From a virus: a DNA stretch of 25,595 bases. Both the position numbers and the translations under genes were made by a program. The stretch lies in the IMG/VR virus record IMGVR_UViG_3300046516_000195, positions 1 to 25,595 of that record; one strand, written 5' to 3'. The notes below the pieces were generated by a model that saw nothing but the letters and a program-made list of their open reading frames with translations, was not told where the DNA came from and ran no database searches. This document shows positions 1-25,595 of the stretch, piece by piece; the first letter of the stretch is position 1, and each line of letters opens with the position of its first letter.

Positions 1-655
1 AGGAAACGAACGTAACGACTGTGCCGCCGATCGTCACTGTTGCGGCTGCGCTAGGATTCACCGAGTAAGTGACTGAGCCAAATGCGGTCGGAGCCGAGGC
101 GAAGCTCAGGGTCGACGTTGCGCCGGTTGTGCCGTCCGTGATCTGGAATTGCGCAAAGCTCGAGTTCCATACGCAGGTCGAGCCTGGGACGGCCGAAGCA
201 AGGGCAGTCTGAATCAGCGCTGCGATGCCATTCAGATTCGTCGACGAGCCAAAACTGGCTGGCGAGATCGTGTACGGCGTGCCGTTGATGGTGATCGAAA
301 ACGCGGGCGAGGTGATCGCGGTGAAGTTAGCGATAGCCTGTTGCGCCGAGGACAGCGTCGCGCCGAACAGTTGCGCTGCAGTAGCGGTTTGCGCCCACCG
401 ACCGATCAGCACATTGGCCGGTTGCGGCGACTGGCCGAACCATGCCACCGAGGCAAGGTATTCAGGCGCCGTCGTGCCAAAGTCCGCGGCGACTGCCGGC
501 GAACTGAAGTACTCTCGCATACGGGATGCGACGTCGATTACAGGCGACGAGCCAAGAATCAACTCGGTGTTCAGGTTCTGCGCCTGCGCCGCGTTCGGCG
601 ACAGATTCACTGTCCCCTGAATCAAGCGAGAGATAGGAAGTTGACTCGTCGTCAT
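1..655 (-). CDS. DUF3383 sheath-like tail protein, 3' part missing
   Basis: This frame starts at the ATG at 655-653 and stays open to position 1, so at least 218 residues are seen and the C-terminus lies outside the window. The N-terminus (MTTSQLPISRLIQGTVNLSP) and a later stretch ending in VLIGRW look like DUF3383 proteins, which sit in the sheath position of contractile-tailed phages. The visible C-terminal part is rich in Thr, Ser, Ala and Gly, as in beta-rich virion proteins. It follows the neck gene at 719-1300, with a terminator-like hairpin between them. The family call is by resemblance; the sheath role is known only by gene order in related phages. Confidence 0.75.
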   Translation of the reverse strand, partial: MTTSQLPISRLIQGTVNLSPNAAQAQNLNTELILGSSPVIDVASRMREYFSSPAVAADFGTTAPEYLASVAWFGQSPQPANVLIGRWAQTATAAQLFGATLSSAQQAIANFTAITSPAFSITINGTPYTISPASFGSSTNLNGIAALIQTALASAVPGSTCVWNSSFAQFQITDGTTGATSTLSFASAPTAFGSVTYSVNPSAAATVTIGGTVVTFVS

Positions 656-671
656 TATTGAGTTCCCAATA

Positions 672-697
672 GAAAAAGCCCGCACGGTGGCGGGCTC
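672..697 (-). terminator. Intrinsic terminator-like hairpin before the sheath-like gene
   Basis: On the minus strand a 7-bp stem AGCCCGC/GCGGGCT (677-683 with 690-696) with a 6-base loop is followed by TTTTTC. It lies 22 bases after the neck gene stop and about 17 bases before the next start codon, which leaves no room for a promoter between hairpin and gene. It may be a partial terminator, an mRNA 3'-end stabiliser, or a site read through by an antiterminated polymerase. Confidence 0.75.
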
Positions 698-718
698 AGA
701 AAGTTTTGCGTGAGAGTG

Positions 719-1300
719 TTACTGGTCGACGATAATCGATTCAGTGCGCGGATCGGAATCGACGGATGCTTGCGCGGAAAGAACTGTGAGGACTTGATAC
801 GTTCGGACAACCCGGCGGCGAATGCGCATGCTCAGATCGAATCGGCGCACCCATTGCTGATTAACGAGTGCTGGAGACGTCACGATCGAACCGACTTCCA
901 CCAGTCCCATTTCGAACTGATCGAGCGTTGAATTGTTCTGCGCAACGTACATCCCGTCCCGCACCTGTGAAGCGAAGTTCAGAGCATTCACGCCGTAGAA
1001 ACTACACAGGACGGTGATGATCTCGTGCCGGATAAACGTATCCGATCCGTTGCCATTCGGGTTGTGCTGCTCGTAGGAGTTGGCGTCGTGCTCGATACCT
1101 GTCACGCCCACAGCACACCAGTTCGTGGCCGGCTCGGGCTGCTTCGGTACCGTCGCCTGCCATCTCGGTCGAACCATGTTGCCGGGCAAGCCCGTAAGCC
1201 CGACTATCAGTTGCTGGAAGATCGAATCGAGGTCTGCGTCTTCCGCTGGAGGGTTGCCGGCGGGTTGAAGGTATCCGGCGACGCTGGAATCACCCGCCAT
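719..1300 (-). CDS. Neck/tail terminator protein, LIC_12616-like
   Basis: The protein has 193 residues. It resembles the LIC_12616 family (phage neck terminator, gp12-like), whose members join the head-proximal end of the tail tube to the neck. The stretch GLTGLPGNMVRPRWQ near residues 34-48 and the C-terminal strand-rich part fit the family. A strong ribosome site (GGAGG, 6 bases from ATG) fixes the start. Its first 11 bases overlap the end of the gene at 1290-1673, as expected for a co-translated head-to-tail block. The family call is by resemblance and the role is inferred from gene order. Confidence 0.7.
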   Translation of the reverse strand: MAGDSSVAGYLQPAGNPPAEDADLDSIFQQLIVGLTGLPGNMVRPRWQATVPKQPEPATNWCAVGVTGIEHDANSYEQHNPNGNGSDTFIRHEIITVLCSFYGVNALNFASQVRDGMYVAQNNSTLDQFEMGLVEVGSIVTSPALVNQQWVRRFDLSMRIRRRVVRTYQVLTVLSAQASVDSDPRTESIIVDQ

Positions 1301-1673
1301 TTGAACCTCCCGACAGCGGAATCAGTTCACAATTCGCCGCGGTGAAGCCGATGCCGAAACGAGACCAATCGCCAACGTTGGTGACCGTATAACGGCGACC
1401 GTTCCATGTGACGATGTCGGCGTCCATGCCATCACCGCCAGCCTGAAGCAGGAAGCGGCTATGAACTGTGATCGAGCCGTTAATGCGCGATCCTTCAGCC
1501 AGGCGCATCAGAAGGTCGCCGCTGTTGTTTGTCACCACGCCATAGAAGGGCGTAGAGGTCGCTGAATCCGCCGCGATGCCGTTATCGTCGACCGTCTGCG
1601 TTTGGCGAGCACAGACGAGGCTATCCACGAAATCCGGATCGAGCAGGATTTCGGAGACGTCAAGAAGTGGCAT
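1290..1673 (-). CDS. Putative head-tail joining (stopper) protein
   Basis: The protein has 127 residues and no family is recognised with certainty. It is mostly beta-strand-like (for example WNGRRYTVTNVGDWSRFGIG near residues 89-108) and ends in a Gly/Ser tail. The stretch of an RRYTV strand followed by GDWSRFG is typical of small head-completion proteins that sit between the gp10-like and neck proteins. It starts 2 bases after the stop of the gene at 1676-2242. The ribosome site is weak, so translation may be coupled. The role is inferred from position. Confidence 0.55.
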   Translation of the reverse strand: MPLLDVSEILLDPDFVDSLVCARQTQTVDDNGIAADSATSTPFYGVVTNNSGDLLMRLAEGSRINGSITVHSRFLLQAGGDGMDADIVTWNGRRYTVTNVGDWSRFGIGFTAANCELIPLSGGSNGG

Positions 1674-1675
1674 GG

Positions 1676-2242
1676 CTAGTCTTTGTCGCGGACGACGTGC
1701 GTGATGGAATTGCGAAGCGCTCCGCTGTTTATCAACGGAATAATGCCGGCCTCAGTCTGAGCCTGCGCCGGATCAGTACCAGAATCGACCGCTTTCAGAT
1801 ACGACTTCTCGTCATCGCGCATGCTCTTTGTCTGCCGGGACCGATGTCGATTCCTGATTGTTTCGGGGGAGAGCGCTGGCGGGATATTGCTTCCGATCTT
1901 TCGCTTCACCGACGACTCAGCGATCAGGCCGGCCGCCGTCAAGCCGCGTTCTGCGGCAGAACTGTTGCCGCTCAGCGCTGCGTCCGCCGCTTTCCCAAGG
2001 CGATCGGCGCACTGATCCTGTACATCAGCGACACCAGGCACAAGGAAAGGGCGCGCGGGAACGTTATGCTCGGGAGATCCAGTCTCCATCACATAGCCGA
2101 TTTGGGCATTAGTGATTGGCGTATCGGTGCGCTCGGGAGCGCTGTCAGGAATGCCGACCAGGACGTCTTTCCGGGTCAGTTTGTTGATGGCGTCGATGAT
2201 CGACTTCAGATTATCAGCCGTCATCGTTGCACCGGACTTCAT
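1676..2242 (-). CDS. HK97 gp10-like head-tail/tail completion protein
   Basis: The protein has 188 residues. Residues 56-70 (SPEHNVPARPFLVPG) carry the PARPFL signature typical of the HK97 gp10-like family, small proteins that complete the head-tail joint. The C-terminus has an INSGALRNSITHVV element, also typical: a mature-end helix and strand after a Gly-Ala turn. A GAGG ribosome site 5 bases upstream supports the ATG at 2242; a second in-frame ATG seven codons on (MTADN) is possible. It is flanked by DUF4054 and a stopper-like gene. Confidence 0.7.
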   Translation of the reverse strand: MKSGATMTADNLKSIIDAINKLTRKDVLVGIPDSAPERTDTPITNAQIGYVMETGSPEHNVPARPFLVPGVADVQDQCADRLGKAADAALSGNSSAAERGLTAAGLIAESSVKRKIGSNIPPALSPETIRNRHRSRQTKSMRDDEKSYLKAVDSGTDPAQAQTEAGIIPLINSGALRNSITHVVRDKD

Positions 2243-2248
2243 ATTGCC

Positions 2249-2644
2249 TCAACAGTTAATCTGCAGACCTCCAGCGCCGAACATGCGGGCCAGCGTCAAA
2301 TACCGGACACCATACGATGTGAGATTCCAGAAACCGCCACCGTCGATGATTGCGGCCGATGTGTCATAGCTGACACTTACCTTATCTACCGCTTTCGATG
2401 CCTGCGGCCCTGTCATGATGCCCGGGGTTCCGCCGGTAGCAGCAGCCGCCTCATCGCGCACCGATAGCACCAGGTGGTGCGCCGTCACGAGTTCAATGCC
2501 GATGTTAGTCAGTTCGACCCATCGGTCAGCGTTGACGAGCGATGCCGCCACCGTCAGCCACGTTTGAACCAACGAATCCGGGTAACGCGTGGGATCATTG
2601 AATTCGGGGAAGTCCGATCGTAGCTGAGCAGGGGTAACGGTCAT
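2249..2644 (-). CDS. DUF4054 head-tail connector protein
   Basis: The protein has 131 residues when started at the ATG at 2644 (MTVTPAQLRSDFPEFNDPTR). This N-terminus, the W-L-T-V-A core and the YLTLARMFGAGG end match DUF4054, a small adaptor family found beside the capsid gene in phages with DUF2184 capsids. The start overlaps the upstream stop as ATGA, a coupled start, so a longer in-frame reading beginning at 2728 is rejected. It probably forms the first connector ring under the portal (inferred). Confidence 0.75.
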   Translation of the reverse strand: MTVTPAQLRSDFPEFNDPTRYPDSLVQTWLTVAASLVNADRWVELTNIGIELVTAHHLVLSVRDEAAAATGGTPGIMTGPQASKAVDKVSVSYDTSAAIIDGGGFWNLTSYGVRYLTLARMFGAGGLQINC

Positions 2645-2832
2645 GGTTTCGCGGGTCGTGCAGGTTTGCGCTTCTCGTCCGGTTCTACCGCGGCGATGGG
2701 CGCTTCGTCTGTGTGAAGCAGAACCCACCAGTGACTTTCGTACTCGGCGGGGATTTCTTCACCGGCCTTGATATACAGCGGCCGGCAGTCGTCGCGGGTC
2801 AGGGTGAAATCCTGATTGGCGATGCGGGTCAT
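2641..2832 (-). CDS. Small hypothetical virion-module protein
   Basis: The protein has 63 residues and no recognised family. It has an N-terminal strand-like part with two Trp residues (SHWWVLL, residues 33-39) and a charged, Pro/Lys-rich tail that is probably disordered. GGAG lies 7 bases before the ATG. The gene sits between the major capsid protein and DUF4054, overlapping the latter by the 4 bases ATGA. Small genes at this point in related phages have no known role. Confidence 0.65.
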   Translation of the reverse strand: MTRIANQDFTLTRDDCRPLYIKAGEEIPAEYESHWWVLLHTDEAPIAAVEPDEKRKPARPAKP

Positions 2833-2849
2833 ATTATGCTCCGGTAATC

Positions 2850-2884
2850 AGCCGGGAGAAGTCAACTGGTAACAACTCCCGGCT
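2850..2884 (-). other. 9-bp stem-loop after the capsid gene
   Basis: A perfect 9-bp inverted repeat, AGCCGGGAG (2850-2858) and CTCCCGGCT (2876-2884), encloses a 17-base loop just after the capsid stop codon at 2890-2892. No T-run follows on either strand, so it is not a classical terminator. It could protect the 3' end of a capsid mRNA (inferred). Confidence 0.6.
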
Positions 2885-2889
2885 CTCGC

Positions 2890-3957
2890 TTAGATCGCGT
2901 CGCGATAGGCAGCCGTGACCCCATAGCGGAACTCGATCTGACCGAATCGCGACCAGTAAGTCGTGATTTGAAAGAGCGAGCGATACTCGAGCGGCGTGCG
3001 CTGGAGTTCCGTCATCGGGTACTGGACGTACTTCTTGTCCTTGGCGTAGGCGACCATGCGGTCGACCGTGCCAAGCGTACCCGGCGTGCCACCGACACCC
3101 GCGCCGATCAGCCACTTCAGCGGGAGAATTTCCAGCTTCGTGCCCGACTTCGTGCTGATGTTGTTCTCGAGCAGGTACGTCAGGATCGACTGGTTACCCG
3201 CCGTGCTGACCAACTGAGCTGCGATGTAACCGTACTGTGCCGGCGGCAGCAGAAGGCGATTCGGCATGACCTTCCAGCCCGAAGCCTGCCACGCGCTCGT
3301 CAGGATTTCGTTGACGTCCTTCAGAATTTCAGCGGGCGTCTTGGTCGTCCATTGCGGCGTCGTGCTTGCGCCATTCGCGACGTTCTGGAAGCTGCCGACC
3401 AGCGAATTCGAGTTCACGAGGCCGCCGAATCCCAGCGTCGAGTCACCGAAATAGATCAGTTGATCCAGGTCCATGTTGCGCTTCAGGTTCATGCCTTCAA
3501 CCTTCTGCGCATCGACCGGCGTACCGAGAGCCTGAGCCTTCACCAGTTCGGGCACGGTGTACTTGACTTCAGCACCCCACAGGCGCATTGCCTGACCCGT
3601 CTTGCCGATGTCCAGCGACGGACCGGCAAGTGCATTGCCTTCGTTCGAGATCCAGTTCAGGCCGCCCGGCGTCATGCCGCCAGCCATCGCAAATGCCGAG
3701 TTCGTGAACGACGCGATTTCGTCAGCCGGCGAAACGTCGGTGCGGATGTCAACGTCGCGCGACCACGTGTATTCAACCAGCGGCTCGTTGAGCGTTTGAT
3801 CCAGACGTTCCAACTGGCCGATCAGGAATGCACCGGTCGAGTCGATCGTCATCTGATCGTAGGTCATCATGCCGTCGGTCGTGAAGTGACGTGCGAACTT
3901 GCGCGACGCTTCAGCGATTTCCCGGCGCTTGAGGAATTTTTGAACAGACATGTCCAT
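2890..3957 (-). CDS. Major capsid protein (DUF2184, HK97 fold)
   Basis: The protein has 355 residues, a usual length for DUF2184 major capsid proteins. Recognisable parts are the N-terminal arm with the DQMTIDSTGAF segment (about residues 34-44), the central MNLKRNMDLDQLIYFGDS segment typical of the family, and a C-terminal KYVQYPMTELQRTPLEYRSL segment followed by a strand with YWSRFGQIEFRY. The start ATG at 3957 has GGAG 10 bases upstream; a second ATG two codons later is also possible. The gene lies directly downstream of the cement gene, separated by an intrinsic-terminator-like hairpin. It builds the icosahedral shell after cleavage or rearrangement guided by the protease-scaffold gene. 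Confidence 0.9.
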   Translation of the reverse strand: MDMSVQKFLKRREIAEASRKFARHFTTDGMMTYDQMTIDSTGAFLIGQLERLDQTLNEPLVEYTWSRDVDIRTDVSPADEIASFTNSAFAMAGGMTPGGLNWISNEGNALAGPSLDIGKTGQAMRLWGAEVKYTVPELVKAQALGTPVDAQKVEGMNLKRNMDLDQLIYFGDSTLGFGGLVNSNSLVGSFQNVANGASTTPQWTTKTPAEILKDVNEILTSAWQASGWKVMPNRLLLPPAQYGYIAAQLVSTAGNQSILTYLLENNISTKSGTKLEILPLKWLIGAGVGGTPGTLGTVDRMVAYAKDKKYVQYPMTELQRTPLEYRSLFQITTYWSRFGQIEFRYGVTAAYRDAI

Positions 3958-3978
3958 TGTTTTGTTGCTCCAGAAACG

Positions 3979-4000
3979 AAAAAACCCGCGCTAGGCGGGT
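3979..4000 (-). terminator. Intrinsic terminator-like hairpin before the capsid gene
   Basis: On the minus strand ACCCGC/GCGGGT (3984-3989 with 3995-4000) forms a 6-bp stem with a 5-base loop, followed by TTTTTTCG. The T-run ends about 21 bases before the capsid ATG. There is no space for a promoter between them, so capsid expression needs read-through or processing. Confidence 0.8.
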
Positions 4001-4033
4001 CTGTAAGCGGATGCGCCGTTAGGCGCCGGGATC

Positions 4034-4540
4034 TCAAATATTTACAGCTACCTCGCAAATGCCGAAGGCATCAGCGGGGCCGGTGAAGTACCAGTTCGAC
4101 GGCATGGCGATCGTGTTGGTCGTGTCCGATGCGGCTTCGAAGCCACCAAGCGGCTTGCCAGCGGACGGCGTGGCGACACGCACATACACCGTGCCGCCCT
4201 TGGTTGCCGCAGCGACGCCACCGAGCGAAACCATCACGTAGCCGCGCTTCAGGATGTCGGTGACGCCCGAGGTCGGCGGGGTCGACGTACCGAGCGGGTC
4301 GGTGCCATTGCCCTGAATCGGGTAGGGGCGCAGATTCACGCCTTGCACGAGGGCCGCGGTATCGCCCGACAGGTTGATCGGCTGCACCTTGCCGGCAACG
4401 TACTTGACGGCTACGCCAAACACGGTCGGCGGCGTAGCCGAGTCGATCAGTTGAGTCTCGATCGTCGCGACTTCAGCGCGTTGGAGATCACCGGCGAAAC
4501 CAGCCGGCATGCGGAATTGATAAGCTTGCAACGAGGGCAT
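4034..4540 (-). CDS. Head decoration/structural cement protein
   Basis: The protein has 168 residues. Its composition (Ala, Gly, Thr, Val, few charges) and motifs such as RMPAGFAGDLQRAE near the N-terminus and GGTVYVRVATPSAGKPLGGF further on match the phage cement (Gp24-like) proteins encoded just before DUF2184 capsid genes. It probably trims and stabilises the capsid lattice. AAGGAG 5 bases before the ATG is a strong ribosome site, consistent with high expression. It ends before a terminator-like hairpin at 3979-4000. Confidence 0.7.
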   Translation of the reverse strand: MPSLQAYQFRMPAGFAGDLQRAEVATIETQLIDSATPPTVFGVAVKYVAGKVQPINLSGDTAALVQGVNLRPYPIQGNGTDPLGTSTPPTSGVTDILKRGYVMVSLGGVAAATKGGTVYVRVATPSAGKPLGGFEAASDTTNTIAMPSNWYFTGPADAFGICEVAVNI

Positions 4541-4549
4541 GTCGGCTCC

Positions 4550-5377
4550 TTACTTACGGTTCGCCCAAAATTCGGCGTGGATCTGGTTGATGTCTTTTGC
4601 TTCTTTCGCGGCGTCGGTCGTCTTGCGAGCGACAGTCTTGTTCTTCTGCTTGACGAGTTCCGACGAAGCGTGGAACGCCATCTTTGCGGCGTCGCACGTC
4701 ATCTTCGACACGTCGGCGTCGCCAACGATGGCGCGCACAAGGTCGGCGTTGTCGTTGGTCAATGCAGCGCGTAGGGCGCGACGGCGGAGCACGCAGATCG
4801 AGTCCGCGGTCTTCTTGCTGTCTGCCTTAGCGTCGAACGTCGGCAGCTTCACGCCCGGAGCGAGGATTTCGGCACGCGCCTTGGCGTCCTGGAATTCGTC
4901 ACGGAACGAAGCGGAATCGTTGGTCGACTTCTTCTCGTCGTCCTTCTTTTCCTCTTCTTCGTCCGAGTCCTGGGTCATGTCTTCATCACCGTCGCCGTCC
5001 GACTCGTCGTCCTGGGTCTCGTCCTTCTTCTCTTCCTCGGAGTCAGCGGTCGGGCCAGCTTCGAGTTTGGAGACGCGCTCTCCGATTGCAGCGACGGACT
5101 GGGCGACTGCGTCGATCGCAGCGATGACTTTCGCCATCGGATCGTCGCCAGCACCTTCGCCTTCGCCTTCGCCATCATCGGCAGTCGTGCCAGCACCAGC
5201 GCCAACCTTCTCAGCGCCCGGCATGTGAATATGGATGTCGGGCATGTTGTTCTGCATGCCCTCCGATTCGTCCTTGACCTCTTCAGACAACGCTTTTTCG
5301 AAGGCTTCCGAATCGCGCGTCATGAAGAGCTTGCGCAGCTTGTCCTTGAGGGATTCAGCGCCTTTCTTCGTTGCCAT
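4550..5377 (-). CDS. Nested scaffold protein from an internal start
   Basis: An in-frame ATG at 5377-5375 (MATKKGAESLKDKL) is preceded by GGAG with 8 bases of spacing, a perfect Shine-Dalgarno arrangement inside the protease-scaffold gene and exactly after the protease domain ends. Translation from here gives 275 residues: a helical start, a Gly/Glu/Asp-rich linker and a Lys/Ala-rich C-terminus. The same arrangement is known for lambda Nu3 inside gene C. Production of the short form is inferred, not proven. Confidence 0.6.
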   Translation of the reverse strand: MATKKGAESLKDKLRKLFMTRDSEAFEKALSEEVKDESEGMQNNMPDIHIHMPGAEKVGAGAGTTADDGEGEGEGAGDDPMAKVIAAIDAVAQSVAAIGERVSKLEAGPTADSEEEKKDETQDDESDGDGDEDMTQDSDEEEEKKDDEKKSTNDSASFRDEFQDAKARAEILAPGVKLPTFDAKADSKKTADSICVLRRRALRAALTNDNADLVRAIVGDADVSKMTCDAAKMAFHASSELVKQKNKTVARKTTDAAKEAKDINQIHAEFWANRK

Positions 5378-6007
5378 TGATGGATCTCCAGTGGAGGTTG
5401 GTTTTGAATCCTGCACTGAGCAGGCGTCGCCGCAGCGAGCTTGGCCCGCCAGCAGCGCAACGTGGTTTCCCACGATGTCGGTTTGTCGCGCACGTCCTGG
5501 CGCGATCTGGATGTAGGCTGCTTCGTATCCGTTGCTGATTTCGCGAAGCCGCTTGGTCTGCACGTCGTGAATCGCGCCCTTGTCCGTGATCAGCAGGTCT
5601 GCCATCAGGAAGTCACTCATCTCTGCTTCGCCACGGCGCACGTTGCATGCGTAGCCTTTGGCGTAGACGATCCAGTTATCTGGCGTGACCGGCTCGCGGG
5701 GATGCTCAATCGTTACTGGCGCACCCTCGAAAGAGGCAATCGACTCAGGATCGAACACATCCTCTTCGTGGCGCTCAACGACAATGATTCCGTCGTCGCT
5801 GGGCTCGATGTCAGGCAGTTCTACATCGGCGTATTCCTGAGTGCCGATGCGTGCGATTGGCACGTCCTGGCAAAGCAGAAATCCGGCCGCAGTCAGCGAT
5901 TGTTTCGGGCCTATCTGCTCGGTCGCGAGAATGCCACTGGCAGTAATGGCGTCTTTCGTCGGCGCGCGCTTGCTCACGCACGCTTTGCATTGGCACGCGT
6001 GGGACAT
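4550..6007 (-). CDS. Prohead protease (DUF2213) fused to scaffold
   Basis: The protein has 485 residues. Residues 20-205 form a DUF2213 head maturation protease: the probable catalytic His is H102 in TIEHP and the probable Ser is S158 in LREISNGYEAAY; NHVALLAGQARCGDA (181-195) is the conserved end of the domain. Residues 211-485 are scaffold-like: helical, with a very acidic low-complexity stretch (about 255-380) and a Lys/Ala-rich end. An internal ATG at codon 211 with a good ribosome site predicts that the scaffold is also made alone. It cleaves scaffold and capsid arms during head maturation. His and Ser are assigned by analogy with HK97-type proteases. Confidence 0.85.
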   Translation of the reverse strand: MSHACQCKACVSKRAPTKDAITASGILATEQIGPKQSLTAAGFLLCQDVPIARIGTQEYADVELPDIEPSDDGIIVVERHEEDVFDPESIASFEGAPVTIEHPREPVTPDNWIVYAKGYACNVRRGEAEMSDFLMADLLITDKGAIHDVQTKRLREISNGYEAAYIQIAPGRARQTDIVGNHVALLAGQARCGDACSVQDSKPTSTGDPSMATKKGAESLKDKLRKLFMTRDSEAFEKALSEEVKDESEGMQNNMPDIHIHMPGAEKVGAGAGTTADDGEGEGEGAGDDPMAKVIAAIDAVAQSVAAIGERVSKLEAGPTADSEEEKKDETQDDESDGDGDEDMTQDSDEEEEKKDDEKKSTNDSASFRDEFQDAKARAEILAPGVKLPTFDAKADSKKTADSICVLRRRALRAALTNDNADLVRAIVGDADVSKMTCDAAKMAFHASSELVKQKNKTVARKTTDAAKEAKDINQIHAEFWANRK

Positions 6008-6019
6008 GGGTATGGGCGT

Positions 6020-6045
6020 AAAAAAGCCCCGACTGCGCGGGGCTT
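6020..6045 (-). terminator. Intrinsic terminator-like hairpin before protease-scaffold gene
   Basis: An 8-bp stem, AAGCCCCG/CGGGGCTT (6024-6031 with 6038-6045), with a 6-base loop and six T residues on the minus strand. It lies between the HNH endonuclease stop (6065) and the protease ATG (6007), 12 bases before the latter. It is the strongest terminator-like element in the structural region. Confidence 0.8.
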
Positions 6046-6064
6046 GGTGTGGGGTTTGGCTGTG

Positions 6065-6727
6065 CTACAGCAATCGACCGTTCTCTTGAGCCCAGTCGAT
6101 GGGGTCTTTCTTTCCCTTTCTGACATTGCAGTCCGGGCAGAGAATCTGAATATTACTGATGTCGTTTGAACCGCCGAGCGCTATCGGCATGATGTGGTCA
6201 ACGTGACTGTTTTTCTTGATCGATTCTTGGCAGCAGGCGCATTTGTATTGCTGCCGTCGCTTCAGTTCCGCTATCTCTTGACGCGTATGCTTTCCGCCGA
6301 CGTTACTCTTTCTGGCGCGGCGAAGGTGGGTCATCGCAAGTTGCTGCGCTTTAGCCTTCTCGGGATTCTCTCGCTTCCACTTCTTCCGGGATTCAGCTAC
6401 TTTTTCAGGATTGGCGAGCGCCCATCTCCGATTATTTTCGAGTCTTCGATCTGGATTTTCCTGCTTCCATTTCTTATTCAGAGCAGCATAGTGCTCTTTC
6501 TTCGCAAGATAGTCGGCGCGCGAAAGCTCTCGAACGCGGTCAGGATTTTTCTTTCTCCATGCCGCGCTTCGGATGCGCATACATCCAAGGCAGTTTCCTG
6601 ACGATACCTGCCTCTCCTCTAGATGACCGTTAGAGCATGGCTCTCCAGTGAAGTAGCGAAGCTCACCTGCTTTCCGCGCCTCTGCGCGAGTGGCGATCAG
6701 ACGAGGGTGTACAATGGCGTCAGCCAT
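6065..6727 (-). CDS. Freestanding HNH endonuclease with NP-repeat linker
   Basis: The protein has 220 residues from the ATG at 6727, chosen because GGAGGT lies 7 bases upstream; a longer reading from 6802 lacks this. The N-terminus has a zinc-type patch (PCSNGH at 30-35 and CLGC at 46-49). A basic linker has W-x3-N-P-D/E units at W57, W87, W102 and W117, mostly 15 residues apart. The HNH domain has CACC (163-166), HVDH (175-178) with the catalytic His region, and CPDC (197-200) as the second zinc pair. It sits as an intruder between the Mu F-like gene and the protease. It is probably a homing endonuclease; a role in packaging-linked nicking is possible but less likely. Confidence 0.85.
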   Translation of the reverse strand: MADAIVHPRLIATRAEARKAGELRYFTGEPCSNGHLEERQVSSGNCLGCMRIRSAAWRKKNPDRVRELSRADYLAKKEHYAALNKKWKQENPDRRLENNRRWALANPEKVAESRKKWKRENPEKAKAQQLAMTHLRRARKSNVGGKHTRQEIAELKRRQQYKCACCQESIKKNSHVDHIMPIALGGSNDISNIQILCPDCNVRKGKKDPIDWAQENGRLL

Positions 6728-6814
6728 GCCGCTTACCTCCGCAATAGGTAATGGTGTGGTTAGAGCCCTCGGGGTGTTAGCGCACTTCGGGGGCTCGCTC
6801 ATTATAGAGCAGAA

Positions 6815-7552
6815 TCATCCATCAATTATCGGCTCCATCCAGCATCGGCAGTTGAAAATCTGTCCTGGAAATGTCTCCGTGCCGTCCGAGAGGCGAGGCG
6901 GCTTGTCGAGCGCGAAAACCTTTCCATCCATCTCTCGATGAGACTTTCTCACGGCGCCATCGTGGCTCGTATGCCAGATGGCGTGAGTGCAGCCGATGCT
7001 TTCCGCTCTGGCTTGAGTCAGCACCGAAGCCGTTCGCGCGGTCTCGGTTCTCGCAATGAGAGTGGCTCGCGATGCAGTCACGGATTCGGTTTCGAGAATC
7101 GCCTTCTGAATTTCCTGAAATCGCGTCGAATCTTCGATTCCAGCCAACGTCAGCCGATGCACTCGCTGCGCCGCCTCTAGCGGAATGCTCTGTATCAGCG
7201 TGACCTGCTCAGCCAGCAACGCCTGCATCACACGGCCGGTCGGCGCATTGCGAATCTCTTCCCGCAAGCCCCGCGATAGCTCTTTCGCCATCGTCTGCCA
7301 TGCCTGCTCATCCCGCAGCGCGACGTCCATCAGCATGTTGCTGGCGGTCTGCGTCGCCCAGCCCTTGAGCATGTCGGAGTAGGCTTTGAGCAACTGCTCG
7401 ATGGTCGGCGCAGCGGACATGTCGCCCGGCGTGAACGGCGCGACGATTGATCCGACCTGCTGCGCTACCTTGCGAAGCTGCAACGCATATCGCTGCTCGA
7501 TGCGCTGCGTCTTGACCGGGTTGCGGTTGCGCTTGCGGTCAAGGGTGAGCAT
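6815..7552 (-). CDS. Mu F-like minor head morphogenesis protein
   Basis: The protein has 245 residues. The C-terminal signature of the Mu F / SPP1 gp7 family is clear: SHDGAVRKSHREMDGKVF near residue 195 and FPGQIFNCRCWMEP near residue 228. The N-terminal two thirds is helical. Such proteins bind the portal and travel with the head, sometimes entering the host with the DNA. It is shorter than the full Mu F protein (about 400 residues), as in many phages where portal and F-like genes adjoin. It starts 2 bases after the stop of the small gene at 7555-7734. Confidence 0.85.
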   Translation of the reverse strand: MLTLDRKRNRNPVKTQRIEQRYALQLRKVAQQVGSIVAPFTPGDMSAAPTIEQLLKAYSDMLKGWATQTASNMLMDVALRDEQAWQTMAKELSRGLREEIRNAPTGRVMQALLAEQVTLIQSIPLEAAQRVHRLTLAGIEDSTRFQEIQKAILETESVTASRATLIARTETARTASVLTQARAESIGCTHAIWHTSHDGAVRKSHREMDGKVFALDKPPRLSDGTETFPGQIFNCRCWMEPIIDG

Positions 7553-7554
7553 GT

Positions 7555-7734
7555 TTATCGGTAAGGGAATCGCTGGTTGATTATCTCGCTCAATTCCTCA
7601 ACCCACTCTGACGGGATGAGGCGCTGTGCATCGCAATAGCGCTGAATCGCACCGAGAATTTCCTTCATTCGGCGCTCTTCAACGATGAACCGAGGCGTCA
7701 GTCCGAGCGGCGGCTTTTCGGAGGGGCACGTCAT
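7555..7734 (-). CDS. Small conserved phage protein between portal and Mu F-like gene
   Basis: The protein has 59 residues from the ATG at 7734 (MTCPSEKPPLGLTPRFIVEE). GGAG lies 6 bases upstream and the ATG overlaps the portal stop as ATGA; an upstream in-frame ATG at 7746 is less well placed. The KPPLGLTPRFI motif followed by an amphipathic helix (ERRMKEILGAIQRYCDAQ) is a pattern I recognise from small phage proteins next to portal genes, but no function is known. Confidence 0.75.
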   Translation of the reverse strand: MTCPSEKPPLGLTPRFIVEERRMKEILGAIQRYCDAQRLIPSEWVEELSEIINQRFPYR

Positions 7735-9179
7735 TTCTTTCTCCACCGTTTGAGCCAGTCGAGCGCAGACCCCGAATCGCCCATCAGCTTGGACACATCA
7801 GGCAAGTCCGCTTCGCCCGGAGGCGGGGCAGCTTTCGCAGCCTCTTCGGCTTCCGCGATGGCCGCGTCGTCGATGCCGCCGAACATGCCAGTAACGGGCG
7901 CAGATGCTTTCAGTTCCTTCATGCCGGTCGGAATGTCGATCAAGCCAGCGTCAAGCGCATCCGTAATGGCTTGCACTTTTTTCGTTGCGATGTCGGCCTT
8001 TTCGGCCTCAGGCGCGTCGTCAAGAGTGCGGAACGTGAATTGGAATCCGTCGTCCAGCGGCTTGCCGAGGGTCGACATGGACATCACCGCCAGCAAACGC
8101 TGAAGCGGCGTGCGCAACTCCTTTTCCTGCTTCTGATGAACCTTCTCGTGGTACTGGCGCCGCGGGCCTTCTCCGGTGTCGCTCAGACCACTCGGCGATT
8201 GGCCGAACAGGCGGGCAAGAGGAATTCCGGTTGCACCCGAAAGCTGCTGGGCGAACTGGATCAGTACGTCCGACAGTCCCGAGAACGAATACTGGTGCGT
8301 AGTGAAGTCGTCTTCAGCGTCGAGTACGGTCATGCCTTCGTTTGTCTGCGCAAGGCGAGTGAACTCGATCTGCGCTCGCAAGCCGGCCAAAGCCGGACCG
8401 CCTGCCGCGATGATGTCGCGCAAGCCCTTGACCTTCATTACGCGAAGGTGGGCTTTGTAGACCAGTTGTCCGGTGCCGACAGACGCGCTGTCGAATGCAA
8501 TCAGGCGATCCCACAGCGGCTCGAGCACGGACAATCCCCATCCGTTCTCAGCTACGCGCTGATAGAAGGGCAGGTCTGCGCCTTCCATGCGGATCACACG
8601 GCTGTAGTGAATCTTCGCCTTGGGGATGGCGGCGTAATCCGCGATGACGTTGTAGAACATCGGCTTGCCCATGTCGGGGCCGTATTCGGTCACTACTTCA
8701 CCAACTGGTGGCGAGACCATCCAGCGATCGAGAATTAGCAAGCCCTTGAACTGGCCCTTCGCGACCGTTTCTGGCCGGAGTGGCGTTGCAAGGTCTTGAC
8801 CCTCGATCAACATCACCGCAAGCGAGCCGCCATACAGACGCGCCCACTTGCCGTTTTCGCACAGACGATCCCAGATGCCTAGGTTCGTCATGTCGTTTTC
8901 GAGCGCCGTCACTTCGTCGGGATCTAGGCCTGACATTTCGATGCCGCACCGGGTCATGTCTTCCGGGATGGCGTCAACGGCAGCCGCAACGATCCACGAG
9001 CCGCGATATGCCGCCTCAAGCTGGATGCGGTTACGGCTCTGATAGGTCAGAGCGTAGGTCGACGCAGACGACTGGTTGTTGGTGCCCCAGCCGAGTTGCG
9101 CAGTCGCATTGCTGAAGCTGTCCGATGTGCGGACTGCCTGCGTCACGCCGGCCTTCTGGTTTCGACGTGACTTGGACAT
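7731..9179 (-). CDS. Portal protein (DUF1073 family)
   Basis: The protein has 482 residues. Typical DUF1073 portal features are the SYRGSW-like segment (AAYRGSWIVAAAVDAIPEDM, about residues 56-75), the RLYGGSLAVMLIEGQD core (about 113-128), the stem-like FAQQLSGATGIPLARLFGQS (about 304-323) and an acidic, Ala/Pro-rich C-terminus. Twelve copies form the DNA entry vertex, the dock for the terminase. Some databases label this family anti-CBASS Acb1-like; nothing here points to the two H-x-T motifs of that phosphodiesterase. It follows the large terminase gene after 45 bases. Confidence 0.9.
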   Translation of the reverse strand: MSKSRRNQKAGVTQAVRTSDSFSNATAQLGWGTNNQSSASTYALTYQSRNRIQLEAAYRGSWIVAAAVDAIPEDMTRCGIEMSGLDPDEVTALENDMTNLGIWDRLCENGKWARLYGGSLAVMLIEGQDLATPLRPETVAKGQFKGLLILDRWMVSPPVGEVVTEYGPDMGKPMFYNVIADYAAIPKAKIHYSRVIRMEGADLPFYQRVAENGWGLSVLEPLWDRLIAFDSASVGTGQLVYKAHLRVMKVKGLRDIIAAGGPALAGLRAQIEFTRLAQTNEGMTVLDAEDDFTTHQYSFSGLSDVLIQFAQQLSGATGIPLARLFGQSPSGLSDTGEGPRRQYHEKVHQKQEKELRTPLQRLLAVMSMSTLGKPLDDGFQFTFRTLDDAPEAEKADIATKKVQAITDALDAGLIDIPTGMKELKASAPVTGMFGGIDDAAIAEAEEAAKAAPPPGEADLPDVSKLMGDSGSALDWLKRWRKK

Positions 9180-9224
9180 GCGCGAGTGAATCCTTGCTTA
9201 TAGAGGCGCGGGCGCCGAGTAGAT

Positions 9225-10631
9225 TTATCCTGCGAGCGCAGCCCATTGAGCAAGGCCGCCACCAATCAGATGCGAGAACGCTCGCGAGAGTGAGTCGATC
9301 TGATCGTCGAAACTTCCGTTCGGGAACATTCGCATCTCGTCGATCAGCGCTGCATTCCAGCTACCGCGGAGCATGACGACGTTGCCGACGTTCACCTGTG
9401 CAGCGAATGGCTCGGCTCGCGTAACCTTGTCGCCAGATTCCGGCGACGTCGTGACTGGGTAGCCGACGAGCTCGCGCGTGAGGTACAGGACTTGTGTCTT
9501 GCCAGCCTGCCCAGGGTCTTGCGGGATACTTATCTTGGTCGAGACGCCATCCTGCGAGGCTGTATTGACCATCGCTGCATCGCGTTCATCAGGGCCGACG
9601 CGAAGTCGAACCATGTCTGCGATAACGAAGCGACCATCAGGCAGACGGCCAATCTTGCCGCCCGCGGTGAAGTCGCCATCCGTGGTGCTGGCCAAGTCCC
9701 AGCCGCGCACCCACTGGATGTGGCCGTAGGGCAGCGCATCAATGACCTGAATCTGGTCAGGCATGAATATTCCGCCTTCAGCCGGCGCCGGGCGTTGCTG
9801 ATACTGCCCGGCGAACGTATAAGGCGATGCCGCTTCCATGCGGCGCAATTCTTCGACGCTGTGCTTTTCGGGCCACAGCGCTGTACCGTCATCCTGCAGA
9901 GCAGGGAGGCATACATGCTCCCACTTCTCGCCGTTACCGCCAGCGAGCAGCCATCCCGCCAGATCGCTCTCATGCAAGCGCTGCATGATGAGGATGATCG
10001 GCGTGTCAGGTGAGTTTTTACGGGATTCGAACGTGTTCTGAAACCAGTCGATGACGTTCTGGCGCATCACATCGGACCGGGCTTCATCCGCCTTGTGCGG
10101 ATCGTCGATCAGTAGTGCGCCACCAAATCCGGGCCGATGCTTACCAGCGCCATAACCGGTGATCGTGCCGCCCGCACCAACGGCGTACATGATGCCGCCA
10201 GCGCTAGTGCGCCATTCGTCCTTTGCCTGGCTATCTTCTCGCAGGCCGATGCCACTGAAAATGGCCCGATAGATCGGCTCTTGAATCAGCCCACGGACAT
10301 CCCACGAGGATGCTGCCGCCAAGCGTCCGGAGTAGGACGTGTAAATGAACTCGCTGTCGGGCGCGTGACCCAGTGACCATGCGATGAACGATTTGACGAG
10401 TTCGGTCTTGCTGTAGCGAGGCGGAATGTTGATGATCAACCGCTTTGTCTCGCCGCGGAAGATCTTCTCTAGCGCGTCGCAGATCAGGAAGTGATGACGC
10501 GCTTCCTGCCACTCGTAGCCGCGCCGATACTTGAATACGGTCTTAGCAAACGAAAGCAGGCTATTTCTTGCTTCGCGCCTTTCCAGCAACAGCCGCGCCG
10601 CTTCCTGCTGCGATAGCGGCAAGTTGTTCAT
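9225..10631 (-). CDS. terL: Terminase large subunit
   Basis: The protein has 468 residues, a usual TerL length. The ATPase has a deviant Walker A (PPRYSKT, residues 70-76), the adenine-motif-like TSYSGRLAAA (98-107) and Walker B (ALLIDDPHK, 172-180). The nuclease half begins with GWDLAST (about 310-316), whose Asp is the first metal ligand in the RNase H-like fold. It cuts concatemers and pumps DNA into proheads through the portal. Its start lies 71 bases inside the small-subunit gene; no other Met occurs before the conserved region, so the overlap is real. Confidence 0.93.
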   Translation of the reverse strand: MNNLPLSQQEAARLLLERREARNSLLSFAKTVFKYRRGYEWQEARHHFLICDALEKIFRGETKRLIINIPPRYSKTELVKSFIAWSLGHAPDSEFIYTSYSGRLAAASSWDVRGLIQEPIYRAIFSGIGLREDSQAKDEWRTSAGGIMYAVGAGGTITGYGAGKHRPGFGGALLIDDPHKADEARSDVMRQNVIDWFQNTFESRKNSPDTPIILIMQRLHESDLAGWLLAGGNGEKWEHVCLPALQDDGTALWPEKHSVEELRRMEAASPYTFAGQYQQRPAPAEGGIFMPDQIQVIDALPYGHIQWVRGWDLASTTDGDFTAGGKIGRLPDGRFVIADMVRLRVGPDERDAAMVNTASQDGVSTKISIPQDPGQAGKTQVLYLTRELVGYPVTTSPESGDKVTRAEPFAAQVNVGNVVMLRGSWNAALIDEMRMFPNGSFDDQIDSLSRAFSHLIGGGLAQWAALAG

Positions 10632-11058
10632 CCGTCATCTCGATTGGGGTCGCGGGAACGAGCGGAGCGCCATCCTTGCCAGTGATTTCCTGCTCCACCT
10701 TGTCGCGCCACTTCCCGCGCTGTCGGTTCTTTAGCCAGAAGATCGCCGCTGCCGTGTCGGGCGGGTAGATCTTGGTGATGGGCGTCTCAACGATTGCGCC
10801 GTTGACTACGCGAAGATCAATCTCAGGATGTTCAAATCCCATCGCTCGCTGATGCAGCCGGTCGGCCACATCGGAATCAGCTTGCGCCTTTCCCTTTTTT
10901 ATGGACTCGGAAAACCCCGGATGGACCTTCTTCCATTCGTGTATCGAGTCTTCCGACACCTCGAAGAAGTCGGCCAGTTCGATATCAGTCGCACCCAGAA
11001 GACAAAGCTTCCTGGCCTGCTCATCGAACTCAGGCCGGTATTTGCTTGGTCTTGCCAT
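10561..11058 (-). CDS. terS: Terminase small subunit
   Basis: The protein has 165 residues. An N-terminal HTH (about residues 17-45: LCLLGATDIELADFFEVS and following) recognises DNA; the middle (KGKAQADSDVADRLHQRAMG) and the IYPPDTAAAIFWLKNRQRGKW stretch are hallmarks of phage small terminases. It selects the packaging start site and loads TerL. It lies just upstream of, and overlaps, terL. The 5' side is a non-coding spacer holding a tRNA-like element. The ribosome site is weak. Confidence 0.88.
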   Translation of the reverse strand: MARPSKYRPEFDEQARKLCLLGATDIELADFFEVSEDSIHEWKKVHPGFSESIKKGKAQADSDVADRLHQRAMGFEHPEIDLRVVNGAIVETPITKIYPPDTAAAIFWLKNRQRGKWRDKVEQEITGKDGAPLVPATPIEMTDEQLAAIAAGSGAAVAGKARSKK

Positions 11059-11114
11059 GATCTGAGTTATCTATTTCTTTCAGGGGCGCAGCGCATCGGA
11101 TAAATCCACTCAAG

Positions 11115-11199
11115 AGTAGGGGCTGGACTTTAACCAGCGACCTGCAGGTTCGGGCGCAGCCCTAAGCCTGCCGCTCTCCAATCACTGAGCTACCCTACT
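11115..11199 (-). tRNA. tRNA-like cloverleaf with enlarged anticodon loop
   Basis: Read on the minus strand this folds as a class-I tRNA: a perfect 7-bp acceptor AGTAGGG/CCCTACT, bases T8 A9, D-stem GCTC/GAGC with a 10-base loop, G26, anticodon stem GCAGG/CCTGC, variable loop AGGTC, T-stem GCTGG/CCAGC and a 7-base T-loop. Two things are wrong for a normal tRNA: the anticodon loop has 18 bases (11149-11166), holding a self-complementary GGGC-TGC-GCCC, and the T-loop is TTAAAGT, with A where C56 is expected. CCA is not encoded. It may be a pseudo-tRNA, a tRNA with an 11-base insert, or a tRNA mimic. No amino acid is assigned. Confidence 0.65.
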
Positions 11200-11288
11200 G
11201 TTGAGCGGCTCCACTCTCTCGGCGGCACAATCACAATCGCCGCGAGCAGGATGCAGTAGGCGAGGGATAGGGTGGTGGGGGTGATCAT
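11190..11288 (-). CDS. Small single-pass membrane peptide
   Basis: The peptide has 32 residues from the ATG at 11288, which overlaps the stop of the metallophosphoesterase gene as ATGA. The sequence has a short polar start, a hydrophobic span (LSLAYCILLAAIVIV, residues 7-21) and a charged C-terminus with R-E-W. Its TAG stop (11192-11190) overlaps bases 8-10 of the tRNA-like element. No family is recognised. The coupled start and the clean membrane span support a real gene. Confidence 0.5.
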   Translation of the reverse strand: MITPTTLSLAYCILLAAIVIVPPREWSRSTVG

Positions 11289-12475
11289 GCGGCCACCTCG
11301 AACATCTCGGGGACAACCGTGTTTCTAGCCACCTCACCATATGCGACGTGGTAGGTAATCGCCTGAGCCGATCGTTCGGACACGTAGCCATGGCGCGCTG
11401 AATGGGCGTCATTCGCCGCAAGCGTCCGATGCTGCACAACGGTCACGCCGTTATGCTCTTTCTCATCTTTATGATGCTGATGACCCGTATGGATCACCCG
11501 CTTCGTCGTCGCTCCCCACATTGCCGGAAACTTCGAAGCGAACAGCAGCGGCATGTTTTCCTTCCGGGTCAAGTGACCGTGGTGGAAGCCAAGCATGTTC
11601 GTGCCGTGTTGCCATGCGTAATAGGGCGATTCCGAATCGATCACCTCGACGCGCGGCTCGTTCTCGTAAAGTGCACGGAACATGGCGCGAAGCCATACGC
11701 TAGAACTGAGGTCGTGATTCCCTTCCGCCATCAGCACGACAACCTTCTCGTGCCGCTCCAGCGCGAAATCAACGATTCTGCGCAGCACCCGAATGGCTAC
11801 GCCAACGATCTTTGAATACCGCCCGTCCTGGTCGAGGATATTCGAGTGAAGGGGCGTCACTGGCAACATGCCGCCGCTCCCGTCGCTATGCAGGAAATCG
11901 CCGAGCTGCGCAATGAACGCGGTGCTCGCCTTCGGTGCGGCTTCAATCATGTGCGCGAACGCTGCAATCAGCGTGCGTTCAGCAATCTTCAGATCCCAGT
12001 CGGCGCCAGTCTCTTTACCCCAAGCCAACATGCCAAGGTGGTAATCAGTGAACGTGTACAGGTTGCACAGCGCCTCGCAGGTGCCTTTGGGCATCGGGGC
12101 TGGCTTCACCCGCGGCAACGTCTCTGCCATCGCGGCGCACGCCTCGCGGAAGATCTCCGCCTGGCGATCAGCGTTCACTGCGGACTTCACCCACTGCGCG
12201 CGAGGCTTCCCCTCGTCGTCATAGTAGGTCGACACGCCCTTGACCATGAAACCGTCTGGGACGGTCTTGGTCATGTCATGGCGCGGGCTGAAACCCATCT
12301 TCGCTGCCCGGATCTGCAGCGCATCGAGCGCGCGGATGATCGAGCTGTGATGGACGTCCAGCGCCTTGGCCGCTGCGTTCGGCGAGCCATGCTCAAATAT
12401 GGCTTTCAGGAAATCCGCCTCCCGCGGCGCGGCAAACTCCAACAAACCTTTGTCGTATTGTCGTGCTGCGGCCAC
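11285..12475 (-). CDS. Metallophosphoesterase with N-terminal HTH
   Basis: The protein has 396 residues from a GTG start (12475) with AAAGGGG upstream. Residues 15-55 form an HTH/winged-helix-like part (GSPNAAAKALDVHHSSIIRAL). The calcineurin-like metal site follows: D-x-H in FTDYHLG (142-148), GD in LGDFLHSDG (191-199), GNHD (252-255), then FHHGH and HTGHQHH late in the protein. Similar HTH-phosphoesterase proteins occur in other phages without known substrate. Placement between the early genes and terS is compatible with a DNA-end or nucleotide processing role, but this is inference. Confidence 0.85.
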   Translation of the reverse strand: MAAARQYDKGLLEFAAPREADFLKAIFEHGSPNAAAKALDVHHSSIIRALDALQIRAAKMGFSPRHDMTKTVPDGFMVKGVSTYYDDEGKPRAQWVKSAVNADRQAEIFREACAAMAETLPRVKPAPMPKGTCEALCNLYTFTDYHLGMLAWGKETGADWDLKIAERTLIAAFAHMIEAAPKASTAFIAQLGDFLHSDGSGGMLPVTPLHSNILDQDGRYSKIVGVAIRVLRRIVDFALERHEKVVVLMAEGNHDLSSSVWLRAMFRALYENEPRVEVIDSESPYYAWQHGTNMLGFHHGHLTRKENMPLLFASKFPAMWGATTKRVIHTGHQHHKDEKEHNGVTVVQHRTLAANDAHSARHGYVSERSAQAITYHVAYGEVARNTVVPEMFEVAA

Positions 12476-12485
12476 GGTTTCCCCT

Positions 12486-12683
12486 TTATGAATCTAGTTT
12501 TGCGCTGAAGTCGCCACAGAAATCATCGGCAGCGACTTGCGGCCATACATATAAGCCGTCATACACGCCAATCGGCGCGTACCGGCGACATCTGAATTCC
12601 TGCTCGGCAAACTCGCTGTGCCGACACGTCTTGCATATCTCCGTGCGCTCAGCGACAACCGGTTCTTTCGGCTTGCGAGGCAT
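12486..12683 (-). CDS. Small Cys-rich (zinc-ribbon-like) phage protein
   Basis: The protein has 65 residues. CKTC (residues 17-20), a single Cys near residue 32 (FRCRRYAP) and FCGDF (55-59) give a four-Cys metal-site pattern; the W-P-x-V before the last Cys is typical of a widespread small phage family. AGGTG lies 6 bases before the ATG. It ends 10 bases before the GTG of the metallophosphoesterase. The start lies 17 bases after the CCA end of a tRNA-like element. Function unknown. Confidence 0.75.
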   Translation of the reverse strand: MPRKPKEPVVAERTEICKTCRHSEFAEQEFRCRRYAPIGVYDGLYVWPQVAADDFCGDFSAKLDS

Positions 12684-12699
12684 CAGATCACCTGGATAT

Positions 12700-12796
12700 T
12701 GGTCCCGGCTGCTGGAATCGCACCAGCGACCGCCGTTGGCGTCGCCCGTGATCAGCAGGCTAATTCGCTCACGACAGACTAGCGCGGGCAGCCGGT
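12700..12796 (-). tRNA. Degenerate class-II tRNA-like element with encoded CCA
   Basis: On the minus strand: acceptor ACCGGCT/AGCCGGG (6 of 7 pairs, first pair A-G), a 29-base D region with only CGCT/AGCG pairing, anticodon stem GCCTG/CGGGC with 7-base loop CTGATCA (apparent anticodon GAT, but C at position 37), a 16-base variable arm that pairs GCC with GGC, T-stem GCTGG/CCAGC with T-loop TGCGATT (G at position 55), then A and CCA. Long variable arms belong to Leu, Ser and Tyr tRNAs, not Ile, and the D region is about 8 bases too long. It is tRNA-derived in shape; a working tRNA is doubtful. Confidence 0.5.
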
Positions 12797-12827
12797 CAGG
12801 CTACCCGTATCTAAGAGCACGGCATTG

Positions 12828-12851
12828 AATAAAAAACCGTCCGAAGACGGC
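12828..12851 (-). terminator. UUCG-capped intrinsic terminator
   Basis: On the minus strand CCGTC-TTCG-GACGG (12837-12850) is followed by TTTTTTATT. A stable UUCG tetraloop with six T residues makes this the most classical terminator in the window. It ends transcripts coming from the small-gene and structured region at 12852-13608, or serves as the equivalent of the late leader terminator that an antiterminator overrides (inferred). Confidence 0.85.
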
Positions 12852-12969
12852 AGAGTAGCCAAGGGGAAGCTACTAGCGAGAAGAATGGGTGAGGGAGTCC
12901 GCGACTAGCAGGCAGAGCCCCATCCGTTTGCGGGTTGCCATCTACATAAGCGGCGGCGCAATCTAGTGA

Positions 12970-12986
12970 GCCACATCACATGCGGC
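12970..12986. promoter_or_regulatory. Imperfect palindrome, operator candidate
   Basis: GCCaCATcacATGcGGC is a 17-base imperfect dyad with one mismatched pair. Part of it, CACATGCGG, recurs in the perfect palindrome at 13006-13019. The two sites are about 30 bases apart, which suits cooperative binding by a dimeric regulator. No promoter is evident beside them. Confidence 0.3.
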
Positions 12987-13005
12987 AATGTCCTCTACCC
13001 GGCGC

Positions 13006-13019
13006 CCGCACATGTGCGG
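13006..13019. promoter_or_regulatory. Perfect 14-base palindrome CCGCACATGTGCGG
   Basis: CCGCACATGTGCGG reads the same on both strands. It lies in the gene-poor stretch and shares a half-site with the dyad at 12970-12986. It may be a regulator binding site or an RNA hairpin with no loop; the first is more plausible. Confidence 0.4.
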
Positions 13020-13236
13020 ATTGTTCTGGGATCGCTGCGGACATCAATGGTCGATTGCGGCTGTCACCCTCGTGCATGCCGCCTTGGTAGGCTGCTACGT
13101 GCGATTTAACGGCGGCCCTCCTGGAAGGTTCTGTGCGCCGTACTCTTTACCCAAGCCAGTTCGGACCGGGCGGCATGCATGAAGGTCGTCCGTTGTGCCG
13201 CAGGGGTAGACGAGACCCTAGTACCATCGGCGTTTT

Positions 13237-13289
13237 TGGTGCTCCACCGCCCGTATCAAGCTGCCGAGCCTATCGGCTGGCGACGGAGC
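13237..13289 (-). other. Long stem-loop ending in ACCA
   Basis: On the minus strand GCTCCGTCGCC pairs with the downstream GGGCGGTGGAGC over about 11 positions with two G-T wobbles, and encloses a small AGCC-GATA-GGCT hairpin. The 3' side is followed directly by ACCA and no T-run. It begins 7 bases after the stop codon of the small gene at 13296-13391. It looks like a structured RNA element rather than a terminator. Confidence 0.4.
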
Positions 13290-13295
13290 GGGGGA

Positions 13296-13391
13296 TCAGT
13301 CCAACTTGTCTTCTACCCGGCAGCACACTGGCCGCCCATCCATCATCCGCGAGCACCAGAAGCAAAGCGGCCCGAATGACTCATACGTCAC
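13296..13391 (-). CDS. Tiny Cys-rich protein, GTG start
   Basis: The predicted peptide has 31 residues from a GTG that overlaps the upstream stop as GTGA. It has LCFWC (residues 9-13) and a later VCC (22-24), spacing that could bind a metal ion. No family is recognised and the ribosome site is weak, so translation would depend on coupling to the gene at 13388-13489. Confidence 0.4.
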   Translation of the reverse strand: MTYESFGPLCFWCSRMMDGRPVCCRVEDKLD

Positions 13392-13489
13392 TCGTCGGGT
13401 TCCAGCGTCTCCGCCAGATCGGTCAGCGTTTTCGCCATCCCGAGGTTCAGCGTGGCGAGCCAGAGCATCCATGCGGTCAGCGGATTCAT
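13388..13489 (-). CDS. Tiny membrane-type peptide
   Basis: The peptide has 33 residues from an ATG overlapping the upstream stop as ATGA. An N-terminal hydrophobic part (LTAWMLWLATLNLGM, residues 4-18) is followed by an acidic C-terminus. It could be a small membrane peptide or an amphipathic helix. No family is recognised. Coupling on both sides with neighbours suggests a three-gene mini-operon. Confidence 0.5.
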   Translation of the reverse strand: MNPLTAWMLWLATLNLGMAKTLTDLAETLEPDE

Positions 13490-13608
13490 TTCGTCAATCG
13501 CCGCAACTCATCCAGCCGCGCGATCATCGAAGCCCTGAGCGCCGGATCGATGTTGCGCATGCGCTCCAGATCCAACTCCAGGCTGTCGATTAACTCTTGT
13601 GCGTTCAT
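13486..13608 (-). CDS. Tiny helical protein
   Basis: The protein has 40 residues, almost entirely amphipathic helix with alternating Leu and charged residues (ELIDSLELDLERMRNI, residues 5-20). It starts 18 bases after a UUCG hairpin (13626-13639) and ends in an ATGA overlap with the next small gene. It is a plausible small regulator or assembly factor, but nothing is recognised. Confidence 0.5.
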   Translation of the reverse strand: MNAQELIDSLELDLERMRNIDPALRASMIARLDELRRLTK

Positions 13609-13625
13609 TGCTTACTCGAATTCTG

Positions 13626-13639
13626 GCCGGCGAACCGGC
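13626..13639 (-). other. UUCG hairpin without T-run
   Basis: GCCGG-TTCG-CCGGC on the minus strand is a very stable tetraloop hairpin between the stop at 13669 and the ATG at 13608. No T-run follows, so it is not an intrinsic terminator. It repeats the theme of a strong hairpin about 18 bases before a start codon. Confidence 0.55.
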
Positions 13640-13668
13640 AAGAGGCGTGTTGCGCGCCTGCGGGCGGG

Positions 13669-13866
13669 TTACAGCTCACGAACGGGCTGCGGCGGGGTGA
13701 ATAGTGCTTCGGCTCGCCGACGCGCTTCGCTCCATCCAGCTGTAACCGTGAGCGTTCGGCGCTTCTCGGCGCGCTTTTCAGCATTGGCCTGCGCCGCCTG
13801 CTTTTCCTCAAGTACGCGCTCGGGGTTCCCGTACATTCGGGATTCGAGGGGAGTGGGGAAGCGCAT
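13669..13866 (-). CDS. Small basic hypothetical protein
   Basis: The protein has 65 residues from the ATG at 13866. The N-terminus (MRFPTPLESRMYGNPERVLE) leads into an Ala/Glu/Arg-rich helix and a Pro-rich end (FTPPQPVREL). The frame is open further upstream to 14076, but that part runs through a terminator hairpin and lies antisense in frame to the neighbouring gene, so the shorter form is chosen. No clear ribosome site is seen. Function unknown. Confidence 0.5.
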   Translation of the reverse strand: MRFPTPLESRMYGNPERVLEEKQAAQANAEKRAEKRRTLTVTAGWSEARRRAEALFTPPQPVREL

Positions 13867-13882
13867 GGCGGGGCCGGAAATG

Positions 13883-13902
13883 AAAAAGCCCGCGAGGGCT
13901 TT
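13883..13902 (-). terminator. Intrinsic terminator with an alternative outer pairing
   Basis: AAAGCCC-TCGC-GGGCTTT followed by T residues on the minus strand forms a 7-bp terminator. The same 3' arm GCGGGCT can instead pair with an earlier AGCCCGC (plus coordinates 13909-13915), so two mutually exclusive hairpins share one T-run. It follows the gene at 14001-14462 and lies 17 bases before the ATG at 13866. Confidence 0.75.
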
Positions 13903-14000
13903 CACCTGGCGGGCTATGGATTCTTTGGGCGCTTCTTCAGCACCACGTGTGTAAAGTACCCTAAAATCGATGGGTATACAACCCTTTTTGCGAAAATATT

Positions 14001-14462
14001 TTAGAGCACTCGCTCCAGCACTAGTAGTCCGCTTTTGGTACGCCCGCATCGCTTCCATCCAGCCATGAGAAAGCAAAATCCAGGGTTTGCTGACTTGACC
14101 TTTTCTGAATCGACGTAGGTGTAATGCCGGCTATCAGGCCAGAGGCAATCAGCAATTGCGTCCGCTTGGCGAATGAGGTCTGAGCTACGGATCGCGGTTT
14201 CGTTGCGGAAGACGGCGCAGTTGATGCCGGCTTGCTTCCCCCCAGTCCTTTCGTCAATGCAATCGTCGACGAACTTTCGCCACACGAAACATGCATCTCC
14301 TCGCTCAGTTCGCAGGACGACTTTTTGTCCGGGCCCGACGAACAGTTTCCGCTCTCGTCCGTCTTGGTAGTGGTAGGCGGAGTAATGGCGCTCATAGAGT
14401 TCAATGCAGTCACGGTCGCCGTCCTGAGATAGCCACCAGATCGGCGTTACCAATCGATCCAT
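14001..14462 (-). CDS. Conserved phage protein of unknown function
   Basis: The protein has 153 residues from the ATG at 14462. Segments such as ERHYSAYHYQDGRERKLFVG, FVWRKFVDDC, INCAVFRNE, RHYTYVDSEKV and MAGWKRCGRTKSGLLVLE form a pattern I recognise from many phages and prophages, always without known function. The order of a beta-rich core with conserved Trp, His and Cys suggests a nucleic-acid or small-molecule binding fold, but that is a guess. A GTG/ATG-type start at 14486 is possible. Its beginning overlaps the small membrane gene at 14447-14530. Confidence 0.75.
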   Translation of the reverse strand: MDRLVTPIWWLSQDGDRDCIELYERHYSAYHYQDGRERKLFVGPGQKVVLRTERGDACFVWRKFVDDCIDERTGGKQAGINCAVFRNETAIRSSDLIRQADAIADCLWPDSRHYTYVDSEKVKSANPGFCFLMAGWKRCGRTKSGLLVLERVL

Positions 14463-14530
14463 GCCGCGGCCACCAGCAACGCGCATTCAAGCCCGAAGAC
14501 GAGCAGAAATTGGAGATCGCATTGACTCAT
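14447..14530 (-). CDS. Small single-pass membrane peptide
   Basis: The peptide has 27 residues from an ATG that overlaps the upstream stop as ATGA. Nearly all of it is one hydrophobic span (LQFLLVFGLECALLVAAAW, residues 6-24) with Asp residues at both edges. It overlaps the start of the next gene by 16 bases in another frame. No family is recognised. It resembles in design the 32-residue peptide at 11190-11288. Confidence 0.5.
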   Translation of the reverse strand: MSQCDLQFLLVFGLECALLVAAAWIDW

Positions 14531-14934
14531 GCCGCCACCTCCATAACCTTTATCAGACCGCGCGTCACGAATTTCGGGAGCAACAACTCCTTCGCGTCCT
14601 GATAGTACTGGTGAGATTCTTCGGGACTCAGGCGCGGATTAGAGAACACGGAATATCCAGCGCGCTTATTGGTCATGGATGTTTGAATTGCCGCTCTGTG
14701 TTGCCATGTCGGCAGAGCATCGACACACGCATCCACAGTCTCGCCATTGCGCTTGAAAATCTTCGCGTCTACGGCCTCGGAGCGCTCTTGATCCGTCTGA
14801 TGCTTTGCCGGAATCTCGTACTCACGACAGGTGGGTGAGCAGCGCGGGGCTCCCAGTTGCGGACGATAGCCGTCCTGCCAGCGATGCCACTGGATCAAGA
14901 GTTCTTCAACTTGCTCGGATTGGTCTTGCGTCAT
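14527..14934 (-). CDS. Candidate late regulator (Q position), unknown family
   Basis: The protein has 135 residues. Notable segments are the N-terminal helix LLIQWHRWQDGYRP, SPTCREYE, and a helical second half with VDALPTWQHRAAIQTSM and YYQDAKELLLPKFVTRGLI. Similar short proteins are common at the end of the early operon in phages of related hosts. Its position, last of the early genes and followed by terminators, tRNA-like elements and then terS, is where lambdoid phages encode antiterminator Q. I do not see a known Q family motif, so the regulatory role is inferred from position only. Confidence 0.6.
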   Translation of the reverse strand: MTQDQSEQVEELLIQWHRWQDGYRPQLGAPRCSPTCREYEIPAKHQTDQERSEAVDAKIFKRNGETVDACVDALPTWQHRAAIQTSMTNKRAGYSVFSNPRLSPEESHQYYQDAKELLLPKFVTRGLIKVMEVAA

Positions 14935-15419
14935 TTTGAACCCCCGACCACGTTGCTTAGGTTGACGAACTCGCCGTGGTACTCGACCGCCGCACTACGA
15001 TATGCTGCGTGAGCCTGTTCCGGCGTTTCGAACGACCCTAGCCACTTTTGCTCTCCGTCAACCTTGATCGACGAAACCCACTTCCGATTGCTAGCGCTCC
15101 AGCTAACCCCCTTTAGGCCTACCGCATTGTCACGACGCACGCCGATGTTGTAGTGATTTTGGCGATGTGTACAAATGCGAAGATTTGAGCGCTGATTGTT
15201 TGTCTTTTGCCTGTCAACGTGATCGATCTGACGCTTATCTTCCTTTGCCATACCCATGATTAGGCGATGCATGTAGACGCCCCTGAAAGCGCCAGCGTCT
15301 TTGATCATGGCACGCGCGTATCCGTTTGTGCTTACATGCCACCTCCACTGCGAAAGCAACTCATAATCCGCATCATCGACGAGAGCTACTGCGCCGTGTG
15401 TCAATGGAATCTCTTTCAC
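14931..15419 (-). CDS. HNH homing endonuclease with AP2 domain
   Basis: The protein has 162 residues from a GTG start (15419). The HNH part has MHRLIMG (50-56), IDHVDRQKTNNQRSNLR (65-81) and the NHYN end (88-91). An AP2 DNA-binding domain follows (103-154: LKGVSWSASNRKWVSSI, then WLGSFETPEQAHAAYRSAA). AP2-HNH proteins are well-known mobile endonucleases of phages. It is the first gene after a sigma70-type promoter (15489-15517) and couples to the next gene by ATGA. It is full length with no damage seen, so probably active. Confidence 0.9.
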   Translation of the reverse strand: MKEIPLTHGAVALVDDADYELLSQWRWHVSTNGYARAMIKDAGAFRGVYMHRLIMGMAKEDKRQIDHVDRQKTNNQRSNLRICTHRQNHYNIGVRRDNAVGLKGVSWSASNRKWVSSIKVDGEQKWLGSFETPEQAHAAYRSAAVEYHGEFVNLSNVVGGSK

Positions 15420-15470
15420 GTCTTACCCCGCATGCAAACGCAAGATCTAGGTTAATTTGGCTTAAAGAGC

Positions 15471-15485
15471 GCTACTGCTTGTAGC
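15471..15485. promoter_or_regulatory. Inverted repeat at the predicted transcription start
   Basis: GCTAC-TGCTT-GTAGC is a perfect 5-bp dyad with a 5-base spacer. It begins 4 bases downstream of the -10 box at 15489-15494, covering the predicted start of transcription on the minus strand. It could be an operator or a 5'-end hairpin of the mRNA. Confidence 0.4.
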
Positions 15486-15488
15486 TGT

Positions 15489-15517
15489 ATTATACCGTAT
15501 ATTGTTTCGCACTACAA
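15489..15517 (-). promoter_or_regulatory. Sigma70-type promoter for the AP2-HNH operon
   Basis: On the minus strand TTGTAG (plus 15512-15517), a 17-base spacer and a perfect TATAAT (plus 15489-15494) form a clear promoter in an AT-rich spacer of 111 bases. It would transcribe 15419 downward: AP2-HNH, the Q-position protein and beyond. The -35 box matches consensus at 3 of 6 bases. Confidence 0.7.
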
Positions 15518-15530
15518 ATGAAACGCGTTG

Positions 15531-15887
15531 TCAATCGGTAAGTTGTGACTCAATTTCAATCACTCGCACTCCTGCCGCTTTCGCTTGCTTGATCATGTTC
15601 GCCGTGCCTCGGCCGCCGGGAAATGCGATTACCAGATCCGGCTTGTAATCTAGCATCCGTGCGTTGCGAATTGGCCCGGCTCCGCGCCCATTCTTGCTCC
15701 AGTTTGCAGGCACGGTCAGGCAGTCGATGCACCGATTCATCGCCCAGTAATGTGCCAACTCGTCGGCTCCGTGCGCGCCACCCTCAATTAGCATGGCGAT
15801 TGGATGCACCGCGTGCTGCGCGTCCAATATTGAAAGCATCCGCTCCATGTTGCGATAATCACGACCACCACATACGATTACTTTCAT
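15531..15887 (-). CDS. SLOG-family protein (DUF2493, YspA-like)
   Basis: The protein has 118 residues from the ATG at 15887, which has GGAGGT 8-9 bases upstream and overlaps the previous stop as ATGA. It has the SLOG/Rossmann-like signatures of DUF2493: VCGGRDYRN (5-13), EGGAHGAD (35-42), GPIRNARML (71-79) and AFPGGRGT (88-95). Family members bind nucleotides or nucleotide-derived ligands and are thought to sense or process them. It is the last gene before a 111-base spacer with the promoter at 15489-15517. Two small membrane genes precede it. Confidence 0.85.
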   Translation of the reverse strand: MKVIVCGGRDYRNMERMLSILDAQHAVHPIAMLIEGGAHGADELAHYWAMNRCIDCLTVPANWSKNGRGAGPIRNARMLDYKPDLVIAFPGGRGTANMIKQAKAAGVRVIEIESQLTD

Positions 15888-16072
15888 TTCCGCGACCTCC
15901 CAATTGCATACCCCAGCACGGCTGGGAGTGCCATCAGCGTGAGGAAAACCACTTTGACCTCCATGGTGGACTCTGCTGTACTGAATAAGGCGATGCCGAC
16001 CCACAGAAACAGGAAGATCAGTATGTTCACCGGATCGGCTACAAACTCCGCGACTGCGCTTAAAAACTTCAT
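15884..16072 (-). CDS. Small two-pass membrane protein
   Basis: The protein has 62 residues from the ATG at 16072 (GGAG upstream). Two hydrophobic spans are seen: PVNILIFLFLWVGIALFS (about 14-31) and VVFLTLMALPAVLGYAIG (about 40-57), with a basic end RSRK. Size and layout are compatible with a small holin, but no lysis genes are nearby, so a holin call would be speculative. It is coupled to the SLOG gene by ATGA. Confidence 0.7.
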   Translation of the reverse strand: MKFLSAVAEFVADPVNILIFLFLWVGIALFSTAESTMEVKVVFLTLMALPAVLGYAIGRSRK

Positions 16073-16311
16073 TCCCGCTCTCCTGCGATGTTGATCCACT
16101 CATACCGAACGCCGTCATCTGTTGCTTTCGCCTCGACGTGCACGGTAGGCTGCACATGCTGAAACTCGGTGCCGGGCGCATTTTTCCACTTCCTGTTATG
16201 CATCGTCGGCGCCACATACCGCGGGCGGTGGAGTAGGTACACGGCAGCGAACACGGCGCAGTTGAATACGCCTAGGCCGTAGAAGGCGACGCAGAGTAGG
16301 GCGGTTTTCAT
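16069..16311 (-). CDS. Single-pass membrane protein with soluble tail
   Basis: The protein has 80 residues from the ATG at 16311 (AGGAG upstream). An N-terminal membrane anchor or uncleaved signal (TALLCVAFYGLGVFNCAVFA, about 3-22) is followed by a basic, His-rich soluble part. It has a ATGA overlap on both sides. No family is recognised. With the next two genes it forms a membrane-membrane-SLOG trio. Confidence 0.65.
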   Translation of the reverse strand: MKTALLCVAFYGLGVFNCAVFAAVYLLHRPRYVAPTMHNRKWKNAPGTEFQHVQPTVHVEAKATDDGVRYEWINIAGERE

Positions 16312-16550
16312 GCTTTCTCCTTGGCCCGCTCGGCGTCGACTTCCGATGAAATCGCTTTCTTGTCTGGCGCGTTGTTCATAACGGCAGCGAGAAGCGTTTC
16401 GGTGTTGTCCTCGTATGCGATGGCCCACCGATACCGCTCCGCATCATCACGCAGCGCCTGCACCTCTGCCTCCAACGCCTCATACTCCGCGTGCAAAACG
16501 TATATGCCGTTCTCGCATTCCATGCTGCTCGTGCCGTATCTCTTGACCAT
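16308..16550 (-). CDS. Small coiled-coil phage protein
   Basis: The protein has 80 residues. After MVKRYGTSSM comes a helix with heptad-like pattern (YEALEAEVQALRDDAERYRW, about 23-42), a pattern common in many early phage genes (an MVKRY start followed by a LRDDAERYRW helix). The C-terminus is Glu/Lys-rich. Its start overlaps the ninG stop as TAATG. Function unknown. Confidence 0.7.
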   Translation of the reverse strand: MVKRYGTSSMECENGIYVLHAEYEALEAEVQALRDDAERYRWAIAYEDNTETLLAAVMNNAPDKKAISSEVDAERAKEKA

Positions 16551-17161
16551 TACGCTGCCTCCAATTCGTTAGTCGTTGCCTTCTTGATCTCTCGGGCCTT
16601 CGCCCGGTACTGAGCCTTCAATTCGATGATCTCCGGGATGGTGAGCTTTTGCGGGGGATGGTCGCCCTCGATCCATTCGACCTTCTCCAATCCGATCTTC
16701 GCGATAAGTCGCGGGCGATATGAACCGATGTTGCCGCTCAAAAAGTTGTTGCAGATACTGCAGCTCCGGTGCACGTTAAATTCGTTGAAGCGCAATTCCG
16801 GCGTCGATCCGACCGAGCGATAGTGCGATGCGTGCCATTGACCATCCCAAGTCGCCGGTCGGTCACAGGAGATGCAAGGCTCATTCGCATCCCGCGCTCT
16901 GATGAATGCATTGAACGCTGCCTGCAATTCCTTCAAATGTGTGCCGCGGGTCTTTGCCTTCTCCTTCGCCACCCGCGTTGCTACCCGTTCCTCGCGCTTG
17001 GCTCGGGCTTCCTTGCGAGCGTTGGCTTGGCGAACCAGATCAAGAGCACAGTTGACCGAGCACGCCTTGGACATGCTGCTGATCGGTTGAAAGGAGTTGC
17101 CACAAGATCGGCAGCGGCGAGGCTTTAGTGCCTTCTTCACCGGGATTGAAGTGCGGATCAA
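16550..17161 (-). CDS. ninG: NinG/Rap-like recombination endonuclease
   Basis: The protein has 203 residues from a TTG start at 17161, which overlaps the preceding stop as TTGA and has GAGGG upstream. NinG features are an N-terminal zinc knuckle (CRSC at 17-20, C34 and C38), a basic helix (QANARKEARAKREERVATRV), the CISCDRP segment and the HASHYRSVGS, FNEFNVHRSCSICNNFLSGN core, in which His and Cys form the HNH-like site. Lambda NinG (Rap) cuts branched DNA and aids recombination. Gene order NinB then NinG is as in lambdoid nin regions. Confidence 0.88.
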   Translation of the reverse strand: MIRTSIPVKKALKPRRCRSCGNSFQPISSMSKACSVNCALDLVRQANARKEARAKREERVATRVAKEKAKTRGTHLKELQAAFNAFIRARDANEPCISCDRPATWDGQWHASHYRSVGSTPELRFNEFNVHRSCSICNNFLSGNIGSYRPRLIAKIGLEKVEWIEGDHPPQKLTIPEIIELKAQYRAKAREIKKATTNELEAA

Positions 17162-17289
17162 GATTCCCTCCACACGTGATAAATCGCCCACACTCCGAAA
17201 TAGATGCCAAGACATATTCCCGCTGCCGGCGAAACGTGCGGAGAGATGTAGACAGCCGCGCAAATGGTGAAAACTTGGCTGTGTTTCAT
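17158..17289 (-). CDS. Small membrane protein between ninB and ninG
   Basis: The protein has 43 residues from the ATG at 17289, overlapping the ninB stop as ATGA. It has two hydrophobic stretches (VFTICAAVYI near the start and AGICLGIYFGVWAIYHVW near the end), separated by SPHVSP. Its stop overlaps the TTG start of ninG. No family is recognised. Coupling at both ends is strong evidence that it is translated. Confidence 0.6.
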   Translation of the reverse strand: MKHSQVFTICAAVYISPHVSPAAGICLGIYFGVWAIYHVWRES

Positions 17290-17699
17290 TCGAACGTCAC
17301 CCCCAGCGTTTCGCCCGCATAGCTCTGCACGGCATCGAGATATTCCGAAAACTCCCCAACGCTCATCTGCGTCGTCGACTTCCGGCGCGTAATGATTTCG
17401 CCATCGGGCAGGGTGAGCTCGTCGAGCACGCCATACTTGCGCGCGAAGAATTCGTGCCACGTGTCTTTGTCGTATTGCCTTCCGTCGACCCATGCTGACT
17501 CGCTGACCTGCTTGAGCACGGCGCCCCAGTAAAAGCGGTTTTGCTGAGCGTTTCTCTGCCGCTCCTCGGCGGTGACGATCAGACGCAACGGCTCCCCCTT
17601 GTCGGCGAATGTGGGTGCATTCGCCTTGATGAAGGCTACGACGGCATTCCAGACGCCGCCGTTCTTTAGCGTGAACTCTCTGTATAGGGCGGCGGTCAT
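17286..17699 (-). CDS. ninB: NinB/Orf-like recombination mediator
   Basis: The protein has 137 residues, the usual NinB length. RLIVTAEERQRNAQQNRFYW (about 39-58) followed by a central KDTWHEFFARKYG segment and RRKSTTQMSVGEFSEYLD are the family hallmarks. Lambda NinB (Orf) binds single-stranded DNA and SSB and helps load the recombinase. Coupled by ATGA to genes on both sides. The phage SSB is also encoded in this operon (19983-20429), a likely partner. Confidence 0.9.
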   Translation of the reverse strand: MTAALYREFTLKNGGVWNAVVAFIKANAPTFADKGEPLRLIVTAEERQRNAQQNRFYWGAVLKQVSESAWVDGRQYDKDTWHEFFARKYGVLDELTLPDGEIITRRKSTTQMSVGEFSEYLDAVQSYAGETLGVTFE

Positions 17700-18034
17700 G
17701 CTGCGACCTCCAACGAGACACGTCTAAACTCCGCCTGAATCGCCCGCACAATCCTTGTGACATACGCGTAGTTGTCTTTCTCGCGGCGCTTGAGAATCAG
17801 GTCATTGGTTCCCCACACAAGCCCGTTCGCGACATACTCGGCATCGCTTGAAGCAACAAACGATTCCAGCGGGGCTTCCGTGCCATGCGAGCCCCAGAAT
17901 CCTGTCCATGCTCGCGCATAGCACTGGACCACCATGCGGGCGGCGCCCGGGCGGAACTGCTCAACGTAGACCGTGATGGGATCTAAACCGATCGCCTCGA
18001 TGCGGTAGACGCGAAGTTGTTGTGGTTCGCTCAC
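17696..18034 (-). CDS. Conserved phage protein with WGS-type segment
   Basis: The protein has 112 residues from a GTG start overlapping the upstream stop as GTGA. The stretch DPITVYVEQFRPGAARMVVQ followed by CYARAWTGFWGSHG is a pattern I recognise in small early phage proteins of unknown function. The C-terminal half is helical and ends in a basic segment. It sits between dNMP kinase and ninB. Confidence 0.7.
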   Translation of the reverse strand: MSEPQQLRVYRIEAIGLDPITVYVEQFRPGAARMVVQCYARAWTGFWGSHGTEAPLESFVASSDAEYVANGLVWGTNDLILKRREKDNYAYVTRIVRAIQAEFRRVSLEVAA

Positions 18035-18618
18035 GCCTTCACCTCATGCGCCAGATACTCGGCATTCAACTCAGCCCGCAACGCGTCGAACACTTGCAAG
18101 TGCAGCGCCGTGACGTCGCTATCGTTGATGATGTGGCGCATCTGGCTATAGTGGTGCGACAGGGCGCCTTCGCTGCGGTGCGTCGGGATGGACGAACCTG
18201 CGTGATCCGGGCGCGTAATGAGCCAGGCGATGCCACCCATTTTCCTGACGGCTTCGAGCTCGTTCGGGAAACGGCAATCGTCGACCACGACCACATGTCC
18301 TGAGTTGATGTGCGCCGCGACTTCTTCCTGCCACAGACCCGCCCAGAAGTTTGCGCCGATATGGTCGCGGCCCCATTCAGTTCCGAGCGTGACCATCGCG
18401 TGCCGTGGCGTCTTTCCGCACAGCAGGTCGCAAGGCACCTCCTTGCGCGAGCCTTCGATTTCCTCTTCGTCAAGACCGATCGCCCGAAGCATGGTCTTGA
18501 GCGGGCCGGCGAACTTCACCAGCTTGTAGCGATGAACTTCCATCAGGTATTCGGCGACGGTCGACTTGCCGGCGCCTGCGTTGCCAACCAGGGCGATGAT
18601 GTTGGGAAGGTCTCTCAT
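18031..18618 (-). CDS. Deoxynucleoside monophosphate kinase
   Basis: The protein has 195 residues from the ATG at 18618 (GGAGG 5 bases upstream). A P-loop GNAGAGKST (12-20) follows strand IIALV; the substrate-binding FAGPLKTMLRAIGL segment and the LGTEWGRDHIGANFW motif are typical of phage dNMP kinases, as is VVVDDCRFPNE (Walker-B-like). It phosphorylates dNMPs to raise the dNTP pool for phage replication. It is coupled to DUF4406, also of nucleotide metabolism. Confidence 0.88.
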   Translation of the reverse strand: MRDLPNIIALVGNAGAGKSTVAEYLMEVHRYKLVKFAGPLKTMLRAIGLDEEEIEGSRKEVPCDLLCGKTPRHAMVTLGTEWGRDHIGANFWAGLWQEEVAAHINSGHVVVVDDCRFPNELEAVRKMGGIAWLITRPDHAGSSIPTHRSEGALSHHYSQMRHIINDSDVTALHLQVFDALRAELNAEYLAHEVKA

Positions 18619-18944
18619 GCTGCCTCCGGAATAAGATCGGCTAAGTTGTAAATTTCCAGCCCAAGCTTGTCGGCAGCCAGGCGCTCGATCTTGGCGCCAA
18701 ACGAATTTGTCCAGCCCGGCAACAAACAGATCGCCGTGCAGCCGTCCATCGCCTTCAAATCGGCTGCAATGCAATCAAGCCATTTGGCTTCTGGGTCTGG
18801 ATTGATCTCGACTGGGTTGACGACCTCCCATCGCATGTTCCGCAGACGCACCGCAGTGCGGTTAAAGAGCGGGAAGTTGAGGCGATCGATTCCCGACATG
18901 GGCCCGCTGATATAAATCCGGCGTGTGGTTTCGAACATGGTCAT
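18615..18944 (-). CDS. DUF4406 nucleoside-deoxyribosyltransferase-like protein
   Basis: The protein has 109 residues. RIYISGPMSGIDRLNFPLFN (9-28) is the DUF4406 signature; NPVEINPDP and the later ICLLPGWTNSFGAKIE fit the same fold, which is related to nucleoside 2-deoxyribosyltransferases. Members are presumed to act on nucleotides or nucleosides, but no substrate is established. GGAG upstream supports the ATG at 18944. It starts in an ATGA overlap with the small gene before it and ends in one with dNMP kinase. Confidence 0.85.
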   Translation of the reverse strand: MTMFETTRRIYISGPMSGIDRLNFPLFNRTAVRLRNMRWEVVNPVEINPDPEAKWLDCIAADLKAMDGCTAICLLPGWTNSFGAKIERLAADKLGLEIYNLADLIPEAA

Positions 18945-19120
18945 ACCGTCTTCTCCTCATTCACTTCGCTCTGCGCCGCAATGGCTCGACGCTGCGCATC
19001 CATCAGGATTCGGGCGAAGCGGTCATGGCCACAGAAAATGTTGTTCGCAGCCATAATCTCGAGCATTTCTTTGTGGCTCATGCCCGCGACTAGTTGCGAG
19101 GGTTCGGGTAGGGTGTTCAT
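18941..19120 (-). CDS. Small hypothetical early protein
   Basis: The protein has 59 residues. It is helical, with SHKEMLEIMAANNIFCGHDR in the middle and an acidic C-terminus. It is flanked by ATGA overlaps on both sides, which is the main evidence for translation. No family is recognised. Function unknown. Confidence 0.65.
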   Translation of the reverse strand: MNTLPEPSQLVAGMSHKEMLEIMAANNIFCGHDRFARILMDAQRRAIAAQSEVNEEKTV

Positions 19121-19398
19121 GCTGGCTCCTTGATGTCGTCGGTTACTTCGTCGTTGACGGGGACGCCGCTGATCGGACGAAGCCAGTCATCCCATGCGAT
19201 GAGAGCTTTTTCAGGATTACGCCGTGCAGGACGCTGATTAAAAATTCCGACCACTTCGACAACGGTTTCGCACTCAACCTCCCATGCGACTCCTTTTTCT
19301 TCGCGGGAATAGAGACGAAGCACCCTTACGATCTTTCCGATGTTGGATTCCCTGCTTGCTTTGATAACGATCGCCAGATCACCAGGTTTGCAGTTCAT
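19117..19398 (-). CDS. Small SH3-like conserved phage protein
   Basis: The protein has 93 residues. The start MNCKPGDLAIVIKAS and the NIGKIVRVLRL segment suggest a small beta-barrel, as in proteins with KOW/SH3-like turns; DDWLRPI later is a further conserved-looking element. The C-terminus is acidic. I recognise the pattern from phage early genes, where it has no known role. ATGA overlaps join it to both neighbours. Confidence 0.7.
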   Translation of the reverse strand: MNCKPGDLAIVIKASRESNIGKIVRVLRLYSREEKGVAWEVECETVVEVVGIFNQRPARRNPEKALIAWDDWLRPISGVPVNDEVTDDIKEPA

Positions 19399-19973
19399 GC
19401 TGCGATCTCCATTTCGTCGGGTGAGTCGGTCAGGTGAATGTAGACGCGGCCCGAATCATTTGCCCCGACCTTGGCTATCTCACCCTGAAGCTGCATCAAC
19501 ATGTTTTCGAACGGATTCCGCTTTGCAGTTCGCATCCGATACGCAAGTCTTCCAAGACGTCGACGTTCCTCGATCGACTGACGCGGCGGCTTCGGTGCGT
19601 CCGGACCAGTTCCCAGCGACCATCTTTCGATGTGATGGCCGATATAGGTCTTCCAGTCCGAGACATAGACATCAGAGCCGTGCCGCGAACGAATGACATC
19701 GCATGCGTGTTTATGCGAGCAGCCGAATTTGATGCGCAGTTCCTCAATGGTCTGTCCGGGACTCTGTTTAAGCTCCCGTTCCATCGCCGGCCACAGCCAT
19801 TGCGTGTCGCCGCGCTTCTTCTTGTCGTCGCCGGCAAGCTTCGTGACCATGCATTTGATTCCGCCGATAGGGCGGCCGGGTAGCAGATGCGCCATCGCCT
19901 TTACGGTCTTGCCGCTCGCGAGGATGCCTCGAGCAATGGCGATCTCCTCGTCGGACCACTTTCTGGCTCCCAT
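19395..19973 (-). CDS. Putative DNA-binding protein with SANT-like start
   Basis: The protein has 192 residues. The first 35 residues (KWSDEEIAIARGILASGKTV) look like a SANT/Myb-type helix pair or sigma-like HTH; a second HTH-like part is QTIEELRIKFGCSHKHACDV. The C-terminal third has a basic RRLGRLAYRMRTAKRNPFEN segment. It probably binds DNA and may regulate early genes, but its family is not certain. GGAGGAAG before the ATG is a strong ribosome site. It starts 9 bases after the SSB stop. Confidence 0.65.
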   Translation of the reverse strand: MGARKWSDEEIAIARGILASGKTVKAMAHLLPGRPIGGIKCMVTKLAGDDKKKRGDTQWLWPAMERELKQSPGQTIEELRIKFGCSHKHACDVIRSRHGSDVYVSDWKTYIGHHIERWSLGTGPDAPKPPRQSIEERRRLGRLAYRMRTAKRNPFENMLMQLQGEIAKVGANDSGRVYIHLTDSPDEMEIAA

Positions 19974-19982
19974 GACTTCCTC

Positions 19983-20429
19983 CTAGAATGGGATGTCGTC
20001 GTCCATCTGCTCGAACCCGCCACCGGCCGGCGCACGGTTCTCTGCAGGCTTGGCGGACTCCTGACGGCGTTGCTGCGGACGCTCACCACCTTCGGCGCGG
20101 CCACCGAGCATCTGCATCTGGTCTGCAACGATGTCAGTCGAATAACGGTCGGTGCCGTCCTGCGCCTGGTATTTGCGTGTGCGGATCTTTCCTTCGATGT
20201 AGACCGTCGATCCCTTCTTCAGGTATTCGGAGACGATCTCGGCGAGGCGTCCGAAGAACGACACCCGGTGCCATTCGGTGGCTTCCTTCATTTCACCGGA
20301 CGTCTTGTCCTTGTAACGGTCGGTCGTTGCGAGGCGAATGTTCGCCACCGCGTCGCCACTGGGCAGATAACGCACTTCCGGATCTGCACCGAGATTGCCG
20401 AGGAGAGTTACGCGATTAACTGAAGCCAT
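19983..20429 (-). CDS. ssb: Single-stranded DNA-binding protein
   Basis: The protein has 148 residues from the ATG at 20429 (AAGGTGG upstream); a GTG at 20441 is less likely. The OB-fold starts with [20 protein letters not shown], continues with [22 protein letters not shown] and [12 protein letters not shown], and is followed by a Gln/Arg/Gly-rich linker and the conserved acidic tip DDDIPF, which recruits partner proteins. It coats single-stranded DNA in replication and recombination and is a likely partner of NinB. Confidence 0.96.
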
Positions 20430-20431
20430 GA

Positions 20432-20902
20432 TTACGCCCACCTTTTATGATTAACGATCGCGGATACAGCCGGCTGGCTGATCCCGTACTTTTCTGCTAT
20501 CACGCGCTGTTTCTCGCCATCCGAATACAGCGCCCTAACATTCCGCACATCCTGGGTAGAAAGCCTCGCCAACGGGTGTTCGGCGCCCCTCAATCCGTGC
20601 TCCGATCCTTTCGCTTGACGACCTTTCTTGACCTTGTCTTCGTTATTGACCGTGCGCGTCCCAGCAAACAGATGTTCCGCATTCCAGCAACGACGGTTAT
20701 CGCAGCTATGTAGCGCGCAAATTCCGTCGTCCAACTTGTGCTTGTAATGCTCAAACGAAATTCTGTGCAGATACTGCCTAGTACCCTGATGTCGGACTGG
20801 AGCGTACCCATCTCGATTAACGTTGCCGTTGTATTCGATGCAGCCGTTCTCGCGGACTGTCGAATGTCTCAGCCACCGGGCCATTTGCTTCTCCGATGCC
20901 AT
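20432..20902 (-). CDS. HNH homing endonuclease with C-terminal HTH
   Basis: The protein has 156 residues. The HNH_3-type domain has LHRISFEHY (45-53), [17 protein letters not shown] (65-81) with the usual His-Cys-Asp-Asn and Cys-x-Asn pattern, and a [12 protein letters not shown] end. Residues 117-152 form an HTH with [19 protein letters not shown], the DNA-recognition part. It stands directly upstream of ssb, two bases from the ssb ATG. It is intact, so a mobile endonuclease that targets a nearby site is the likely reading. Confidence 0.9.
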
Positions 20903-20922
20903 TTTTCACTCCGTATGTTTGG

Positions 20923-21417
20923 TTATGCCGCTTGCAACATCATTTCTTCGAATTCGGTTTCCTTCGAACCGCCCTCGACTCGAGCGGTGACGGTGTTGAT
21001 CGTGTCGACCACCAACTCGCGGCTCGCGACCTCGAGTTGGGCGTCGTGAACGGCGAGGGCGGTACTGACGCGGTCAGCGTCGTCTCCGAACAACTTCCAG
21101 ACGCCAGTCAGATCTCCGTGCTTCTTTGCGCGCACGATGGCGGCCATGCCGGCTTCGATCTCAGCGAGGTAGTCAGCGCCGACGTCCTTAACGGCCAGTT
21201 CATGCGCGACGTCAATAGCGCTCGCGAGAACGTAAAGCGAGTCTTTGTCAGCGCCCTTGAGCAGCCGATCTAATGCGATGTGTGCCGCGATCTCGATGTC
21301 TCGCTTTGCATCCTCTCGAATCGGCATGCGGGCGATGGCGCGTTCCATGATTGCGGCGCAACGATTCAGTCGGCGGTTGGGGTCGTACTTCTTTCTAGAC
21401 TTCTGGCTGCGGCTCAT
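20923..21417 (-). CDS. Helical early phage protein of unknown function
   Basis: The protein has 164 residues. It begins with a basic segment (SRSQKSRKKYDPNRRLNR), followed by a largely helical body (RDIEIAAHIALDRLLKGADK, SAIDVAHELAVKDVGAD). The C-terminus is acidic. GGAGGTCGT before the ATG is a strong ribosome site. No family is recognised by name, although the pattern occurs in other phage early operons. It lies upstream of the HNH-ssb pair. Confidence 0.65.
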   Translation of the reverse strand: MSRSQKSRKKYDPNRRLNRCAAIMERAIARMPIREDAKRDIEIAAHIALDRLLKGADKDSLYVLASAIDVAHELAVKDVGADYLAEIEAGMAAIVRAKKHGDLTGVWKLFGDDADRVSTALAVHDAQLEVASRELVVDTINTVTARVEGGSKETEFEEMMLQAA

Positions 21418-21473
21418 ACGACCTCCAGCACGTTAGTACAACTACCTACGCGTCTTTCAGTTATTTCACTCAT
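21414..21473 (-). CDS. Possible 19-residue coupling peptide
   Basis: An ATG at 21473 with GGGTGG upstream opens a 19-codon frame that ends in an ATGA overlap with the gene at 20923-21417. The length is too short for any family call. It may be a leader that couples translation of the next gene, or it may be chance. Confidence 0.3.
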   Translation of the reverse strand: MSEITERRVGSCTNVLEVV

Positions 21474-21484
21474 CTCGCCACCCC

Positions 21485-21652
21485 TTACTTGTTTCTCTCG
21501 GCCCACAACCTCAGGCCGTCCCGTATCTGTTGCGCCGCCTCTGGCCCGAACTCTTTGCTTATCGCCTCGATGTATTGGACGCGATGCTGTTTCGTCGGCC
21601 ACTCGGATATTTCTTCGATCACTTCCTGCAGTCTCACCGGGTCGTGGATCAT
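21485..21652 (-). CDS. Small helical early protein
   Basis: The protein has 55 residues, mostly helix with a W-P-T-K turn (EWPTKQHRVQYIEAISKEFG, about 17-36). Its start overlaps the previous stop as TGATG. I recognise the pattern of a helix ending in EFGPEAAQQIRDGLR-type segments from small phage genes, without known function. Confidence 0.65.
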   Translation of the reverse strand: MIHDPVRLQEVIEEISEWPTKQHRVQYIEAISKEFGPEAAQQIRDGLRLWAERNK

Positions 21653-22023
21653 CAGAAGGGCAACCCGTCATCATTTGGGTCGACTGGCCCCTTGGCGTGT
21701 GCGATTGCATATGCTGCGTGCCATTCGGCGATCTCTTCTGCGACAGGCAAGCCCGTGGGCACAAACCAGAATTCGTCTTCTCGCTCGAGATAGAAGCTCC
21801 GGTTCTCGATCCACTTAGCAAAACCTGAGTGAACTCCGCCGTCATGCGTGCCAGACTCGAAACATCCGGCGCAGCCGCAGAAGACCGATAGGCCATCTGG
21901 AAATGGCGTCGCTTGCTCGGCACCAATCATCCAGCGTTCGCCGCCTGCACACGACTCGCGTTTCATTGCGGCAACGCCGGGAAACGTCGCGCGGATATCT
22001 GCAATCAATTCGTCTGTATTCAC
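21652..22023 (-). CDS. Conserved early phage protein of unknown function
   Basis: The protein has 123 residues from a GTG start (22023; GGAGG upstream) overlapping the primase stop as GTGA. Segments are ERWMIGAEQATPFPDGLSVF (29-48), a Cys pair FCGCAGCFE, and FYLEREDEFWFVPTGLPV. The end NDDGLPF recalls the acidic tip of SSB proteins, which may be meaningful or chance. No family is recognised. Confidence 0.65.
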   Translation of the reverse strand: MNTDELIADIRATFPGVAAMKRESCAGGERWMIGAEQATPFPDGLSVFCGCAGCFESGTHDGGVHSGFAKWIENRSFYLEREDEFWFVPTGLPVAEEIAEWHAAYAIAHAKGPVDPNDDGLPF

Positions 22024-23753
22024 GCTGCCTCCTTCCTACGGTTGGTCATCGAATACGTGTTCGGCAAGACGCTCTTTTTGTACGGCTTGTATCTGCCGCA
22101 GATATGGTCGTAATCGAACTCGACCATTCCAACCTTGCCGTTCGTCTTTTTCCGGACCTTCTGGACATGAACCTGGACTGGCGATCCCGCCTGTACAACG
22201 TCGCGATAAACCGTGATGCAGTTGTCCGCCTTGTTTCTCCAGTGAGCCGAGCCGCTGACGTCATACGGCGTCGGAACCGGATATGCGCCGGTCGTCTTAT
22301 CCTTCTGCAGCTTCGTCGGGTGAGCGACTAGCCATACGTGAACCTGATTGCGGCGGGCGAACGTCCGGATCTTCGTCAGCGCCTGGCTGATGTAGTCCGT
22401 TTCAGTAACGTTGCCGTCGCGGGCCGGGTTAATTTCATTCCACGGATCGATAATCAACCCCTGGATACCGTGGCGAAAAACCAGTTGCTGCGAGATTTCA
22501 AGCAAACCGTCGACAGTGGGGTAGTCGGGCAGCATGAAATGAAAGTGATCGTTGATGAACTTCAGCGCTTCGCTCATTTCCTTGAAGGACATACGATCCG
22601 TAAACCCTTCCATGAACGGCTTGCCGACAAATTTTTCCGCCATCTTCTCGACGTGATACTTGAGCGGCTGATTCTCCGGAGAGAAGATGGCGAAATTCCA
22701 CCCGTAGTGGTTCGCGAGGTTCAGGGCAAGGGCATCTAGCCACTCAGACTTGCCGTGCCCAGGAATGCCCGTTACGAGCGTCCATTCCCCCGTCATGACG
22801 CGGTACGTATCATCCATTTCCGACCAACTCGTCGACACACCGCGCTCGGGGCCGTATTCGTAGTCGTTGAAAATCGACTCGATGATGTCGTTGACGCTGT
22901 ACGTCCCTTCAATGGGAAGGGCTCGAGCATTCTTGATGCAATCCAGCAGGACGTCGGGGCCGTGCGTCAGCAAGACCTCGTTGGCGTCCTTGCAGTTTTC
23001 CGGCCAGACTACGATCAGACACTTCTCGCGACCGAGCCGGCGCACTAACTCTTCCTGCAGGCGTACGCCCGGCTCGTCGTTGTCGACGGCGATGATGTGC
23101 ACCTTCACGTCTTCCAGGGCCTTCTCGGTGAGAAAGTCGAATTTGTTGCTGTACGACTTCGAGTCGGCAGCGGGCGCGCCATCTGGAACAGACACGCAGC
23201 TCGTCAGGCCCGCCATCTCGACTGACAGCTTGTCGATTTCGCCCTCAACCCAAATAAGGCCTTCAGGATCGATGTCGTTGATGCCGTACAAGATTCGCTC
23301 GGCGCCGGACGCCATGCGGAACATTTTGTCTTTCGAGCGGTACTTGATGTTCACCACTTCCTCGCCGCGGAAGTACGGGAACATGATGCAGTCCCGCTCT
23401 TCTTCGATCTGCGGGAAGTAGGTATTGCCTTTCGTGACTTTGTTGCGCTCGAGCGCCGCCGCATCGATGCCTCTAGTCTTGAACCACGCGACGGTGCCAT
23501 CCGGCACTTGCGCCGGCGTGACGAATGCAGGCTTCGTGTAGACCTTACGGACTTCCGGCTTCTGCCATTCGCCGCCCTTGAGCGTGCCGCTCCAGCCGCA
23601 ATGCCAGCAATTCCATACGCCCTGTTCCGTGTTGACGTTCAGACACGGATAGTTCTTTTTCTTGCGCGACGACGAGCACTGCGGGCAGGTCGTCTTGACC
23701 TCAACGCCGCTCTTGTTGCCCAAGTCGATTCCGAAATCACTGAAGCTTTTCAC
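22020..23753 (-). CDS. DNA primase-helicase (T7 gp4/Twinkle type)
   Basis: The protein has 577 residues from a GTG start. It has a zinc-binding domain (C23, C26, C49, C52), a TOPRIM part (WVEGEIDKLS at 168-177 and VDNDEPG at 223-229), and a DnaB/RecA-type helicase with Walker A GIPGHGKSEW (329-338), Walker B GLIIDPWNEI (432-441) and WLVAHPTKLQ (474-483). It makes primers and unwinds DNA at the phage fork; SSB and the following replication genes fit. GTGA overlap joins it to the preceding gene. The length and domain order are typical, with no truncation seen. Confidence 0.94.
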   Translation of the reverse strand: MKSFSDFGIDLGNKSGVEVKTTCPQCSSSRKKKNYPCLNVNTEQGVWNCWHCGWSGTLKGGEWQKPEVRKVYTKPAFVTPAQVPDGTVAWFKTRGIDAAALERNKVTKGNTYFPQIEEERDCIMFPYFRGEEVVNIKYRSKDKMFRMASGAERILYGINDIDPEGLIWVEGEIDKLSVEMAGLTSCVSVPDGAPAADSKSYSNKFDFLTEKALEDVKVHIIAVDNDEPGVRLQEELVRRLGREKCLIVVWPENCKDANEVLLTHGPDVLLDCIKNARALPIEGTYSVNDIIESIFNDYEYGPERGVSTSWSEMDDTYRVMTGEWTLVTGIPGHGKSEWLDALALNLANHYGWNFAIFSPENQPLKYHVEKMAEKFVGKPFMEGFTDRMSFKEMSEALKFINDHFHFMLPDYPTVDGLLEISQQLVFRHGIQGLIIDPWNEINPARDGNVTETDYISQALTKIRTFARRNQVHVWLVAHPTKLQKDKTTGAYPVPTPYDVSGSAHWRNKADNCITVYRDVVQAGSPVQVHVQKVRKKTNGKVGMVEFDYDHICGRYKPYKKSVLPNTYSMTNRRKEAA

Positions 23754-24442
23754 AGTACCAACCCCGACGTATTGCCTTTCGGCCTGTTGTTGATCTTCGC
23801 CCAGTCGCTTCTGATCGCTTCCATGAAGGCTGAATCCCAGTCGACATACTTGTATCCATTCGCCGCGACTTTCCGTCTGAAGGACGCCAAGTGCTCGTCA
23901 AGGAATTCGTATCCGTCTTCCGCCGCCCACGCCGCAACACGGTCGCTGATTCCAAAGTCATCAGGTATCGCCGTTTTGCGAGATTTCGGACGCGAAGCGT
24001 TCGGAGCACTCTCTTTCTTTTCTTCTCTTCTCTTCTCTTCTCTGGTCACGTTTATGTCACGCTCTGACCGTGACATTTGTCCATCTTCTTCCGTGACTTT
24101 GCTTCTCTGATTTCTCTTTCTTTCGGCTGCTAACCCGCGTGCCTTGGCGCTTTCGCCGTTGTGTCTGTCAAAGTTCGGGAACGTCACGCCGGCCGAGTCG
24201 ATCTTCAGCCACCCAACAGAAACCATCGCTTCGGCGAAACCAACGTGACGAACGTACCGATCTATCCAGACATTTGTCACGCCGGGAGCGTGACCATCGC
24301 GTGACTGCGTATCGGCCCACCCCCACAAGTGGTGCAACATACCGACAACAGTGAACTCGTCGACAGACAAGCGCGCAGCTATAGATATGACGGCGGGATC
24401 ATCCGCCAAAGCGATTCTCATCTTTATCCAATCCCCGGCCAC
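23750..24442 (-). CDS. Phage replication protein with winged-helix start
   Basis: The protein has 230 residues from a GTG start (24442), chosen because AGDWIKMRIALADDPAV is the conserved start of this family. Residues 1-95 resemble the winged-helix part of O-like replication proteins (HHLWGWADTQSRDG, FPNFDRHNG); a charged low-complexity linker (about 108-155) follows; the C-terminal part (FLDEHLASFRRKVAANGYKY and DWDSAFMEAIRSDW) resembles the DnaT-like ends of helicase loaders. It probably recognises the origin or loads the helicase. The linker contains a 5-base tandem repeat. Confidence 0.75.
   Translation of the reverse strand: MAGDWIKMRIALADDPAVISIAARLSVDEFTVVGMLHHLWGWADTQSRDGHAPGVTNVWIDRYVRHVGFAEAMVSVGWLKIDSAGVTFPNFDRHNGESAKARGLAAERKRNQRSKVTEEDGQMSRSERDINVTREEKRREEKKESAPNASRPKSRKTAIPDDFGISDRVAAWAAEDGYEFLDEHLASFRRKVAANGYKYVDWDSAFMEAIRSDWAKINNRPKGNTSGLVL
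24022..24041. repeat. Four tandem copies of CTTCT
   Basis: CTTCT occurs four times in a row on the plus strand (AGAAG on the coding strand), plus a partial fifth copy. It lies inside the replication gene and encodes an Arg/Glu/Lys run (REEKRREEKK). The unit is 5 bases, so gain or loss of a copy would shift the frame. Confidence 0.9.
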
Positions 24443-24550
24443 TCACAGCCCCTTCAGGTCAAACACCTTGAATGCCCAATCGACCACCGGCTTGAGCCAC
24501 ATAGCGCGGCATACAAGCCACATCAGCGATCTCTTGAGCGCGGTCCTCAT
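24443..24550 (-). CDS. Small amphipathic/membrane peptide
   Basis: The peptide has 35 residues from the ATG at 24550, overlapping the previous stop as ATGA. It is basic at the start (MRTALKRSLMWLVCRAMWLK) with several Trp and Met residues and ends DLKGL. It is directly followed by the GTG of the replication gene. No family is recognised; a membrane-binding peptide is possible. Confidence 0.5.
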   Translation of the reverse strand: MRTALKRSLMWLVCRAMWLKPVVDWAFKVFDLKGL

Positions 24551-24789
24551 CTTTGCTTTCCAACTTTCAACAAATAAGCCCGCAGCCTGCGGATAGCTTC
24601 GCCGGCCATGCGCGTTGCAGGCGTATCCTCTTGGCACACAGTCATGCGATGCAGCAGTTCCGAAAGCGCAGCGAGGTCCGGATCGGCAATCGGGAAGACG
24701 TCGACCGGCAGGCTCTTAACCAACGAATCCAGCGCCCTGTTAATGCGCAATTCAGCACTGGACACCCGACGAACTCCGCGGGCGCTCAC
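24547..24789 (-). CDS. Small hypothetical early protein
   Basis: The protein has 80 residues from a GTG start in a GTGA overlap with the previous gene. It is helical, with SAELRINRALDSLVKSLP near the start and AGEAIRRLRAYLLKVGKQR at the basic end. No family is recognised. Confidence 0.6.
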   Translation of the reverse strand: MSARGVRRVSSAELRINRALDSLVKSLPVDVFPIADPDLAALSELLHRMTVCQEDTPATRMAGEAIRRLRAYLLKVGKQR

Positions 24790-24956
24790 AGCGGCCTCCG
24801 ATGCTTCGGCTTCTCAGTCATCCGCGCGAGCGAATCACACAGAAGGGTGACGAGCTGATGCTTCTCGGCCTTCTTGCGCGTCTGCCCGATCTTCTGGGCC
24901 AATGCGTCCTGGTCGCGCCACTTGGCCGGTTCCCGATTCAGAAGGTCTCGTTTCAT
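24786..24956 (-). CDS. Small basic early protein
   Basis: The protein has 56 residues from the ATG at 24956, one base after the previous stop. It is basic (MKRDLLNREPAKWRDQDALA, then RKKAEKHQLV) and helical, without recognised motif. The frame can be extended to 24977, but the ATG at 24956 follows a GGGGTGAG ribosome site. Function unknown. Confidence 0.6.
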   Translation of the reverse strand: MKRDLLNREPAKWRDQDALAQKIGQTRKKAEKHQLVTLLCDSLARMTEKPKHRRPL

Positions 24957-24957
24957 C

Positions 24958-25131
24958 TCACCCCCTAAGACAAACAATCACGGCCACCACCGGCAGCACA
25001 CACAGCACCGACAGGCAGACGCCGAACGTGACTGGCGATGCCATCAGGCGGTCAATCAGCGAGACGCTCTGGCTGGCCTGATATGCCTGCCATTGGGCGC
25101 GCTGAAATTCGTTGCGTTTGTGGAGGTTCAT
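24958..25131 (-). CDS. Small single-pass membrane protein
   Basis: The protein has 57 residues from an ATG overlapping the previous stop as ATGA. A polar, Gln-rich N-terminal half (HKRNEFQRAQWQAYQASQS) is followed by a C-terminal membrane span (FGVCLSVLCVLPVVAVIVCL). This orientation suits a tail-anchored membrane protein. No family is recognised. Confidence 0.6.
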   Translation of the reverse strand: MNLHKRNEFQRAQWQAYQASQSVSLIDRLMASPVTFGVCLSVLCVLPVVAVIVCLRG

Positions 25132-25511
25132 GCGGCCACCAATCCCATAAAGCCGGCGCCCTTGATGGCATCAAGTTCAGCCGCCATAGCCAACAACCGC
25201 TCGTATTCGTCACGCGGCACCGGCACAAGACCAAGCTCAGCGCATTCGAACTGGACCGGCGCATACGTGCCGCACAACTTCATCAGCGCGACGCGTTTCT
25301 GCATCAGTGCGCCGGCATTGCCTTGCAGTAAGCGCGACATATATCCCTTGTCGATCGACAGTTGCTTGCCAACGTAGTCGTGTGTGAACTTGGAAAGCTG
25401 GATGCAGAGACGCACAGCATCGAGTTCGTCATCACACATATTCACTAGCTCGTTAGGGGCTGCTTTCACTTTCTTTACCTCGCCGTGCATGGGCATTTCA
25501 CGTTGCTGCAT
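25128..25511 (-). CDS. Phage HTH regulatory protein (CII/Cro-like position)
   Basis: The protein has 127 residues from the ATG at 25511 (AAAGG 8 bases upstream); a GTG at 25520 is less well spaced. The HTH-like part DDELDAVRLCIQLSKFTHDY, VGKQLSIDKGYMSRLLQGNA and the following ALMKLCG match small phage regulators with KGYMSRLL-type recognition helices. It is the first visible gene of the early operon, downstream of a hairpin and an operator-like palindrome. It most likely regulates early transcription, but which lambda function it replaces is not known. Confidence 0.7.
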   Translation of the reverse strand: MQQREMPMHGEVKKVKAAPNELVNMCDDELDAVRLCIQLSKFTHDYVGKQLSIDKGYMSRLLQGNAGALMQKRVALMKLCGTYAPVQFECAELGLVPVPRDEYERLLAMAAELDAIKGAGFMGLVAA

Positions 25512-25536
25512 GTTGTTCACCTTTCCTATGGTTTGT

Positions 25537-25550
25537 GCCTCTTGCGAGGC
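25537..25550. promoter_or_regulatory. GCCTC-TTGC-GAGGC dyad
   Basis: A perfect 5-bp inverted repeat with a 4-base loop in the leader of the HTH gene, 26 bases before its ATG. It may be a leader hairpin or an operator half of a larger control region. Confidence 0.35.
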
Positions 25551-25574
25551 GTTGACGGTCCATACTGGAGAAAA

Positions 25575-25595
25575 TGGCGACAGTTCATGCCGCCA
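25575..25595. promoter_or_regulatory. Operator-like palindrome at window end
   Basis: TGGCGACA-GTTCA-TGCCGCCA forms an 8-5-8 dyad in which 7 of 8 positions pair. It lies about 65 bases before the HTH gene start, where a repressor operator is expected. The window ends exactly here, so further sites cannot be seen. A plus-strand ATG at 25574 with GGAG upstream overlaps it and may begin a divergent gene. Confidence 0.45.

Follow-up and report, generated by a model that had tools for sequence, protein, structure and literature searches.

Gene content and features of the locus

The window analyzed here is the whole of a 25,595-nt stretch of viral DNA (positions 1 to 25,595 of IMG/VR record IMGVR_UViG_3300046516_000195). 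A tRNA-like cloverleaf lies in it between two late genes, one for a metallophosphoesterase or DNA repair exonuclease (phrog_704), located upstream, and the other for the terminase small subunit (terS; phrog_309), located downstream, and the element and both genes are co-directional (Table 1). The first-pass annotation had described this cloverleaf without stating its strand; it reads from 11199 to 11115 on the minus strand. A 32-codon membrane-type open reading frame overlaps the stop of the phosphoesterase gene and ends on the TAG provided by T8-A9-G10 of the element, and shorter relatives of this frame occupy the same place in three related contigs (L083, L085, and L088). Searches of the locus found no promoter, no terminator at the element, and no encoded CCA.

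Elsewhere in the window, two genes for HNH-type (homing) endonucleases, one with an AP2 domain, were found in the early/middle region, and a further gene encodes a YspA/YpsA-related SLOG-family protein (PF10686). The SLOG superfamily is often linked to nucleotide sensing. ARAGORN also called a tRNA-Ala(cgc) in the window, which is most likely a false positive, as it has no Rfam tRNA support at E 10 and the opposite strand is a coding region. Among named phages, the closest portal proteins come from Burkholderia phage BgManors32 (68%) and phage WC36-2 (72%), and neither phage carries a tRNA or the element.

Table 1. Coordinates of the tRNA-like element, its parts, its neighbors, and other features discussed in the text
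Feature	Position	Strand	Remarks
Phosphoesterase gene (phrog_704)	11285..12475	-	upstream neighbor
Membrane-type ORF (MITPTTLSLAYCILLAAIVIVPPREWSRSTVG)	11190..11288	-	
Extended acceptor stem, 5' strand CCGCTCAA	11201..11208	-	pairs with 11106-11113; compensatory changes in L186 and L465
tRNA-like cloverleaf, positions 1-72	11115..11199	-	acceptor 11193-11199 with 11115-11121
D-arm, GCTC-AGTGATTGGA-GAGC	11173..11190	-	invariant across four homologues
Anticodon arm	11144..11171	-	5-bp stem 11167-11171 with 11144-11148; 18-nt loop 11149-11166
Inner hairpin, GGGC-TGC-GCCC, replacing the decoding loop	11152..11162	-	GAGC-GAG-GCTC in L465; absent in L164
Variable loop, AGGTC	11139..11143	-	invariant across four homologues
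T-arm, GCTGG-TTAAAGT-CCAGC	11122..11138	-	5-bp T-stem; A56 at 11131
Extended acceptor stem, 3' strand TTGAGTGG	11106..11113	-	partner of 11201-11208
terS (phrog_309)	10561..11058	-	downstream neighbor; start 47 nt past the extended stem
HNH-type endonuclease genes	14931-15419; 20432-20902	-; -	
SLOG-family protein gene	15531-16217	-	
ARAGORN tRNA-Ala(cgc)	2614-2701	+	most likely a false positive
Bacillales tRNA-like genes	L197 7269-7353; L198 5671-5759; L213 488-572; L224 5180-5264; L226 6389-6476	+; +; -; -; +	also L474-L493

Structure and detection of the element

Each structural detail that had been read from the letters was found to be right on re-checking: the class I stems are perfect (7, 4, 5, and 5 bp) and T8, A9, and G26 are in place. 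The acceptor stem is AGTAGGG/CCCTACT and the anticodon stem GCAGG/CCTGC, the latter carrying an 18-nt loop (CTTAGGGCTGCGCCCGAA) whose inner hairpin GGGC-TGC-GCCC is present in the minimum-energy fold. The T-loop, TTAAAGT, has A56 in place of C56 as described, and deletion of the 11-nt inner part indeed leaves CTTAGAA. What the first-pass annotation had missed is that the flanks add another 8 bp beyond a C.C mismatch at -1:73, so that the acceptor end is closed. The full fold, comprising this 8-bp stem, the 7-bp acceptor stem, and the cloverleaf, has a predicted energy of -50.8 kcal/mol.

A check against the tRNA covariance model had been proposed, and Rfam RF00005 scored the element at 52.6 bits when given the short stretch (cut-off 29, E 6e-11). 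The folding energy of the element compared to shuffled sequences is unremarkable taken alone (z -1.2); it is the covariance-model score and the homologues described below, and not the folding energy, that show the structure is not due to chance. An Rfam run of the whole window at the gathering threshold did not report the element, probably due to the speed filters, and such elements are thus easily missed. ARAGORN named 11114-11199 "tRNA-???" and, when introns were allowed, tRNA-Leu(tag) with an 11-nt insert.

The C56A change in the form TTAAAGT is also seen in phage tRNAs whose anticodon loops have the normal 7 bases, and so loss of C56 alone does not mark a dead tRNA. These phage tRNAs (in L168, L170, L176, L194, and others) often belong to large tRNA clusters. 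Most of them have no G19 in the D-loop, as would be seen had the 19-56 elbow pair been given up or changed.

Homologues and covariation

Homologues were sought with patterns, exact or gapped, that had been derived from the T-arm and D-arm. Three close relatives were recovered from uncultivated phages in other metagenomes (L164, L186, and L465). An exact search with the whole anticodon arm returned no match, the nearest annotated phages, plasmids, and E. coli genomes matched only in chance-level pieces, and in relatives picked by terS or phosphoesterase similarity the element was mostly missing.

Across the window, L186, L465, and L164, there is no variable column in the D-arm, the variable loop, the T-stem, T8-A9, or G26, and only one in the T-loop. 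The anticodon loop is 18 bases long in the window (CTTA-GGGC-TGC-GCCC-GAA) and in L465 (CTTA-GAGC-GAG-GCTC-GAA), takes a 17-base form in L186, and is reduced in L164 to a bare GCAA cap (4 bases) atop a 5-bp stem, leaving no readable 7-base loop in any of them. When the structure is written out, 97% of cells in the four homologues are paired. Compensatory stem changes, which had been suggested as a check, were found in 7 of 34 pairs that are doubly changed (10 cells), compared to 3.3 +- 1.2 in shuffled alignments, none of 500 reaching as high a count; slid controls of the four-homologue alignment all gave zero. Such compensated pairs make up most of the variation in the stems; three fall in the extended stem, two in the acceptor stem, and one each in the anticodon stem and the inner hairpin. 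RNAalifold, unaided, predicted the same fold for the four homologues. As there are only four close members, kinship could inflate the shuffle statistic, and we regard the four-sequence covariation as good, though not overwhelming, evidence for the predicted structure.

Further support comes from a second group (L163, L184, and L193), which has a 3- to 9-base loop, an 8-bp acceptor stem, and 7 double-changed pairs of its own. Ten C56A elements, selected for anticodon loops other than 7 bases (18, 4, 17, 18, 3, 3, 9, 3, 6, and 5 bases), were then pooled, and 206 of their 210 stem cells are paired, compared to 157 +- 4.4 in shuffles (0/5000 as high). A56 is present in 10/10, the G19-C56 elbow pair being missing. 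In the search patterns, only the 5' strand of the D-arm and the T-loop plus its first two pairs were fixed; these patterns left the acceptor and anticodon stems free, and both stems thus provide independent evidence.

Taken together, the alignments show a tRNA-shaped structure that, judging from its compensated pairs, is kept under selection. It follows from the sequences that decoding is lost, and the closed acceptor end leads us to infer that charging is lost as well. Since the shape is kept by paired mutations in the relatives, it seemingly serves a purpose other than translation. The suggestion of selection for shape over decoding is thereby borne out, the stems of the homologues being compensated although the length of the anticodon loop runs through 18, 17, and 4 bases.

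Decay of a former phage tRNA gene with an insertion in its anticodon loop had been offered as the plainer alternative, and it would agree with the phage tRNA genes that fill the same slot in one relative (L084) and with the many odd tRNA-like genes of phages. The homologues speak against it: their stems do not decay like the loop but are intact in all members and compensated where changed, with only loop length varying freely, and covariation also preserves the acceptor extension and the inner hairpin. We therefore consider decay very improbable. Still less credible is a working tRNA with an 11-nt intron. Removal of GGGCTGCGCCC does leave CTTAGAA with the anticodon TAG, as in the ARAGORN intron call, but the body is class I, unlike tRNA-Leu, and there is no free acceptor end. 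This candidate was rejected on the evidence of L164, where the same body has a GCAA cap and no anticodon. Splicing of such introns is not known from bacteria.

Genomic setting of the homologues

The portal and head DNA of the window and L186 is 72-86% alike, and their phosphoesterase, terS, and terL proteins have no BLASTP similarity of note and belong to other families. The element is nonetheless retained in L186 between phosphoesterase and terminase genes. A cos or pac packaging site, a candidate in view of the element abutting terS, was rejected on these grounds, as the element is kept while the terS and terL families are replaced. In L164 and L465 the element also lies upstream of a terminase or terminase-like gene, and the genes upstream of it differ; the upstream frame stops on the TAG of T8-A9-G10 in L465, as in the window, and within the D-loop in L164. 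A co-directional gene start is found downstream of the element, at a distance of about 3-63 nt, in 4/4 members. Among other C56A elements, those of L163, L184, and L172 are not immediately before a start codon, and those of L165 and L184 adjoin ordinary tRNA genes, placements that count against the cis role proposed below.

In three relatives with the window-type phosphoesterase (L083, L085, and L088) the slot is empty, and in a fourth (L084) it holds tRNA-Asn, tRNA-Gln, and tRNA-Trp. The site is thus one for extra tRNA-type genes, with the element as an optional passenger. These observations raise the possibility of a small mobile or recombination-prone DNA cassette with inverted-repeat ends that occupies a tRNA slot, in which case the loci would be alike through recent transfer, or through crossover where modules meet, and not through RNA function. 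Similarity on the 3' side ends with the extended stem, and the neighboring modules are swapped, as such a cassette would predict. The 5' flank of L186 is also similar to that of the window, however, which leaves this side without a clean insertion boundary, and neither a transposase nor a second copy is present in the window record. Compensatory changes in every helix class except the D- and T-stems also require function as RNA (or as a hairpin), and we consider the cassette an unlikely explanation.

One separate instance was noted: the contig with the closest terS relative (L002) has a tRNA-like gene of its own at 1920-2005 on the plus strand, some 1 kb upstream of terS. Its anticodon loop has 20 bases and can form a CC-UUCG-GG hairpin, and it has a normal C56 and the T-loop TTCGAAT.

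Related tRNA-like genes elsewhere

A tRNA-like gene whose anticodon arm is long, variable, and non-decoding is present as a single copy on Bacillales chromosomes, and an intrinsic terminator follows it in several of them (Table 1). Among 299 Bacillales genomes sampled, 24 have this gene at an E cut-off of 1e-10. Most of these genes fit the pattern GGACTTG-TA-GCTC...GTGGG-TTMAARN-CCCAC-CAAGTCC; some have the T-loop TTAAAGT, others TTCAAAT or one like it, and Rfam sees only tRNA. Phage contigs, at least L377, L391, L404 (two), L453, L458, L462, L464, L396, and L422, also contain tRNA-like genes in which all four stems are intact and the anticodon loops have 3-5 or more than 12 bases. These mostly retain C56, and ARAGORN often calls them "tRNA-???" or gives them no name.

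Proposed role

We read the element as a phage-borne structural RNA module whose tRNA core (the D-arm, variable loop, T-arm, and acceptor stack) is maintained by selection, with decoding and, presumably, charging switched off: a capped hairpin replaces the anticodon loop and an 8-10 bp extension closes the acceptor end. Because the invariant part consists of the core loops (D, V, and T), a binding partner would most likely read the core and not the anticodon or acceptor end. The most likely role, to which we assign a probability of roughly 45%, is one in cis: placed in the late transcript shortly ahead of the terminase gene, or of whichever gene follows, the element would offer a docking site through its tRNA core. 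The docked factor could be the ribosome, RNase P/RNase Z, or another factor that recognizes the tRNA core, and docking would tune translation or processing of the downstream late genes. This reading is put first because the element is co-directional with its neighbors, lies near the next start in all four members, and has no promoter or terminator of its own, and because cis action of tRNA-like leaders is known. tRNAs grafted upstream of a Shine-Dalgarno sequence raise translation 2-6.3 fold (PMC9142559), and a larger regulatory RNA has been proposed to include tRNAOther (PMC3399842). That enhancer effect is independent of D- and T-loop sequence (PMC9142559), and so it leaves the frozen loops of the element unexplained. 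The G19-C56 face is a stacking surface for RNase P and the L1 stalk (PMC4810234); loss of C56 removes this face, which counts against the cis docking role.

A nearly invariant core next to differing downstream genes is as compatible with a trans-acting RNA as with a cis element that does not depend on the gene beside it. It is possible, though we judge it the less probable of these two, that the element is a tRNA mimic which is excised from the late transcript and occupies a tRNA-core-binding enzyme without being its substrate, such as a tRNA-cleaving defense protein or toxin, or a modification or processing enzyme. The absence of a promoter and terminator at the window element weighs against this. 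RNase III could cut a closed stem of such length out of the transcript, and the 84 bp centered on the element are the only DNA common to the two fetched loci L163 and L184 (93%). The stand-alone, decoding-dead genes of the Bacillales, several with a terminator, would speak in its favor, but these RNAs may be unrelated. Phage tRNAs are known to counter tRNA-targeting defenses (PMC10264068, PMC11555353), and the tRNA-like domain of YrlA, which is not cut by anticodon nuclease, has been proposed as a competitive inhibitor (PMC7790460). It is this proposal, together with a core that is frozen whichever gene adjoins, that makes the trans-acting mimic a close second to the cis role. The same considerations divide an earlier suggestion that the element is a decoy for anticodon nucleases: a substrate-type decoy is unlikely, since the element offers a nuclease no anticodon to cleave and in L164 the anticodon loop itself is missing, while a competitive binder through the tRNA core could still account for the element.

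A broader and more speculative proposal, which we hold to be improbable, is that decoding-dead tRNA-shaped RNAs with an A56 elbow and capped or extended anticodon arms form an unnamed class, spread across phages and some Bacillales, that act as free core mimics to hold off tRNA-targeting defense or processing enzymes and that tRNA finders report as "tRNA-???", as pseudogenes, or not at all. Our literature searches found no report on non-decoding phage tRNA-like RNAs.

Odd phage tRNA calls are usually discarded as pseudogenes, and here covariation marks one of them as a maintained RNA structure, which persists without decoding or a free acceptor end even where the genes to either side have been replaced. 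If the element docks a factor that binds the tRNA core, it would be a compact natural probe of what the elbow and core do beyond translation, in late gene expression or in phage defense, and the "undetermined" tRNAs of phages would deserve re-examination as regulatory or counter-defense RNAs.

Comparison with known systems

The element has the stems and the RF00005 score of a functional tRNA, and that assignment was rejected on the anticodon loop, the acceptor end, and G19-C56. A free CCA-bearing 3' end is not predicted, as covariation indicates that the flanks pair past position 73, though processing could still free the end. The tRNA-like structures of plant viruses are likewise a case of tRNA mimicry by viral RNA and have a free, usually chargeable 3' terminus, whereas the acceptor end here is closed and the element is internal to an operon. 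The phage tRNAs that evade tRNases resemble the element in being phage-encoded, in their tRNA fold, and in having changes concentrated in the anticodon loop (PMC10264068, PMC11555353), but they are functional tRNAs and the element is unable to decode.

Like the YrlA Y RNAs, the element is non-coding and has a tRNA-mimicking domain, and Y RNAs are also reported from phages (cited in PMC7790460, PMC12282133). Y RNAs partner with the Ro60/Rsr protein; Pfam found no Ro60 (TROVE) domain in the 20 proteins scanned from the window, the contig being a fragment, and no Y RNA family in Rfam reached threshold for the element. A Y RNA was thus rejected. The element shares with the tRNA-like yjdF aptamer and with grafted cis-tRNA leaders a tRNA-like fold upstream of a start codon and the lack of a free 3' end; those systems act in cis on translation (PMC9142559). 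The position is that of a leader, on the same strand and 47 nt before terS in the window, with the next gene starting about 3-63 nt further on in the three homologues. yjdF differs in being described as a ligand-binding aptamer with a purine-rich J1/2, while the element has plain class I tRNA junctions; in Rfam yjdF gave no match, and tRNA was the sole family up to E 10.

As the element fits neither a tRNA, a Y RNA, nor yjdF, we place it among tRNA-like elements or pseudo-tRNAs, outside the named families. Its fold is maintained, as in a pseudo-tRNA, and the missing anticodon suggests that it takes no part in translation. The tRNAOther of Bacillus cereus is also tRNA-shaped and reported to be non-translational; larger RNAs extend from it at both ends, which has led to the proposal that a larger regulatory RNA contains it as a tRNA-like element (PMC3399842). 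Compared by description, the two share a tRNA shape without a role in translation, and they differ in that tRNAOther still has a Trp anticodon and accepts an amino acid poorly in vitro (PMC3399842), whereas the element has no anticodon loop and a closed acceptor end.
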